From the NCBI RefSeq assembly GCF_020423045.1, contig NZ_CP081943.1:3038001-3102000 (forward strand): 64,000 bases of DNA. Reading direction: 5' to 3'. The notes beneath the pieces were generated by a model. The model was not told the origin of the DNA. It worked only from the letters and a program-made list of their open reading frames with translations, and did no database searches. This DNA is from Pseudomonas sp. MM213 (GTDB lineage: Bacteria; Pseudomonadota; Gammaproteobacteria; Pseudomonadales; Pseudomonadaceae). Made by a program: the position numbers and the translations under genes. Positions 1 through 64,000 of this stretch are shown piece by piece; within the stretch, counting starts at the first letter, position 1, and every line of letters begins with the position of its first letter.

Positions 1-75
1 GGTGTTTGACGGCAAGGTCAGCAGACCCGGTGTGATCCCGGGGCCGACGGTCATAGTCCGGATGAAGAGAGAACG
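1..75 (+). promoter_or_regulatory. FMN riboswitch (3' part, cut by window start)
   Basis: The sequence holds the conserved distal core of the RFN element, including GTCAGCAGACCCGGTG, a GGGGCCGACGGTCATAGTCC segment and the closing GATGAAGAGAGAACGGG. The 5' strand of the closing helix lies before the window. FMN riboswitches repress riboflavin-synthesis or uptake genes when FMN is plentiful. The lumazine synthase gene follows about 105 bases downstream, so this is its leader. Recognition is by eye from the conserved core. Confidence 0.85.
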
Positions 76-150
76 GGATTGGCACCAAAGGGCCGTCCGC
101 AGGCATTCGTGCGAGCGTGCGTACCCTTAAATCCCATTCGATTCATATGC

Positions 151-171
151 CCTGTTTTTTACATAAACAGG
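151..171 (+). promoter_or_regulatory. Hairpin overlapping the ribH ribosome-binding site
   Basis: CCTGTTT (151-157) is perfectly complementary to AAACAGG (165-171). The 3' arm runs into the AGGAG ribosome-binding site (169-173), which is placed correctly for the ATG at 181. This looks like the expression platform of the FMN riboswitch, hiding the site when FMN is bound. The pairing is seen in the sequence; the switching is inferred. Confidence 0.5.
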
Positions 172-180
172 AGTCAGAAC

Positions 181-690
181 ATGCAACCCACCGCAATCGA
201 CAGCAAAAGCAAACACCATCAGGGCGAGCGCGTTGCGTTCATCCAGGCCTGCTGGCACAAGGAAATCGTCGATCAGAGCCGTAAGGGCTTCGTCGCAGAA
301 ATGATTGCTCAGGGTTATCAGGAATCCGACATCGACTTCTTCGAAGTCGGCGGCGCCTTTGAAATGCCCCTGCACGCCAAGTTGCTGGCCAAGACCGGCC
401 GTTATGCCGGTATTGTCGCGGCAGCCCTGGTTGTGGACGGCGGGATCTACCGTCACGAATTCGTCGCCCAGTCTGTGGTCAGCGGCCTGATGCAGGTTCA
501 ATTGGAAACCGAAGTGCCGGTGTTCTCGGTGTCCCTGACCCCGCACCACTTCCATGCCGGCGAAGAGCATCAGAAGTTCTTCTTCGAGCATTTCGTGCAC
601 AAAGGCCAGGAAGCGGCGAAGACGTGTGCGGATACGCTGAGCAAGATTCGGGCGTTGCGTCGTACTGAGCCACGCGCAGTAGCCGTCTAA
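181..690 (+). CDS. ribH: 6,7-dimethyl-8-ribityllumazine synthase, RibH2 type
   Basis: This 169-residue cytosolic enzyme condenses 5-amino-6-ribitylaminouracil with dihydroxybutanone phosphate in the penultimate step of riboflavin synthesis. The hallmarks are GGIYRHEFVAQSVVSGLMQV in the middle and LTPHHFH followed by FFFEHFVHKGQEAA near the C-terminus. These match the Brucella-like RibH2 branch better than the usual RibH1, whose equivalent region reads HFDYV and QAxxR. The ATG at 181 was chosen because AGGAG lies eight bases upstream; longer readings run back into the riboswitch. It stands alone under an FMN riboswitch, so it is probably a second lumazine synthase beside a housekeeping copy elsewhere. 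Confidence 0.9.
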   Translation: MQPTAIDSKSKHHQGERVAFIQACWHKEIVDQSRKGFVAEMIAQGYQESDIDFFEVGGAFEMPLHAKLLAKTGRYAGIVAAALVVDGGIYRHEFVAQSVVSGLMQVQLETEVPVFSVSLTPHHFHAGEEHQKFFFEHFVHKGQEAAKTCADTLSKIRALRRTEPRAVAV

Positions 691-703
691 ACACCGCTCC
701 CCC

Positions 704-796
704 TGTAGGAGCGAGGCTTGCCCGCGAAAGCGATTTAACATTCAACATCATCGCTGAATCTGGAATCGCTTTCGCGGGCAAGCCTCGCTCCTACAG
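704..796. repeat. REPIN (type A REP pair)
   Basis: TGTAGGAGCGAGGCTTGCCC reads forward at the left end and as its inverse complement at the right end, around a short spacer that also pairs in part. It lies between the convergent ribH and astE genes, the typical REPIN setting, where it can also act as a bidirectional transcript-ending or stabilising structure. Confidence 0.9.
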
Positions 797-811
797 AGTC
801 AGCGTCGTCAG

Positions 812-1822
812 TTAGGCCAGGTTTTCGTCGGTGGTCGGCACGATCAGGATGCCGGCGCGCAGGCCGTTCTTGACCTTGGGGTTCGGGAAGATAATCCGCG
901 CGCCCTCTTCTTCGATGATCCAGCGCGTCTGGGCGATGTCTTCGGCCAACAGATAACCCACTTCCAGTTCCGAAAAATTCTCGATGTCCGCCGGCAGGTT
1001 CAAGCGGAAGCTATCGCTGTGCTTGATGATTTCCCGTGCCACGCTGAACAACTGCAACCCATTCAGCGCCTCTTCGGTCAGTTCCGGCTCGGTGCCTTCG
1101 ATGATCTGTTTAAGGCGGGTTTCCAGCAGGGAGACGTTGACCCCGTCGTTCTGTCCGAACGGCCGCGCCTTGCCCAACTCCAGGGTGAAAGACTCGGCAC
1201 CCAGCTTGTCGTAGGTGTAGGAACTGAAAACGATGGACGGCTTGTTTTGCAGCAGCACCGCTTCCATGCCGGCGGCGCGCAGGCGAGCCAGTTCCTGACG
1301 GGAATGCTGGCGATCTTCTTTCCACGGATACAACGCAAACTGCTCGATCTTCGAGCCTCGAATCGCCGTATGCAGGTCGTAATGCAGACGATCGCGATCC
1401 GGCAGGCTGAAGAAACTGGCGGCCAGCCGCTCCAGTTCACAGGCGCGCAGGGCTTCGGAGCCGCTGGTTTGTTCGTGACGGCCGTTGAACAGCCGATTGA
1501 CGTCCTGTTCGATGAAACGCTCGCCCTTGCGAATCGCTTCCGGGTTGCCGAACAGGAACAGAATACGTGCGCGCGGCTTCAAATCGCCGCGAGCGATGTC
1601 ATGCAACAGGCGATCGAGCAACTCGATCGGCGCTGTTTCGTTGCCATGGATCCCGGCTGACAGCAGCAGGTCCAGGCCATTGTCGCGAGCTTCAGGTGGC
1701 CGGACTTCCAGCGCACCTTCGCTCAACCAGCGCATGCGTACGCCTTCGACAGTCAGTTGAGTCTTCTCCGCCGGTTCGCGGCCGGCGAGGGTCAGTTCAA
1801 GCAGTTTGCCGAGGGCGAGCAT
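812..1822 (-). CDS. astE: Succinylglutamate desuccinylase
   Basis: This enzyme removes succinate from N-succinylglutamate to give glutamate, the last step of the arginine succinyltransferase pathway. The 336-residue protein is a zinc carboxypeptidase-like member of the AstE/AspA family. The zinc motif [13 protein letters not shown] places the ligands His59 and Glu62, and a later DLHTAIRG supplies the third ligand. The ATG start is clear and the length is normal for AstE. It is the last gene of the aru operon, behind a small conserved ORF and astB, all on the minus strand. Arginine induction through ArgR is expected from the family's known control. Confidence 0.95.
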
Positions 1823-1834
1823 AGAGCGGTTTCC

Positions 1835-2122
1835 TTAGTGGTCGTGGGCGCAATCCGGGCCGTGCACGTGGTCTTCGTCGCCGACTTCAGCCGGTTCCAT
1901 TTCCAGTTGCAGACTTACCAGATTAGTCGCCAATGGGCGCAGCAGCAGGTTGGCGTATTCAGCGTCACCTTCTTCGACGTCCACGCCGATCAGCAATTGG
2001 CCGCGGCCATCGTGCTGAATCCACAGCTCTTTGCCTTGCCAAATGACAGCGACGCGGGTGCAGGAAGTTTCCAGTTGCGTGCCGTCGGTGTCTTCAAGGA
2101 TCAGCTGCAGGGTATCGCTCAT
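1835..2122 (-). CDS. Small conserved protein of the aru operon, His-rich tail
   Basis: This 95-residue protein of unknown function sits between astB and astE, where pseudomonads commonly carry such an ORF, sometimes loosely labelled topoisomerase II. It is acidic and ends in HVHGPDCAHDH, a run of His, Asp and Cys that could bind a metal ion. The ATG at 2122 (MSDTLQL) is preferred over a TTG at 2146 that would overlap the end of astB. The very short spacing on both sides indicates co-transcription with the arginine genes. No catalytic motif is recognisable. Confidence 0.75.
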   Translation of the reverse strand: MSDTLQLILEDTDGTQLETSCTRVAVIWQGKELWIQHDGRGQLLIGVDVEEGDAEYANLLLRPLATNLVSLQLEMEPAEVGDEDHVHGPDCAHDH

Positions 2123-2142
2123 GTGTTTTACGCTCTCGACGT

Positions 2143-3489
2143 TCAATTGATCTGGAATGGATAAACCGCGCCCAGTTTAAGGATTTGCGTCAGTTCATCC
2201 AGTGCCGTCCGGCACTCAAGCAGCAATTGCGGGTCCGCAAGGTCGGTTTCGGCCATGCGGTCGCGGTAGTGCTTTTCGACCCATTCGGTCAGCGTGCCGT
2301 ACAACGGTGCCGTCATGATAACCCCTGGGTTGACGGCCGCCAGTTCGGTTTCATTCAGTGCCACGCGCAAACGCAGGCACGCCGGGCCACCGCCGTTCTG
2401 CATGCTTTGCTTCAGATCGAAGACTTTGACTTCGCGGATCAGGCCGCCAGAACTGGTCAGGCTTTGCAGGTACTGCCAGACGCGTTCGTTGCCACGGCAC
2501 TCTTCCGGCACGATCAACAGCATCGAGCCGTCAGGACGCGACAGCAACTGGCTGTTGAACAGGTAGGAACGCACCGCGTCTTCCACGGTAACCGCCGAAC
2601 GGGGTACGCACACCGACTGGAATTTGCCGCCGACCTTGGCGAGTTTGCTTTGCAGCTCGGCCAGCATCTGCTCGGTGTCGAGGAACGCGTCCTCGTGATA
2701 GAACAGCACCTCGCCGTTACCCACCGCGATCACGTCGTTGTGGAACACGCCCTGATCGATCACCGCAGGATTCTGCTGGGCGTAGACCACGCCGTCATCG
2801 CTCAAACCGTGCAGACGAGCGACAGCTTGCGAGGCTTCGAGGGTCTGGCGCGCCGGGTATTTCTGCGGTGCCGGGTAGCGGTTATCGAACGCGCTGCGAC
2901 CGAACACAAAGAACTCGACGCCGGCTTCACCGTATTCACGGCAGAAACGCGTGTGGTTGGCTGCGCCTTCGTCACCGAATTGCGCCACGGCCGGCAACGC
3001 CGCGTGGTGAGCGAAGTGCTTCTGGTCAGCGAACATTGCACCCAGTACACGACTGGTGGTCGGGTGCTCGATGCTGCGGTGGTATTTGCAGTTGAGGTTG
3101 GCGGCGGTGAAATGCACGCGACCGTCGGCGGTATCAGCGCTCGGGCTGACCGTGGCGGCGTTGGCCACCCACATGCTCGACGCCGAGCAACTGGCGACCA
3201 GCAACGGCATCGCGTCTTTCGCAGCCTGCTCGATCACTTGCGCGTCGGTGCCGCTGAAGCCCAGGCGACGCAGGGCGGCGACATCAGGACGCTCTTGCGG
3301 GGCCAGAACGCCTTGTTGAAAGCCCATTTCCATCAGCGCTTTCATTTTCGCCAGGCCTTGCAGCGCAGCTTCCTTCGGGTTCGAAGACTGCTGGCTGTTG
3401 CTCTGGGACGCGACGTTGCCGTAGGACAGGCCGCCGTAGTTATGGGTCGGCCCCACTAGACCGTCAAAATTGACTTCATAGGATTTCAT
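2143..3489 (-). CDS. astB: N-succinylarginine dihydrolase
   Basis: This cytosolic enzyme hydrolyses N2-succinylarginine to N2-succinylornithine, two ammonia and CO2. The protein has 448 residues, the usual length, and belongs to the amidinotransferase-fold family. The N-terminus carries the typical [19 protein letters not shown], and the probable nucleophilic cysteine lies in [16 protein letters not shown] near the C-terminus. The start is ATG. It is followed closely by the small ORF and astE, and separated from astD by a REPIN. Confidence 0.95.
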
Positions 3490-3557
3490 CAGCGAGGCTC
3501 CACGAGAATCTGTTTTTATAGGCTTCAGTAACTATTCAGTACGACCGCGTTGCGGCC

Positions 3558-3622
3558 TTCGCGGGCAAGCCTCGCTCCTACAGGTTCAATGGGATCCGTA
3601 GGAGCGAGGCTTGCCCGCGAAT
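3558..3622. repeat. REPIN (type A), between astD and astB
   Basis: Two type A REP sequences face each other with a spacer of about 15 bases (the left is the inverse complement, the right the forward form). The element lies inside the aru operon, between the end of astD and the start of astB, and its right edge is six bases from the astD stop codon. Confidence 0.9.
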
Positions 3623-3627
3623 GGGCG

Positions 3628-6119
<2,492 letters not shown>

Positions 6120-6189
6120 GCTATCTCCTCAAACGGGCCGCTTGCGCCACCCGCGAAACACTTGCTGCTTTCCAGGTTGAAAGCAGGCG

Positions 6190-7209
6190 TTAAACCGCCA
6201 CCAGGCGCACGCTTGCACCTTCACCGACGCCCAGGGCTTCGGCCGCTTCCAGATCCAGGGTCACGGGTTTGCCCGGCGCGTAATCGAGCTCGAGCAACAC
6301 GGCGCGGTAATCCTGCAACTGCGCATTGGCCACCAGGTACTGACGCCCTGCGCCTTTGACCGGCTCGCCGATTTTCACCGGCACGACACGGCTCTGGGCG
6401 ATCGAACGGATCCCCGAAACACGCGCATGCAACGTCGGACCACCGTCGAAAATGTCGATGTAGTGATCGGTCTCGAAGCCTTCGCGCATCAGGATGTCGA
6501 AAGTGATCTGCGCCCGTGGGTGCACCTGGCCCATCGCTTCTTGCGCGGAGTCCGGCAGCAACGGCACGTAGATCGGGTAATGCGGCATCAGCTCGGCGAG
6601 GAACGTGCGGCTCTTCAGACCGCACAGACGCTCGGCTTCGGCGTAGTTGAGGTCGAAGAAGTTGCGACCGATGGCGTCCCAGAACGGCGAGTCGCCATTT
6701 TCATCGCTGTAACCGACGATCTCGGTCACCACGGAATCGGCAAAGCGCTCCGGATGGCTGGCCACGAACAGCAAGCGGCCACGGGAGTTGAGCTCGGCCC
6801 ACGGCGAACCCACCAACTCGCGCTGCACGTAGAAACTGGTCAGCAAGCTGTTGCCGGTCAGGTCGTGGCACTGGGAGAGCACGTGAATCTTGTTATGAAT
6901 CTTCAGCTCGCGGGAGGCGTGCACGAAGGTTTCATTGCGGAAGCTGTAGAACGGCTCGGAATAACCGGCCGAGGCGACGATGGCCGAGCAACCGGCCAGC
7001 TTGCCGGTGGCGGTGTCTTCGAGGACGAAGAAATAGCTCTCTTCACCGTTGAAGCTGACTTCGGCAGCGAACGAGGCTTCGCTCGCGGCGATCTTGTCGC
7101 TCAGGCGTTCAACGTCATCCGGCAAGGAAGTGACACCAATCGGGCTGTCCGCAGCCAGACGCTGTACCTCGCCCAGATCAGCCATTTGCGCGGGGCGCAT
7201 CACCAGCAT
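6190..7209 (-). CDS. aruF: Arginine/ornithine N-succinyltransferase, AruF subunit
   Basis: This second AstA-family subunit of the arginine succinyltransferase has 339 residues and is paralogous to AruG along its whole length (RPAQMADLGEVQRLA at the start, then a matching LAGCSAIVASAGYSEPFY block). The pair forms the heteromer that also accepts ornithine in P. aeruginosa. It begins with ATG at 7209; the 70 bases to aruG hold no other feature. A REPIN separates it from aruC upstream. Confidence 0.95.
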   Translation of the reverse strand: MLVMRPAQMADLGEVQRLAADSPIGVTSLPDDVERLSDKIAASEASFAAEVSFNGEESYFFVLEDTATGKLAGCSAIVASAGYSEPFYSFRNETFVHASRELKIHNKIHVLSQCHDLTGNSLLTSFYVQRELVGSPWAELNSRGRLLFVASHPERFADSVVTEIVGYSDENGDSPFWDAIGRNFFDLNYAEAERLCGLKSRTFLAELMPHYPIYVPLLPDSAQEAMGQVHPRAQITFDILMREGFETDHYIDIFDGGPTLHARVSGIRSIAQSRVVPVKIGEPVKGAGRQYLVANAQLQDYRAVLLELDYAPGKPVTLDLEAAEALGVGEGASVRLVAV

Positions 7210-7255
7210 GGTGTCACTCCTTTCTCATACTCTTTGAGGAAAATAAGCCGGCCCT

Positions 7256-7341
7256 TGTAGGAGCGAAGCTTGCTCGCGAAGGTGTGTCAGTCACAGTGAT
7301 GTCGACTGACACACCTTCGCGAGCAAGCTTCGCTCCTACAG
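7256..7341. repeat. REPIN (type B), between aruC and aruF
   Basis: This is a long, nearly perfect inverted repeat. The arms are the REP variant TGTAGGAGCGAAGCTTGCTC and the sequence continues pairing inward through GGTGTGTCAGTC, leaving only a small loop. It lies in the gap between the first two aru genes, so the operon transcript must pass through this very stable hairpin. Confidence 0.9.
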
Positions 7342-7404
7342 AAAAGCGGGGCCGGCATCAAAATTGGGTTCGACGCCTGAAATCATCAGGCGTCGAAGGG
7401 TCTA

Positions 7405-8770
<1,366 letters not shown>

Positions 8771-8912
8771 TATAGCGTCGCAAAGGCGCAGTTTAAACCG
8801 GCGGCACAGGTTATAGGCAGGCTTGTCGAACGGTGCGGTAAATATGTACCGCACACCGTGCTTCATCGTTTGTTTTCCTTGGGTTCCATCCAAACGCTAA
8901 CGGACTAGCGCC

Positions 8913-11900
8913 ATGATTCAGCATGACCCCGAACTTACGGCTCAGCCAGACGCGCATTTCCAGCATGCGTTCCACAATCTGCCCGACTGGCTATTAACAG
9001 CATCGCCCGCTACGCGCACTGCACTTAAAAGCGCGCGGCTGGACCTCCCGGAATGGCACGCCCGGGCAACCCGCCAGCAGCACCAATCATTGAAAGCGGC
9101 CAGCACGCACTATCTGGCCCAGCGTAACCACCTGGAATCCATGCTGGATAAACTGCAGAACGCCCGGGACTTTGCCGAACCGCTTCTGCGTGACGCATTG
9201 AAAACCCGGTACGGCCTGGAACTGGACGTCAAGACGACCTTCCTGCGCCTGTACATCCCGCAGACCGTTCCGTGGTTCCCGATCAAGACCGGTGCCGCGC
9301 GCACCTGGACGGTCTCGCTGCTCGACGCCGCCCTGCACAACTTTCAGGATTCGGAAACCGAAGCGCAGGCTTACGAATCTGCCTCGACGTTCATCACCGA
9401 ACCCTCGTCCACCGGGCAATTCGATACATTGCCGGCGATCAAGCGCCAACTCTCCATTCAGCACTTCACCCGGTTGTGCAGGGAACTGGATATCGGCGCT
9501 CGATACGAGGCCCACCTCAAGGAAAACCTGGGGTTTACCAACCCGGTCGCCGCTGCCGTGTTGAAGTCGAGCGTGATCAAGACGCACAAGGCCGCCCTGC
9601 TATCAGCCCTGCATCTGGCCCAGGTCCGTGGCGACCTGCCGCTGGATGCAGGGCAATCGATTCTCGACATGATCGAGGGCCGCGAAAACGTGGGGCTGGA
9701 CAACTGGCGACTGCACTGTCACGACCTGAGCCTGATGTCTTCATTGCTGACCGGCATCGTCATTTTCGCGCCGCGACTTGAACTCACCTCCCAACGCTCG
9801 CGAATCATCGCCTACATCCCCGACGATCCGGAACACCCGCTCAAACAATACCCCGACACCCTGGCGTTCATGACCGAGCTGACCCGCAAACTGCGCTCGC
9901 CTGCTTACCAGGCGTTCTTCAGCCGGTTCATCGATCATCAGGAACGAGGCCACTTTTTCGCCGACCTCAACAGTCGCCTCCGCGCCGTGACCTGGCATGA
10001 ACACCTGCGCGGCGATCCGCTGCCGAGCTGGCGCGACACCCCCATCGACAAGCCCAACCTGCAATTCTCGGTGAACCCGATCAGAAACGATCTGTGGACT
10101 CACCTCTACCAGCAGCAATTGAACAAGCTGCTCAATGACGCACGCACCCTTGCGGTTTCTACCGCCAGCGCCGACCGAGCAGCGCGATGGGCGGCGTGGG
10201 ACGCCTTCAGCAATGTCGCCAAAAAGATCCTTGAAGTGGCGTCGTTCGTGGCCCTGCCCTTTGTTCCGTTTCTGGGCGAATTGATGCTCGCCTACATGGC
10301 CTACCAAGTGCTCGACGACACGTTCGAAGGCATCATCGACTGGGCCGAAGGCCTGAAAACCGAAGCGTTCGGGCACTTGATGACGATCGCCGAGACGGTG
10401 GTTGAACTCGGGACGTTCGCGGTGGGCGGTGTCATGGCGGCCGGTGCGTTCAATGGCCTCATGTCTCGCGAGGCGGTGACGCTGATTTCCCCGCTCAAAC
10501 CCATCAAGACAGCCGCAGGTAAAACCCGATACTGGAAACCGGATCTCACCCCTTACGAACAGTCCGTTGATCTGCCGGACGCTGCCAGCCCCGACCCTCT
10601 CGGTTTGTATCAGCATGAGGGCAAAACACTGGCGCGCGTTGAAGGCAAACTCTACTCGGTAAAACCGGACAGCAAGACTGGCCGCTTTCAGATTCAACAC
10701 CCGCGCCGGGCCGACGCCTATCAGCCGGCCCTGCGACACAACAACCACGGCGCCTGGCAGACAACACTGGAGCGACCGCTGACGTGGGACCGGGAAACCG
10801 TGCTACGCCGCCTCGGCCAGAGCGTCGAATCGTTCAATACTGCCGAGCGTGAGCAACTCCTGCAGATCAGCGGTTTTCACGACAACGTGTTGCGCGAGAT
10901 CCACGTCGAGAATCAGCGCCCGCCTTCGCTGCTGACCGACACGATCAAGCGCTTCAGGATCGACCGTGACATTCAGGCACTGGTCGAGCAGACCGGCAGT
11001 GACCATCCCGACCGCTATCAGGCGCTGAACCAGCGCAGATCGCTCTTCCAGTCTCGCTACCGTGAACTTGAAAAAACCGACAATCGCCATGTTCAGCTAC
11101 TGCAAGGCGAAGTACAGGGACTGCCCACGGACATCGCACAAGAACTGGTGAGCAACGCAAGCGGCACCGAACTGAAGCAAATGCACAACGGCCGCTTGCC
11201 CCAGCGCCTCAAGGATGTAGCGCTGAAAGCCATGGACGCGGTGCGTGTCGCCAGAGCCTATGAGGGGTTTTATCTGGAGGACATGGAAACGGTGGACACC
11301 CATCGCCTGGCCCTGCATAGCCTTGAGTCACTGCCCGGCTGGCCTGCTCGCCTGCGCATCGAAGTCAGGGAGTTCTCCCCTGAGGGGACATTGCGCGACA
11401 GCATTGGCCAGCCCGACGCACCGCTCCTCAAGACATTGGTGCACGCCGAGGACGGCACGTATCGGGTCCATGAAAACACGGCTCTGCCGGGCGACTTTTA
11501 TCAGGCCATCCTGCAGGCACTTCCCGACGCTGAGCGCACGGCATTGGGTCTTTCTGCCGAAGACGGTCAGCTACTCAAACAACGCATTGCCGAGCATGCG
11601 CAGAACAAACCCGCATTGCGCACGCTACTGGTGAAACATCCCAACCGAAAACCCTTTTATGACCCGGCGACCATGCGCCTGCCCGGCGGATCGGAGGGGT
11701 ACAACCGAACAGGTCGCCCCACCCCAACACTGAATGACAGGGTTCGCGAGGTCTATCCAGGCCTGCCCCAGGATGAACTCAGCGTCGTCGTCGCCCGCTT
11801 GCAACGCCACCCCGATGGCGCTCGCGTGGAGCTTTCGCGCCTGAGCAATGAACTCGAACGGCTGCATGAAGACCTGGATACCTGGATAAAGGAAGCCCCC

Positions 11901-13628
11901 ACCGTCCACCCCGAAACCAGACAACCATTGAGCGAGCTGGAGCAACAGGCCCAGCAGCACAACCGCCGGTTGCTGGCTCAGGAGATCCAGCAGAGTTGGC
12001 GTCGGCAAACGCCACGGGATCTCGAATCGACAGAGCACAGTGACCGCTATGTGCTGCGATTCGCCGAGCCGATTCTGGGTGAGCTGCCTGTGCTGACGGC
12101 GGACTTCAGTCACGTCTCGATGGTCGCCCTGGAGGGCAGTCACGCGGAGCAAGGCATTCACGGTTTCCTGCAGAATTTCAGCAACCTTCGTCGCCTCGAC
12201 TTGCGGCGCTTCTCCCTGACCACCCTGCCCGACGCCATCCCACGGATGATCAACCTCGACACATTGGTGCTGAACGAATGCGCGATCAGGATTGATGCCG
12301 ATGCGTGGTCGAAACTGTCCTCTTTGAACAAACTGGTGATGCTGGACCTGTTCCGTAATCCGGTTGATGTGGTACCCGATGTCGGCGCATTTCCCGAGCT
12401 CGTGCACCTGGACCTGAGCGCTACCGGGCTGACTGAAATCCCCGTCAGCGCTATCACGCACCTCAAACTCGATACGCTCATGCTGATCAATAACCGAATC
12501 ACCGAGCTGCCTGCCGGGTTGTTCGACAGCGTGGTCTACGACAAGCGCGGCGTGCACCTGTCGGATAACCCGCTCGTCGACAGCGCTCGACAACTCGTCA
12601 AGCTTCAATACTTCGAAACCTCATACGATCTGGGCGTCTATGCCCCCGAGGCGGATATCGAACGAGCCAGGGCGCTCTACCCGAACATGGAAGTCGAGCA
12701 GGCCAGCGACTTCGTCTACGAACTGCCTGGCACACTGGAAGAGGGCCGAGCGACGCTGACCCAACTGGAGGACGAACTGGCTCAATTGAGCAACGATCTG
12801 ACGACATGGACAGCCGATCTGCCGCCGCACCACCCGCTAACGGGCGAACCCTTCAGTGACATGCAACTGTTTGTCGAACACGCCAATCGCGATGAATTCA
12901 AAGAGGCAATGGAACGCTGCTGGCGGCATGACGCAGACCTGGATGATTTCAATGAGTCGCTTGAGCCGACATTCGAACTCTCCATCCGCCCGGTCATCAC
13001 CGGGGAACTGCCGACCCTCAGCGCTGACTTCAGTCATGTCTCGGCGCTGGAGCTGCACTGTGTCGATGGCGTGACGCGCATCGGGCGTTTTCTGGAATCC
13101 TTCCCGAACCTGAGAAGCCTGAGGCTGCGCGACTTCAACCTCGGTGACATTCCCGATGCGGTGTTCAAGATGGGGCGACTCAGGTCGCTGTCGATTCCCA
13201 ACTGCCGCGTCAGTCTGTCAGTGCAGTCGGTCGGCGCATTGGCGGGAATGGAACAGCTCGAATACCTCGATCTGGGCCTCAACCCCTTGGGGCTGACACC
13301 CGACCTGAGTCAGATGCCGGACCTGGCGACCATTCTGCTCAACGACAGCGGCATCACCGACATACCCGATGGCCTGCTACAACTGGCCGAACTGGACTGG
13401 GCAGACTTGAGCGGCAATGCAATCACCAACGTATCCAGCGACCTGTTGGAGTTGCCCGTGGAAGTGGCCGAGAACATTACGCTGAGGGGCAATCCGTTTA
13501 CGGAGGAAAGCCTGTTGCGGCTGATCAGTTACTTCGAACGCACACGTGCCGACTTTGGCGTGGAAGAGGTGATCAATCGAGGTGAAATGTACGTATCCAC
13601 CTCCGAGGGTTCCGAGATCGACGAATAG
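8913..13628 (+). CDS. Large LRR protein with dermonecrotic-toxin-like N-terminus
   Basis: This 1571-residue protein resembles Pseudomonas proteins with an N-terminal dermonecrotic-toxin-like region (DUF6543 type) followed by leucine-rich repeats, a class with many candidate effectors. Two hydrophobic stretches, about residues 439-466 and 492-516, could be membrane-inserting. From about residue 945 a module of 300-odd residues occurs twice in tandem. Each copy begins with a helical stretch (SNELERLHEDLDTW, then EDELAQLSNDLTTW), then a linker with LPVLTADFSHVS or LPTLSADFSHVS, then five to six LRRs. Many relatives end in a NEL ubiquitin-ligase domain with a catalytic cysteine; here the chain stops after the second LRR block with an acidic tail. 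No signal peptide is visible. It separates aruC from argR, which are neighbours in P. aeruginosa, so it is probably an insertion. The function is unproven. Confidence 0.85.
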   Translation: MIQHDPELTAQPDAHFQHAFHNLPDWLLTASPATRTALKSARLDLPEWHARATRQQHQSLKAASTHYLAQRNHLESMLDKLQNARDFAEPLLRDALKTRYGLELDVKTTFLRLYIPQTVPWFPIKTGAARTWTVSLLDAALHNFQDSETEAQAYESASTFITEPSSTGQFDTLPAIKRQLSIQHFTRLCRELDIGARYEAHLKENLGFTNPVAAAVLKSSVIKTHKAALLSALHLAQVRGDLPLDAGQSILDMIEGRENVGLDNWRLHCHDLSLMSSLLTGIVIFAPRLELTSQRSRIIAYIPDDPEHPLKQYPDTLAFMTELTRKLRSPAYQAFFSRFIDHQERGHFFADLNSRLRAVTWHEHLRGDPLPSWRDTPIDKPNLQFSVNPIRNDLWTHLYQQQLNKLLNDARTLAVSTASADRAARWAAWDAFSNVAKKILEVASFVALPFVPFLGELMLAYMAYQVLDDTFEGIIDWAEGLKTEAFGHLMTIAETVVELGTFAVGGVMAAGAFNGLMSREAVTLISPLKPIKTAAGKTRYWKPDLTPYEQSVDLPDAASPDPLGLYQHEGKTLARVEGKLYSVKPDSKTGRFQIQHPRRADAYQPALRHNNHGAWQTTLERPLTWDRETVLRRLGQSVESFNTAEREQLLQISGFHDNVLREIHVENQRPPSLLTDTIKRFRIDRDIQALVEQTGSDHPDRYQALNQRRSLFQSRYRELEKTDNRHVQLLQGEVQGLPTDIAQELVSNASGTELKQMHNGRLPQRLKDVALKAMDAVRVARAYEGFYLEDMETVDTHRLALHSLESLPGWPARLRIEVREFSPEGTLRDSIGQPDAPLLKTLVHAEDGTYRVHENTALPGDFYQAILQALPDAERTALGLSAEDGQLLKQRIAEHAQNKPALRTLLVKHPNRKPFYDPATMRLPGGSEGYNRTGRPTPTLNDRVREVYPGLPQDELSVVVARLQRHPDGARVELSRLSNELERLHEDLDTWIKEAPTVHPETRQPLSELEQQAQQHNRRLLAQEIQQSWRRQTPRDLESTEHSDRYVLRFAEPILGELPVLTADFSHVSMVALEGSHAEQGIHGFLQNFSNLRRLDLRRFSLTTLPDAIPRMINLDTLVLNECAIRIDADAWSKLSSLNKLVMLDLFRNPVDVVPDVGAFPELVHLDLSATGLTEIPVSAITHLKLDTLMLINNRITELPAGLFDSVVYDKRGVHLSDNPLVDSARQLVKLQYFETSYDLGVYAPEADIERARALYPNMEVEQASDFVYELPGTLEEGRATLTQLEDELAQLSNDLTTWTADLPPHHPLTGEPFSDMQLFVEHANRDEFKEAMERCWRHDADLDDFNESLEPTFELSIRPVITGELPTLSADFSHVSALELHCVDGVTRIGRFLESFPNLRSLRLRDFNLGDIPDAVFKMGRLRSLSIPNCRVSLSVQSVGALAGMEQLEYLDLGLNPLGLTPDLSQMPDLATILLNDSGITDIPDGLLQLAELDWADLSGNAITNVSSDLLELPVEVAENITLRGNPFTEESLLRLISYFERTRADFGVEEVINRGEMYVSTSEGSEIDE

Positions 13629-13629
13629 A

Positions 13630-14610
13630 TCAGCCGCGCTCGGACGGCACCGACGACAACTCGAACGGGCTGCTGCTGCGCCGCTGGTTACGATCTTCCC
13701 GCGGCGTGGCGCCGAAGAAGTTGCGGTAGGCGCTGGAGAAATGTGGCCCTGAGGAGAAGCCGCAGGACAGGCCGATCTGGATGATCGACTTGCTGGTTTG
13801 CATCAACATCTGCCGGGCCTTGTTCAGGCGCAGTTCCAGGTAGTACTGGCTCGGCACGCGGTTGAGGTATTGCTTGAAGATCCGCTCCAACTGCCGACGG
13901 GACACGCACACGTGCTGGGCGATTTCGTCGGTGGTCAGCGGCTCTTCGATGTTGGCTTCCATCAGCAACACCGCCTGGGTGAGCTTCGGATGACTGGAAC
14001 CGAGGCGGTTCTGCAGCGGAATGCGTTGGCGTTCGCCGCCTTCGCGGATGCGCTCGACCACCAGTTCTTCGGATACGGCGCCAGCGAGTTCGGCGCCGTG
14101 ATCACGGGCCAGCACTGCCAGCAACAGGTCGAGCACCGACAGGCCGCCACACGCCGTCAGGCGATCGCGATCCCAGTCGAACAGATGGCTGGTGGCGATG
14201 ACTTTCGGGAAACGCTCGGCGAAATCGTCCTGCCAGCGCCAGTGCACGGCAGCGCGATAACCGTCGAGCAAACCGAGTTGCGCCAACGGATAAACACCGG
14301 CGGACAAACCACCGATCACGCAACCGGCACGCACCAGTTGTTTCAGCGCACTGCTGAGCGCCGGCGCGAGAGTGGTCGGCGGCTCATCGGCGAGCAGGAA
14401 CAGTTTCTGCAGGTTTTCGAGCTTGCCGGCCCAGGGTTCACCCGGCAATTGCCAGGCGCCTTCGGTCGACGGTTCGGCCTGCAGGAACGACAGTTCGTAG
14501 ACCACGTCCGGATGCACACGCTGGGCAACACGCAAGGCCTCCTCAGCCAGCGCAAGCGTCAGTGCTTTAGTGCTGGGCCAAATCAGGAAACCAATTCGAT
14601 GGGCAGTCAT
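13630..14610 (-). CDS. argR: Arginine-responsive AraC-family regulator ArgR
   Basis: This is the transcriptional regulator that, with arginine, activates aot and aru and represses arginine synthesis genes in pseudomonads. The protein has 326 residues, with an N-terminal DJ-1/PfpI-like amidotransferase fold (MTAHRIGFLIWPSTKALTLA) and a C-terminal AraC helix-turn-helix pair (TDEIAQHVCVSRRQLERIF and SIIQIGLSCGFSSGPHFSSA). I start it at 14610 because MTAHRIG is the usual beginning; an ATG at 14646 would add twelve residues. It lies behind aotP as in P. aeruginosa, separated here by a REPIN, and its stop nearly abuts the convergent LRR gene. Confidence 0.92.
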   Translation of the reverse strand: MTAHRIGFLIWPSTKALTLALAEEALRVAQRVHPDVVYELSFLQAEPSTEGAWQLPGEPWAGKLENLQKLFLLADEPPTTLAPALSSALKQLVRAGCVIGGLSAGVYPLAQLGLLDGYRAAVHWRWQDDFAERFPKVIATSHLFDWDRDRLTACGGLSVLDLLLAVLARDHGAELAGAVSEELVVERIREGGERQRIPLQNRLGSSHPKLTQAVLLMEANIEEPLTTDEIAQHVCVSRRQLERIFKQYLNRVPSQYYLELRLNKARQMLMQTSKSIIQIGLSCGFSSGPHFSSAYRNFFGATPREDRNQRRSSSPFELSSVPSERG

Positions 14611-14700
14611 GGCGGGCAATCCGAAACGAAACAGTGATGAAGGCATGGGCCAATGCTAGCCCGTAAATGAACGCAAATCTCAAAACCAACAGCGATCCCT

Positions 14701-14793
14701 TGTAGGAGCGAGGCTTGCCCGCGAAAGCGGTGGCTCAGACAGCAATGATGTTGACTGATACACCGCTTTCGCGGGCAAGCCTCGCTCCTACAG
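14701..14793. repeat. REPIN (type A), between aotP and argR
   Basis: This is an inverted pair of type A REP sequences; complementarity continues inward on both sides (GAAAGCGGTG against CACCGCTTTC). It sits inside the aot-argR transcription unit. Confidence 0.9.
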
Positions 14794-14857
14794 GGATCGG
14801 GGGCCGGCCTCTAAATTGCGAAGCATGCACTATCCCGGTGCACAACGGCAGTCTTGA

Positions 14858-15622
14858 TTATTTCAGGCTGCCAGAGAGGAATTGTTGCAGACGTTCGGAC
14901 TGTGGATTGACCAGCACCTCACGCGGGTTGCCGCTTTCTTCGACGACACCTTTGTGCAGGAACACCAGCTGGTTCGACACTTCACGGGCGAAGCCCATTT
15001 CGTGGGTCACCACCACCATGGTCCGGCCTTCCTGGGCCAGGGCCTGCATCACCTTCAGCACGTCGCCGACCAGTTCCGGGTCGAGGGCCGAGGTCGGTTC
15101 GTCGAACAGCATCACCTCAGGTTCCATCGCCAGTGCACGGGCAATCGCCACGCGCTGCTGCTCGCCACCGGACATGTGGCCAGGGTAAGCGTCTTTACGA
15201 TGTGCCACACCGACCTTGTTCAGGTAGTGCTCGGCTTTCTCGCGGGCTTCGGCCTTGGACATGCCGAGCACGTGGACCGGCGCTTCCATGATGTTTTCCA
15301 TCGCGGTCATGTGCGACCACAGGTTGAAGTGCTGGAACACCATCGACAGACGCGAACGCATGCGTTGCAGCTGTTTCGGGTCAGCGGCTTTCAGCGCGCC
15401 GTCCTTGTTGGCAACCAGTTTCAGCTCTTCGTTGTTGAGCAGGATCTTGCCCGCGTGCGGCTGCTCCAGCAGGTTGATGCAGCGCAGGAAGGTACTTTTG
15501 CCGGAGCCACTGGAGCCGATGATGCTGATCACATCGCCAGCCGCCGCTTTCAGGGACACGCCCTTGAGCACTTCGTGACTGCCATAGCGTTTATGCAGGT
15601 CTTGGACTTCAAGTTTGTACAT
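14858..15622 (-). CDS. aotP: Arginine/ornithine ABC importer, ATP-binding subunit
   Basis: This ATPase of the arginine/ornithine uptake system sits on the cytoplasmic face of the AotQM permease. The 254-residue protein has all ABC motifs: Walker A GSSGSGKST, the signature MSGGEQQRVAIARAL, Walker B VMLFDEPTSALD and the switch histidine in VVVTHEMGFA. The ATG at 15622 (MYKLEVQDL) matches the family start; a GTG fifteen bases upstream is less likely. It lies 27 bases after aotO. Confidence 0.95.
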   Translation of the reverse strand: MYKLEVQDLHKRYGSHEVLKGVSLKAAAGDVISIIGSSGSGKSTFLRCINLLEQPHAGKILLNNEELKLVANKDGALKAADPKQLQRMRSRLSMVFQHFNLWSHMTAMENIMEAPVHVLGMSKAEAREKAEHYLNKVGVAHRKDAYPGHMSGGEQQRVAIARALAMEPEVMLFDEPTSALDPELVGDVLKVMQALAQEGRTMVVVTHEMGFAREVSNQLVFLHKGVVEESGNPREVLVNPQSERLQQFLSGSLK

Positions 15623-15649
15623 GCGGTCGGTTCTCACAAAAACAGTCAG

Positions 15650-16762
15650 TCAGTCGTTGAGCAAGCGCCCGTGACGCAGCGCTTCGCGCCCCGCCACCTT
15701 GGCCAGCCAGAAACCGGGTTGGGCATAACGCAGCCGTTCAATGGCAAACAGCACCCCGGACGTACCAGCACACACCGTGCTGACCCGATCCGATAACGGA
15801 TCGATCACTTCAAAAATCTCGTCGCCGGCTTCGATCCACTCACCGGGTTTACGCAGAAAACTGATCACGCCCGGATGCGGCGCAAACAGCAATTCGGTGC
15901 CTTCGAACGGCATGCCTTCACACGCTTCCTGCGCAGGTTTCGGCCATTCGCCGCTGATCAAGCCTTGCTCGGCGAGGAACGCGAGAATGCCTTCTGCGTA
16001 AGCCTCGGCGTCAGCGCGAGCGGTATCGGCCTGTCCCCCTAATTCAATAGTAGTCGCCAGGCACGCCAGTGGAATCTGCGCCTCAGGAAACTGACGAGAC
16101 AGACGCAACCATGGCAGCGAGCAGGCTTCGTCGAAGGAGCTGCCGCCGGAATCTTCCGCCAGCAGGCCCACTTTTACATTCAGGTGCGCGGCGAGCGAAC
16201 GCCACTGCGGCCAGTGTTGCGGCAACGCGTACATGTGCAGCGCGGCTTCGGCATCGCAGTGCAAATCGAGCACCACATCGGCAGTGCAGGCATGGCTGAG
16301 CAACACGCGCTGCATGCCTTGCAACTGACTGCTCGCCTGCGGCAATGCCGCCAGGTGATCGCTCATGGCCTGACGGATCAAGCGGATGTTGGCGTGCGGA
16401 TCGTCACCCAGATGTCCTTCGAGTTGGGCAGCCACTGGCGCGCTCAGCTCGACGAAATCGCGGTTGAAGTTCTTGCCGCTGCCCGCTTCGAAACGCCCTT
16501 GATGATTGCCTTGCAACAGCTGACCGAGGCCCAGCGGGTTGGCTACCGGCACCAGTTCGACCACACCGTTGAGCAGGCCCTGGGCTTCGAGTTCGGTCAG
16601 GCGCTTTTTCAGCTCCCAGGCCGTGCGCATGCCCGGCAATTCATCGGCGTGGAGGCTGGCCTGGATGTAGGCCTTGCGCTCGCCGCTACCGAAGCGGAAC
16701 ACCGAAATCTGGCGTTCGCTACCGAGGTGGCTCCACGGCAATGGATGATCGATGCGTTCCAT
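15650..16762 (-). CDS. aotO: AotO, AstE/AspA-family zinc peptidase-like protein
   Basis: This 370-residue member of the succinylglutamate desuccinylase/aspartoacylase family is found inside the aot operon of pseudomonads, where it is not needed for transport in P. aeruginosa. The zinc motif is present as ASLHADELPG, a later VVLDLHCDAEAALHMY supplies the other ligand, and the C-terminal part (PHPGVISFLRKPGEWIEAGD) is a barrel-like domain typical of this branch. The physiological substrate is unknown. It follows aotM by one base, so the genes are tightly coupled. Confidence 0.85.
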   Translation of the reverse strand: MERIDHPLPWSHLGSERQISVFRFGSGERKAYIQASLHADELPGMRTAWELKKRLTELEAQGLLNGVVELVPVANPLGLGQLLQGNHQGRFEAGSGKNFNRDFVELSAPVAAQLEGHLGDDPHANIRLIRQAMSDHLAALPQASSQLQGMQRVLLSHACTADVVLDLHCDAEAALHMYALPQHWPQWRSLAAHLNVKVGLLAEDSGGSSFDEACSLPWLRLSRQFPEAQIPLACLATTIELGGQADTARADAEAYAEGILAFLAEQGLISGEWPKPAQEACEGMPFEGTELLFAPHPGVISFLRKPGEWIEAGDEIFEVIDPLSDRVSTVCAGTSGVLFAIERLRYAQPGFWLAKVAGREALRHGRLLND

Positions 16763-16763
16763 A

Positions 16764-17462
16764 TCAGTGCTTCCGCGGGGCCAGATAGCCCAGCCAGCGA
16801 CGCTCGGCCAGTTTGAACAGTTTCACCAGAATGAAGGTCAGGCACAGGTAGAACACACCCGCGGTGATGTACGCTTCGAACGGCAAGTAGAACTGAGCGT
16901 TGACCGTGCGCGCGGCACCGGTGATGTCGATCAGGGTCACGATGGACGCCAGACTGGTGGTCTGCAGCATCATGATCACTTCGTTGCTGTACTGCGGCAG
17001 CGCCCGGCGCAGGGCCGATGGCAGCAGAATCCGCTTGTACATCTTGAAGCGCGACATGCCCATGGCCTTGGCTGCTTCGATCTCACCGTTCGGCGTAGCG
17101 CGCAGGCTGCCGGCGATGATTTCTGCGGTGTAGGCGCTGGTGTTGATCGCGAAGGCCAGGCACGCACAGAACGTCGCGCTGGACAGCCACGGCCACAGGA
17201 AGCTTTCCCGCACCGCCTGGAATTGCGCCAGACCGTAGTAGATCAAAAACAGCTGCACCAGCATCGGCGTGCCGCGGATTACGTAGGTGAAGAGCCAGGC
17301 AGTCATGTTGACGGCCGCGTTCTTCGAGACGCGCATCAGCCCCAGCGGCAAGGCCGCCAGTAGACCGAAAAACAGCGACAGCGCGAGCAATTTGAGGGTG
17401 GTCACCAGGCCGCCGAGGTACAGCGGCAGGGCCTCCCAAATGACGTTGTAGTCGAAGATCAT
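16764..17462 (-). CDS. aotM: Arginine/ornithine ABC importer, permease AotM
   Basis: This inner-membrane permease is one half of the AotQM channel. The 232-residue protein has about five hydrophobic helices, and the EAA loop reads EIEAAKAMGMSRFKMYKRIL, which docks with the AotP ATPase. It belongs to the HisMQ type of polar amino-acid permeases. The start ATG overlaps the aotQ stop (ATGA), giving translational coupling. Confidence 0.95.
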   Translation of the reverse strand: MIFDYNVIWEALPLYLGGLVTTLKLLALSLFFGLLAALPLGLMRVSKNAAVNMTAWLFTYVIRGTPMLVQLFLIYYGLAQFQAVRESFLWPWLSSATFCACLAFAINTSAYTAEIIAGSLRATPNGEIEAAKAMGMSRFKMYKRILLPSALRRALPQYSNEVIMMLQTTSLASIVTLIDITGAARTVNAQFYLPFEAYITAGVFYLCLTFILVKLFKLAERRWLGYLAPRKH

Positions 17463-18148
17463 AGATCAGCCGCCCTTACGCCTACCGAGTAGCGCTTCTC
17501 AAGGTGACGCAATGCCAGCAACGAGACACTGGTGATCACCAGGTACATCGCGGCCACTGCGAGGAAGAAGGTGAAAGGCTCGCGGGTGGCATCTGCCGCC
17601 TGCTTGGCCTTGAACATCATGTCTTGCAGACCCACCACCGAAATCAGCGCGGTAGCCTTGGTCAGTACCAGCCAGTTGTTGGTGAAGCCCGGAATCGCCA
17701 GGCGAATCATCTGCGGCACCAACACCCGGAAGAACACCTGGAAGCTGCTCATGCCGTACGCCATACCGGCTTCGGCCTGACCCTTCGGGATCGCCATGAA
17801 GGCGCCACGGAAGGTTTCCGACAGGTACGCACCGAAGATGAAACCCAGGGTGCCGATACCGGCGGCCAACGGGTTCAGGTCGATGTAATCGTCATAGCCG
17901 AGCATCGGTGCGACACGGTTGAGCAGGTCCTGACCGCCGTAGAAAATCAGCAGGATCAGTACCAGATCGGGAATCCCGCGGATTACCGTGGAATACAGAT
18001 CGCCCAGCCAGGCCAGCCAACGCACCGGCGACAGACGCAGCGCAACGCCGATCAGCCCCAGGACGATGGCCAGGGCCATGGACGACAAGGCGAGCTGAAG
18101 CGTCAGCCATGCGCCATCGAGGATGACAGCCCCGTAGCCTTTCAACAT
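17459..18148 (-). CDS. aotQ: Arginine/ornithine ABC importer, permease AotQ
   Basis: This second inner-membrane permease of the importer has 229 residues and several membrane helices. The coupling loop reads GQAEAGMAYGMSSFQVFFRV, and the N-terminus MLKGYGAVILDGAWLTLQLA is typical of HisQ-like proteins. It lies 90 bases downstream of aotJ, a gap usual between a binding-protein gene and its permeases, and overlaps aotM by four bases. Confidence 0.95.
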   Translation of the reverse strand: MLKGYGAVILDGAWLTLQLALSSMALAIVLGLIGVALRLSPVRWLAWLGDLYSTVIRGIPDLVLILLIFYGGQDLLNRVAPMLGYDDYIDLNPLAAGIGTLGFIFGAYLSETFRGAFMAIPKGQAEAGMAYGMSSFQVFFRVLVPQMIRLAIPGFTNNWLVLTKATALISVVGLQDMMFKAKQAADATREPFTFFLAVAAMYLVITSVSLLALRHLEKRYSVGVRAADL

Positions 18149-18238
18149 GATTCAGATCCTCGAAAGTTGGGATGAAAAAATGGCGCAAACCTCAGAGATC
18201 CTGCTGCTTGCGCCATTCGGACTTGTCGCCGGGACGTG

Positions 18239-19012
18239 TTACTTGCCGTAGATGTCGAAGTCGAAGTACTTGTCCTGGATCTGCTTGTACTTGCCGTTCT
18301 CGCGAATGGCAGTGATCGCGGTGTTGACCTTGTCTTTCAGCGCATCACCCTTGCGAACAGCAATACCTACGCCATCGCCAAAGTATTTGACGTCGGTGAA
18401 GGCCGGGCCCACGAAAGCAAAACCTTTGCCGGCGTCGGTTTTCAGGAAACCGTCATTCAGCAGCGTAGCGTCTGCCACGGTGCCGTCGAGGCGACCGGCA
18501 GCGACGTCGAGGTAAATTTCGTTCTGCGAACCGTACGGCTTGACCTCGGCACCCAGCGGGGCCAGGACTTCGCGGGCGAAACGCTCGTGGATCGAACCAC
18601 GTTGCACGCCGATGTTCTTGCCCTTCAGCTCGGTCAGGCCTTCGCTGACTTGAGTGCCGGCCTTCATGACCAGGCGAGCCGGGGTGTTGTAGTACTTGTT
18701 GGTGAAGTCCACGGACTTCTTGCGGTCTTCAGTGATCGACATCGACGACAGGATGGCGTCGATCTTGCGCACTTTGAGTGCCGGGATCAGACCGTCGAAC
18801 TCTTGCTCGACCCAGACGCACTTGACCTTCATTTCTTCGCACAGTGCGTTGCCGATGTCGTAGTCGAAACCAACGATGCTGCCGTCCGGTGCTTTGGAAG
18901 CAAACGGAGGGTAAGCCGCTTCGATGCCAATTTTCAGAGGCTTTTCATCGGCGAAGGTTGGCAGGGACAGCACGGACAGTGCCAGGGCGCCAAGCAGCAC
19001 GAGTTTCTTCAT
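18239..19012 (-). CDS. aotJ: Arginine/ornithine periplasmic binding protein
   Basis: This is the periplasmic solute-binding protein that captures arginine or ornithine for AotQMP. The 257-residue precursor has a clear signal peptide ([21 protein letters not shown], cut before DEKPL). Family 3 binding-protein signatures follow: [40 protein letters not shown] and an internal [15 protein letters not shown]. It is the first gene of the operon, with an ArgR-like half-site about 170 bases upstream. Confidence 0.95.
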
Positions 19013-19181
19013 CTTGGGACTCCATCGGTAAAGGGCTAAAACGGCAGAGTGAGCAACAGCCCATTATGCGAATGAGTAAAACCGGAAAGCGGTTGCTGCG
19101 TCCTGGGAAACCGGCGTTGTTTTCAACGCGAGCAACGACGAGCGAGTGATCGGCATTCTAACGACAGGCCCGAAGCCGATA

Positions 19182-19197
19182 TTTCTTCAATGCGACA
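19182..19197 (-). promoter_or_regulatory. Candidate ArgR half-site upstream of aotJ
   Basis: The minus strand reads TGTCGCATTGAAGAAA, an exact match to TGTCGC-N8-AA. A weaker TGTCGT lies 31 bases further toward the gene (19166 down to 19161). ArgR is known to activate the aot operon in P. aeruginosa, so a site here is expected. Confidence 0.5.
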
Positions 19198-19526
19198 ACA
19201 AATTACAGAAGCACCGAGAAAGCCGTTTAGGCACGTTGACAGCCTTGCAATTTCATGCAAGAGCAAAAGACAGTGAACCGATCTATATTGCAAATTGCGG
19301 GCCTATTATTCGCAAAGCCTTCTAATCCGGCAAGCGCAGCGTGGGTTCTTATTTTTTTGCGGGGCTGAAACGCATTGATGCGGGGTTATGGCGTTTCGCA
19401 ATGCCCCGTATCGGCGCGGGCGGTTACACATTCAGTTACTTGAAGGGTGGCGGGTAACAGTGGGAAATGGACTACAGGGGAAGCCGATAATTATTGGCTG
19501 GTGTTTATTCGGTGCCTGATAGATTG

Positions 19527-19602
19527 CTTTCGCGGGCAAGCCTCGCTCCTACAGGATTCAGGTACTCCTCCCCCCTGTAGGAGCGAGGCTTGCCCGCGAA
19601 GA
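19527..19602. repeat. REPIN (type A)
   Basis: This is an inverted pair of type A REP sequences with a spacer of about twenty bases (inverse complement at left, forward form at right). It lies in the aotJ-acs gap. Confidence 0.9.
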
Positions 19603-19635
19603 GGCCCTAACTGCCAATACAAAACCTCAGGCAAT

Positions 19636-19670
19636 AAAAAGCCCCACCAGACTCATCACCTGGCAGGGCT
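19636..19670 (-). terminator. Rho-independent terminator of acs
   Basis: On the minus strand AGCCCTGCCAG pairs with CTGGTGGGGCT (with G-U pairs) around a short loop and is followed by TTTTTATT. It lies about 20 bases after the acs stop codon. Confidence 0.8.
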
Positions 19671-19690
19671 CCAATAACGCCAAACGCTAC

Positions 19691-21646
<1,956 letters not shown>

Positions 21647-21782
21647 CTTTCTTACCTCGGTGGAATAGTTGTTTTTGTATGGCCCTGTTGTAGCCCGGGC
21701 CGGGCCTATAGAACCATTCGACGATGGTAGTAACAAGCCCCTACAAATTATCGTGATAAGCCAGCACAGATGTACGCAACCC

Positions 21783-21873
21783 CTGTAGGAGCGAGGCTTG
21801 CCCGCGAAGAACGATAACGCGGTCAACCTGAAAACCGCGTTATCGTTCTTCGCGGGCAAGCCTCGCTCCTACA
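21783..21873. repeat. REPIN (type A) upstream of acs
   Basis: This is an inverted pair of type A REPs in which the central part also pairs (GAACGATAACGCGGT against ACCGCGTTATCGTTC), making a long near-perfect hairpin. It fills part of the 454-base gap between acs and the DUF2790 gene. The rest of that gap is promoter sequence in which no further gene was seen. Confidence 0.9.
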
Positions 21874-22100
21874 ACCGTATTCCACGATTGTTACGAAATC
21901 TGTCAAAGGTGTTTATCAAAACCCCACCTATATGAATGCCACCCCCACGCCTAAAATCCACCTCGCCAACAAGGCAAACCCTGATTAACCAAGTTGCAGC
22001 CCCCACGAAGGCAGTTAATCAAAACACCGGCAACCAAGTTCCACACGCAACCCCAAAAAGGTTGCGTGACCCCACTCGACCTCTAAAAGGTAAAACCGAA

Positions 22101-22364
22101 ATGAAAGCTTTATTAGTTCTGGCCCTCTCCAGCCTGTGCGCAACCGCCATGGCAGACGAGGTCCCGACTGATGTCGCACAGCAACAACCCGCTATCGAGG
22201 AATACACTTACTCCACTCACCTCGATATCGCCAAAGTTGTCTCCATGAGTGAAATCCCCAATGTGTGCGAAGTTGTCCCCATGAAAATGGAATACGACGA
22301 CTCCAAAGGCCAACGCCACATTCTGCGCTACAGCATCATGGGTAACGGCTGCTCCAACGGCTAA
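22101..22364 (+). CDS. DUF2790-family small exported protein
   Basis: This 87-residue precursor has a signal peptide ending near ATAMADEVP. The mature part has the Pseudomonas DUF2790 pattern: EYTYSTHLDIAKVVSM, then IPNVCEVVPMKMEYDDSKG, ending MGNGCSNG. Two cysteines (in NVCEVV and NGCSN) could form a disulfide in the periplasm. I start at the ATG at 22101, which has AAAGG upstream. Pseudomonads often carry several paralogues; the function is unknown. Confidence 0.8.
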   Translation: MKALLVLALSSLCATAMADEVPTDVAQQQPAIEEYTYSTHLDIAKVVSMSEIPNVCEVVPMKMEYDDSKGQRHILRYSIMGNGCSNG

Positions 22365-22416
22365 ACACCCGCACCCCCCTAAACGGTTCGACCCAATACC
22401 TGATCATCACACCGAC

Positions 22417-22442
22417 TTGTAGGAGCCAGCCTGCTGGCGATA
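22417..22442. repeat. Solo REP (type C variant)
   Basis: A single TTGTAGGAGCCAGCCTGCTGG-like unit with no inverted partner nearby. It lies between the two small exported-protein genes. Confidence 0.7.
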
Positions 22443-22601
22443 GCAGTCGATGCAATGTTCCAGACAGTCAAAGCGCCGAACCGCTTAGATCGATATATTC
22501 GATAGCTTTAAGCACTTATTTGCGCTTTTTAATCGAATCCATCGGCGTAGTATGAATCCCACACCAAGGCACACAACGCCAACGAACCTGGAGCAACGAC
22601 C

Positions 22602-22916
22602 ATGAAAACCAAACTGATCCTCGCCCTGACCCTGTCTGTACTGGCCGCCAACACCTTCGCCGCCGACGGTTACGACCGCACGGGCTCGGCCACTTTCACC
22701 ACCGAAGCCGCTGTCGCTTCTGACGGTTACGACCACACCGGCTCGGCCAAAGTCGCCGCCGATGGTGCCGATCACGTCGGTGCAGGCAAACTCGCTTCCG
22801 ATGGCTTCGATCACACCGGTGCCGCCAAAGTCGCCGCCGATGGCGCCGACCATGTCGGTGCAGGCAAACTCGCCGCCGATGGCGCAGACCACGTCGGTGC
22901 CGCTCGCCTGAGTTGA
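22602..22916 (+). CDS. Small exported protein of tandem 13-residue DG-D-H repeats
   Basis: This 104-residue precursor has a signal peptide (MKTKLILALTLSVLAANTFA). The mature chain is almost only repeats: six units starting DGYDRTG, DGYDHTG, DGADHVG, DGFDHTG, DGADHVG and DGADHVG, most of them 13 residues (39 bases) apart and ending in GxxKxA[AS]. The regular Asp/His spacing suggests metal binding or a low-complexity extended chain. The ATG has GGAG upstream, and a hairpin terminator follows. Related short proteins occur in other pseudomonads without an established role. It lies upstream of nrdB with its own terminator between them. Confidence 0.75.
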   Translation: MKTKLILALTLSVLAANTFAADGYDRTGSATFTTEAAVASDGYDHTGSAKVAADGADHVGAGKLASDGFDHTGAAKVAADGADHVGAGKLAADGADHVGAARLS

Positions 22917-22934
22917 TCATCGAGCGTGACTGAC

Positions 22935-22955
22935 AGCCCGACTTCGGTCGGGCTT
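22935..22955 (+). terminator. Hairpin terminator after the repeat protein
   Basis: AGCCCGAC and GTCGGGCT pair perfectly around a TTCG tetraloop, 18 bases after the stop codon at 22916. The T-run is weak (TTAGTTGTGT), so termination may be partial. Confidence 0.6.
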
Positions 22956-22989
22956 AGTTGTGTCTGAGGCCAGCGAAAACCGACTCAAA

Positions 22990-23005
22990 ACACAACATGT
23001 AGTGA
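22990..23005 (+). promoter_or_regulatory. Candidate NrdR box upstream of nrdB
   Basis: ACACAACATGTAGTGA matches the NrdR consensus (acaCwAtATaTwGtgt) at 13 of 16 positions, and NrdR represses ribonucleotide reductase genes in bacteria. NrdR boxes normally come in pairs about 31 bases apart; no second good copy is visible here, which lowers confidence. It lies about 430 bases before the nrdB start. Confidence 0.35.
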
Positions 23006-23181
23006 AAAACCCGATTTTTTGGCTATTTTTTGAACAAAAAAGTAGCACGTCAAAATTTAAGAAAAAAAATCTGCGCCCGCGATCTCCAGCCAAAGCCCTG
23101 TAAACCCTCGCTCCGACCGAAAAACCCTCCTTCTCGACCGCTCCATGCGCGGATTCGCCCCACCACGGCCGCAAAAATTTC

Positions 23182-23399
23182 CCTATAATGCCGGCTTAAA
23201 CGGGCCTGCAATATTCCCTTACAGGGAAGACAGCCAGTCCGAAGCCCAGGCCGACGTCGTCAACGACTGCAGCGCCATCAGCGGCTCTCGGAACCCCGTA
23301 CAAAATTATGTTTATTTGCCTGCGTGTACCGCTGCAAAAAACGCTATCAAACGCGGCCAGACCGGTCGTGTGAAAAACCAACCAATCAGTTTTCACACG
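23182..23399 (+). promoter_or_regulatory. nrdB leader: TATAAT box and 10-bp inverted repeat
   Basis: A perfect TATAAT lies at 23182-23187, with no clear -35 partner. Further down, CGTGTGAAAA (23367-23376) and TTTTCACACG (23390-23399) form a perfect ten-base inverted repeat with a 13-base loop, ending 33 bases before the nrdB ATG. The latter could be an operator or an mRNA hairpin. The whole gap 22917-23432 (516 bases) holds no other gene. Confidence 0.45.
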
Positions 23400-23432
23400 G
23401 GCATCTGGCCCTCACGCAGGAGACGACACGTC

Positions 23433-24683
23433 ATGCTGAGCTGGGACGAATTCGACAAAGAAGACAGCGGCGAGACCGTGGTAAAAGGCGCCAACGCCGG
23501 CCACGCGACTGAAGCAAACATGGACCGCCTCGACACCGCCGGTGGTGTTGCCGCTCAAGAAGCTCGCGCTGTAACCGCGTCCGACTCCGCCGCCATCGCT
23601 CGCGCCAAGGCTGCCCTCGACAACCTCGACATCGCCGAAGGCCTCGCCGAACTCGAAGGCGCCTCCGCCCGTGTCGCCGTTGACGAAAAGCGCATGATCA
23701 ACTGCCGCGCCGACCTCAACCAACTCGTACCGTTCAAGTACGACTGGGCCTGGCAAAAGTATCTGGACGGCTGCGCAAACCACTGGATGCCGCAAGAAGT
23801 CAACATGACCGCCGACATCGCCCTCTGGAAAGACCCGGAAGGCCTGACCGACGACGAACGCCGCATCGTCATGCGCAACCTCGGCTTCTTCTCCACCGCC
23901 GACTCCCTGGTTGCCAACAACCTGGTCCTGGCCGTGTACCGCCTGATCACCAACCCGGAATGCCGCCAGTACATCCTGCGCCAGGCTTTCGAAGAAGCGA
24001 TCCACACCCACGCCTACCAGTACTGCATCGAATCGCTGGCCATGGATGAAGGCGAAATCTTCAACATGTACCACGAGATCCCATCGGTCGCGAAAAAAGC
24101 CACCTGGGGCCTGAAATACACCCGTTCGATCTCCGATCCGAAGTTCGAAACCGGCACCGTCGAAACCGACAAAGAACTGCTGCGCAACCTGATCGCCTAC
24201 TACTGCGTCCTGGAAGGCATCTTCTTCTACTGCGGCTTCACCCAAATCCTCTCCATGGGCCGCCGCAACAAAATGACCGGCGTCGCCGAGCAGTTCCAAT
24301 ACATCCTGCGCGACGAATCCATGCACCTGAACTTCGGCATCGACGTGATCAACCAGATCAAAATCGAAAACCCGCACTTGTGGGATGCTGAGATGAAGGA
24401 AGAAGCGAGCCAGATGATTCTGCAGGGGACTCAGCTGGAAATTGAATACGCGCGTGACACCATGCCTCGTGGGGTGTTGGGCATGAATGCGGCGATGATG
24501 GAGGACTACCTGAAGTTCATCGCTAACCGTCGTTTGTCGCAGATTGGTTTGAAAGAAGAGTATCCAGGGACGACTAACCCGTTCCCTTGGATGAGCGAGA
24601 TTATGGACTTGAAGAAAGAGAAGAATTTCTTTGAGACTCGGGTTATTGAATACCAAACCGGTGGTGCGCTTAGCTGGGACTAA
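23433..24683 (+). CDS. nrdB: Class Ia ribonucleotide reductase, beta subunit
   Basis: This small subunit holds the di-iron centre and tyrosyl radical needed by NrdA to make deoxyribonucleotides in oxygen. The protein has 416 residues. Iron ligands and the radical site are visible: the aspartate in [12 protein letters not shown], Glu188 and His191 in [12 protein letters not shown] with the radical Tyr195, the glutamate in LEGIFFYCG, and [10 protein letters not shown]. The Tyr distinguishes it from the chlamydial class Ic form, which has Phe. The ATG at 23433 has CAGGAGA upstream and begins MLSWDEF. nrdA is not in this window. A strong terminator follows. Confidence 0.95.
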
Positions 24684-24755
24684 GCAAATAGAATGCAGCT
24701 GGCTAAATTTTAGCCTACAGTAGTTTCAGCCTGACAAGATGTGGGGCGACAACTT

Positions 24756-24785
24756 AAAGCCCCGATTTTTCGGGGCTTTTTCTTT
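24756..24785 (+). terminator. Rho-independent terminator of nrdB
   Basis: AAAGCCCCG and CGGGGCTTT pair perfectly around a six-base loop and run into TTTTTCTTT. It isolates nrdB from darT, which starts 17 bases later and needs its own promoter or read-through. Confidence 0.9.
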
Positions 24786-24801
24786 AAATGCAGAGGTAGT
24801 C

Positions 24802-25404
24802 ATGGAACGTAAGCCTACACTGATTGAAAACCAAAAATGGATTTATCATCTCTCAAGCATGCAAAACTTTGAAAGCATTCTAATCAACGGGCTTTTAAGC
24901 AGATCAGCCTTAATCAAGGCAAAAGGTAAGTTTTCAGACGTTGCTGACCCACAAATACTAGAAGGCAGAGCGCAATATGGATTGGACAACCATGTTCCCT
25001 TTCATTTTTTTGCCAACAACCCCTTCGATGGCAATGTCCAAACAGCTCACAAAGACGAAGATTTTTTCTATGTCTGCGTCTCAAGAGAACTAGCAAAAAA
25101 TCGTGGCTATAAAATACTTGCAAAACATCCGCTCGCCAAAGAAAGCCCCTCTCTATTTGAGTTTGCCGATGGGTTTCAGCGAATAGATTGGCAGCGAATG
25201 AACACAAGAGACTACAAAGACCAGGAAACAAAACTAATCTGCATGGCAGAATGTTTATCACCTAGCACAGTTCCCAACAGAGACTTCACAAAATTAGTTT
25301 TCCGTCAGGAATCTCACGAAAAACAGGCCATAGAAATAGCTAAGAAATATGGAATCAACATAAATACTTGGCTAAACCAAAATTTCTTCCTAAAAAGAAG
25401 CTAG
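24802..25404 (+). CDS. darT: DarT-like DNA ADP-ribosyltransferase toxin
   Basis: DarT enzymes use NAD+ to attach ADP-ribose to thymidines (or guanosines) in single-stranded DNA, blocking replication; many DarTG pairs act in phage defence. The 200-residue protein has the family layout: WIYHLSSMQNFESILINGLL at the N-terminus, Arg56 in ILEGRAQYG followed by HVPFHFF, and the probable catalytic Glu150 in ICMAECLSPSTVP. The ATG at 24802 has GAGG upstream and follows the nrdB terminator; a reading from 24739 would cross the terminator. The gene is markedly AT-rich against its GC-rich surroundings, a sign of transfer. darG starts three bases after the stop, in the usual toxin-antitoxin order. The assignment is by motifs and context. 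Confidence 0.82.
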   Translation: MERKPTLIENQKWIYHLSSMQNFESILINGLLSRSALIKAKGKFSDVADPQILEGRAQYGLDNHVPFHFFANNPFDGNVQTAHKDEDFFYVCVSRELAKNRGYKILAKHPLAKESPSLFEFADGFQRIDWQRMNTRDYKDQETKLICMAECLSPSTVPNRDFTKLVFRQESHEKQAIEIAKKYGININTWLNQNFFLKRS

Positions 25405-25407
25405 CCG

Positions 25408-26421
25408 ATGATACGCCTAACGACTGGAAACATCCTAGAGTCCACCGCGGACGCAATAGTTAACACTGTTAACTGCGAAGGCTATATGGGCAAAGGCATT
25501 GCATATCAGTTCAAGCTAGAGTTTCCGCTAAATTTTGAAAGTTATGCTCAAACTTGCAAACAGAAGCTTTTGAGACCAGGAAAGCTTCATATATTCAAAG
25601 AAAACGGAAAGATAATTATAAATTTCCCAACAAAAGACAAATGGAGAGCAAAGTCTAAATACGAATACATAGAGGACGGCTTAAAAGCATTAAAGACGGC
25701 TATAAAAGAATGGAAAATCGACTCTATATCCATTCCACCTTTGGGCTGTGGAAATGGCGGATTAGAATGGGGAAAGGTCAAAGAGATTATCATTTCCGAG
25801 CTTATCGATGAGAGCAATATAGATATTACTCTTTATGAGCCAAGCAAATCCTACAAGAGCCAACCAAAAGTAGAACCTAGTCTTTCTCTATCACACTATC
25901 TTGCAATGGAAGTAAAAAACCATTTAACTAGATTTTCTAGATTCAGATTGCAGAAAGCGTTATTCCTAGTTGATTTTTTAAACAACGACAATTACTTTCG
26001 ATTTGATGCTCATAAATTCGGCCCATACTCTCACTCTCTAGATATCGTTTCAAAGCAAATATCCGAATACCAGGACTACCACAAATCGGATACAAAAACC
26101 GCCCAAGAACTTTTAGAAAAAAAACTACAAAGCGACAACTTCTACAAATCAAAGACATCACAAGCACACCCAATAAACATGGCAACAGCACTAGTTAACA
26201 ATATAGATACAGATTGGGAGCTAGAACTAACAACCAGCATACTCTATGTAATCCATGAAAAACAAATAACCACCACGCAAGAAATCCATAGCACAATATC
26301 GAACTGGACCGAAAGAAAAAACGAATTATTCAAAGAAGCTGACATTGACAAAAAAATACACGAACTAGTAGAAAGCAAACTAATCACTATAGATTTTTTA
26401 AACAACATAACAAAAACATAA
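25408..26421 (+). CDS. darG: DarG-like macrodomain antitoxin
   Basis: DarG removes ADP-ribose from DNA and can also bind DarT directly. The 337-residue protein has an N-terminal macrodomain (about residues 1-150): LTTGNILESTADAIVNTVNC, MGKGIAYQF, Lys76 in NFPTKDKWRAKS (the position of the catalytic lysine in DarG macrodomains) and IPPLGCGNGGLEWGKV. Residues 165-337 form a separate, Lys-rich helical domain (FRLQKALFLVDFLNNDNYFR, FGPYSHSLD) that probably holds the toxin. It is AT-rich like darT, three bases downstream of it, so the pair is co-transcribed. Confidence 0.85.
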   Translation: MIRLTTGNILESTADAIVNTVNCEGYMGKGIAYQFKLEFPLNFESYAQTCKQKLLRPGKLHIFKENGKIIINFPTKDKWRAKSKYEYIEDGLKALKTAIKEWKIDSISIPPLGCGNGGLEWGKVKEIIISELIDESNIDITLYEPSKSYKSQPKVEPSLSLSHYLAMEVKNHLTRFSRFRLQKALFLVDFLNNDNYFRFDAHKFGPYSHSLDIVSKQISEYQDYHKSDTKTAQELLEKKLQSDNFYKSKTSQAHPINMATALVNNIDTDWELELTTSILYVIHEKQITTTQEIHSTISNWTERKNELFKEADIDKKIHELVESKLITIDFLNNITKT

Positions 26422-26523
26422 ACACATTAAACTTAAGCAATCTTTATGCTAAATATTACCGAACGGCCTTAAGCCACTACTTGACCACAATGTCTCTGCC
26501 CCATACGCTCTGCCACTGGTGCC

Positions 26524-26545
26524 TAAGAAACACCTCACACAGCGG
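26524..26545 (+). repeat. Upstream copy of the C4 target (a1/b1-like)
   Basis: TAAGAAA (26524-26530) and TCACACAGCGG (26535-26545) repeat, with one change, the pair at 26701-26725. In the P1/P7 immunity loci such a copy precedes the c4 RNA and is also complementary to it. A weak hairpin with a T-run (CCGC...GCGGCTTTTTT, 26551-26577) follows. The rest of 26422-26611 holds no gene. Confidence 0.6.
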
Positions 26546-26611
26546 ACTGACCGCACCCGACAGTAGCGGCTTTTTTGTGCCTTCGGTTTCCCCGTGCGCA
26601 TCAAAAACTCT

Positions 26612-26696
26612 GTTATGCCGGGAGTGGGCGAATAAAAGACCCGAAAGGGGAATATGTCCGGCCCTCTGTGTGGGGTTTCTTAACTCCCGGCACCCA
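26612..26696 (+). ncRNA. C4-like antisense RNA
   Basis: The segment is closed by a perfect ten-base helix, TGCCGGGAGT (26616-26625) with ACTCCCGGCA (26683-26692), and contains a CCC-GAAA-GGG hairpin at 26640-26649. Inside lie two unpaired segments, CCTCTGTGTG (26663-26672) and TTTCTTA (26676-26682), exactly complementary to CACACAGAGG (26716-26725) and TAAGAAA (26701-26707) downstream. That is the design of the phage P1/P7 c4 RNA, which is cut from the icd-ant transcript and blocks icd translation and hence antirepressor synthesis. Processing points are not visible, so the ends are approximate. Confidence 0.75.
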
Positions 26697-26700
26697 GCCC

Positions 26701-26725
26701 TAAGAAAGCTGACATCACACAGAGG
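26701..26725 (+). promoter_or_regulatory. C4 target (a2/b2-like) covering a ribosome-binding site
   Basis: TAAGAAA and CACACAGAGG are each perfectly complementary to the C4-like RNA. The AGAGG at 26721-26725 is the ribosome-binding site for the ATG at 26734, eight bases on, so pairing in trans or cis would stop translation of the leader ORF. Confidence 0.65.
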
Positions 26726-26733
26726 TAAAGGAT

Positions 26734-26826
26734 ATGCCTAAAAATCTCTCCTTCTATCCGAAGGAAATCCGCGTTAGCTGCTTCATTTTCTGCGCGCCTC
26801 CATCCCTGGAGGCTTGCGATGTCTGA
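26734..26826 (+). CDS. 30-codon leader ORF (icd-like position)
   Basis: This short ORF reads MPKNLSFYPKEI... and ends TGA at 26826, overlapping the BRO-N start codon (26819) by eight bases. It has a good ribosome-binding site, the one buried by the C4-like RNA. In P1, icd occupies this position and its translation is needed for ant translation. The sequence itself resembles nothing I recognise; its role may be only to couple translation. Confidence 0.55.
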   Translation: MPKNLSFYPKEIRVSCFIFCAPPSLEACDV

Positions 26827-27352
26827 TCCATACATCCCCACCGTCTTCATTCGCCAAAACCTCGACCTTCACGCTCTCCTCCTAGAAAACCAGCCATGGT
26901 TCTGCGCCCGAGACCTGGGGCGTTTGATGGGTTTCCATCTGAGTGATCGCGTAGTCAGCAAACTGGATGAGGATCAGCGGCACACGCTGCTAATCGACTA
27001 CCACGGCCAACCGGAAAAGCGGCTGATGCTCAGCGAGTCAGGCGTGTATGCGTTGCTGGTTTATCACTACGCGCCAGGAAATCGGTTATTGCGTGAGTGG
27101 TTGACCCATCAAGTGGTCCCAGCCTTACGCGATGCGGGGCAGTCTAAAAATGCTGATCGACCGATGTTGAGTTTGTTGGACTGGCCAGAGATGTCATTGA
27201 GTCTGTTGCATTGGCAGGATGAAGGTTGGATTCGGCTGCGAGACATGCCCTTTCTGCTACTCGGTCGCACACGGCGGCGCGTGCCAACGGTTAAGCCTTG
27301 GTGGAGAAAGGTTTTGGAGGCGTTTCAGTCTTCAAAGCATTCTGTTGGTTAG
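26819..27352 (+). CDS. BRO-N domain antirepressor-like protein
   Basis: This 177-residue protein has a BRO-N DNA-binding domain in its first 110 residues: NQPWFCARDLGRLMGF, SKLDEDQRHTLL, LMLSESGVYALLVY and REWLTHQVVPALRDAG. The C-terminal tail (WPEMSLSLLHWQDEGW...) is short and ends basic. BRO-N proteins are common in phages and serve as antirepressors or regulators. It has its own GGAGG at 26807-26811 and overlaps the leader ORF. The C4-like RNA upstream makes a P1-type ant role plausible, but the targets here are unknown and no other phage structural gene is present. Confidence 0.85.
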   Translation: MSDPYIPTVFIRQNLDLHALLLENQPWFCARDLGRLMGFHLSDRVVSKLDEDQRHTLLIDYHGQPEKRLMLSESGVYALLVYHYAPGNRLLREWLTHQVVPALRDAGQSKNADRPMLSLLDWPEMSLSLLHWQDEGWIRLRDMPFLLLGRTRRRVPTVKPWWRKVLEAFQSSKHSVG

Positions 27353-27434
27353 GTTTTGTAGGACCGACCGAAAGAAGCGTCGGCATTTTCTGTAGGAATT
27401 TTCGTAGACAGTCGTAATGGCCACTCAGTATCGT

Positions 27435-27455
27435 CCGAGGGTTTTCAGCCCTCGG
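27435..27455 (+). promoter_or_regulatory. Hairpin just upstream of the HNH gene
   Basis: CCGAGGG and CCCTCGG pair perfectly around TTTTCAG, ending seven bases before the ATG at 27463. No ribosome-binding site is visible in the space left, so translation starts beside or through this structure. Confidence 0.5.
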
Positions 27456-27462
27456 CGATTCT

Positions 27463-28176
27463 ATGGACACGGAAAAGAGCAACAGCGATTGGAGTGACGC
27501 GGAGATTCAGGCTGCGGTCGACGCCTATCTCAGCATGCTGTCACGCGAGCAAAGCGGTCAGAAGGTCAATAAAGCACACGAGAATCGGGTCCTGCGCGAA
27601 GGTGCTTTAGCGGGTCGCACCAAAGGCTCGGTTGAGTTTCGGATGCAGAACATCTCTACCGTGTTGGTCGAACTCGAACGAGATCGCATTCAGGGATACA
27701 AACCGGCTAAGAACGTCGGCGCGAATGTTGCGCGCAGCATTCGTGAAGCGCTGAACGTAACGAGTACTTTAACGCTGGAAGACTTTGCCCCGACCGCCGA
27801 TGAGGCAACGCTAGAACAACGTGCTGCCAAACTTGAGAAGCAACCGTTCAAAGGCGAGCCGAAGGGGATTTTGAAACCACAACAAGTACCAAGTTCGGGC
27901 AACTCTTTTGTACGCGATCCTGAGGTTAGAGCCTGGGTGCGCAACGAGGCCAAGGGTATCTGCGAGGGTTGCGGAAAACCGGCGCCGTTTGAGAAAGACG
28001 GCAAGCCGTTTCTTGAAGTTCATCACGTTAAGCATTTGGCGCAGGAAGGTTCGGATCGCCCGAGCAATGCCGTGGCGCTGTGTCCGAACTGTCATCGACG
28101 TTGCCACCATTCGAGTGATCGGGATGAGTTCACTGCTTCGCTGTTTCAGAAGGTGAAGCGGTTGAAGTTTGAGTGA
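27463..28176 (+). CDS. HNH endonuclease, restriction-type
   Basis: This 237-residue protein has a C-terminal HNH nuclease domain: a CEGCGKP zinc knuckle, then LEVHHVKHLAQEGSDRPSN with the catalytic histidines, then LCPNCHRRCHH. The N-terminal 110 residues (WSDAEIQAAVDAYLSMLSRE, then RTKGSVEFRMQNISTVL) form a helical domain seen in predicted McrA-like endonucleases that cut modified DNA. No methyltransferase lies beside it, which fits a type IV or stand-alone nuclease. It is flanked by the BRO-N and bacteriocin genes, in a defence-rich setting. The ATG was used although no good ribosome-binding site precedes it. Confidence 0.8.
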   Translation: MDTEKSNSDWSDAEIQAAVDAYLSMLSREQSGQKVNKAHENRVLREGALAGRTKGSVEFRMQNISTVLVELERDRIQGYKPAKNVGANVARSIREALNVTSTLTLEDFAPTADEATLEQRAAKLEKQPFKGEPKGILKPQQVPSSGNSFVRDPEVRAWVRNEAKGICEGCGKPAPFEKDGKPFLEVHHVKHLAQEGSDRPSNAVALCPNCHRRCHHSSDRDEFTASLFQKVKRLKFE

Positions 28177-28313
28177 TTGGGCCTGAAAAACCTACGCGCA
28201 CGAAGGCGCCGAGTCCTAAGGACTGCGCTGCAATCCCGATAAAAAGAGAAACCGCTTAGAGTCATTCAGGATCCGTCCTACAGCCACGATTAGCCACGTT
28301 CGTTAACGTCGCG

Positions 28314-28332
28314 CAGCCCCTTTCCGGGGCTG
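28314..28332 (+). promoter_or_regulatory. Leader hairpin of the bacteriocin gene
   Basis: CAGCCCC and GGGGCTG pair around TTTCC, 26 bases before the GTG start. A second small inverted repeat (AGTCCT-A-AGGACT) lies at 28212-28224. Either could control expression; no clear pyocin P-box or LexA box was found in 28177-28358. Confidence 0.4.
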
Positions 28333-28358
28333 TCGATGGATGAACGAAAGGATGATCA

Positions 28359-29543
28359 GTGGCTGGCAACAAGGACATTCCGCGGGTTAAGAATCCGCCC
28401 TCCGGCGATGGGCATCACGTCACCTATCGCTACATGACTGCCACCGAGTTGGCCGAGCGGGACGCTAGACAAAAAGCCTATGAGGCCATGCTGGCCAGGC
28501 AAGACGCCTTCGAACGCGGCCGTCAGGTCATAGCGGAAAAGCAAAGACCCACTCAAGCTGGATGTGTCTTCGCCAAGTCCTGCAAGCTGCCGGACGCCAT
28601 CATCGATTACTCGAATCCCTCAGAGATGGTGCCGACCGATAGCCTGAAAGACTACGGTGACCTGATTCTGCTAGGTGCTCGCGAAGCGGACGAATCAGGC
28701 GCGGTGCCACTGAAGAAGATCAGTGGCACTGCGATTCCCGCTGGGCTGGGTTCTCTCGCCTTGGCCGGCTCGGCATTCGCCGCTGCTCCTGTGGTTGCGG
28801 CGAGCGCCGTAACAGCAACGCTGGTTGGCCTTGTTGCGCTGTTCACACCATCGAGTCTGGGCGACAGCTCGCTTTACACCGACGACCAACTCCGTGCGCT
28901 CAAACAGGCCCGTACCCGCGTTCGCCTGCGGGTCGAGCAACAGACTGACGGCAGCCTCAAGGGATATGGTTTCTACACCGGCAAAAATCGCGATTGGGAA
29001 ATGGTTGATGTCGTGCAGTTCACATTGCGTGGCAGCCAGCAGGTGGCTGACCTGGGTCACGGCATTGAACTGATCTGGACGCCGGCCGTGGATGGCTCCG
29101 ACATCCTGGGCATTCCGGCGCTGGAGGCTGCCCCGCAAGCGCCACATATCTGGGTTTACCCGCCAACGAAAGCGGCTGACAGCATCATCGTGAACCCGGT
29201 TTATCCGCCGGAGTACAAGGATTTCATTCTGGTGTTCCCGGCGGATTCGGGGATTAGGCCGGTTTATGTTGTGGTGAGTGTTGCTGACCACAATTACCAT
29301 CCCGCACCGAAGGGGCTAATTGCCTTTCCCGATGCAACGAGAGCGAAACGTAAGACCCCGCTAAAAGGCGGCGGTGGCCTTCGAAAACGATGGAAAACGT
29401 CAAAAGGGACAATTTTTGAATGGGACTCGCAGCACGGCACTGTGGAGATGTACGACAAACGCGGCCGCCATCTCGGAGAATATGATCCGACTACCGGCAA
29501 GCAAACCAAACCTGCAGACAGCTCCAGGAGTGTGGAACCATGA
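28359..29543 (+). CDS. S-type pyocin-like bacteriocin with colicin E3-type rRNase domain
   Basis: The 394-residue toxin has an unusual short N-terminus, then a conserved segment (GCVFAKSCKLPDAIIDY, residues near 68-85), an Ala/Gly-rich hydrophobic stretch (about 125-165), an S-type pyocin domain (about 180-305, DDQLRALKQARTRVRLRVEQ and PQAPHIWVYPP), and a C-terminal E3-type domain. There, EWDSQHGTVE supplies Asp356, His359 and Glu363, and Arg390 is in ADSSRSVEP: all four residues known to matter in colicin E3, which cuts 16S rRNA at the decoding site. The start is GTG with AAAGGA upstream. The stop overlaps the next gene (ATGA). It lacks a recognisable receptor-binding region, so the delivery route is uncertain. 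Confidence 0.88.
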   Translation: MAGNKDIPRVKNPPSGDGHHVTYRYMTATELAERDARQKAYEAMLARQDAFERGRQVIAEKQRPTQAGCVFAKSCKLPDAIIDYSNPSEMVPTDSLKDYGDLILLGAREADESGAVPLKKISGTAIPAGLGSLALAGSAFAAAPVVAASAVTATLVGLVALFTPSSLGDSSLYTDDQLRALKQARTRVRLRVEQQTDGSLKGYGFYTGKNRDWEMVDVVQFTLRGSQQVADLGHGIELIWTPAVDGSDILGIPALEAAPQAPHIWVYPPTKAADSIIVNPVYPPEYKDFILVFPADSGIRPVYVVVSVADHNYHPAPKGLIAFPDATRAKRKTPLKGGGGLRKRWKTSKGTIFEWDSQHGTVEMYDKRGRHLGEYDPTTGKQTKPADSSRSVEP

Positions 29544-29806
29544 TTTATGTAATCGAAGCCTTTCACAAACATAACGAACTGCTGGCATTCGAAGTGGAGC
29601 TACCGGCTGGGTGCGATCAGGAAATTAAAAACATTATGGGTTGGACTGCTGAGCAGCAAGGATGGGAAGGATACGACCTTACGGACGAGCAGCTTGGAGC
29701 CTTGGAGGCTTTGTTGGGAAAAAAGTGTATGACGCAGCCTACCTATTTCAACTTAGCTGCAACGCTTGAACATATGAGTGGGACACCAATTTGGCACCTC
29801 CACTGA
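29540..29806 (+). CDS. Probable immunity protein for the rRNase bacteriocin
   Basis: This 88-residue cytosolic, acidic protein overlaps the toxin stop codon by four bases. It is rich in Asp and Glu (EVELPAGCDQEIKNIMGW, YDLTDEQLGALEALLG) and recalls the DUF7683 small proteins found behind pyocin-type nucleases. It does not look like the classical colicin E3 immunity protein. Immunity is inferred from the position, overlap, acidity and size. The absence of a separate promoter guarantees joint expression. Confidence 0.75.
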   Translation: MIYVIEAFHKHNELLAFEVELPAGCDQEIKNIMGWTAEQQGWEGYDLTDEQLGALEALLGKKCMTQPTYFNLAATLEHMSGTPIWHLH

Positions 29807-29954
29807 GTTAGCCAAGCTAGATGAAGTCGGAGACTTTCGATAGGCGAGCTATCGAGGTTAGTCGCCGTCAAAAATGACGCCTCAAACCTCTCTGTCTCGA
29901 CCTTGCTCTTAGCACCCAAGTCACCTGCTCATTCAACTGATCAAGCCCAAGTAT

Positions 29955-30055
29955 TGTAGGAACGAGCTTGCTCGCGATGGTCGTGAACGGTAACGCGTGT
30001 AACCAGATGCCCCGTGGTGTTCTTGGGTTTTTCGCGAGCAAGCTTCGCTCCTACA
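29955..30055. repeat. REPIN (type B), end of the accessory island
   Basis: The arms TTGTAGGAACGAGCTTGCTC and, inverted, GAGCAAGCTTCGCTCCTACA face each other across a longer centre. The surrounding 355-base gap (29807-30161) holds no other gene. Confidence 0.85.
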
Positions 30056-30161
30056 GGGGACGGTGTGTTGCCGTTGATTTTGTGGTGCTTTAAAAGAGTG
30101 GGTGCAACCCGCCTCGCCTCCCGCTATTAATACCCTCCCCACTCAAGGACCCGAGCCCGCC

Positions 30162-31151
30162 ATGAAATTCGACCTCGCCTACTGCCTCAGCCTCGACGAC
30201 AAGTTGTCGATCTATGACGTGCGCGATCTGAATTTCGACGAGACCATGGATTTCGATTCCGCCAAGGAACATTTCCAATGCCCCAATGACGCATGCAGGG
30301 CGGCCTTCGATGCGGCAAACGTGCTGACGACGTTCAACGCCAAAAACGTGAATTACGTTCGCACCCCGCACTTCAAGAACACGCCCAGCACCCGGCATGT
30401 CGCGGATTGTCCTTATGTCAGTCTCAAGGCGCCGGCGCCGGGTGTGGATGCGGACGGTGCGGAAACGGATGACAGTCGCGAGGAGCATTTCCCGTCGGAG
30501 TTGTTACTGACTCGGCGTCAGTATGTGCGTAAGCCGTCTAACCCGGCGGTTGCGGCGGATGTAACGCGGGACGATCCGAAACCTCTTACACAGCCCAGCG
30601 ATACCGAGCACCCAAGCCACGAATCAGCGCCGGACAAAACCAGTGTCTTCGCCCACCCGGTGGAGTGTTTTGTGTCGAACTTCGAGGACAAGGAGCTGCT
30701 CAAGCGCGTGCCGCTGAAGATTGGCGAGCACACGGCGCCTTATGGGTCGTTCTTCAAGAAGATCGAATACCTGACGGACAACAAGGGGCTGATTTACTGG
30801 GGCAAGATCAAGGAGATCAAGGATTACACGCAGAGCTTTCGCATCGATTTCGAGCAGAAGGTCTGGTTCAAGCAAGCGGATGAGGCGAAGAAGAAGCCTT
30901 ATTCGGTCAACGTTTACCTGAGCAAGAAGTTGATCGAGAACTACCGCAAGCGCAAAGCGTTTCTGGAAGAGATCAAGCACGCCATCGACAGTGAAGCGGA
31001 GCTGTATTGCTTCTTTTATGGCGTGACGCCGGAGTTGAAGCAGGTGCCGAGCAAGAAAAACCCCGAGCAGACGTTCGGGGTGTTCAGTGCGAATATCGAG
31101 AACCTGGATCACTTCATTATTCGTGAGGCGCCGGGGTTGGAGGCGAAGTGA
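30162..31151 (+). CDS. Uncharacterised protein with Cys/His cluster
   Basis: This is a 329-residue protein whose function I do not recognise. The N-terminal 90 residues hold FQCPNDACRAAF and then RTPHFKNTPSTRHVADCPY, a Cys-Cys-His-His-Cys arrangement that looks like a zinc site and recalls the ones seen in CoiA-like nuclease relatives. A polar linker (about 95-165) is followed by a compact Lys-rich domain with YGSFFKKIEYLTDNKGLIYW and KKPYSVNVYLSKKLIENYRK. No signal peptide or membrane segment is seen. It starts at ATG 30162 with AAGGA upstream and is alone in its unit, next to the island. Confidence 0.7.
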   Translation: MKFDLAYCLSLDDKLSIYDVRDLNFDETMDFDSAKEHFQCPNDACRAAFDAANVLTTFNAKNVNYVRTPHFKNTPSTRHVADCPYVSLKAPAPGVDADGAETDDSREEHFPSELLLTRRQYVRKPSNPAVAADVTRDDPKPLTQPSDTEHPSHESAPDKTSVFAHPVECFVSNFEDKELLKRVPLKIGEHTAPYGSFFKKIEYLTDNKGLIYWGKIKEIKDYTQSFRIDFEQKVWFKQADEAKKKPYSVNVYLSKKLIENYRKRKAFLEEIKHAIDSEAELYCFFYGVTPELKQVPSKKNPEQTFGVFSANIENLDHFIIREAPGLEAK

Positions 31152-31157
31152 CGGTGT

Positions 31158-31973
31158 TCAATTCAGACTCATGCTGAGCATCACCACGACCAGCAAACCG
31201 ATGTACACCCGCGCATGTATCCGATCCGGAATCCGCCCGATCCACGGCGTGGCCAATCGAATCCCTACCAACGAGCCCATCGTCAAAACCGCAAACGCCA
31301 GCAGATCCACATAACCGACAAACCACGCCCCCAAATCAAAATCGCTAAACCCCGCCATCGCCATGTAAGTCACGGTCCCGGCCAACGCAACGGGCAGGCT
31401 TAGTGGATTAGCCATGGATGTTGCCTGCGACATGCTCAACCCGCATCGACGCAACAACGGCACGGTCATGACGCTGCCGCCTACGCCGAGAAACGTGGCG
31501 ATGGCGCCGATTCCTACGCCGCCACCAGAAACTTCCGCCCTCCCCAATCGCCGTGGGATTCCATTACCTGCGTGCGTAAGAAAACCGCGTCTAAACAGGC
31601 AATCCACAATGGTCACGCCCAGGTAGGCAATGAACGCATACCGAATCACCTCGCCACTCACCCACATCGCCGCCACGGCACCGACCACCGCGCCCAGCCC
31701 GATAAACCCGCCCAACGGCCACAGGTAATGGCGAATCAGATTACCGGCGCGGTGATGTTTTCCGGTGGCGACCAGGGCGTTGACGATCATCACGCAGGTC
31801 GAGGTGGCGACGGCGATGTGCATCGCCGATTGGCCGATGGGGTCGTCGGCACCGTGGCTGGCCATGAGCATGCGGTACAGCAATGGCACGACGACGAAGC
31901 CGCCGCCGAAGCCGAACAGCACGGCGGTGATGCCGGTCATGCAGCCGAAGAGTGTCAGCAGGAGGTAGAACAT
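31158..31973 (-). CDS. TauE/SafE-family (TSUP) membrane exporter
   Basis: This 271-residue inner-membrane protein has about eight hydrophobic helices and is a member of the TSUP family that moves sulfite, sulfoacetate or other small anions. The family glycine-rich motifs GFGGGFVVVPLL near the N-terminus and ATFLGVGGSVMTVPLL in the second half reveal the usual internal duplication. I start at ATG 31973 (MFYLLLTLFG); a longer reading would overlap the divergent regulator. The substrate cannot be told from sequence. Confidence 0.85.
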   Translation of the reverse strand: MFYLLLTLFGCMTGITAVLFGFGGGFVVVPLLYRMLMASHGADDPIGQSAMHIAVATSTCVMIVNALVATGKHHRAGNLIRHYLWPLGGFIGLGAVVGAVAAMWVSGEVIRYAFIAYLGVTIVDCLFRRGFLTHAGNGIPRRLGRAEVSGGGVGIGAIATFLGVGGSVMTVPLLRRCGLSMSQATSMANPLSLPVALAGTVTYMAMAGFSDFDLGAWFVGYVDLLAFAVLTMGSLVGIRLATPWIGRIPDRIHARVYIGLLVVVMLSMSLN

Positions 31974-32085
31974 TGTGCGTCGTCCGTTGGTTGAGAGTGG
32001 TCGACGATAGAGCGATGTGGCTTGGCCTGCTTCAGCAAGTGAGCCAATAATGTTTGCGTTTACGCCAACTGCTGGAAGCCGCTTG

Positions 32086-32853
32086 ATGCGCAATGTTTCG
32101 ATTAATGTGCTGGATGACACGCCACGGTCGGTGGTGGCGATCGGTACGGATTATTCCTACGGGCATGTGCTGCCTAGTCATACACACCGACGGGCGCAGT
32201 TGTTGTACGGCGCGACCGGGGTGATGCAGGTCGGCACGCACGATGGCAACTGGGTGGTGCCGCCGCAGCGGGCGGTGTGGATTCCGGCGGGGGTGGCGCA
32301 TGAGGTGTTGATGCTGGGGGTGAGCACTCGCAGCTTGTACATCGAGCCGGGTGCTGTGGACTTGGGCGAGCGTTGTCAGGTGATCAGTGTTTCGCCGTTG
32401 ATGCGGCATTTGCTGATGGAGGCGGTGGAGGTTCCGCTGGCGTACGACGAGGCCGGGCGCGATGGCGCGTTGATCGAGTTGCTGCTGCATGAGCTGGCGC
32501 GCAGTGCTCACTTGCCGTTGCACATTCCGCTGCCGGTCGATGCGCGGCTGCTTGGGTTGTGCCAGGGCTTCTTGCAGCGACCCGATGTTCATCAATCGCC
32601 GCAGCAATGGGCGGATCAGATGCACGTCAGTCTGCGCACGTTCAATCGGCTGTTCCGCCAGCAGACCGACCTGAGTTTCAGCCAGTGGCGGCAGCGCGCC
32701 TGCGTGGTGCTGGCGTTGGCGCGATTGGCGGTGGGTGAGCCGGTGACGCGGATTGCGCTGGATTTCGGTTATGACAGCCCGGCGGCGTTTTCGACGATGT
32801 TTCGTCGTGTGTTGGGTCAGGCGCCGTCCGTCTGGTTGGCAGGGGCGAAATAG
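32086..32853 (+). CDS. AraC-family regulator with cupin domain
   Basis: This 255-residue regulator has an N-terminal cupin ligand-binding domain (YGHVLPSHTHRRAQLLYGAT, VVPPQRAVWIPAGVAHEV) and a C-terminal double helix-turn-helix (WADQMHVSLRTFNRLFRQQT and VTRIALDFGYDSPAAFSTMF). It is divergent from the TSUP exporter gene and probably controls it. The ATG at 32086 (MRNVSIN) was chosen; a GTG at 32017 would add 23 residues but has no better ribosome-binding site. The ligand is unknown. Confidence 0.85.
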   Translation: MRNVSINVLDDTPRSVVAIGTDYSYGHVLPSHTHRRAQLLYGATGVMQVGTHDGNWVVPPQRAVWIPAGVAHEVLMLGVSTRSLYIEPGAVDLGERCQVISVSPLMRHLLMEAVEVPLAYDEAGRDGALIELLLHELARSAHLPLHIPLPVDARLLGLCQGFLQRPDVHQSPQQWADQMHVSLRTFNRLFRQQTDLSFSQWRQRACVVLALARLAVGEPVTRIALDFGYDSPAAFSTMFRRVLGQAPSVWLAGAK

Positions 32854-32892
32854 CAGAATTCAAAAAATGAGTTTGATCCGGGCGCAAAACAA

Positions 32893-32908
32893 CTGTACAA
32901 AAACACAG
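32893..32908. promoter_or_regulatory. LexA-type SOS box
   Basis: CTGTACAAAAACACAG fits CTGT-N8-ACAG, the LexA operator core, with an AT-rich centre. It lies immediately before a TATATT (32910-32915) and about 40 bases before the HTH gene at 32947, a place where LexA would block transcription. Confidence 0.5.
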
Positions 32909-32946
32909 TATATTTTGAATCAGCACTCTCGAGCCCGGAGAACACC

Positions 32947-33264
32947 ATGGCCTCTTATGCGATGAAAATCACCCTGGAACGTATCGCCCTCTTCCAATTC
33001 ACCCCCACCCATTGCGCCCAGGCCCGGGCGATGTTGGGTTGGAGCGTTGATGAGCTGTCTCGGGAGTCTGGCGTTTTGGTTGATGTGATTGAGCGATTTG
33101 AGGCCCGGCGCGATGTGCCGGATGCTGATCGGCTGGCGTTGGCGTATCGGTTTGAATCGGAGGGGTTGGTGTTCTTCCCGGGGTTTGCGCCGGGGCGAGG
33201 GATGAGTGTTAGAGGGACTGAGTCGAATTCGGTGGGGCGGACGGATTTTGCGATGGTTGAGTGA
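32947..33264 (+). CDS. Small XRE-type helix-turn-helix protein
   Basis: This 105-residue protein has one Cro/CI-type helix-turn-helix (ARAMLGWSVDELSRESGVLVDVIERFEARRD, about residues 27-57), then a short tail with EGLVFFPGFAPGRG. It has no dimerisation or protease domain. GGAG precedes the ATG. It stands alone, with a LexA-type box over its promoter, so it may be a DNA-damage-induced regulator. The target is unknown. Confidence 0.8.
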   Translation: MASYAMKITLERIALFQFTPTHCAQARAMLGWSVDELSRESGVLVDVIERFEARRDVPDADRLALAYRFESEGLVFFPGFAPGRGMSVRGTESNSVGRTDFAMVE

Positions 33265-33312
33265 GGTGTCGGCACGAGCCGCTTGCATCACAAGCGGCCG
33301 GGCTTCGATACG

Positions 33313-34359
33313 TCATGCGTTCTGGATTTCCACCTGATCGCCGACGTTTTCCATCCCCAACCACCAAGCACTCCCCCGCTGCGGATACATCACGTTAAAC
33401 GCCTCACCCATCTGCGGCGTGGTAATCGAAACACTGCGCTCCCAGGCCAATGCCAGTATCCGGTCAAACGGTTCGAACCAGGCGTGCATCGACAGATCGA
33501 AGGTGCCGTTGTGAATGGGCAGTAACCAGCGGCCTTTCAGGTCGATGTGCGCTTGCAGGGTTTCTTCGGGTTGCATGTGCACATGCGGCCACTCGACGTT
33601 GTAGGCGCCGGTTTCCATCAGTGTCAGGTCGAACGGGCCGAACTGTTCGCCGATGCGTTTGAAGCCGTCGAAGTAGCCGCTGTCGCCGCTGAAGAAGATT
33701 CGTGTGTCGGCGTCGATCATCACCCACGAGGCCCACAGCGTGCTGTTGCCATCGAACAGCCCACGGCCGGAAAAGTGTTGCGACGGGGTGGCGACGAATT
33801 GGATGCCGTCGACTTCGGTGCCTTGCCACCAGTCGAGTTGGCGCACTTTGCTGGCGTCGATGCCCCACTTGATCAGGGTGTCGCCGACGCCCAGCGGCGT
33901 GAGGAAGTATTTGGTTTTGTCCGCCAGTTTGAGCACGGCCTGATAGTCGAGGTGGTCGTAATGATCGTGGGACAGGATTACCGCTTCAATCGGCGGTAGT
34001 TCTTCGAGGCTGATCGGTGGTTGGTGAAAGCGTTTCGGGCCGGCCCATTGCACCGGTGAAGCGCGTTCGGCGAAGACCGGGTCGGTGATCCAGAATTTGT
34101 CCCGCAGTTTCAGCAATACCGTGGAATGACCGAGGCGATAGACGCTGTGGTTGGGCGCGGCGATCAACGCGTCGTGGGTCAGGCGCTGCACCGGAACGGC
34201 CGCCGTCGGGCGGGTGTTACGGGGTTTGTGGAAGATCATGTTCCACATGATGCGCACCATTTTGCGCAAGCCTTCTCGTTGCACGGGCGCATGGTTGCGG
34301 AAGTGCCCTTCGGCCTGACGGGACGCTTCAGGTGCAGAAACGTTAATGGAATTGGCCAT
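33313..34359 (-). CDS. Metallo-beta-lactamase-fold hydrolase (UlaG / NAPE-PLD-like)
   Basis: This 348-residue cytosolic metal-dependent hydrolase has the zinc motif LSHDHYDHLD, and further ligands in ATPSQHFSGRG and FFSGDSGYFDGF. The late segment LPIHNGTFDLSMHAW completes the site. The N-terminal part (MVRIMWNMIFHKPRNTRPTA) and TDPVFAERASPVQWAGPKRF match bacterial relatives of N-acylphosphatidylethanolamine phospholipase D and UlaG lactonases. I start at ATG 34359 (MANSINVSAPE). The divergent TetR gene and a palindrome between them suggest regulation by that protein. The substrate is unknown. Confidence 0.82.
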   Translation of the reverse strand: MANSINVSAPEASRQAEGHFRNHAPVQREGLRKMVRIMWNMIFHKPRNTRPTAAVPVQRLTHDALIAAPNHSVYRLGHSTVLLKLRDKFWITDPVFAERASPVQWAGPKRFHQPPISLEELPPIEAVILSHDHYDHLDYQAVLKLADKTKYFLTPLGVGDTLIKWGIDASKVRQLDWWQGTEVDGIQFVATPSQHFSGRGLFDGNSTLWASWVMIDADTRIFFSGDSGYFDGFKRIGEQFGPFDLTLMETGAYNVEWPHVHMQPEETLQAHIDLKGRWLLPIHNGTFDLSMHAWFEPFDRILALAWERSVSITTPQMGEAFNVMYPQRGSAWWLGMENVGDQVEIQNA

Positions 34360-34479
34360 GACTGAATGACTCCAGGAAACCGCACGATGTGCAGTTTCTA
34401 CGGTGGGACGATAAATGGCCAAGGCACGCACGCATCAGCCGAACACTCTATTTTTGGCTGCGCAGGATTAACGAAACAT

Positions 34480-34495
34480 TACACTGCACAGTGTA
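34480..34495. promoter_or_regulatory. Palindromic operator candidate (TetR)
   Basis: TACACTG-CA-CAGTGTA is a perfect inverted repeat in the gap between the divergent hydrolase and TetR genes, and a related half-site, AAGTGTAA, occurs about 45 bases on. This is the usual form of a TetR-family operator. Confidence 0.55.
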
Positions 34496-34572
34496 GTTTC
34501 TAGGTTGCATCAAAGCTGATCACAAGTAAACTGCCAAGTGTAATTCTTAATTTCTTCTGCCGAAGCGTACTT

Positions 34573-35181
34573 ATGACAGCTCCACAGCGCCTGACCGACC
34601 GAAAACGCGAAGCGATCATTCAAGCGGCGATTGCCGAATTCCGGGCCAACGGTTTCGACATCACCAGCATGGACAAGATCGCCGCCACCGCTGGCGTGTC
34701 GAAGCGCACGGTGTACAACCACTTCCCCAGCAAGGAAGAGTTGTTCGCCGAAATCCTCAATCAATTATGGGCCCGGGTGACGGCGGAACAGGAAACAGCC
34801 TACCGCCCTGACTTGCCGCTGCGCGAGCAGATGCGCCGCATGCTGATGGCGAAATTGCAGATGCTGGGCGATGACAATTTTCTCGACCTGGCGCGGGTCG
34901 CCATCGCGGCCACCATCCACTCCCCCGAGCGCGCGCAGAACATGGTCGAGAGAATGGGCAAGCGCGAAGAAGGTTTGACCGTGTGGATTCGCGCCGCTCA
35001 GGCCGATGGGCGATTGAAGCCGGTCGACCCGGAGTTTGCCGCGCAACAGATTCAGGGGATGCTCAAATCCTTTGCATTCTGGCCGCAGATTTCCATGGGG
35101 CTACCCGGCCTGTCGCCTGAAATGCAGACCACCGTCGTGGACTCCGCGCTGGACATGTTCCTCGCCTGTTACCAGCTCTGA
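34573..35181 (+). CDS. TetR-family regulator
   Basis: This 202-residue repressor has the N-terminal TetR helix-turn-helix, with ITSMDKIAATAGVSKRTVYNHF and then SKEELFAEIL, followed by a C-terminal domain of the TetR_C_7-like kind (LRRMLMAKLQMLG-type helices, then PEFAAQQIQGMLKSFAFWPQ). It is divergent from the metallo-hydrolase gene with a palindrome between, so it probably represses that gene and itself. The inducer is unknown. Confidence 0.88.
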   Translation: MTAPQRLTDRKREAIIQAAIAEFRANGFDITSMDKIAATAGVSKRTVYNHFPSKEELFAEILNQLWARVTAEQETAYRPDLPLREQMRRMLMAKLQMLGDDNFLDLARVAIAATIHSPERAQNMVERMGKREEGLTVWIRAAQADGRLKPVDPEFAAQQIQGMLKSFAFWPQISMGLPGLSPEMQTTVVDSALDMFLACYQL

Positions 35182-35199
35182 ATCAAGCGCCTGCAAGCA

Positions 35200-36078
35200 T
35201 TACAGCAATTTCAACGCCCGCCCCAACTCATCGAACAACGTCACCACCGAACGCAAGGCGCGACAGTCCGGGCGGGTCAGCAACCACAACGCGGTGTCGT
35301 AACCGTGCAACGGCTCACTCAACGGTTGCAGCCCGTCATCGATCAGAAAGTCCGGCAATGCTGCGACACCGAGCCCGGCTCGCACCAGCTCAGTCACCGA
35401 CAACATGCTGTTGCAACGATAACCCGGTGTGACGCCGGGCAATTGCTGACGACGCCACGCGACGGTGGGGTGATCGGGGAGGAAGTCGTCCGGGGCGATC
35501 CATGTCAGCGCGGCCAAGTCTTCGGTATCGACCGTTTTCAGATACGCCGTGCTCGCACAGACGCGATACGACACCTGCGCCAGGCATCGGCCCACCAAGT
35601 GTTCCGGCGGATTCCGGGTCAGGCGCAAGGCGATGTCCGCGTCCCGCCGGCTGAGATTGGCGAAGTCGTTGGACGTGCTCAGCTCGATCGTCAGCGCCGG
35701 ATAGCCGGGCATGAACTGCGCCAGCGCCGGCAGCAACAAACCTTGTAAAACCGAATCGGTGCAGGTCAGGCGTACGGTGCCGCTGATGACTTCACCGCCC
35801 TGCTCCACGCCGATGCGCGCAGCCTCCAGCGCTTGCTCGGCGCGCTCAGCCTGTTCGGCCAAGGTCTGCGCAAGACTGGTGGGCAAGTAGCCGGCGCGGC
35901 TTTTTTCGAACAGTTGCTGGCCCAGCGCGGCTTCCAGTCGGCGCACGGCGCGGAACACGGTCGAAACGTCGACCTTCAACAGCGCCGAGGCCCGGGCCAG
36001 CGAGCCGCCGCGCACGAGGGCGAGGATCAGGGACAGGTCGGGGTAGTCCAGTCGATAGTGCGCTGCTGCATTGATCAC
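35200..36078 (-). CDS. LysR-family regulator
   Basis: This 292-residue regulator has an N-terminal winged helix-turn-helix (LALVRGGSLARASALLKVDVSTVFRAVRRLE) and a periplasmic-binding-protein-like effector domain (GTVRLTCTDSVLQGLLLPAL onward). No ATG lies at the expected place; I use the GTG at 36078, giving a normal length, and a TTG 15 bases upstream is an alternative. It is divergent from the amidotransferase-like gene at 36157, its likely target. Confidence 0.8.
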   Translation of the reverse strand: MINAAAHYRLDYPDLSLILALVRGGSLARASALLKVDVSTVFRAVRRLEAALGQQLFEKSRAGYLPTSLAQTLAEQAERAEQALEAARIGVEQGGEVISGTVRLTCTDSVLQGLLLPALAQFMPGYPALTIELSTSNDFANLSRRDADIALRLTRNPPEHLVGRCLAQVSYRVCASTAYLKTVDTEDLAALTWIAPDDFLPDHPTVAWRRQQLPGVTPGYRCNSMLSVTELVRAGLGVAALPDFLIDDGLQPLSEPLHGYDTALWLLTRPDCRALRSVVTLFDELGRALKLL

Positions 36079-36156
36079 TTGGGATAACGCCAATGTTGAG
36101 TGCGTGAGCGCCAATCTATAGTGGGCTCCAGAAATCAACAAGCGTCGAGAGCCCTC

Positions 36157-36864
36157 ATGGAAAACAGCGCCATCCACATCGCCCTGATCGGCGATTACGA
36201 CCCGCAAGTCACCGCCCACCAGGCGATTCCCGTCGCCCTCGGCATGGCTGCCGAACACGCCGGACTGGACGTGCAGTTCCAGTGGCTGGCCACCGACGGC
36301 ATCAACGACGAAACGTCGCTGCAAGACTTCGACGGTTTTTGGTGCGTGCCCGCCAGCCCTTACCGCAATGAAGACGGTGCGCTGCGAGCGATTCGCTTTG
36401 CCCGCGAACAACAGCGACCTTTCCTCGGTACGTGTGGCGGTTTTCAGCACGCGGTACTCGAATACGCCCGCAACGTTCTGGGATGGGGAGATGCCGAGCA
36501 CGGCGAGACATCACCCGATGCCACGCGTGCGTTGCTCACACCACTGACTTGCTCGCTAGTGGAAGCCATCGACAGCATTCAACTGGTTGAAGGTTCGTTG
36601 ATCGCCAAGGCGTACGAAAACCCGGAGATTCGTGAAGGCTATCGCTGCCGTTATGGTGTGAATCCGCAGTTTGAGCGGGATTTGCTAAGCCTGGAATTAT
36701 CCGCGGTGGGGCACGATTCGACGGGGGATTTGCGAGCGGTGGAATTACGCGGGCATCCGTTTTTTGTCGCCACGTTGTTTCAGCCTGAACGTGCCGCGCT
36801 CAAAGGAATTGTGCCGCCGCTGGTGAGTGCATTGATCGAAGCGTGTGTGAGGCAGAAATCATGA
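36157..36864 (+). CDS. CTP synthase-like class I amidotransferase protein
   Basis: This 235-residue protein is related to the glutaminase half of CTP synthase but lacks the synthetase half. The nucleophile elbow is FLGTCGGFQHAV, and HPFFVATLFQPE provides the His/Glu part of the triad. The N-terminus IALIGDYDPQVTAHQAIPVAL is typical of this stand-alone subgroup, whose reaction is unknown. It overlaps the following gene by four bases (ATGA). Confidence 0.8.
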   Translation: MENSAIHIALIGDYDPQVTAHQAIPVALGMAAEHAGLDVQFQWLATDGINDETSLQDFDGFWCVPASPYRNEDGALRAIRFAREQQRPFLGTCGGFQHAVLEYARNVLGWGDAEHGETSPDATRALLTPLTCSLVEAIDSIQLVEGSLIAKAYENPEIREGYRCRYGVNPQFERDLLSLELSAVGHDSTGDLRAVELRGHPFFVATLFQPERAALKGIVPPLVSALIEACVRQKS

Positions 36865-37184
36865 TTGCCCAGACACCGGAACCGCCCTACTACGCGGTGA
36901 TTTTTACTTCGTTGCGCACAGACGGCGATCAGGGTTACGCCGAGGCTGCCGAGCGCATGGTTGAACTGGCGCGTGAGCAGCCGGGGTTTCTCGGTGTGGA
37001 GTCGGCGCGGGGTGAGGACGGGCTCGGGATTACGGTTTCCTATTGGGCCAGTGAGGCGGCGATTGTGGCGTGGAAACATCATCCCGAGCACAGCGCGATT
37101 CGTGAGCGTGGGCGCTCGACCTGGTATGCGGCGTGCAGTACGCGAGTGTGCAGGGTTGAGCGGGCCTATGAGTTCAAGCTGTAA
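36861..37184 (+). CDS. ABM-domain (antibiotic biosynthesis monooxygenase-like) protein
   Basis: This 107-residue dimeric alpha/beta-barrel type protein carries YYAVIFTSLRTDGDQGYAEA, REQPGFLGVESARGEDGLGI and a C-terminal RVERAYEF. These match small DUF/ABM proteins often annotated as antibiotic biosynthesis monooxygenases. It is translationally coupled to the amidotransferase-like gene, so the two probably share a substrate pathway. The exact reaction is unknown. Confidence 0.8.
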   Translation: MIAQTPEPPYYAVIFTSLRTDGDQGYAEAAERMVELAREQPGFLGVESARGEDGLGITVSYWASEAAIVAWKHHPEHSAIRERGRSTWYAACSTRVCRVERAYEFKL

Positions 37185-37205
37185 ATCATGCGGTGTTTTT
37201 TAGGC

Positions 37206-37291
37206 CGCCATCGCCGGCAAGCCGGTCTCGCTCCCACAGGGGATAGGTGTCGTACACAAAACCAGTGTGGGAGCGAGCCTGCTCGCGATGG
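37206..37291. repeat. REPIN (diverged, CCCACA type)
   Basis: CGCCATCGCCGGCAAGCCGG with CTCGCTCCCACAGG at left faces TGTGGGAGCGAGCCTGCTCG at right. This is a different sub-type from the other REPs, with TGTGGGAGC in place of TGTAGGAGC. Confidence 0.8.
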
Positions 37292-37315
37292 GGCCATCAA
37301 AAACACCACAAAAAT

Positions 37316-37642
37316 TCAGCCCCGCACCAAACTCCGCACCGCCGAAATCTCCGGCACTTCCCGCCGATTCATGTACACCCGCAACGGCTCGGTAATGTTG
37401 ATCCGGTCGTCGATGTTCTGGTCCAGCAACAACTGAATCAACTCGCGCTTCAGCGTCATGACCTGCTCCGGCCCCGACGCCCAGACGAATTCACTTACAG
37501 GAATGATGCCGTCATCCGCCACGTCCATGCCGAAGGAATCTTCGCTGAAACGCACGATGTATTGGCCGGTCTTGCGATTGAGACCGACGAAGCCTTTGAG
37601 TTGGTCGGCGGCCTGGCAGATGAGTTCGGAAGTGATGCGCAT
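37316..37642 (-). CDS. DUF2025-like conserved Pseudomonas protein
   Basis: This 108-residue protein is well conserved in pseudomonads but of unknown function. It reads MRITSELICQAADQLKGFVG and FSEDSFGMDVADDGIIPVSE, with no signal peptide or known catalytic motif. I start at the ATG at 37642; a longer reading adds five residues. It is a single-gene unit between a REPIN and glpQ. Confidence 0.7.
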   Translation of the reverse strand: MRITSELICQAADQLKGFVGLNRKTGQYIVRFSEDSFGMDVADDGIIPVSEFVWASGPEQVMTLKRELIQLLLDQNIDDRINITEPLRVYMNRREVPEISAVRSLVRG

Positions 37643-37863
37643 ATAAACCTCACACAAGTGATCGATGGTTTACACGCAGGGCAAGATAAAGGGCGTTCCC
37701 TCTGCCGGGGAAGCTGCCGGGGCCAAGAGTACTGCAAAGAACCGCACAAATGCGCTGAAAAAATCCGCTTTAAACACGTTTATGTCGGTCTCGCGATAGC
37801 GCAAGCGGCGTTCAGTTGTTAAAAGGGACGTCTTTGAAAACACTCTGCGAAAGGATCTCGACC

Positions 37864-38991
37864 ATGCCTGTAACTTTCACCAAGAGCGCCCTGCTGCTGA
37901 GCATGCTGCTCGGTCTCGGCCAGGCGCAGGCCGCCAGCGAGCCAAGCCCAACTTCACTGGCCACACATGCAGGCATTCCGCACCCGGCGGTGATTGCCCA
38001 CCGTGGCGCGTCCTTCGATGCACCGGAATCCACCGCCGCCGCCTACAAACTGGCGCGCGACCTGGGTGCCGATTACCTGGAACTCGACCTGCAACGCAGC
38101 AAGGACGGCGTGCTGTTTGCCCTGCACGACAACAACCTGCAACGCACCACCGACGTCGCCAGCAAATTCCCTGAGCGCAAGGACAGCCCGGCCAATGCGT
38201 TCACCATCGCCGAGCTGAAAACCCTCGACGCCGGCAGCTGGTTCAACACGGCTTACCCGGACCGCGCGCGTCCTTCCTTTGCCGGCCTGAAAATCCTGAC
38301 CCTCGATGAAATCATCGACATCGCCCAGGGCAATCCGCTGCACAAGCCTGGCCTATACATCGAAACCAAGGAGCCGAAGCAATTCCCCGGCCTCGAACGT
38401 GACCTCAAGGATAAATTGCAGGATCGCGGATGGCTGAGCCCGGCGGGTTCGAAACTGGCGAAAAGCGAACTCGCCGTCGGCCAGGGCAAAGGTAAGGTGG
38501 TGCTGCAAACCTTCGAGAAGAGCAGCCTCGAACTGCTGGAAAAGGAAATGCCGCAAGTGCCGAAGATCCTGCTGTTGTGGGTCGGCGAAGGCAGCATCGA
38601 GCCCAAGTCCAAGGTGACGTTCGCCGAGTCCGGCGACAAGGACAAAGCCACGTACTACGCCAAACAGGAACCGAAGGACAAAGCCGAATTCCAGCAATGG
38701 GTCGAGTACGCCAAGGCTCAAGGCGCGATCGGCACCGGCCCTTCTGCCGCACTGACCAAGGGTGGCGATCAGAGCTACTCGGACCTGGTCAAACCGTGGA
38801 TGAACCAGTACACCCACGATCAGGGTTTGCTGGTGCACGTCTACACCATCGATGATGCGGTGGATTACCAGAAGGTCATGGACGCCGGGGTTGATGGCAT
38901 CTTCACCAACCGCGCCAGCGAGTTGTTGAAGTTCTACAAACGTCCGGCGGCGGGTACGGTTGCGCAGTTGTTGCAGAACAACGGGTATTGA
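37864..38991 (+). CDS. glpQ: Periplasmic glycerophosphodiester phosphodiesterase
   Basis: This enzyme hydrolyses glycerophosphodiesters to glycerol-3-phosphate and an alcohol, feeding phospholipid head-group salvage. The 375-residue precursor has a signal peptide (MPVTFTKSALLLSMLLGLGQ...AQA). The GDPD core is seen as VIAHRGASFDAPESTAAAY, DYLELDLQRSKDGVLFALHD and the late DAGVDGIFTNRAS. The ATG at 37864 follows a GAAAGGATC. No Pho box is seen in its upstream 150 bases. Confidence 0.93.
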   Translation: MPVTFTKSALLLSMLLGLGQAQAASEPSPTSLATHAGIPHPAVIAHRGASFDAPESTAAAYKLARDLGADYLELDLQRSKDGVLFALHDNNLQRTTDVASKFPERKDSPANAFTIAELKTLDAGSWFNTAYPDRARPSFAGLKILTLDEIIDIAQGNPLHKPGLYIETKEPKQFPGLERDLKDKLQDRGWLSPAGSKLAKSELAVGQGKGKVVLQTFEKSSLELLEKEMPQVPKILLLWVGEGSIEPKSKVTFAESGDKDKATYYAKQEPKDKAEFQQWVEYAKAQGAIGTGPSAALTKGGDQSYSDLVKPWMNQYTHDQGLLVHVYTIDDAVDYQKVMDAGVDGIFTNRASELLKFYKRPAAGTVAQLLQNNGY

Positions 38992-39021
38992 TCCGCGGCA
39001 ACAAATGCACCGTGTTGAATT

Positions 39022-39088
39022 CTTCGCGGGCAAGCCTCGCTCCTACAGGTTTCTCAGACTCCTGTAGGAGCGAGGCTTGCCCGCGAAG
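39022..39088. repeat. REPIN (type A)
   Basis: This is a compact inverted pair of type A REPs with a spacer of about fifteen bases, downstream of glpQ. Confidence 0.9.
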
Positions 39089-39182
39089 CTTTTACAAACG
39101 ACACGTTATGGGAATTAAGGGTGAATTAAGTTGCCCCAGTTAATCTGGCCCCACTTAAACAGCTCACCAAGGAAAGAACCTC

Positions 39183-39488
39183 ATGAAGACTTTGACTGCC
39201 CTGTTCACCGTTGCCGCCCTGACCCTCACTGCTGGCCTGGCGCAAGCTGATGTCCGCGTCGACCAGATCCCTGAGCTGGTCAAGAGCGGCAAGATCAAGC
39301 CGCTGGAAGAAATGAACCAGGCTGCCCTGAAACTGCACCCGGGTGCGACCATCACCGACACCGACCTGGACAACCACTTCAATGGCTTCGAGTACGAAGT
39401 GGAACTGAAAACCGCTGACGGCAAAGAATTTGACGTGGATTTCGATGCCACCACTGGCAAAGTCCTGAGCAACAAACAAGACACCTGA
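39183..39488 (+). CDS. Exported PepSY-domain protein
   Basis: This 101-residue precursor has a signal peptide (MKTLTALFTVAALTLTAGLAQ) and one PepSY domain: IPELVKSGKIKPLEEMNQAA followed by NGFEYEVELKTADGKEFDVD and FDATTGKVLS. PepSY proteins often bind or inhibit partner proteins in the periplasm or serve with sensor kinases. No sensor gene lies next to it. AAGGAAAG precedes the ATG, and a strong terminator follows. Confidence 0.88.
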   Translation: MKTLTALFTVAALTLTAGLAQADVRVDQIPELVKSGKIKPLEEMNQAALKLHPGATITDTDLDNHFNGFEYEVELKTADGKEFDVDFDATTGKVLSNKQDT

Positions 39489-39500
39489 TACGCGCACAAC

Positions 39501-39536
39501 AAAGCCGCACGATTTTCGGATCGTGCGGCTTTTTTG
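39501..39536 (+). terminator. Rho-independent terminator after the PepSY gene
   Basis: AGCCGCACGAT pairs perfectly with ATCGTGCGGCT around a TTTCGG loop and is followed by six T residues; the A-run before it may let it work in both directions. Confidence 0.95.
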
Positions 39537-39546
39537 TGTTTTCGAA

Positions 39547-39978
39547 TCAGGCCGACGTACTGACCATCGATCCAGCAGTGCTGCTGCCTTCTTCCTGCAA
39601 CGCCGCCAACAACGCCGCCGTTGCGGTCTGCAACGAACCTGAGGTCGTCGCAATCTGCGACTGAGCCGCTGCCACATCGGCAGCCTTGGCGTCTGCACTT
39701 TCCTGTTTGGCCTGGGCCGCTTGCAGTTGTTGCTGTTGTTCCTGCAATTGCTTTTGTAGCTCGGCGATCTGCTTGCGCAGTGCTTTCACCGAGTCCGATT
39801 CTTCGCTGCTGCTGGAGCTGCCGCCACTCGCTGCCGGTGCGCCGCCGGCGGACACTTTGGTGGTGTCGCTGGACGCCTCGGCGCTGGCGGTGACAGACGT
39901 GTCGTCTGTGCTTGCTGTGGCTTTGGCCGAAGCAGTGGCGACGGGCTGGATGATCGAAACAGACGAGATGCTAACCAT
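39547..39978 (-). CDS. Ser/Ala-rich coiled-coil protein (FlxA-like)
   Basis: This 143-residue protein has a low-complexity Ser/Thr/Ala N-terminus (to about residue 75), a Gln-rich coiled coil (SVKALRKQIAELQKQLQEQQ...) and another Ala/Ser-rich end. It resembles FlxA-like proteins of unknown role. I start at ATG 39978 (MVSISSVSI), which has TGGAAAAC upstream; an in-frame ATG at 39990 is possible. It lies beyond the MCP gene on the same strand, with a 111-base gap. Confidence 0.65.
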   Translation of the reverse strand: MVSISSVSIIQPVATASAKATASTDDTSVTASAEASSDTTKVSAGGAPAASGGSSSSSEESDSVKALRKQIAELQKQLQEQQQQLQAAQAKQESADAKAADVAAAQSQIATTSGSLQTATAALLAALQEEGSSTAGSMVSTSA

Positions 39979-40089
39979 GGCGTTTTCCATTGAGGTGATG
40001 GGAATACGCTCATCATCGACATCGGGGCAGCGGACTTGAGATCGACTGTGTACCCACTCGGTAAGCAAGCCGGTACACAACCATTTCCC

Positions 40090-41715
40090 TTAGGCGCTCA
40101 AGCGCGCCGTCACTTCATTCAACTGCCCCGACAACCCGTGCAGGTTGTGGCTGGCGGCTTCAGTGCGTTGCACGTTGTCGAGGTTGGTACTGGCGATGCT
40201 GGTGATCTCGGTGAGGTTGCGCGAGATGTCTTCGGCGACCGAAGTCTGCTCTTCGGCGGCGGTGGCGATCTGGCGGTTCATGTCGCGAATCGCTTCCACG
40301 GCATGCGTGATGCGCTCCAGCATGGCGCCGGCCTCGGTCACTTGCTGAACGCTTTCCTCGCTACGCGACTGGCCGCTTTCTATCGCCTGAGCCGCGTCCA
40401 CCGCACCGGTTTGCACGGTCTGGATGATCTGGTTGATCTCGATGATCGACGCCGCCGTGCGCTGGGCCAGGCTGCGTACTTCATCGGCCACCACGGCAAA
40501 ACCGCGCCCCGCCTCACCGGCACGCGCCGCTTCGATGGCGGCGTTGAGTGCCAGCAGGTTGGTTTGCTCGGCGATGCCGCGAATCACTTCCAGCACCTTG
40601 CCGATGCGGCCGCTGTCGGTTTCCAGTTGGCGGATGACGGTCGCCGTGTTGGCGATTTCGCCGCGCATGCGAGTGATGGTGTGGATGGTGCCCTGCATGA
40701 CTTTTTCGCCTTGTTGGGCGGACTGGTCGGCATCGTCGGCGGCACGTGCCGCATCAGCGGCGTGACGTGCGACTTCCTGAGCAGTGGCAGACATTTCGTT
40801 CATCGCTGTGGCCACCTGATCAGTGCGGTTGAACTGTTCGTTGGTGCCACTGGCCATGAGGCTGGCGATCGAATTCAACTCACTGCTGGCGCCGTCCAGA
40901 TCCTTGGCACTGACCTGTAAGCGGCTGAAAGTTTCAGCGAGGAAATCACGCAGCGTATTGGCCGCAATCGCCAGTTTGCCCAGCTCGTCCTGGCGGGTGC
41001 TGGCCACGCGTTCGGCAAACTTGCCCTGGGCAAGTTGCGCCACGTAGTCGATCAATTTGCGGATCGGTTCAACCAGGTTGCGATTGACCAGCCACAGGCT
41101 CAACAGCCCGATCAACAAGCCCGAAGCGAGCATCACAATGATGCCCAGCAACACGGTGCGATCTGCGCTGGCGCTGATCAGCTTCGACTGCTCGACGCCC
41201 TGTTTGCGCAATTCGCTGACCAGTTCACTCATCTGATCGCTGGCTGCACGGTCGACACCTTTGACTGCCGTGTCGCCCGCCGTTGGATCGGCACCGGCCG
41301 CCACGTAGGCATCGCGACCCTTCTGGTATGCCGCGCCCAACTGACGATGCTCGTCACGCAGGCGTTCGATGCGGGTCTTGAGTTGCGGCTCAATGCCCTT
41401 CTGCCCGGCCAGTTCGCCGAGGATGCCCTGCACCTCGCGCTGACGGTCTTCGAATTGCTTCCAGTATTTGTCCAGGTCTGCCGGTTGCTTGCCACGCAGC
41501 AGAACGTTTTTCCATTCCTGCACCTGCACCTTGAATTGCAGGTTGGCTTCATCGATCAATTGCGAAGTGTGCAGCGGACCGTCAATGAGATTCGCGTAGC
41601 TTTGAACGCCATTCGACAGAAAGTGAAAACAGGCCAGAGCGATCAACAGCATCGCAAACAGGCTGCCGCTCAACAGGGCGAGAATTTGCGCTCTCAAGGA
41701 CTTTTGCAAAGACAT
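40090..41715 (-). CDS. Transmembrane methyl-accepting chemotaxis protein
   Basis: This 541-residue chemoreceptor has a first membrane helix at about residues 10-32, a mostly helical periplasmic sensor of about 150 residues, a second helix around 187-210, HAMP ([20 protein letters not shown]) and the methylation/signalling domain with the hallmark [20 protein letters not shown]. The periplasmic region resembles four-helix-bundle sensors, so the ligand cannot be told. No C-terminal CheR pentapeptide is present. I start at ATG 41715 ([10 protein letters not shown]). Confidence 0.92.
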
Positions 41716-41806
41716 CGGAAGGTACTCGTGACAGGAATGAGGCACGCCTTGGGGGGCGTGAAAGTAATCCGGACATTCCCTGTCTACAGCGTCGAACGCA
41801 TGCTTT

Positions 41807-41910
41807 TGTAGGAGCCGGCTTGCTGGCGATAGCGTCCGGTCAGTCGGGAAATCTATTGACTGGCAGCACGCTATCGTCGGAACGCCGCCCGCAGCAAGCT
41901 GGCTCCTACG
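41807..41910. repeat. REPIN (type C)
   Basis: TGTAGGAGCCGGCTTGCTGG at left and its diverged inverse complement (CAGCAAGCTGGCTCCTACG) at right, with the centre also partly paired (GATAGCGTCC against a CTATCG). It lies in the 358-base gap between the divergent MCP and ZntB-like genes. Confidence 0.85.
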
Positions 41911-41982
41911 AGATCGGCGTGTCAGGGCCGTTCTTGAGCGGTTCCGACCGCCGGTAGAAGGCACTTGGCCAGCCACACGAAG

Positions 41983-42000
41983 CTGTCACAAAACTGTCAA
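41983..42000 (+). promoter_or_regulatory. Pho box upstream of the ZntB-like gene
   Basis: CTGTCACAAAACTGTCAA consists of two CTGTCA-type direct repeats 11 bases apart, the PhoB-binding pattern. It points toward the + strand gene at 42074, whose start is 74 bases on; a GATGAT at 42011-42016 could serve as the -10. Confidence 0.65.
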
Positions 42001-42073
42001 GACGCCTTGCGATGATGCGGCTCAAGTGAACCTGTGAAACCCGCGACAGGCCGCCTCCTCACAGCGAGACCTC

Positions 42074-43096
42074 ATGAACCACAGCATCGACCAAAGCCAT
42101 CGCGACCCGGACCTGTTCGGTCTGCTGTACGGTTTCAGTTTTCGTCCCGGCGAACGCGGTCGGGAAATCGATTCGGCCATGGCGTTGCGGTCCCTGCAAC
42201 AACCGGACGACAGCGACGAATTTCTCTGGCTGCACCTGAACCTCGCTCATGCCGCGTGCGAGCGCTGGATGAAAAGTCATCTGGAATTGCCCGACAAGTT
42301 TTTCGAAGCCTTGCATGAAGGCTCGCGTTCGACGCGCATCGAGCATGTCGATTCGGCGTTGCTGGCGGTGGTCAACGACGTGGTGTTCAACCTCAGCAGC
42401 ATGGTCTCTTCGGATGTGTCGACGCTGTGGGTGTGTGCGCGCAGTCGGCTGATCATCAGCGCACGCCTGCAACCGCTGCACTCGGTGGACAAGTTGCGCT
42501 CCTCGGTGAAGGCCGGTGAGCGCTTTCGCTCGCCGCTGGAATTGCTCGTGCATTTGCTGCGCGACCAGGGCGAAGTGCTGACGCAGATCGTGCGCAAGAC
42601 CAGCCTCAGTGTCGATCAGATAGAAGACGAACTGCTGTCCTCGCGGCTGTCGACCAACCGCGCAGAGCTGGGCGCCAATCGCCGGGTGCTGGTGCGCTTG
42701 CAACGGCTGCTGGCGCTGGAGCCGGGCTCGTTGCTGCGCCTGCTCAATCGCCCGCCGCAATGGTTGCAGAAGGAAGACGTGAAGGAGCTGCGCAAGTCCA
42801 CCGAGGAGTTTGCGCTGATCATCAACGACCTCACGGCGCTGGGTGAGCGGATCAAGCTGTTGCAGGAAGAGATTGCCGCCAACCTCAACGAGCAAAGCAA
42901 CCGCACGCTGTTCACCTTGACCGTAGTCACAGTGCTGGCCTTGCCGATCAACATCATTGCCGGTTTTTTTGGCATGAACGTGGGGGGCGTGCCGCTATCG
43001 CAGGACCCGGAGGGGTTCTGGATCCTGGTGGCCTTGGTCGCGACGTTTACGGTGATTGCGGGGCGTTGGGCATTCAAAAAACGCGAGGATTATTAA
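42074..43096 (+). CDS. zntB: CorA-family divalent-cation transporter, ZntB-like
   Basis: This 340-residue inner-membrane protein has a large cytosolic N-terminal domain and two C-terminal helices (TLTVVTVLALPINIIAGFFG and WILVALVATFTVIAGRWAF), with the family GMN signature in GFFGMNVGGVPL. ZntB members carry zinc, often inward with protons, while CorA members carry magnesium; the N-terminus (FGLLYGFSFRPGERGREID) fits the ZntB branch better. A Pho box lies 74 bases upstream, an unusual setting for a metal transporter. Confidence 0.85.
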   Translation: MNHSIDQSHRDPDLFGLLYGFSFRPGERGREIDSAMALRSLQQPDDSDEFLWLHLNLAHAACERWMKSHLELPDKFFEALHEGSRSTRIEHVDSALLAVVNDVVFNLSSMVSSDVSTLWVCARSRLIISARLQPLHSVDKLRSSVKAGERFRSPLELLVHLLRDQGEVLTQIVRKTSLSVDQIEDELLSSRLSTNRAELGANRRVLVRLQRLLALEPGSLLRLLNRPPQWLQKEDVKELRKSTEEFALIINDLTALGERIKLLQEEIAANLNEQSNRTLFTLTVVTVLALPINIIAGFFGMNVGGVPLSQDPEGFWILVALVATFTVIAGRWAFKKREDY

Positions 43097-43110
43097 GCAA
43101 CCACCACCTC

Positions 43111-43200
43111 TGTAGGAGCGAGGCTTGCCCGCGAATGAGGCGCCGCGGTATGCCTGATACACCGCGATATCGTTCTTCGCGGGCAAGCCTCGCTCCTACA
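43111..43200. repeat. REPIN (type A)
   Basis: This is an inverted pair of type A REPs between the ZntB-like gene and pit; the inner parts also pair (CGCGGTATG against the later CACCGCG). Confidence 0.9.
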
Positions 43201-43288
43201 GGGACGGTGTCAAGTTCGGATCGGTGGTATCAGCAAAAAACCCAAACACTGACCCAACGCAGCCTCCCTGTAATATTTAGCAACGATC

Positions 43289-44938
43289 ATGACCGACACA
43301 CTTCCCTCCTCAGGATTGTCCGGCATGGCTACTCCTTCCTTTTCCGCTGCCCAGGCGCCCGCCAGCAGCGCCAGACCGCAGCTCGACAAGAAACCCAACC
43401 TGTTCACCCTGGTGATTTTCTTCGGTGTACTGGCCAGTGGACTGTTGTTCACCGCGTACAGCCTGATGCACGACATGAGCGAACTCGGCACGGTGGTCAC
43501 CACCTGGACGCCGTTTCTGCTGCTGGGCGTGGCGCTGCTGATCGCGCTGGGCTTTGAGTTCGTCAACGGTTTCCACGACACCGCCAACGCGGTGGCCACG
43601 GTGATTTACACCAACTCGATGCCGCCGAATTTCGCAGTGGCCTGGTCCGGGTTCTTCAACTTCCTGGGGGTGTTGCTGTCCAGCGGCGCGGTGGCGTTCG
43701 GCATCATCGCCCTGCTGCCGGTGGAGCTGATTCTGCAGGTCGGTTCGTCCGCCGGGTTCGCGATGATTTTCGCCCTGCTGATCGCCGCGATCCTGTGGAA
43801 CCTCGGCACCTGGTGGCTGGGCTTGCCGGCGTCGTCGTCGCACACGCTGATCGGTTCGATCATTGGTGTCGGCGTGGCCAATGCCCTGATGCATGGCCGC
43901 GATGGCACCAGCGGCGTGGACTGGGCGCAGGCCACCAAGATCGGTTATGCGCTGTTGCTCTCGCCGCTGGTCGGCTTTGGTTTTGCCGCGCTGTTGCTGC
44001 TGGCCTTGCGCGCCTTCGTCAAGAATCGCGCGCTGTACAAGGCGCCAAAAGGCAACACGCCGCCACCGTGGTGGATTCGCGGCATGCTGATCGTGACCTG
44101 CACCGGCGTGTCGTTTGCCCACGGTTCCAACGATGGCCAGAAAGGCATGGGCCTGATCATGCTGATTCTGGTCGGCACGCTGCCCATGGCCTATGCGCTG
44201 AACCGCACCATGCCGGCCGATCAGGCCTTGCAGTTCGCCGCCGTCGCCGAAGTCACCCAGCAAGCACTGGTGAAAAATTCGCCGCTGCCGGCACCGGCCG
44301 ACCCGCGTGCGGTGTTGTCTGACTACGTGCGCAGCAAGGAGGCCGCGCCGCAACTGATCCCGGCCCTCGCCGCGCTCACCGGCCGTATCGGTGCCGAGGT
44401 CAAGGGTTACGGCTCGTTGTCCAAAGTGCCCGCCGAAGCCGTGGGTAACGTGCGTAACGACATGTACCTGGCCAGCGAAACCATTCGCCTGATGGACAAG
44501 AACAAGGTCGGCAACTTCGACGCCGACACCAGCGGCAAGCTGCAACTGTTCAAGCAGCAGATCGACAATTCGACGCGGTTTATTCCGTTGTGGGTAAAGA
44601 TCGCGGTGGCGATTGCCCTGGGCCTGGGCACCATGGTCGGCTGGAAACGCATTGTGGTGACGGTCGGTGAAAAGATCGGCAAGTCCCACCTGACCTACGC
44701 GCAAGGCGCCTCGGCGGAAACCGTGGCCATGCTGACCATCGGCGCGGCGGACATGTTCGGATTGCCGGTGTCGACCACCCACGTGTTGTCTTCAGGGGTG
44801 GCCGGGACCATGGTCGCCAACGGCGGCGGCTTGCAGATGAAGACCATCCGCAATCTGCTGATGGCGTGGGTGTTGACCTTGCCGGCGGCGATTGTGCTGT
44901 CGGGCAGTTTGTATTGGTTGTTCACCCAAATCTTCTAG
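43289..44938 (+). CDS. pit: Pit-family inorganic phosphate transporter
   Basis: This low-affinity, proton-coupled phosphate carrier sits in the inner membrane. The protein has 549 residues with about eleven membrane helices in two halves. The duplicated PiT signatures are visible as LGFEFVNGFHDTANAVATVI and VSFAHGSNDGQKGMGLIM in the first half, and GASAETVAMLTIGAADMFGL near the end, with a hydrophilic insert at about 325-420. The ATG at 43289 was used; a second ATG twelve codons on (MATPSF) is possible. REPINs flank it. Confidence 0.92.
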   Translation: MTDTLPSSGLSGMATPSFSAAQAPASSARPQLDKKPNLFTLVIFFGVLASGLLFTAYSLMHDMSELGTVVTTWTPFLLLGVALLIALGFEFVNGFHDTANAVATVIYTNSMPPNFAVAWSGFFNFLGVLLSSGAVAFGIIALLPVELILQVGSSAGFAMIFALLIAAILWNLGTWWLGLPASSSHTLIGSIIGVGVANALMHGRDGTSGVDWAQATKIGYALLLSPLVGFGFAALLLLALRAFVKNRALYKAPKGNTPPPWWIRGMLIVTCTGVSFAHGSNDGQKGMGLIMLILVGTLPMAYALNRTMPADQALQFAAVAEVTQQALVKNSPLPAPADPRAVLSDYVRSKEAAPQLIPALAALTGRIGAEVKGYGSLSKVPAEAVGNVRNDMYLASETIRLMDKNKVGNFDADTSGKLQLFKQQIDNSTRFIPLWVKIAVAIALGLGTMVGWKRIVVTVGEKIGKSHLTYAQGASAETVAMLTIGAADMFGLPVSTTHVLSSGVAGTMVANGGGLQMKTIRNLLMAWVLTLPAAIVLSGSLYWLFTQIF

Positions 44939-44954
44939 TTTCAACACTGCCCTC

Positions 44955-45048
44955 TGTAGGAGCGAGGCTTGCCCGCGAAGGCGGTGTGTCAGTCGACAAC
45001 ATTTGTTGAATGACACACCGCCTTCGCGGGCAAGCCTCGCTCCTACAG
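44955..45048. repeat. REPIN (type A)
   Basis: This long inverted pair of type A REPs has extended inner pairing (GGCGGTGTGTCA against TGACACACCGCC). It lies after pit, within a 252-base gap before the oxygenase gene. Confidence 0.9.
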
Positions 45049-45190
45049 GGGATTTTTTTGTCTGGAGAATGCTTTTCGTCGCAAATTCAGGGGATTGCGC
45101 TTTTATTGATCCTCCGCCCACCGGATTGCACTTCAGTTTGCTAACGTGTGGCCGACTCTTAAGAGACTCGATGTATTCAGGAGAGGAACC

Positions 45191-46057
45191 GTGAATCTGT
45201 ACATCAATCAGCTTCAACACAAAGCTGACTTCAAAGAAGCCATCTATGGCGGCGACATCTTCCTGAACACACAACTGCGCGCCGCCAAAGAGCTGTGCGC
45301 GTTCGCCCAGGAAAGCATCACCGCTGCCTTCGACGGCGAGACCAACCACCAGGCGCTGCACACGCTGATGCCGGTGGAAGAATTCGTCGTACTGGTGACG
45401 CGCCTCAAGGGCCAGTTCACCAACAGCCTGCGTGCCAAAGAACTGATTCGCAGCTTCACCGAAGAGATCGGTGCCGCCCCCGAAGAATTCATCTTCGACG
45501 TACCGCGTATCCGCGTCGTGCCCAACTACGACTACCTGCATGCGGGCGTCAGCTATGCCTACAAGCCGCATCGCGATACCTGGTACGGCGGCGTCGACTG
45601 CCAGATCAATACCTGGATGCCGGTCTACACGATCCAGCCTGACCAGACCATGATGATCAACCCGGCCTACTTCGATGCCCCGGTGAAAAACACCTCGGCA
45701 CAATGGAGCCTGTCGGACTGGATTGGCGTACAACGTCAACGCGCCAAGGACAACGTCAAGGAAGAGGCACGCCAACACCCGGTGCCCACCGAAGCGATCA
45801 ACACCGCGTCCGAAATTCGCATCGCCGGCAACACCGCCGAGATGCTGGTTTTCTCGGGCTCACACCTGCACGGCACGGTGCCCAACTACACGCAACAAAC
45901 CCGTTTCAGCGTGGATTTCCGCCTGATGCACCTCGACGACCTCAAGCACAAGCGCGGCGCGATCAACGTCGACAGCGCCTGCCCTGACGTCGGCGCAGGT
46001 TTCAAAGACTATTTCCACGCCCACGACTTTTCTAATTTCCAAGGAATCGAAGCATGA
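45191..46057 (+). CDS. Putative Fe(II)/2-oxoglutarate-type oxygenase
   Basis: I do not recognise the exact family of this 288-residue protein. An HxD motif, His127 and Asp129 in YKPHRDTWYGG, a later histidine (His227) in GSHLHGTVPNYTQQ and an arginine (Arg238) in TRFSVDFRLMH together resemble the metal and 2-oxoglutarate ligands of PhyH-like dioxygenases. The start is GTG at 45191, with GGAGAGGAA upstream. It overlaps the methyltransferase gene by four bases (ATGA), so the two enzymes very probably act on one product. No signal peptide is visible. Confidence 0.6.
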   Translation: MNLYINQLQHKADFKEAIYGGDIFLNTQLRAAKELCAFAQESITAAFDGETNHQALHTLMPVEEFVVLVTRLKGQFTNSLRAKELIRSFTEEIGAAPEEFIFDVPRIRVVPNYDYLHAGVSYAYKPHRDTWYGGVDCQINTWMPVYTIQPDQTMMINPAYFDAPVKNTSAQWSLSDWIGVQRQRAKDNVKEEARQHPVPTEAINTASEIRIAGNTAEMLVFSGSHLHGTVPNYTQQTRFSVDFRLMHLDDLKHKRGAINVDSACPDVGAGFKDYFHAHDFSNFQGIEA

Positions 46058-46776
46058 CCAAGCGTCGCATCACGCCTGCCGAGGCCCAGTACAACGAAAC
46101 CCGTACCAACGTTCTGAAACGGGTCGATGCCGAGTACGTGGCCGACGCACCGTTCGTCTTCGCCAACCGCATCGGCGTGACCGCTGCACTGTCGCGTATG
46201 GAACTGTTCAAGAAAGTCGCTGAAGTACCGGGCGCGATCATCGAGTGCGGCGTGTACAAGGGCAACTCGCTGATGCTGTACATGCACTTGTCGATGATCC
46301 TGGAACCGTACGCGATCAACCGTTCGATCGTGGGCTTCGACACCTTCGAAGGCTTCCAGAGCATCGACAAGAAAGAAGACCCGGCCGACGTCAACGAGAC
46401 CATGTTCGCCGACACCGACCAGTCGCTGATCCAGGACATGATCGACGCCAACGACCTGCTGCGCCCGGTCAACCGCATCCCGCGTTGCGAACTGGTCAAG
46501 GGCGACATCGTCAAGACCGTGCCGGAGTGGGTCAAGACCCGTCCGGACCTGGTCGTGGCCATGCTGATCCTCGACACCGACCTGTACGAATCGACCAAAG
46601 TCGCGCTGGAAACCTTCCTGCCGTACATGCCAAAAGGCGCCATCGTGGTGCTGGACGAAGTCGCTTACCGCAACTTCCCGGGCGAAACCAAAGCCCTGCG
46701 TGAAGTGCTCGACCTGAACAAGATCGAGCTCAAGCGTCTGCCGTTTGATAGCTGCGTAGGCTACTTCCACGTCTAA
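46054..46776 (+). CDS. TylF/MycF-family O-methyltransferase
   Basis: This 240-residue SAM-dependent methyltransferase resembles the TylF/MycF family, which methylates sugar hydroxyls in macrolides and some surface glycans. IIECGVYKGNSLMLY is the SAM-binding loop, IVGFDTFEGFQSID follows it, and MLILDTDLYESTKVALETF carries the metal-binding aspartates. It is translationally coupled to the oxygenase before it. No glycosyltransferase or biosynthesis genes lie nearby, so the substrate is unknown. Confidence 0.85.
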   Translation: MTKRRITPAEAQYNETRTNVLKRVDAEYVADAPFVFANRIGVTAALSRMELFKKVAEVPGAIIECGVYKGNSLMLYMHLSMILEPYAINRSIVGFDTFEGFQSIDKKEDPADVNETMFADTDQSLIQDMIDANDLLRPVNRIPRCELVKGDIVKTVPEWVKTRPDLVVAMLILDTDLYESTKVALETFLPYMPKGAIVVLDEVAYRNFPGETKALREVLDLNKIELKRLPFDSCVGYFHV

Positions 46777-46784
46777 CGCTCCCT

Positions 46785-46812
46785 TGTAGGAGCCAGCTTG
46801 CTGGCTCCTACA
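46785..46812. repeat. Minimal REP palindrome (type C)
   Basis: TGTAGGAGCCAGC, two bases, then its exact inverse complement: a perfect 13-base-arm palindrome. It lies between the convergent methyltransferase and PACE genes and may end both transcripts. Confidence 0.85.
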
Positions 46813-46822
46813 GGGTTTGTTT

Positions 46823-47260
46823 TCAGGTTTCGCAAGACTCTCGCATCACCATTCGTTCGCGCACTACGTCATACACCCAGTGGTAAACGTAGGTGTACGG
46901 CAGGAAAAACAGCAGCACCCCGATATCCAGCAAGAACGCCTGCCACAGGCTGACGTTGAGCCACCAGGCAATCAGCGGCACGCCGACCGCCACCAACCCG
47001 CCTTCAAACAGCAGCGCATGAACGACTCGCGTCCAGGCGTTGTGCGCAATCTCGAATCGCGTCAGCACGCGGTCAAAAATCCCGTTGAAGATCACGTTCC
47101 AGGCCAGGGCCAGCGCCGCAATGACAACGGTGACGACGCCCATGTCGAGCATCGGCTTGTCCATGATCCACGCCAGCAACGGGGTGCAGATCACGATGGC
47201 CAGCAGTTCAAAGCCGATGGCCTGAAAAATACGTTCAGTGATGGATTTGTTGGCGTTCAT
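46823..47260 (-). CDS. PACE-family multidrug efflux transporter
   Basis: This 145-residue inner-membrane protein has four predicted helices in two repeated pairs, of the proteobacterial antimicrobial compound efflux (PACE, AceI-like) family. The repeats start SITERIFQAIGFELLAIVIC and RVVHALLFEGGLVAVGVPLI, and the conserved VITWN-like segment is LAWNVIFNGIFDR. The ATG at 47260 (MNANKSITERI) has AGGGAG upstream; a longer reading from 47293 is less likely. AceI exports chlorhexidine, but the substrate here is not known. The divergent LysR gene is its probable regulator. Confidence 0.88.
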   Translation of the reverse strand: MNANKSITERIFQAIGFELLAIVICTPLLAWIMDKPMLDMGVVTVVIAALALAWNVIFNGIFDRVLTRFEIAHNAWTRVVHALLFEGGLVAVGVPLIAWWLNVSLWQAFLLDIGVLLFFLPYTYVYHWVYDVVRERMVMRESCET

Positions 47261-47350
47261 GAGCAGAACTCCCTGAGTGACTGTGGTTGCCATGATCCAT
47301 CCTCACGCCGATACTTCATAACCAATAACCATCGATCAAGGCGATAGTTC

Positions 47351-48205
47351 ATGGCCTCTCAGGAAGTGTTGCAGGCGTTTGTGCAAGCGGCGACCCAGGG
47401 CTCGTTTTCCGCGGCGGCGCGCAAACTGGGGCGCAGTCAGTCAACCGTCAGTGCTGCGGTGGCGAGCCTGGAGATCGATCTGAATCTGGTGTTGTTCGAC
47501 CGCAGCAGCCGCAAGCCCACGCTGACGCCGGCCGGGCACGTGATGTTGCAACGGGCCGAGGAAATCCTCGCGGCCACCAGCCGCCTGGAAATGACCGCCA
47601 GCCAACTCTCTCAGGGTGTCGAACCGAAGCTGACCGTAGCGATTTCCGACACCTATCAGTCCGACCGTTTCGAAGCGGCGCTCAGTGCGTTCGAGCAGCG
47701 TTACCCGGACCTGGAACTCGAATGCCTGATCGCCGAATGCGATGACCTGGTGGCGCTGGTGCAAAGCGGTCGGGCGCATGTGGCGTTCGCCGAGCAACAG
47801 GACAGTTACCCGCCGGACCTGGTCAGTTCGACGGTGCAGGAACGCACGGAAATCGCTTTGTTCGTGTCCCGTGAGCATCCGCTGGCGACCCTGACCGGAA
47901 TCGATCAGGAGCTGTTGCAGCAGCACCGGGAGCTGCGTCTGGCGACCATCGTCAATCCGTATGAAAGCCGGGCGAAGGGGCGCGTGTGGTCGGCACCGAG
48001 TTACTTGATGCTGCTGGAAATGGCTCAGGGTGGATTCGGCTGGGCGCCGTTGCCGCGATGGCTGGTGGGGCGGTTTGATGCCGGGACGCTGCAGGAGTTG
48101 AACGTGCGAGGGTGGCCGAAGCCGCTGTTCGTTGATGCGCTGTGGTCGCGGCTGCATCCGCCGGGGCCGGCGGGGAGTTGGTTGTTGGGCAAGATGTTGG
48201 AATAG
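47351..48205 (+). CDS. LysR-family regulator beside the PACE gene
   Basis: This 284-residue regulator has an N-terminal winged helix-turn-helix (GSFSAAARKLGRSQSTVSAAVASLE) and an effector-binding domain starting at KLTVAISDTYQSDRFEAAL. Divergence from the PACE gene, with a gap of 90 bases, is the standard arrangement for a LysR activator of that gene. The ligand is unknown. Confidence 0.88.
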   Translation: MASQEVLQAFVQAATQGSFSAAARKLGRSQSTVSAAVASLEIDLNLVLFDRSSRKPTLTPAGHVMLQRAEEILAATSRLEMTASQLSQGVEPKLTVAISDTYQSDRFEAALSAFEQRYPDLELECLIAECDDLVALVQSGRAHVAFAEQQDSYPPDLVSSTVQERTEIALFVSREHPLATLTGIDQELLQQHRELRLATIVNPYESRAKGRVWSAPSYLMLLEMAQGGFGWAPLPRWLVGRFDAGTLQELNVRGWPKPLFVDALWSRLHPPGPAGSWLLGKMLE

Positions 48206-48216
48206 CGGTGCGGCCA

Positions 48217-48283
48217 TTCGCGGGCAAGCCTCGCTCCTACGAAAGGTGTGATGAACTTGTAGGAGCGAGGCTTGCCCGCGAAG
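48217..48283. repeat. REPIN (type A)
   Basis: This is a compact inverted pair of type A REPs between the convergent LysR and sigma-factor genes. Confidence 0.9.
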
Positions 48284-48300
48284 GGGCCCGCCAAATCACC

Positions 48301-49536
48301 TCATTCCAACGCTCTGATCCGCGCCTCGATAAACCGCCGCTCCGGCACCTGCTGCGTCAATTCCAACGCCCGCTCATACGCCGCCCGCGCCTCGTCCACT
48401 CTGCCCAACTGCCGACAAAACTCCGCCCGCGCCGAATGCGCCAGGTGGTAATCCAGCAAATCTCCCCGCGCCAGAATCCCTTCAACCAACGTCAACCCCG
48501 CCAACGGTCCATCGCGCTTGGAGATCGCCGCCGCGCGATTCAGCTCAATCACCGGTGAAGGCACCGCCGCCAACAGCACATCATACAAACCCGCAATCTG
48601 CGCCCAGTCCGTCTCCCCCGCCGTCGGCGCTTCGGCATGCACCGCCGCAATCGCCGCTTGCAGGCAGTAAGGTCCGAATCGCCGCGAGGTCAACGCCCGC
48701 GCAATCAGCGCGCACCCTTCGGCAATCAACCCGGCATCCCACAGCGTACGGTCCTGCTCATCCAGCACAATCAGCTCGCCACTCGCCGACGTTCGCGCCG
48801 GGCGTCGTGACTCATGCAACAGCATCAGCGCCAGCAGGCCCATGACTTCGGGTTCGGGCAGCAATTCCATGACCAATCGACCGAGCCGGATGGCCTCTCG
48901 GGTCAGATCCTCGCGAGTCAGTTCAGCACCGATGGACGCCGAGTAACCTTCGTTGAACACCAGGTAAATCACCCGCAGCACGCTGTCGAGACGCTCAGGC
49001 AATTCCGCCAGGGTCGGCACCTGATAAGGGATTTTCGCGTCGCGGATTTTCGCCTTGGCACGCACAATGCGCTGGGCAATGGTGGCCGGTGCCGAGAGAA
49101 ACGCCCGGGCGATTTCTTCGGTGGTCAGGTCGCAGACTTCGCGCAACGTCAGCGGCACTTGAGCATCCGCCGCGAGTGCCGGGTGACAACAGGTGAAGAT
49201 CAAACGCAGGCGATCGTCTTCCACGTCTTCGTCACTCCAGTCGGCCTGCTCCAGCGCTTCCAGTTGCGCGATCAGCATCGGCCGGGACGCGGCAAACCGC
49301 GCGCGCCGACGCAAGCCGTCGATGGCCTTGAAGCGTCCGGTGGACACCAGCCAGGCACGCGGATTGTCCGGCACACCGTCACGCTGCCAACGCTCGACCG
49401 CGATGAAAAACGCCTCGTGCAGGGCCTCCTCGGCCAGATCGAAATCACCGAGCAAACGGATCAGGGTCGCGAGGATTCGCCGCGAGTCTTCGCGGTAAAC
49501 CTGCTCGACCCGAGCCTTGACCGACACGTCAGCCAT
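48301..49536 (-). CDS. ECF42-type RNA polymerase sigma factor
   Basis: This 411-residue ECF sigma factor has a long C-terminal extension. Region 2 is seen as LLGDFDLAEEALHEAFFIAV and RAWLVSTGRFKAIDGLRRRA, and region 4 as LTTEEIARAFLSAPATIAQR. The C-terminal 230 residues (LPERLDSVLRVIYLVFNEGY to a TPR-like end) mark the ECF42 group (DUF6596), which has no anti-sigma factor and is linked to DGPF/YciI-domain proteins. Such a gene lies just upstream, and a SnoaL-like gene before it, all reading the same way. Confidence 0.9.
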   Translation of the reverse strand: MADVSVKARVEQVYREDSRRILATLIRLLGDFDLAEEALHEAFFIAVERWQRDGVPDNPRAWLVSTGRFKAIDGLRRRARFAASRPMLIAQLEALEQADWSDEDVEDDRLRLIFTCCHPALAADAQVPLTLREVCDLTTEEIARAFLSAPATIAQRIVRAKAKIRDAKIPYQVPTLAELPERLDSVLRVIYLVFNEGYSASIGAELTREDLTREAIRLGRLVMELLPEPEVMGLLALMLLHESRRPARTSASGELIVLDEQDRTLWDAGLIAEGCALIARALTSRRFGPYCLQAAIAAVHAEAPTAGETDWAQIAGLYDVLLAAVPSPVIELNRAAAISKRDGPLAGLTLVEGILARGDLLDYHLAHSARAEFCRQLGRVDEARAAYERALELTQQVPERRFIEARIRALE

Positions 49537-49584
49537 CAGTACCGATGGCCTTCAATCACCCACATCACCACGCAAACCTCCTTA

Positions 49585-49929
49585 TCAGGGATTCAATTGA
49601 CGAACCGGTCGCACCTCGACACAGCCGACCCGGGCCGCCGGAATGTTGCCGGCAACCTGGAGGGCTTCATTGAGGTCCTTGGCGTCGATCAGGTAGAAGC
49701 CGGCCAACTGCTCCTTGGTTTCGGCGAACGGGCCGTCGGTGATCGACACTTTGCCGTTGCGCATGCGCACGGTGGTCGCGGTCTGCACCGACTCCAGCGC
49801 TTCGGCGGCGAGCATGCGGCCGCTGCCCTGGATCGATTCGGCGTAGGCCATGCACTCGGCGTCGTTGGGACTTTCGGGCAGCGAGTGCAACTCCTGTTCG
49901 TTGCTGTAGACCAGGCATAAATACTTCAT
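49585..49929 (-). CDS. YciI/DGPF-domain protein, ECF42 partner
   Basis: This 114-residue protein with the DGPF signature in VSITDGPFAETKEQLAGFYL belongs to the YCII-related family that accompanies ECF42 sigma genes and is often their target. I start at ATG 49929 (MKYLCLVYSNEQEL); a longer reading adds 19 residues without support. It lies 48 bases upstream of the sigma gene on the same strand. Its biochemical role is unknown. Confidence 0.88.
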   Translation of the reverse strand: MKYLCLVYSNEQELHSLPESPNDAECMAYAESIQGSGRMLAAEALESVQTATTVRMRNGKVSITDGPFAETKEQLAGFYLIDAKDLNEALQVAGNIPAARVGCVEVRPVRQLNP

Positions 49930-49996
49930 GGGGCTCTCCGGATCGAACTGATCAACTATGGCTGCAGTTTGGCGCGTGGGGGGCACTTCCCGACGA

Positions 49997-50422
49997 TCAG
50001 GGCTGCAGACCGAACAGCGCGGTGCCGCTCGTCATGTCGAACGGTGCCGACCAGTGTTCGTGGACGATGCGCCATTGCCCGGCCTCGCGCCGATAGCAGC
50101 CGGTCACGCGCATCCAGCAGGCCTGGGTTTCGCCCTTCTCGTTGGTACCGCCGCAATGGGCCAGCCAATGGGCGAAGGCGATGTGCTCGTCGGCCACGAT
50201 GTTCATCTGGTCAAAATCAAAGGTGTGCGGGCCCTGGCACATTTCCATGCATTCCAGCCAATGCGCGCGGTAGGCCGCCTTGCCGCGAAACTGCAGGGCC
50301 TTGACCGCGTCGTAGGAGACGATGTCCTCGGCATACAACGCCATGATTTTCTCGAGATCCTTGGTGATGACCGCCTGACGATAACTGTCGATCAGGGCCT
50401 GGATTTCGTGGGTAGCGTTCAT
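49997..50422 (-). CDS. SnoaL/NTF2-like protein of the ECF42 operon
   Basis: This 141-residue protein has the cone-shaped NTF2 fold, related to YybH-like ketosteroid-isomerase family members: ALIDSYRQAVITKDLEKIMA at the N-terminus, and MRVTGCYRREAGQWRIVHEH near the end. I start at ATG 50422 (MNATHEIQAL). It is the first gene of the run followed by the DGPF and sigma genes (67- and 48-base gaps), so it is probably a member of the sigma's own regulon. Confidence 0.85.
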   Translation of the reverse strand: MNATHEIQALIDSYRQAVITKDLEKIMALYAEDIVSYDAVKALQFRGKAAYRAHWLECMEMCQGPHTFDFDQMNIVADEHIAFAHWLAHCGGTNEKGETQACWMRVTGCYRREAGQWRIVHEHWSAPFDMTSGTALFGLQP

Positions 50423-50563
50423 GGTGGTTCTCCGTGTTTTTTGTTGTGAAGACACCCTTAGTCGTCCGGCAAGACGCCAGATCGACAGTCAAATTAAAAA
50501 TAATCCATGGGCGCAAACTCGCTAGAATCCGAGGCTCATTTCTGTTGGAAAAAGGACACTCCA

Positions 50564-51049
50564 GTGACAACCCGACTCGTGCCTTACGAAAGCCTGAACG
50601 CGAAGCAGCGCCAGGAGGTGGAGGCCATCGAAGTTCATCAGGAACAGATCAAGTTCTCCGGCGACATCCACGGTGCATTGCACACCCTGCTGTCCAAACC
50701 TGGCCCCGGCGTCAAAGGATTTGCCCTGCTGGTCGAGGATGTCCCGGTGGCTTTCCTGCTGCTCAAACGCCCGCCAGTGCTGCCGGCCTGGGCCGACGAA
50801 CACAGCGCCACCCTGCATGCGTTGCAAGTCGATCAGCGTCAACAGGGCAAAGGTTATGGCAAGGCCTGCCTGCAAGCCTTACCGGAGGTCGCGCGTCAGA
50901 CGTTTCCGGAAATACGGGGGCTGGAGTTGTCGGTGGATGCGGACAACGAAGCAGCCATCGCGCTGTATGCAAAATTCGGCTGGGTCGACAGCGGCGAGGC
51001 CTATAAGGGCCGGATCGGTTACGAACGGCGGATGGGGCTGATTTTCTGA
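50564..51049 (+). CDS. GNAT-family N-acetyltransferase
   Basis: This 161-residue acetyltransferase has the acetyl-CoA loop in VDQRQQGKGYGKACLQAL and the late motif AAIALYAKFGWVDSGEAYKG. The GTG at 50564 has AAAGGA upstream and gives MTTRLVPYESLN. The flavin-binding protein gene starts seven bases after its stop, so the two are co-transcribed. The substrate is unknown. Confidence 0.85.
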   Translation: MTTRLVPYESLNAKQRQEVEAIEVHQEQIKFSGDIHGALHTLLSKPGPGVKGFALLVEDVPVAFLLLKRPPVLPAWADEHSATLHALQVDQRQQGKGYGKACLQALPEVARQTFPEIRGLELSVDADNEAAIALYAKFGWVDSGEAYKGRIGYERRMGLIF

Positions 51050-51056
51050 GGTGGTT

Positions 51057-51662
51057 ATGCTCGACAGCATCGAAGCACTGGAAGCAATTTACGGCCAACC
51101 CCACGAACGCGCGGTACGCAAACAAATCGCCTTTCTGAACGAGGATTATCAAGCGATGGTCCGCGCCTCGCCGCTGGTGATCATCAGCTCGGTCGGCCCC
51201 GACGGCCTGGACGGCTCGCCGCGCGGTGACACGCCAGGTTTCGTGCGAATCATCGATGAGCGCACCCTGGCGATCCCGGATCGCCCGGGCAACAACCGCA
51301 TCGACACGCTACGCAATGTGGTGTTCGATCCGCGGGTGTCGCTGTTGTTCATCATCCCGGGGATCGGCGAAACCTTGCGGGTCAACGGCGCAGCGCAGAT
51401 CAGCAATGAGCCGGCCTTGCTGGAAAGCTTCGCGGTCAACGGCAAATCGGCGCGCACGGTGATGCTGGTGACGGTGGAGGCGGCGTTTTTTCACTGCTCG
51501 AAAGCGATTGTGCGTTCGGATTTGTGGAACCCGCAGAAGCACCTGGATCGCTCGGCGCTGCCGACGGCGGGGGCGTTTCACAAGCGCTTGAATGATGGGC
51601 AGTTTGATGCAGAGACGTATGACCGGGAGGCGCCGGTGAGGGTGCGGGACAGTCTTTATTAG
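51057..51662 (+). CDS. Pyridoxamine-phosphate-oxidase-like flavin-binding protein
   Basis: This 201-residue protein has the split-barrel FMN-binding fold and belongs to the PPOX-class group typified by mycobacterial MSMEG_1061. ALEAIYGQPHERAVRKQI is the typical N-terminus, VGPDGLDGSPRGDTPGFVRI and IPDRPGNNRIDTLRNVVFDP are core motifs, and ALPTAGAFHKRLNDGQFDAE lies at the end. The ATG at 51057 with GAGGTGG before it was chosen over a GTG at 51051. It is in an operon with the GNAT gene. Confidence 0.85.
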   Translation: MLDSIEALEAIYGQPHERAVRKQIAFLNEDYQAMVRASPLVIISSVGPDGLDGSPRGDTPGFVRIIDERTLAIPDRPGNNRIDTLRNVVFDPRVSLLFIIPGIGETLRVNGAAQISNEPALLESFAVNGKSARTVMLVTVEAAFFHCSKAIVRSDLWNPQKHLDRSALPTAGAFHKRLNDGQFDAETYDREAPVRVRDSLY

Positions 51663-51688
51663 ATCGATGTGGCGACTTTTGGATTGCC

Positions 51689-51770
51689 TTCGCGGGCAAG
51701 CCTCGCTCCTACAGGTTCATGGTGAATTCAGGAGCACACCAAACCTGTAGGAGCGAGGCTTGCCCGCGAA
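51689..51770. repeat. REPIN (type A)
   Basis: This is an inverted pair of type A REPs with a spacer of about thirty bases, between two convergent genes. Confidence 0.9.
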
Positions 51771-51795
51771 AGCATTTCACACCACACCGCATCAA

Positions 51796-52284
51796 TCAGA
51801 GCACCAACACCATCTCATGCCACGCCATTCCGCCATGGTCCGACGCGGAAGGTTTGATGTAGGCAAATCCGAACCCGGCGTACAGCGGAATGTGCCGCTC
51901 CTTGCACATCAGGTTGATGCTGGCCTTGCCCAGCGCACGCATGCGCTCGATAAACTCGCCCATCAGACGTTTCGCCAAACCCTGCCCCTGATAATCCGGA
52001 TGCACCACCACCGACATGATCACCACGTGCGGGCCGGCCGGGTCGTGGCCGATCAGTTCCTTGAACGCTTCGTCCGACATTTCCACCTGAAACGCAGCAC
52101 CGGAGTTGATGAAACCGGCTACAACGCCGTCCACTTCGGCGACGATAAAACCTTCAGGCCAGGTGGCGATGCGCGTGGCGATTTTTTCTCGGGTGGCAGC
52201 TTCGTCACCTTCGTAGGCAACGGTTTCGATGGCGTAGCAGCGGTCCAGGTCAGCGGGGGTGACGTGGCGGATGACGGTGTTCAT
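51796..52284 (-). CDS. GNAT-family N-acetyltransferase (AANAT-like)
   Basis: This 162-residue acetyltransferase has IMSVVVHPDYQGQGLAKRLM as the acetyl-CoA loop, and HIPLYAGFGFAYIKPSASDH close to the end. The N-terminus IRHVTPADLDRCYAIETVAY resembles arylalkylamine acetyltransferase relatives in bacteria. It is a single-gene unit; the substrate is unknown. Confidence 0.88.
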   Translation of the reverse strand: MNTVIRHVTPADLDRCYAIETVAYEGDEAATREKIATRIATWPEGFIVAEVDGVVAGFINSGAAFQVEMSDEAFKELIGHDPAGPHVVIMSVVVHPDYQGQGLAKRLMGEFIERMRALGKASINLMCKERHIPLYAGFGFAYIKPSASDHGGMAWHEMVLVL

Positions 52285-52380
52285 GGCGGCTCGGAATCAG
52301 CGGGGAAAGGCTGGGGATCATAAATCAGCCTGGGCATGACATCGAGAGGCGCATCGTTGATCCGCCTCCCGACGTACACT

Positions 52381-52866
52381 TCACGCTTTGATCGGCACCC
52401 AGATTTCCAGTTTTCCGGTGTTGAGCTTCGGGTTGAAGTCTTCGCTGTAGCGCTCATATTCCGGAGCATCCAGCACTTCATGCCCGGACTGCGGTTGCCA
52501 GGTGCCGAAGATGTGCTGAAACAGCTGCGGCAATGCATCTAGCGGCCCTTTATGCTCGAACACCGCGTACAGCTGAGGCTGGACTTCTACCCAACGGTAC
52601 TGATCCGGCAAGTCGTCGAGCTTGCTGATCTCGACGCCGGCGATGTAGTCGAAGCCGCCCTTGCCATCGAAATTGCAACACACGCCGTAGGTCACTTCGC
52701 CCTTCTGGCCCGGAACGTTTCCGATGTGCGGAATGAATTTTTCCCAGAGCGCTGGAATGCCCTGGGTGGTTTGCTGAGTAAACCGTCCACCAAGCCCCGC
52801 AATGAGCAGGAAGTGCCCATGTTCGAAGCGTGGACCCGGGATTTCGACGCTATTTTTATCATCCAT
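52381..52866 (-). CDS. GyrI-like / AraC effector-binding domain protein
   Basis: This 161-residue stand-alone ligand-binding domain is of the GyrI/Rob/BmrR type: FLLIAGLGGRFTQQTTQGIP, YGVCCNFDGKGGFDYIAGVE, and an end EIWVPIKA. Such proteins bind small molecules or inhibit gyrase. I start at ATG 52866 (MDDKNSVEIPG). It lies 66 bases downstream of the LysE-type gene on the same strand, so the two may be one unit. Confidence 0.82.
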   Translation of the reverse strand: MDDKNSVEIPGPRFEHGHFLLIAGLGGRFTQQTTQGIPALWEKFIPHIGNVPGQKGEVTYGVCCNFDGKGGFDYIAGVEISKLDDLPDQYRWVEVQPQLYAVFEHKGPLDALPQLFQHIFGTWQPQSGHEVLDAPEYERYSEDFNPKLNTGKLEIWVPIKA

Positions 52867-52932
52867 GACTCGGCTCCTGGTACAAAAAGTGGGTTCGGCT
52901 AGGAGTATAGAAGCCAAACCCGATTCGCCCAA

Positions 52933-53595
52933 TTACAGCGTATGCAACGCCTCGGCGGCGCCAGCGCCAATAAACTCGTTGTACCCCGATAGGATCACGT
53001 ACACCGCGAAATAGCAGAAGATCGCCGCCGATGCCATGTACGAATAACGCAGCAGCTTGTCGCCCAGCAACTTGCCGCCATGGCTCGCGGCGAAGCACAG
53101 GCCTGCCGACCACAACAGTCCGGCACAGAGAAATCCGCCGAGGAACAATGCCGAGCTGAGCGCCCCGCCACCGCCAGACCGCGCGATCAGGGTGCCGCCC
53201 ACCGCCGCGAACCAGAGAATGGCGCTGGGTGACGACATGGCCAGGAAGATCCCGCGAAAGAACTCCTTGCGGTGCGAGTTGTGGCCCACGTCGGCGGTCT
53301 CGGCCAACAGTGCCTCATGGTGGATCGCCGAATAGATCATCTTCGCCGCGAAATAGATCAGCAACGCCGAACCACCAATCCACAACACCCAGCGCACGGT
53401 TTCGTATTGCAGCAAAACGGTCATGCCGGCCAAGGCCAGCACGGCGTAGATCAGGTCGCCGACACAGGTGCCCAACCCCAGCGCAAAGCCTTGAAAATAG
53501 CCGCGCTGCATGGCCAGCGTGATCATCGCGATGTTGGCTACGCCGATGTCCAGGCACAGAGAAAGGCTCAGCAGAAAGCCGCTGCTAAATTCCAT
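52933..53595 (-). CDS. LysE/RhtB-family amino-acid exporter
   Basis: This 220-residue inner-membrane protein has about six helices. The family motif is degenerate at the N-terminus (LCLDIGVANIAMITLAMQRG in place of the usual PGP...G) and is followed by FALGLGTCVGDLIYAVLALA. The substrate is not predictable. It is divergent from alaC, with an inverted repeat between the two; a link to alanine export is only a guess. Confidence 0.85.
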   Translation of the reverse strand: MEFSSGFLLSLSLCLDIGVANIAMITLAMQRGYFQGFALGLGTCVGDLIYAVLALAGMTVLLQYETVRWVLWIGGSALLIYFAAKMIYSAIHHEALLAETADVGHNSHRKEFFRGIFLAMSSPSAILWFAAVGGTLIARSGGGGALSSALFLGGFLCAGLLWSAGLCFAASHGGKLLGDKLLRYSYMASAAIFCYFAVYVILSGYNEFIGAGAAEALHTL

Positions 53596-53673
53596 CGACC
53601 GATTTCCTTCGGAAAAAAATTATTTACGTGGAGGCTGGACAGTCTGCCACAGCTGCCCTTACATTCCGCCACA

Positions 53674-53689
53674 GGTCACCGCAGTGACC
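53674..53689. promoter_or_regulatory. Inverted repeat between the exporter and alaC genes
   Basis: GGTCAC-CGCA-GTGACC is a perfect six-base inverted repeat with a four-base centre, 47 bases before the alaC start and 79 before the exporter's. It could be an operator; no family assignment is possible. Confidence 0.35.
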
Positions 53690-53735
53690 AGCGTCGCTCG
53701 GACGGTTCCGGGCGCTTACGTTATCCGAGGCAACA

Positions 53736-54953
53736 ATGGCCGAACAAGGTTCGCCGCGCCGCTTTGCGCGCATAGATCGACTCCCCCCTTACGTATTCAA
53801 CATCACCGCCGAGCTGAAGATGGCCGCCCGTCGTCGTGGCGAAGACATCATCGACTTGAGCATGGGCAATCCCGACGGCCCGACGCCGCCGCACATTGTC
53901 GAAAAACTCGTCACCGTCGCCCAGCGCGAAGACACCCACGGTTATTCCACGTCCAAGGGCATTCCACGTCTGCGCCGGGCGATTTCCAACTGGTACAAGG
54001 AACGCTACGAGGTCGACATCGACCCGGAAAGCGAAGCCATCGTGACCATCGGTTCCAAGGAAGGCCTGGCGCACTTGATGCTCGCCACCCTGGACCAGGG
54101 CGACACCGTGCTGGTGCCGAACCCGAGCTACCCGATTCACATCTACGGTGCCGTGATTGCCGGCGCCCAGGTGCGTTCGGTGCCGCTGATTCCGGGCGTG
54201 GACTTCTTCGCCGAACTGGAACGGGCGATTCGCGGCTCGATTCCGAAACCGAAAATGATGATCCTCGGCTTCCCGTCCAACCCCACCGCGCAGTGCGTTG
54301 AGCTGGATTTCTTCGAACGCGTCATTGCCCTCGCCAAACAGTACGACGTACTGGTCGTGCATGACCTGGCCTACGCCGACATCGTCTACGACGGCTGGAA
54401 AGCCCCGTCGATCATGCAAGTACCGGGCGCCAAGGACATCGCGGTGGAATTTTTCACCCTGTCCAAGAGCTACAACATGGCAGGCTGGCGCATCGGTTTC
54501 ATGGTCGGCAACCCGGAACTGGTCAACGCCCTGGCGCGGATCAAGAGCTACCACGACTACGGCACTTTCACACCGCTGCAAGTCGCGGCAATTGCCGCAC
54601 TGGAAGGCGATCAGCAGTGCGTGAAAGACATCGCCGAGCAGTATCGGCAGCGGCGCAACGTGCTGGTCAAAGGCCTGCATGAACTGGGCTGGATGGTGGA
54701 AAACCCGAAAGCGTCGATGTACGTCTGGGCGAAGATTCCCGAAGCCTACGCGCACCTTGGCTCGTTGGAATTTGCCAAGAAACTGCTCGCCGAGGCCAAG
54801 GTCTGCGTCTCGCCGGGTGTCGGGTTCGGGGAATACGGGGATGATCATGTGCGCTTCGCGCTGATCGAAAACCAGGACCGGATTCGTCAGGCAGTGCGCG
54901 GGATTCGCGGGATGTTCAGGGCGGATGGCTTGGTCGCAAAAACCAACGCCTGA
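53736..54953 (+). CDS. alaC: Alanine transaminase
   Basis: This PLP-dependent class I/II aminotransferase makes alanine from pyruvate and glutamate. The protein has 405 residues. [19 protein letters not shown] at the N-terminus, [33 protein letters not shown] and the Schiff-base lysine in [17 protein letters not shown] match AlaC. The ATG at 53736 has GAGG upstream. A type C REPIN follows the stop codon. Confidence 0.92.
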
Positions 54954-54963
54954 CACCCAACTC

Positions 54964-55049
54964 TGTAGGAGCCGGCTTGCTGGCGATGCAGGCGACTCGG
55001 TTTAACGTCTAACCGAGTCGATGCCATCGCCAGCAAGCCGGCTCCTACA
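54964..55049. repeat. REPIN (type C)
   Basis: TGTAGGAGCCGGCTTGCTGG and its exact inverse complement enclose a centre that also pairs (GACTCGGTTTAACG...ACCGAGTCG). It lies between convergent alaC and gntP. Confidence 0.9.
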
Positions 55050-55067
55050 CATGCGTTGCGGTGTTGC

Positions 55068-56420
55068 TTAGACGAACAACGACAGCAGCAGGATGAAGCC
55101 CAGGCCAACCACGGACAGGATGGTTTCCATCGCCGTCCAGGTCTTGAAGGTTTCCGCCACGGTCATGTTGAAGTACTGCTTCACCAGCCAGAAACCCGCG
55201 TCGTTGACGTGAGACAGGATCAACGAACCGGCGCCGGTCGCCAGCACCAGCAGCTCACGGTTCACACCCGGAATCATCCCCACCACCGGCACCACGATGC
55301 CTGCGCCAGTAATGGTCGCCACGGTCGCCGAACCGGTCGCGATACGGATCACCGCCGCCACCAGCCAGGCCAGCAGGATCGGCGAGATTTGTGCGGCCAC
55401 GGCCATGTTGCCGATGACATTACCCACGCCGCTGGTCACCAGCATCTGCTTGAAGCCACCACCGGCACCGATGATCAGGATGATCGCGGCGGTTGGCGCG
55501 AGGCTCGCGTCCAGCCATTTGAGCATCTGGTTGGAGCCAATGCCCTGCTTGTAACCGAAGGTGTACAGCGACAGCAGCAACGCCAGCAGCAGGGCCGAGA
55601 TCGGGTGACCGATCAGGTCCATGAAGGTGCGGAAGAAGTTGCCGTCCGGCAGCACCACGTCGGCGAAGGTCTTGAGCAGCATCAGGAACACCGGCGACAG
55701 CACGGTGATCAAGGTGATGGAGAAGCTTGGGAGATCGGCAGAATCGTTCTCACGCGCCAGTTGATCCACCAGTTCCTGGTTGGGATGACCGGGAATGTAT
55801 TTGGCGATGAAGGTGCCGTAGATCGGGCCGGCGATGATGGCCGTCGGCAGTGCAACGATCAGGCCGTAGAGAATGGTCTTGCCGATGTCGGCACCGAACA
55901 CGCCGATGGCCAGCAATGGACCCGGGTGCGGCGGAACGAGCCCGTGCACCGCAGACAGACCGGCCAGCAGCGGGATACCGATCTTGATGATCGACACGCC
56001 GGTACGCCGGGCGACGATGAACACCAGCGGGATCAGCAGTACAAAACCGATTTCGAAGAACAGCGGAATGCCGACCAGGAACGCGGCGAACATCATTGCC
56101 CACTGCACTTTGTCCTTGCCGAACGCGCGAATCAGCGTCTGGGCAATCTGATCCGCCCCGCCCGACTCGGCCATCATTTTGCCGAGCATCGTGCCCAGCG
56201 CGAGGATGATGCCGACGAAACCGAGCACGCCACCGAAGCCGTCCTGGAACGCCTTGATGATGGTGCCGATCGGCATGCCGGAAGTCAGCCCGAGAAAGGC
56301 TGCGGCAATGATCAGGGCAATGAACGGGTGAAATTTGAACTTGGTGATCAAGACGATAAGCCCGATCACCGTAACCACTGCATCGAGCAGCAGGAACGTC
56401 TCGTGGGACATGCCAAACAT
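55068..56420 (-). CDS. gntP: Gluconate permease
   Basis: This inner-membrane gluconate:proton symporter of the GntP family has 450 residues and about a dozen hydrophobic helices. LGTMLGKMMAESGGADQIAQ, VPPHPGPLLAIGVFGADIGK and HVNDAGFWLVKQYFNMTVAE are the conserved family blocks. It lies downstream of gntK on the same strand with an 82-base gap that contains a GntR-like operator. Confidence 0.94.
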   Translation of the reverse strand: MFGMSHETFLLLDAVVTVIGLIVLITKFKFHPFIALIIAAAFLGLTSGMPIGTIIKAFQDGFGGVLGFVGIILALGTMLGKMMAESGGADQIAQTLIRAFGKDKVQWAMMFAAFLVGIPLFFEIGFVLLIPLVFIVARRTGVSIIKIGIPLLAGLSAVHGLVPPHPGPLLAIGVFGADIGKTILYGLIVALPTAIIAGPIYGTFIAKYIPGHPNQELVDQLARENDSADLPSFSITLITVLSPVFLMLLKTFADVVLPDGNFFRTFMDLIGHPISALLLALLLSLYTFGYKQGIGSNQMLKWLDASLAPTAAIILIIGAGGGFKQMLVTSGVGNVIGNMAVAAQISPILLAWLVAAVIRIATGSATVATITGAGIVVPVVGMIPGVNRELLVLATGAGSLILSHVNDAGFWLVKQYFNMTVAETFKTWTAMETILSVVGLGFILLLSLFV

Positions 56421-56479
56421 TAGGGGTGTCTCCTGGTTGTTGTTGTTATTAAAACGGGTAATTCGAAAGCCATAAGGAC

Positions 56480-56493
56480 AGCGCTATCTCTTC
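56480..56493 (-). promoter_or_regulatory. GntR-like operator between gntK and gntP
   Basis: AGCGCTATCTCTTC resembles AGCGCTA-N-CTT-N-GT, the inverse of the operator form reported for P. aeruginosa GntR; the AGCGCTA core is exact and the rest is degenerate. It lies 60 bases before gntP. Confidence 0.5.
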
Positions 56494-56502
56494 AAGCAAA
56501 AT

Positions 56503-57036
56503 TTAGCCGGCGCGTTTCAGGCCGTGTTCCAGCCACCAGACGTGGGCTTGCTTCGCCAACTGGTCGACGCTGTGGTTCGAAGCATCGAGGGCCAACGTCA
56601 GCGGTTCGCCAACCGGGGATTCAAGGGTGGCGAACTGGCTGTCGATCAGGGTCGACGGCATGAAATGGCCCGGCCGATGGGAGACACGATCGGCCGCCAC
56701 TTCAGGCGTGAGCTCAAGGAACACAAAACCCAGGCCCGGCAAGGCGCTGCGCAAAACTTCGCGGTAACTGTGTTTGAGGGCCGAGCAGGTCAACACCGGG
56801 CGCTGGCCCGTGGCGTCGACGCGGCGCAGTTCATCGCACAGGCTGTCGAGCCAGCCGGCACGGTCGTCGTCGTTCAGGGGGATACCCGCGCTCATCTTTT
56901 CGATATTGGCGGCAGGGTGGAAAGTATCGCCTTCAATGGCAGTCGCGCCGCTGAGCTGGCACAAGGCTTCGCTGACGCAGGTCTTGCCGCAACCGGCAAC
57001 GCCCATGATGACTAGGGCGGTGATGGGATGATTCAT
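56503..57036 (-). CDS. gntK: Gluconokinase
   Basis: This enzyme phosphorylates gluconate with ATP to 6-phosphogluconate, the entry to the Entner-Doudoroff route. The 177-residue protein has the Walker A motif in VMGVAGCGKTCVSEALCQL, GDTFHPAANIEKMSAGIPLN for gluconate binding, and HFMPSTLIDSQFATLE. The start ATG at 57036 faces the divergent gntR gene across a 215-base gap with two operators. Confidence 0.95.
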   Translation of the reverse strand: MNHPITALVIMGVAGCGKTCVSEALCQLSGATAIEGDTFHPAANIEKMSAGIPLNDDDRAGWLDSLCDELRRVDATGQRPVLTCSALKHSYREVLRSALPGLGFVFLELTPEVAADRVSHRPGHFMPSTLIDSQFATLESPVGEPLTLALDASNHSVDQLAKQAHVWWLEHGLKRAG

Positions 57037-57057
57037 GTAACACCTCAGCGCGCAGAC

Positions 57058-57071
57058 AGCGCTACCTTTGC
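57058..57071. promoter_or_regulatory. GntR-like operator in front of gntK
   Basis: AGCGCTACCTTTGC matches AGCGCTA-N-CTT-N-GT except the last base. It starts 22 bases upstream of the gntK start codon, suitable for repression. Confidence 0.6.
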
Positions 57072-57208
57072 CAGTTATGACACTAGACGAAAAGTAGAAG
57101 TTGCCGACGCCTTCTTGTCATTTTTGTGGGTTGCAGCATGTTCGTTCCGGACGCCGAAAAGCGAGGTTCAGGCAAAACTCGCTTACGCATTTGCAGCTGC
57201 ATCGGGAC

Positions 57209-57222
57209 AGCGCTACCTTAGT
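57209..57222. promoter_or_regulatory. GntR-like operator in front of gntR
   Basis: AGCGCTACCTTAGT is an exact match to AGCGCTA-N-CTT-N-GT and lies 30 bases upstream of the gntR start, fitting autorepression. The rest of the 57037-57251 gap holds only promoter sequence. Confidence 0.65.
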
Positions 57223-57251
57223 GCCTTGAATTTTGTTTGGCAAGCCGCCCG

Positions 57252-58283
57252 ATGACCTCTTCTAAAAACGATAAAAATACGCGAACCACTGGCCGTCCTA
57301 CCCTCAATGAAGTAGCCCGACTGGCCGGCGTCAGCCCGATTACCGCCTCCCGCGCCTTGCGCGGCGTGAGCACGGTGGCCACCGAACTGGTGGAAAAAGT
57401 CCAGAAAGCCGCGCTTGAACTCAACTACGTGGTCAACCCCGCCGCCCGAGCGTTAGCCTCGGCCCAGAGCCATTCCGTAGTGGTTTTGGTGCCGTCGCTG
57501 TCCAACTTGCTGTTCATCGACACCCTGGAAGCCATTCATCAGGTTTTACGACCGAAGGGCTTCGAAGTGCTGATCGGCAACTTCCATTACTCGCGTGACG
57601 AAGAAGAAAACCTGCTGCGCAATTACATGGCCTATCAGCCACGCGGTTTGCTGCTGACCGGGTTTGATCGCACCGAAAGTTCGCGGCGGATGATCGAGGC
57701 GAGCAATATTCCCTGCGTGTACATGATGGAACTCGACAGCGCTGCGGGCCTCAATTGCGTGGGTTTCTCGCAACTGGCGGCCGGCGAAACGGCGGCGGAG
57801 CATTTGCTGTCCCGCGGTCGCAAGCGCCTGGCGTACATCGGTGCGCAACTGGATCAGCGCACGCTGCTGCGCGGCGAAGGGTTTCGCAAAGCCCTGCAAA
57901 AGGCTGGTCGGTATGACCCGGACCTGGAAGTGCTGACGCCCCGCGCCTCCTCCGTCGGCCTGGGTGGCGAGCTGTTCCTGCAACTGATCGCCAGTCATCC
58001 TGACGTCGATGCGATCTTCTTTGGCAACGACGACCTGGCCCAGGGCGCGCTGCTGGAAGCGATGCGCTGCGGGATCAAAATTCCCGAACAAGTAGCGGTC
58101 CTCGGTTTCAACGACCTGCCGGCCTCGGCGCACATGGTCCCGCGCCTGAGCAGCATCAACACCCCCCGCGAGGCAATTGGCCGTCGCGCGGCAGAGCAGA
58201 TGCTGACGTTGATGGCGGGCAACACCGTGGCGAAACCGGTGCAGGACATGGGGTTCGAATTGAAGGTGCGCGAAAGCACGTAG
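57252..58283 (+). CDS. gntR: LacI-family gluconate repressor GntR
   Basis: This 343-residue repressor has an N-terminal LacI helix-turn-helix (TLNEVARLAGVSPITASRAL) with hinge (NPAARALASAQSHSV) and a sugar-binding core (VVLVPSLSNLLFIDTLEAIH; DAIFFGNDDLAQGALLEAM). It is released by gluconate or 6-phosphogluconate in P. aeruginosa. The ATG at 57252 was chosen over a TTG at 57237. Three matching operator-like sites lie at its own, the gntK and the gntP upstream regions. Confidence 0.93.
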   Translation: MTSSKNDKNTRTTGRPTLNEVARLAGVSPITASRALRGVSTVATELVEKVQKAALELNYVVNPAARALASAQSHSVVVLVPSLSNLLFIDTLEAIHQVLRPKGFEVLIGNFHYSRDEEENLLRNYMAYQPRGLLLTGFDRTESSRRMIEASNIPCVYMMELDSAAGLNCVGFSQLAAGETAAEHLLSRGRKRLAYIGAQLDQRTLLRGEGFRKALQKAGRYDPDLEVLTPRASSVGLGGELFLQLIASHPDVDAIFFGNDDLAQGALLEAMRCGIKIPEQVAVLGFNDLPASAHMVPRLSSINTPREAIGRRAAEQMLTLMAGNTVAKPVQDMGFELKVREST

Positions 58284-58286
58284 CCC

Positions 58287-58320
58287 TGTAGGAGCCGCCC
58301 ACAGCAAGCCGGCTCCTACA
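58287..58320. repeat. Short REP hairpin (type C)
   Basis: TGTAGGAGCCG and CGGCTCCTACA face each other around CCCACAGCAAGC, three bases after the gntR stop codon; it probably acts as a transcript-end structure. Confidence 0.8.
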
Positions 58321-58369
58321 GGGGTATTCTGATCTTCCGGAAGCATCGAATCGCTAAAGGAGCCGTTCC

Positions 58370-59002
58370 ATGGAACATGCACTGAAGATTCTCGGCAAAG
58401 CCTCATCCATCAACGTCAGAAAAGTCCTGTGGACCTGCGACGAGCTGGGCCTTTCCTACGAACGCGAGGATTGGGGCAGCGGGTATGCGTCGACCCACAG
58501 TCCCGAATTTGTCCGGCTCAACCCCAACGCACAGGTGCCGGTGATCATCGATGAGGCCGGCGTGCTGTGGGAGTCCAATACCATCTGCCGTTACCTGGCC
58601 GGCAAACACCCACACGCTGAATTGCTGCCGCACGAACCGGCGGCGCGCGCCCGGGTGGAGCAGTGGATGGATTGGCAAGCCACCGATCTCAATTCGTCCT
58701 GGAGCTACGCGTTCACGGCACTGGTACGCAAAGACCCGGAGTTCCAGGACGCGCACCGGATTGCCATGGGCTTGCGCGGCTGGAATCAGAAGATGGGCAT
58801 CCTCGAACATCAGCTCGCGACCACCAAAGCCTATGTTGCCGGACCACGGTTCACACTGGCCGATATCGTCATCGGGCTGTCAGTCAACCGTTGGCTGATG
58901 ACGCCGATGGATCGACCGGACTTTCCGGCGATCGACGAATATTTCCAACGCCTGGCGCAACGCCCCGGGTTCCTAAAACACGGCTGCAACGGCCTGCCTT
59001 GA
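58370..59002 (+). CDS. Glutathione S-transferase
   Basis: This 210-residue protein has an N-terminal thioredoxin-like domain with the SxxxxK start (KASSINVRKVLWTCDELGLS), NPNAQVPVIIDEAGVLWESN for glutathione binding and a C-terminal helical domain with FTLADIVIGLSVNRWL. The active serine is probably Ser14 in KASSIN. AAAGGAGC precedes the ATG. It is a single-gene unit; the substrate is unknown. Confidence 0.88.
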   Translation: MEHALKILGKASSINVRKVLWTCDELGLSYEREDWGSGYASTHSPEFVRLNPNAQVPVIIDEAGVLWESNTICRYLAGKHPHAELLPHEPAARARVEQWMDWQATDLNSSWSYAFTALVRKDPEFQDAHRIAMGLRGWNQKMGILEHQLATTKAYVAGPRFTLADIVIGLSVNRWLMTPMDRPDFPAIDEYFQRLAQRPGFLKHGCNGLP

Positions 59003-59160
59003 TCGGTCGACCTCTGCCGTCGGGCGGCAAAGGTTGACCGCAACGCTTTCGTTTTCTGCACAAGCAAAAATATAACCAATTGAAAATAATAGGTTTTATT
59101 GCCTGGGCACGCTAATTGCTCAGGTCGCTGCACCGCAAACACCTACAAGGTCTACTCATC

Positions 59161-59723
59161 ATGTTGGTCAGTGCAAAGCAAAACCTAGTGACGCCGCTTC
59201 CCAAAAGCCGGGCGACGAACCGACTGCGGACGCCGCTGCGGGTCTTCAAGGTGGCTTGCAAGCCGTGTTGATGCAGAGCGTGCAAAACAATATCCAGCTG
59301 CAAAACGTAAAGAACGATGGGAAGGTTCTGGCGTCTGCGTCCAAGCTCGCCACGGAACAGGTCAACGCCGCCAATAAAATCAGCGACAACGTCGATGAAG
59401 CGTTCGCCAAGACCCGTGTCGCGCTGCAAGCCACCGATGCCTCGACAGTGCCAAAGGCCGGTGAAAGCACCGCCATGGCCGACTTCAAGGACTACATGAG
59501 CAAAACCCCGGAACAGCGGTTGCGCGACAGTATTCTGAAGGAGATGGGGATTACCGAAGAAGACCTGAAAGCCATGCCGCCGGAGAAACAACTGGCGGTC
59601 GGTAAAGAGATTGCCGAGCGTCTGCAAGACAAGATAAAACTGGCGCAGGCCGAGAAAGAAAACGGCAGCAGCAGTGAGAAAAGCGGCGCCCAGGTGGTCG
59701 ACAAGTTCCTCGCAGCGCTCTGA
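59161..59723 (+). pseudogene. Conserved protein interrupted by a one-base frameshift
   Basis: The ATG at 59161 has AAGG ten bases upstream and reads MLVSAKQN, then leaves the coding frame. From about 59163 to 59723 another frame reads well: KPSDAASQKPGDEPTADAAA, LQAVLMQSVQNNIQLQN, DNVDEAFAKTRVALQATD, then MGITEEDLKAMPPEKQLAVG and ending VVDKFLAAL. Adding one A to the run of four at 59180-59183 would join the frames as MLVSAKQKPSDAA, giving 187 residues. It is either a real frameshift, a sequencing error in a short homopolymer, or a slippery site. If intact from the inner start at 59256 (TTG), 155 residues would remain. The protein is hydrophilic and helical, with no recognised domain. Confidence 0.6.
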
Positions 59724-59738
59724 CCACGCGGATGCTTC

Positions 59739-59830
59739 TGTAGGAGCGAGGCTTGCCCGCGAAGAGGCCGTCACATTCAACATTAATGTCGACTGACGCA
59801 CCGCTTTCGCGGGCAAGCCTCGCTCCTACA
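59739..59830. repeat. REPIN (type A)
   Basis: This is an inverted pair of type A REPs between the frameshifted gene and the convergent PAS chemoreceptor. Confidence 0.9.
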
Positions 59831-59884
59831 GTTCATGGGTGAACCCACAATCCAGAATCCGTTACGATTCCCTGTAGGGGCGTT

Positions 59885-61204
59885 TCAATTCAATTGCAGC
59901 GTTGAATTGAACTGGCTGATCGCATCCACCACATGCCGCGAGCCTTGCTGGATTTCCAGGATAACCTCCCCCGCCTCGTTCGCCAGTTCCACCCCAAGGC
60001 CGGTGCGGCTCAAGCTCGACTGCATGCTCGACACCGCGCTCAACGACAAATCGTGGTTTTTGCGCACCACGTCGACAATCTCCAGTGTCGCCTGGCTCGT
60101 GCGTGCCGCGAGGCTGCGAACCTCATCCGCCACCACGGCAAACCCTCGGCCGTGCTCCCCGGCCCGCGCCGCCTCGATGGCCGCGTTGAGCGCCAGCAGG
60201 TTGGTCTGGTCGGCAATGCCGCGAATGGTCTGAACGATGGTGCCGATGATGTCGGACTGTTTGCTCACCGCATCAATACTCAGCGCCGCTTCGTTCAAGT
60301 CCCTGGAAATGTCCTGGATGATCTGCACCGTCTGCTGCACCACCTGAGATCCCTTCTGCGCGCAGGCATCGTTCTGCACCGAGGTGCTGTGGGCCGACTC
60401 CGCAGCCGTTTGCAGCGTGGTCACTTGCTGTGTGATGTCGCTGGCGAACTTCACCACTTTGTACAAACGGCCCTTGGCGTCGAACAACGGGTTGTAGGAC
60501 GCTTCGAGAAAAATCGTATGACCATGCTTGTCTCTGCGCTCGAAACGGTGCGAGTGATATTCGCCGCGATTCAGTGAAGCCCAAAACCCTTTGTAAGACG
60601 GCGATTCGGCTTCGGCGCGGTGGCAAAACAGGCTGTGATGCTGGCCGACGATTTCGTTGAGCGCGTAATGCGTAGTCTTCAGGAAGTTTTCATTAGCGGT
60701 GATCACATTGCCAGCGGGGGTGAATTCGATCACCGCCATCGAACGACCGATTGCCGCGAGCATGCTTTCGTTTTCGTGTTCCTTGTTCACCCTGTCCGTA
60801 ATGTCGGTGGCGACTTTGATCACACTGCTGACTTGCCGGTCGGGACCGATAACCGGCATGTAACTGGCTTCGAGCCAGATCTCCTTGCCGCCCTTGTTCA
60901 AGCGCAGGAAAGTCCCGCTGAGCGACTCGCCACGGGCCAGGTCACGCCACAATTTGGCGTAGGCTTCGCTGCGATAAAACGTTTCCTCGCAAAAGATCCG
61001 GTGATGTTTGCCGCGCACTTCTTCGGCGCTGTAACCCATGGCTTTGCAAAAGTTGTCGTTGGCATCGAGCACGATGCCGTCAGGGGTGAACTCAATCATC
61101 GCCATCGAACGACTGACGGCCGCCAACTTGGCGTTGGCCTCGGTCAGCGCACAGCTGTAGCGCTCGATTTCCTGCAGGTCAGCCTTGTGATGTAGGTTAA
61201 ACAT
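59885..61204 (-). CDS. Soluble PAS-domain methyl-accepting chemotaxis protein
   Basis: This 439-residue cytosolic receptor has no membrane helix. It carries two tandem PAS domains (about 25-140 and 147-265; each begins [11 protein letters not shown] or [11 protein letters not shown] and contains [20 protein letters not shown] or [20 protein letters not shown]), then a signalling domain with [20 protein letters not shown]. The PAS pair is of the type that can bind haem or flavin, but no ligand residue is certain. The signalling domain is short and lacks the full methylation helices, as in Aer-2-like or BdlA-like proteins; in P. aeruginosa BdlA, with the same two-PAS layout, acts in biofilm dispersal. 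Confidence 0.88.
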
Positions 61205-61891
61205 GGTCGTATCACCCTAAGCGCGGTCGTTTGATTGATGAAAGTTCTTCGGTCTTTCAACGTATCCACCACAACGTTCCATGGAACAGGCACACGCATT
61301 CCTCCACGGGAGGAACTGTCAGGTGATCAATGATGTTGAATCGGAGAGTCCATGTGGCAACGCTCTTATCAAGACATCCGTCTCTTGATAGCCCGGGACC
61401 GGGCCAGCCCTAACGTTTTCATAAGTAACTCCCTTTATCGTAAAACTCCTTGCCGCTCGCATCGGTGCCTTGGGGTGCGCACTCTGAAGCGTGCATGCCG
61501 GCCTTCACATGGCGACCGACATGGTTCGTCAGGACTGAGCATAGCCAGCCGCAATAGGCTTGCAAGGCCACTAGTCGGCCAGTATTGGGGACAAAAACGG
61601 TTCAGCATCCACGCTGATACCCGTGCAGTCATTCAACAGGAATCAGCCCGTACAGCTAAGCCTCTTGCCCCTTTCCAAGAACGAACTGTTATTTCTGACA
61701 GTAGACATGCACGGAACCATCAGTAATCCTTTGCTTCGATTCCTCATGTTTTCCAATAAAACGCGTGGCGCGCGTTTCATGTCGTTGCAAACAACCGTCA
61801 TTCAGGACGCTTGAACTGCTACGCCAATATTGGGAAGGCATCGCCTGCCACTCATCTATCGCGTTTCACGCAAGAATGACCGGAGCAGCGC
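61205..61891. other. 687-base region with no recognised gene
   Basis: Several open stretches occur (for example 61352-61726 on the plus strand), but their composition is unlike a Pseudomonas gene, and they lack ribosome-binding sites. One hairpin, TTCCTCC-ACG-GGAGGAA, stands at about 61301-61317. The region may hold promoters for both neighbours or decayed sequence. Confidence 0.4.
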
Positions 61892-62575
61892 ATGAAAAGA
61901 TTATCGATGATTTGCTGGTTAGCATCGGGGGTCGTGGCGATAGCAACTATCGCAGGCTGTATAGCCCAACAGCCCAAAGCACCAGACTCACCCACTCTTT
62001 TTGATCCGCCGATGAATCAGCAGCAAAAGATCGAAGTTCAGAAAAAAATAGATGCGCAGCTTCTCCTTAAAAGCGGCGGTCAGCAGATCAGCTCTACTCA
62101 GGTTGCCTACGACAATGGGAATGCGGTGATTACTTTTCCCGTGCCGGGACAAGTAAATACACCAAACACGACCTGCGACTTTGGTTATGTTTGCTTTTGG
62201 GAACACATCAGATACGTGGGGCAAAAACTGGCTCTCAGGAGCACCCCGGCAATTCGTACCGAGAACCTTGCGCAATACGGCATGAGCAATAAAATTTCAT
62301 CCTGGAAGCACAACAACAACTTTTTCTATGTGGCCATTGGTGGAGCATCACAACTGAATCTTGGAGGCATAATGGTGATGGCCAATACTTTCGAGTTCGA
62401 TATCGGAGGCGAATGCTGTCCATTTGGAGTCGAGCAATCAACCCAACATGCACCGCCTCCGGAGTTTGTATTCAACGAACAGATGGGTTACGACAACCAA
62501 ATGGTCAGCGTCGGCTTCTATCCATATCCACAACGTAAGACGGCGTGGTTTACAGGCTTGCACTCACCTTGGTAG
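61892..62575 (+). CDS. Lipoprotein with I36-inhibitor-like domain
   Basis: This 227-residue precursor has a lipoprotein signal: a hydrophobic stretch (MICWLASGVVAIATI) and the lipobox IAGC at about residues 20-23. The mature part has a Gln-rich linker and then TTCDFGYVCFWEHIRYVGQKL, reminiscent of the crystallin-like fold of peptidase inhibitor family I36 (C..GYVC..E...G). Cys-Cys in GGECCPFG is also notable. Its last 26 bases overlap the end of the convergent binding-protein gene. The GC content is lower than that of its neighbours. The function is unproven. Confidence 0.7.
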   Translation: MKRLSMICWLASGVVAIATIAGCIAQQPKAPDSPTLFDPPMNQQQKIEVQKKIDAQLLLKSGGQQISSTQVAYDNGNAVITFPVPGQVNTPNTTCDFGYVCFWEHIRYVGQKLALRSTPAIRTENLAQYGMSNKISSWKHNNNFFYVAIGGASQLNLGGIMVMANTFEFDIGGECCPFGVEQSTQHAPPPEFVFNEQMGYDNQMVSVGFYPYPQRKTAWFTGLHSPW

Positions 62576-63563
62576 CCACTTCCCCCGGCACCCACCCTTT
62601 CCAGATCTGCGGCTGATTGCGCAAAAACGCTTCCGCCACCTGACGCGGTTGCTGGCGTTTTTCGCTCATCTGCGCCAGCGTCTGGTTCAGCAGATCGATC
62701 GGGAAATCGACTTTCTCGAAGAACGACACCAAGTCCGGATACTGCGTCTTGAACGGTGCAGACACGCCGATCGCCAGGCTCGCCGGCATCGAGCGCGTGC
62801 CTTTGGGGTTTGGGTTGTTGGCATCGGCCAGGGTCTTCCAGGCCTCGGCGTCGAACGGCGGCTCTTCGAGTTTCACCAGTTTGAAGCGCCCCAATAGCGG
62901 CGTCGGCGACCAGTAGTAGAACAACACCGGTTTGCCGCGACGGATCGACGAGGCCACTTCGGCATCCAGCGCCGCGCCGGAGCCGGTGCGGAAGTTGACG
63001 AAGCTGGTGGTCAGGTCGTAGGCCTTGAGTTTCTGACTGTTGACGATCTCCGAAGTCCAGCCGGTCGGGCTGTTGAGGAAGCGTCCGCGACTCGGGTCTT
63101 CGGGGTCGCGGAACACGTCTTTGTAGCGCGCCAGATCGGCGACGGATTTCAGCTCCGGCGCCAACGGTTTGATCCCGCGCTCCGGGTCGCCCTTGATCAC
63201 GTATTCCGGCACCCACCAGCCTTCGGTGGCGCCTTTGACGGTGTCGCCCAGCCCGAACACTTTGCCTTCCGACGCCGCCTTGACCCACGCCGGACTACGC
63301 CCGGCCCACTCTTCGCCGATCACTTGAATGTCGTTCTTGGCCAATGCCGCTTCGAGGCTGACGGTGCTGCCCGGCAAAGTGTCGGTCGGGTAGCCGTAAC
63401 CTTTTTCGACGATCAGCCGCAAGATCTCGGTGATCAGGCTGCCGCTTTCCCAGGTGATGTCACCGAAGTGGATCGGCTTGGTTTGTTCCGCGGCGGGAAC
63501 GTGGGTCGCCACAAGGCTCAGGGCCAGCAGCGAACTGCCGAGCAGGGTTTTGATCGATTTCAT
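62550..63563 (-). CDS. Glycine-betaine-type ABC transporter substrate-binding protein
   Basis: This 337-residue precursor has a signal peptide (MKSIKTLLGSSLLALSLVAT...PAAEQ) and an OpuAC/ProX-like domain: IHFGDITWESGSLITEILRL, VIGEEWAGRSPAWVKAASEG and GKPVLFYYWSPTPLLGRF, the tryptophan-rich pattern used to bind quaternary amines. No permease or ATPase gene lies inside the window; the gene is directly coupled to the sigma-factor gene upstream (ATGA overlap). The ligand is unproven. Confidence 0.88.
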   Translation of the reverse strand: MKSIKTLLGSSLLALSLVATHVPAAEQTKPIHFGDITWESGSLITEILRLIVEKGYGYPTDTLPGSTVSLEAALAKNDIQVIGEEWAGRSPAWVKAASEGKVFGLGDTVKGATEGWWVPEYVIKGDPERGIKPLAPELKSVADLARYKDVFRDPEDPSRGRFLNSPTGWTSEIVNSQKLKAYDLTTSFVNFRTGSGAALDAEVASSIRRGKPVLFYYWSPTPLLGRFKLVKLEEPPFDAEAWKTLADANNPNPKGTRSMPASLAIGVSAPFKTQYPDLVSFFEKVDFPIDLLNQTLAQMSEKRQQPRQVAEAFLRNQPQIWKGWVPGEVATKVSASL

Positions 63564-64000
63564 GCGGACCTCTGGTGCAAGGGTTCATTGGCGCTGTGCT
63601 GGGCGCACAACGCTTGGGAGCGGGTCATGTAGACGCTGACCGAGCGCTGGGAAATGCCCAGTTCGGCAGCGATTTGCGGGTACGTCAGGCCATCGATGCG
63701 CGACAACAGGAACGTCGCCCGGACTTTGCCCGGCAAACGCTCAAGCGTTCGGTCGAGGCGGTGCAACGCCTGGGTCAGTTGCAGCAATTCCTCGGGCGAA
63801 GACGCTTGGGGCTGATCAAGGTGTTGCAGTTGATCGAGGTGCTGACGCTCCAGATCGCGACGGCGCCAGAGCTGATAAATCAACCGGCGGGCGATGGTGG
63901 TGAGCAAGGCGCGGGGCTCGCGGATCGGGGTCAGACCCGGCGATTCGAGCAGTTGCACGAAGGTCTCGGCGGCGATGTCTTCGACGCTGGAACTGGCCCC
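63560..64000 (-). CDS. ECF-type sigma factor (cut by window end)
   Basis: This is the C-terminal 146 or so residues of a FecI-like sigma factor; the start lies beyond the window. Region 2 remains as SVEDIAAETFVQLL and PRALLTTIARRLIYQLWRRR, and region 4 as LERLPGKVRATFLLSRIDGL with YPQIAAELGISQRSVSVYM. Its stop overlaps the binding-protein start by four bases. FecI-type genes usually precede a FecR anti-sigma gene and a TonB receptor; here the next gene is a periplasmic binding protein. Confidence 0.85.
   Translation of the reverse strand, partial: GASSSVEDIAAETFVQLLESPGLTPIREPRALLTTIARRLIYQLWRRRDLERQHLDQLQHLDQPQASSPEELLQLTQALHRLDRTLERLPGKVRATFLLSRIDGLTYPQIAAELGISQRSVSVYMTRSQALCAQHSANEPLHQRSA

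Follow-up and report, generated by a model that had tools for sequence, protein, structure and literature searches.

In the c4-icd-ant immunity region of phages P1 and P7, a leader stands before an antirepressor-type gene. The accessible part of PMC5320573 describes the processing of the C4 RNA by RNase P and the roles of its b′ and a′ segments, and it reports C4-derived RNAs in bacteria (Acinetobacter). In the Gifsy-1 prophage, blocking the translation of orf45 lowers the activation of anrP (PMC4825925, in the portion available). Another RNA family, sRNA-Xcc1 (RF02221), has no clan, and we found no experimentally shown target for it in the literature examined, which was available in part. Its Xanthomonas relative is a real RNA of 88 nt by RACE and approximately 100 by Northern blotting (PMC2996969), computer predictions list many targets for sRNA-Xcc1 (PMC2996969; PMC12189769), and in Xanthomonas integron cassettes sRNA-Xcc1 lies upstream of symE (PMC12444791). 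These statements refer to the accessible sections of the three papers, and those of the last state no antisense role towards the adjacent gene.

The locus described here lies in Pseudomonas sp. MM213, in a window of 64 kb (the whole stretch of DNA that was analyzed), and all its features are on the + strand. A promoter-like site, TTGACC-17-TACGCT (26481–26509), has an expected transcript start at approximately 26516. It is followed by a near-copy of the target (26524–26542), made up of a1 (TAAGAAAC, 26524–26531) and b1 (CACACAG, 26536–26542), and by a putative three-part attenuator (26542–26576) composed of GCGG (26542–26545), CCGC (26551–26554), GCGG (26566–26569), and a T run (26571–26576). 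The antisense RNA, of sRNA-Xcc1 type and with a CACCC tail, occupies 26617–26699; its closing helix counts ten pairs in the letters of the sequence (26616–26625 with 26683–26692) and is annotated within the RNA as 26617–26625 with 26683–26691. The b′ segment CCTCTGTGTG (26663–26672) in the third hairpin is complementary to b2, CACACAGAGG (26716–26725), while the a′ segment TTTCTTA (26676–26682), between the third hairpin and the closing helix, is complementary to a2, TAAGAAA (26701–26707); the upstream a1 and b1 are complementary to the same a′ and b′. Within the downstream target (26701–26725), b2 covers the GAGG of a ribosome-binding site (RBS), 8 bases 5′ of the ATG of a 30-codon leader ORF (26734–26826). 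This ORF overlaps by 8 bases the start of the BRO-N gene (26819–27352, ATG at 26819), which encodes an antirepressor-like protein of 177 aa. The helix, the two complementary segments, the leader ORF, its 8-base overlap, and the upstream near-copy had all been proposed in a sequence-only reading of this DNA, and each was confirmed to the base.

The same reading had called the RNA C4-type and had asked for a search with the C4 model, and on this point it did not hold. In a search of 26400–26900 with covariance models, RF01695 (C4), RF03163 (c4-a1b1), and RF01394 (isrK) gave no match at E ≤ 10. RF02221 matched 26617–26699 over the full model length with 71.8 bits, against a gathering cut-off of 53, and was the sole Rfam match at gathering scores in the whole 64 kb. 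C4 membership was ruled out in both directions, with no RF01695 match in 20 loci having RF02221 RNAs and no RF02221 match in 20 C4 loci (both at E ≤ 0.01). As judged by these models, the window RNA is a member of sRNA-Xcc1 and not of C4. Our own model R1, built from 36 sequences, scores the window RNA at 86.5 bits, this RNA being part of its training set. The RNA fold covaries: 96.9% of the cells are paired, whereas shuffling gives 81.3% and sliding no more than 52.7%, and 85 cells are changed on both sides, compared with 26.3 in shuffles. The core of the second helix, AATA.AA.ACC...GG.AATA, is nearly invariant, and TAT stands just 5′ of the RNA start in 46 of 136 unique RNAs. The closing helix and the CACCC tail fit an RNase P substrate, and the 5′ end is probably generated by RNase P.

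The pairing of the RNA with its two targets was assessed by comparing the antisense half of each RNA with its own upstream and downstream targets and with the targets of other loci (swaps). A first swap test on 52 loci, in which near-identical loci were mixed, was replaced by clustered tests. From 153 matches, including some RNAs below the Rfam cut-off, 59 representatives with less than 75% identity were retained after loci with short flanks and near-duplicates had been dropped. A run of at least 7 paired bases was present downstream in 41 of these 59 divergent loci, compared with 9.8% of the swapped pairs, and upstream in 48 of 59, compared with 15.5%, leaving 18 loci downstream and 11 upstream with no run of 7. 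None of 10,000 permutations reached the observed sums, and a smaller set agreed (22/33 and 17/28 representatives downstream, 28/33 and 23/28 upstream). Conservation of the complementarity in homologous loci, the lack of which the sequence-only reading had named as refuting, was thus borne out. Of the 40 loci with a run of at least 7 and a recognizable start codon, 26 have a duplex overlapping positions −16 to −5 relative to that codon. Ranked by energy, the own downstream target came first in only 6 of the 59 loci and within the top 5% in 14, and the own upstream target in only 10 and in 23, respectively.

The window alone is insufficient as evidence of pairing, because shuffles reach the observed runs and other stretches have lower duplex energies. 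Among 5000 dinucleotide shuffles of the target, 4 had a run of at least 10 downstream and 212 a run of at least 8 upstream, and the duplex energy of the window was reached by 7 (downstream) and 37 (upstream). Among the best 15 of 12,792 window stretches, 12 (approximately ten places besides the RNA's own complement) have a lower duplex energy than the real target, and a single duplex energy was rejected as proof. The decisive evidence is comparative: across divergent loci, the complementarity is kept while its letters change, together with a covarying fold. This bears on the proposal for Xanthomonas and Xylella, based on published target predictions (PMC2996969 and PMC12189769, in the parts available), that the RNA regulates unlinked genes in trans, the adjacent match being secondary. 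If the RNA were a broad regulator, one would expect an unchanging seed, whereas here the adjacent complementarity persists with changing letters across divergent loci and in front of different downstream genes; we consider this explanation very unlikely.

Between the upstream target copy and the RNA, the order is GCGG-CCGC-GCGG-T6. A terminator-like hairpin lies 5′ of 93 of the 136 unique RNAs, compared with a mean of 5.4 over 20 rounds of shuffled upstream regions, and a competing copy of the hairpin arm precedes it in 82 of 136, compared with 0.5 in shuffles. When 26516–26575 is folded alone, the first two segments pair and form an antiterminator; with 26522–26542 held occupied, the computed fold switches to the terminator. 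Because the terminator stem is short (four pairs, below the thresholds of a stricter scan, which did not report it), the attenuator effect is one that we infer. As to the promoter, TTGAC is present at the corresponding position in 29 of 38 type-1 loci having the CCTAAG box, and TTGACC-17-TACGCT is too weak for a consensus scan. The leader ORF overlaps the next start in 21 of 24 type-1 loci, the overlap being exactly 8 bases in 17.

We propose, as the likely best explanation, an attenuator–antisense–leader switch over the BRO-N gene. A transcript starting at approximately 26516 would carry the target copy with the attenuator, the antisense RNA, the second target over the leader RBS, the leader ORF, and BRO-N. 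The antisense RNA would be cut out of this transcript, its 5′ end probably by RNase P, and would pair in the cell with the leader RBS, as the conserved complementarity suggests. An untranslated leader would leave BRO-N untranslated through translational coupling, to which the overlap points. On the upstream copy, the antisense RNA would free CCGC, so that the terminator could form and transcription would be cut short, as suggested by folding and hairpin conservation. The short terminated RNA, carrying a target copy, may act as a sponge for the antisense RNA and restore BRO-N, in the manner of IsrK for anrP. The c4-icd-ant logic proposed from the sequence alone, namely an antisense RNA, an RBS target, an upstream copy, and a leader overlapping an antirepressor-type gene, is supported, with an RNA of another family.

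BRO-N is probably an antirepressor-type regulator, on the basis of matches to Pfam Bro-N (1.9e-10) and to the PHROG anti-repressor Ant (2.1e-12). Its predicted structure is confident in the N-terminal domain only (mean pLDDT 78.5). The best PDB match of the model is a granulovirus Orf22 domain (E = 0.014), with none at E ≤ 0.001, and this predicted-structure match says nothing firm about function. Across 26 BRO-N proteins, 28 residues are invariant. Some BRO-N matches contain a stop codon.

The sRNA-Xcc1-type RNA was found (E ≤ 0.1) in only 24 of 80 related BRO-N loci, which were the named ones among 135 confirmed loci and all belong to Pseudomonas. Another leader box, of 158–195 bases with one truncated, is shared by 53 of the 56 loci without this RNA type (examples among loci L071–L150: L086, 9783–9962; L123, 9852–10011), and the six of these 56 loci that were scanned against Rfam gave no match at gathering scores. 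This leader keeps an upstream box, GGTGCCTAAGAAAC, and in 35 aligned loci has CTCTACGT approximately 25 bases ahead of a complementary region, ACGTAGAG, at the RBS, which allows alternative pairings in this region. Because the key letters of the leader are almost constant, covariation lends it no support. A leader of this kind agrees with a switch acting only in cis, also for the window locus, in which pairing of the segments inside a single mRNA would conceal or uncover the RBS, with no part for a separate small RNA; the folded precursor indeed pairs b′ with b2 in one molecule. However, the conserved closed body of three helices with its tail resembles processed C4 RNAs, the related RNA of Xanthomonas is small and stable (accessible text of PMC2996969), and the presence of a further target copy joined to a terminator fits an RNA that acts in trans. 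We therefore regard the purely cis-acting alternative as unlikely and retain the attenuator–antisense–leader switch. A related leader with 77.6% identity over 68% of 351 bases precedes a BRO-family gene beside the mercury-resistance region of a P. aeruginosa plasmid (NZ_CP093017.1, L293 6247–6756).

Elsewhere in the same genome, other BRO-N genes follow C4 or C4-like RNAs. At least 18 C4 (RF01695) matches are present in this genome, none of them in the window; from 1835 first-look candidates, 18 were scored, each of which matched. One C4 RNA of 80.6 bits lies directly 5′ of a BRO-N paralog (59.6% identical) and has a 9-base complement just ahead of the start. A third BRO-N gene (50% identical) has 5′ of it a C4-like RNA that scores 38.3 bits and so falls short of the cut-off (45), and which is itself preceded by a c4-a1b1-like match (37.5 bits, cut-off 46.7). 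Two RNA families, C4 and sRNA-Xcc1, are thus found at an equivalent position 5′ of genes for related proteins, both other BRO-N genes found having a C4 or C4-like RNA there. At this third gene (L312, 5907000–5909200 of the genome), sub-threshold C4, c4-a1b1, and isrK matches stand in the order of a C4 region. The ORFs following the other 17 C4 matches do not resemble BRO-N, with no BLAST match to it below E = 0.06, and three ORFs after C4 that were scanned gave one DUF6124, one DUF3077, and one without a family. In the 18 C4 loci (L294–L311, genome G000), the longest complementary run downstream is 6–9 bases each, as raw counts without a control.

The BRO-N locus occupies a conserved chromosomal site, because matches to the ribonucleotide reductase small-chain gene of the window recur in 75 of the 80 loci and matches to the downstream gene at 30102 in 70. 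Among the nine ORFs between 21936 and 31148, Pfam identified no phage structural gene, and none of the 587 phage records matching BRO-N covers 80% of it in one place. The earlier suggestion of domestication agrees with these observations. A decaying remnant of prophage immunity that has no present function would also account for a phage-type gene such as BRO-N and for the RNA core found in at least 120 stretches of viral contigs (exact core pattern). Against it, many Pseudomonas species retain BRO-N, the leader overlap, the fold, and the pairing at a single chromosomal site by the ribonucleotide reductase gene, and the invariant BRO-N residues point in the same direction, so that we give this interpretation little credence. 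The accessible part of PMC2647930 yielded nothing on the BRO-N locus.

The sequence-only reading had placed the locus between DarTG and an HNH nuclease and had suggested that release of BRO-N might turn on defence genes, such as the HNH nuclease, or bacteriocin genes. The DarTG neighbour is incidental: neither DarT nor DarG was matched in any of the 80 related loci, and DarTG was rejected as a partner. The HNH protein (27463–28176, +) is type IV restriction-like, with matches to Pfam HNH and, in PADLOC, to mREase_IV (8.1e-33) and the phage-defence candidate PDC-S36. It was matched in 71 of the 80 loci (55 co-directional with coverage of at least 45%, 15 on the opposite strand and partial, and one co-directional and truncated). 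The proposed wiring would fit the position of BRO-N directly 5′ of HNH in at least 24 of the 32 genomes, among 149, with an HNH match at E ≤ 1e-50. However, the highly conserved element of approximately 70 bases upstream of HNH (27391–27458, +), which contains TGTAGGAATTTTCGTAGACAG and the palindrome CCGAGGG..CCCTCGG and gives no evidence of control by BRO-N, stays with HNH. Its core is present in 60 of the 80 loci, and 31 of 149 genomes have the core pattern, each a single time; in 30 of these it directly precedes an HNH match on the same strand, in some cases a partial one. The element also occurs in G030, which has no BRO-N match at E ≤ 1e-10, in G448 and G503, whose single BRO-N match is elsewhere, and in G427, where the matches listed include a single weak BRO-N match, given without its place. 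The HNH promoter was therefore rejected as an operator for BRO-N to act on, and HNH has its own conserved promoter/operator region, which does not require an adjacent BRO-N; control of defence or bacteriocin genes by BRO-N is thus unproven. With pyocin matches in only 14 of the 80 loci and a pyocin immunity gene in 5, we consider this wiring doubtful. TGTAGGA was dropped as a shared operator, with 22 occurrences on the + strand of the window; it may belong to interspersed repeats. At 28359–29806, the window carries an S-type pyocin that has a Cytotoxic domain, as well as a DUF7683 gene weakly matching pyocin S6-type immunity proteins.

RNAs of the sRNA-Xcc1 type extend beyond this locus. RF02221 matches were found in at least 14 of 57 relatives, at least 62 of 298 genomes of the genus, and at least 26 of 369 genomes of the class (12 of the 26 above the cut-off), which are lower bounds, part of the first-look candidates having been scored in most genomes; none was found among the candidates scored in 14 control genomes. 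Of 80 viral-contig stretches searched with model R1, 79 contained RNAs of this type, 83 in total. A survey of the genes downstream of the RNA covered 45 loci from relatives and the class. An ORF of at least 60 aa followed the RNA in 40 of these loci, and 35 of the 40 (all but the five Pseudomonas BRO-N loci L002, L004, L006, L007, and L009) were scanned with Pfam, giving Bro-N 8, SymE 4, Rha 1, KilA-N 1, GerE 1, and Sel1 1, the remainder having no Pfam family. In four loci (L017, L019, L042, and L043), sRNA-Xcc1 RNAs lie directly 5′ of SymE-type genes and have 7–8 bases of complementarity near the start. RNAs in this position could account for the symE cassettes found in integrons of Xanthomonas.

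On balance, we lean towards regarding sRNA-Xcc1 as a second, structurally distinct C4-type class, a portable silencer of the adjacent gene (BRO-N, SymE, Rha, KilA-N, or small unknown proteins) acting through attenuator and RBS targets. In Pseudomonas, it would have been domesticated at a chromosomal BRO-N locus and exchanged with an undescribed third leader type, while BRO-N paralogs use C4. If so, sRNA-Xcc1, an RNA investigated for a possible part in the virulence of plant pathogens, would gain a concrete mechanism, the antisense control of its own neighbour, and the Xanthomonas 'virulence' sRNA would be an antitoxin-like partner of symE. Different RNA scaffolds with the same logic before paralogous antirepressor-type genes in one genome would make the evolution of phage immunity RNAs after domestication testable. 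What would be new is the mechanism for sRNA-Xcc1, the replacement of one RNA scaffold by another upstream of BRO-N genes, and the domesticated context, and the primary sRNA-Xcc1 report may already note the likeness to C4.

Compared with the described systems, the window RNA shares its family, by covariance model, and its fold with sRNA-Xcc1, and stands before BRO-N, whereas the RNA of the Xanthomonas integron cassettes stands before symE (available part of PMC12444791). With C4 (RF01695) and the c4-icd-ant region of P1/P7, it has in common three helices, a′ and b′ in the same places and complementary to the RBS of the next ORF, and an upstream a1/b1 copy, here without a match to the RF03163 model. 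It differs from C4 in giving no model match, in a second helix interrupted by the conserved internal loop AATACAA / GAATA where C4 has a plain hairpin, and in an upstream module carrying the GCGG/CCGC/GCGG attenuator. The layout and the PHROG match suggest the leader–antirepressor arrangement of P1/P7, here outside a phage or prophage as judged by Pfam for the nine ORFs between 21936 and 31148. The isrK-STnc1160-orf45-anrP region of Gifsy-1 likewise comprises a promoter, a short terminated RNA, a processed RNA, a leader ORF, and an antirepressor (PMC4825925, in part); there, in contrast, the short form of IsrK is an activator, AnrP is the protein encoded, and the setting is a prophage, and here 26400–26900 has no RF01394 match at E ≤ 10. 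The CI RNA of P4 (seqA-cI-seqC), compared by description only, is also an antisense RNA between two targets, with pairing leading to termination (same source, same portion). By analogy, the window RNA would resemble the C4, IsrK, and P4 CI immunity RNAs in its working, through RBS occlusion and putative attenuation at the upstream copy.
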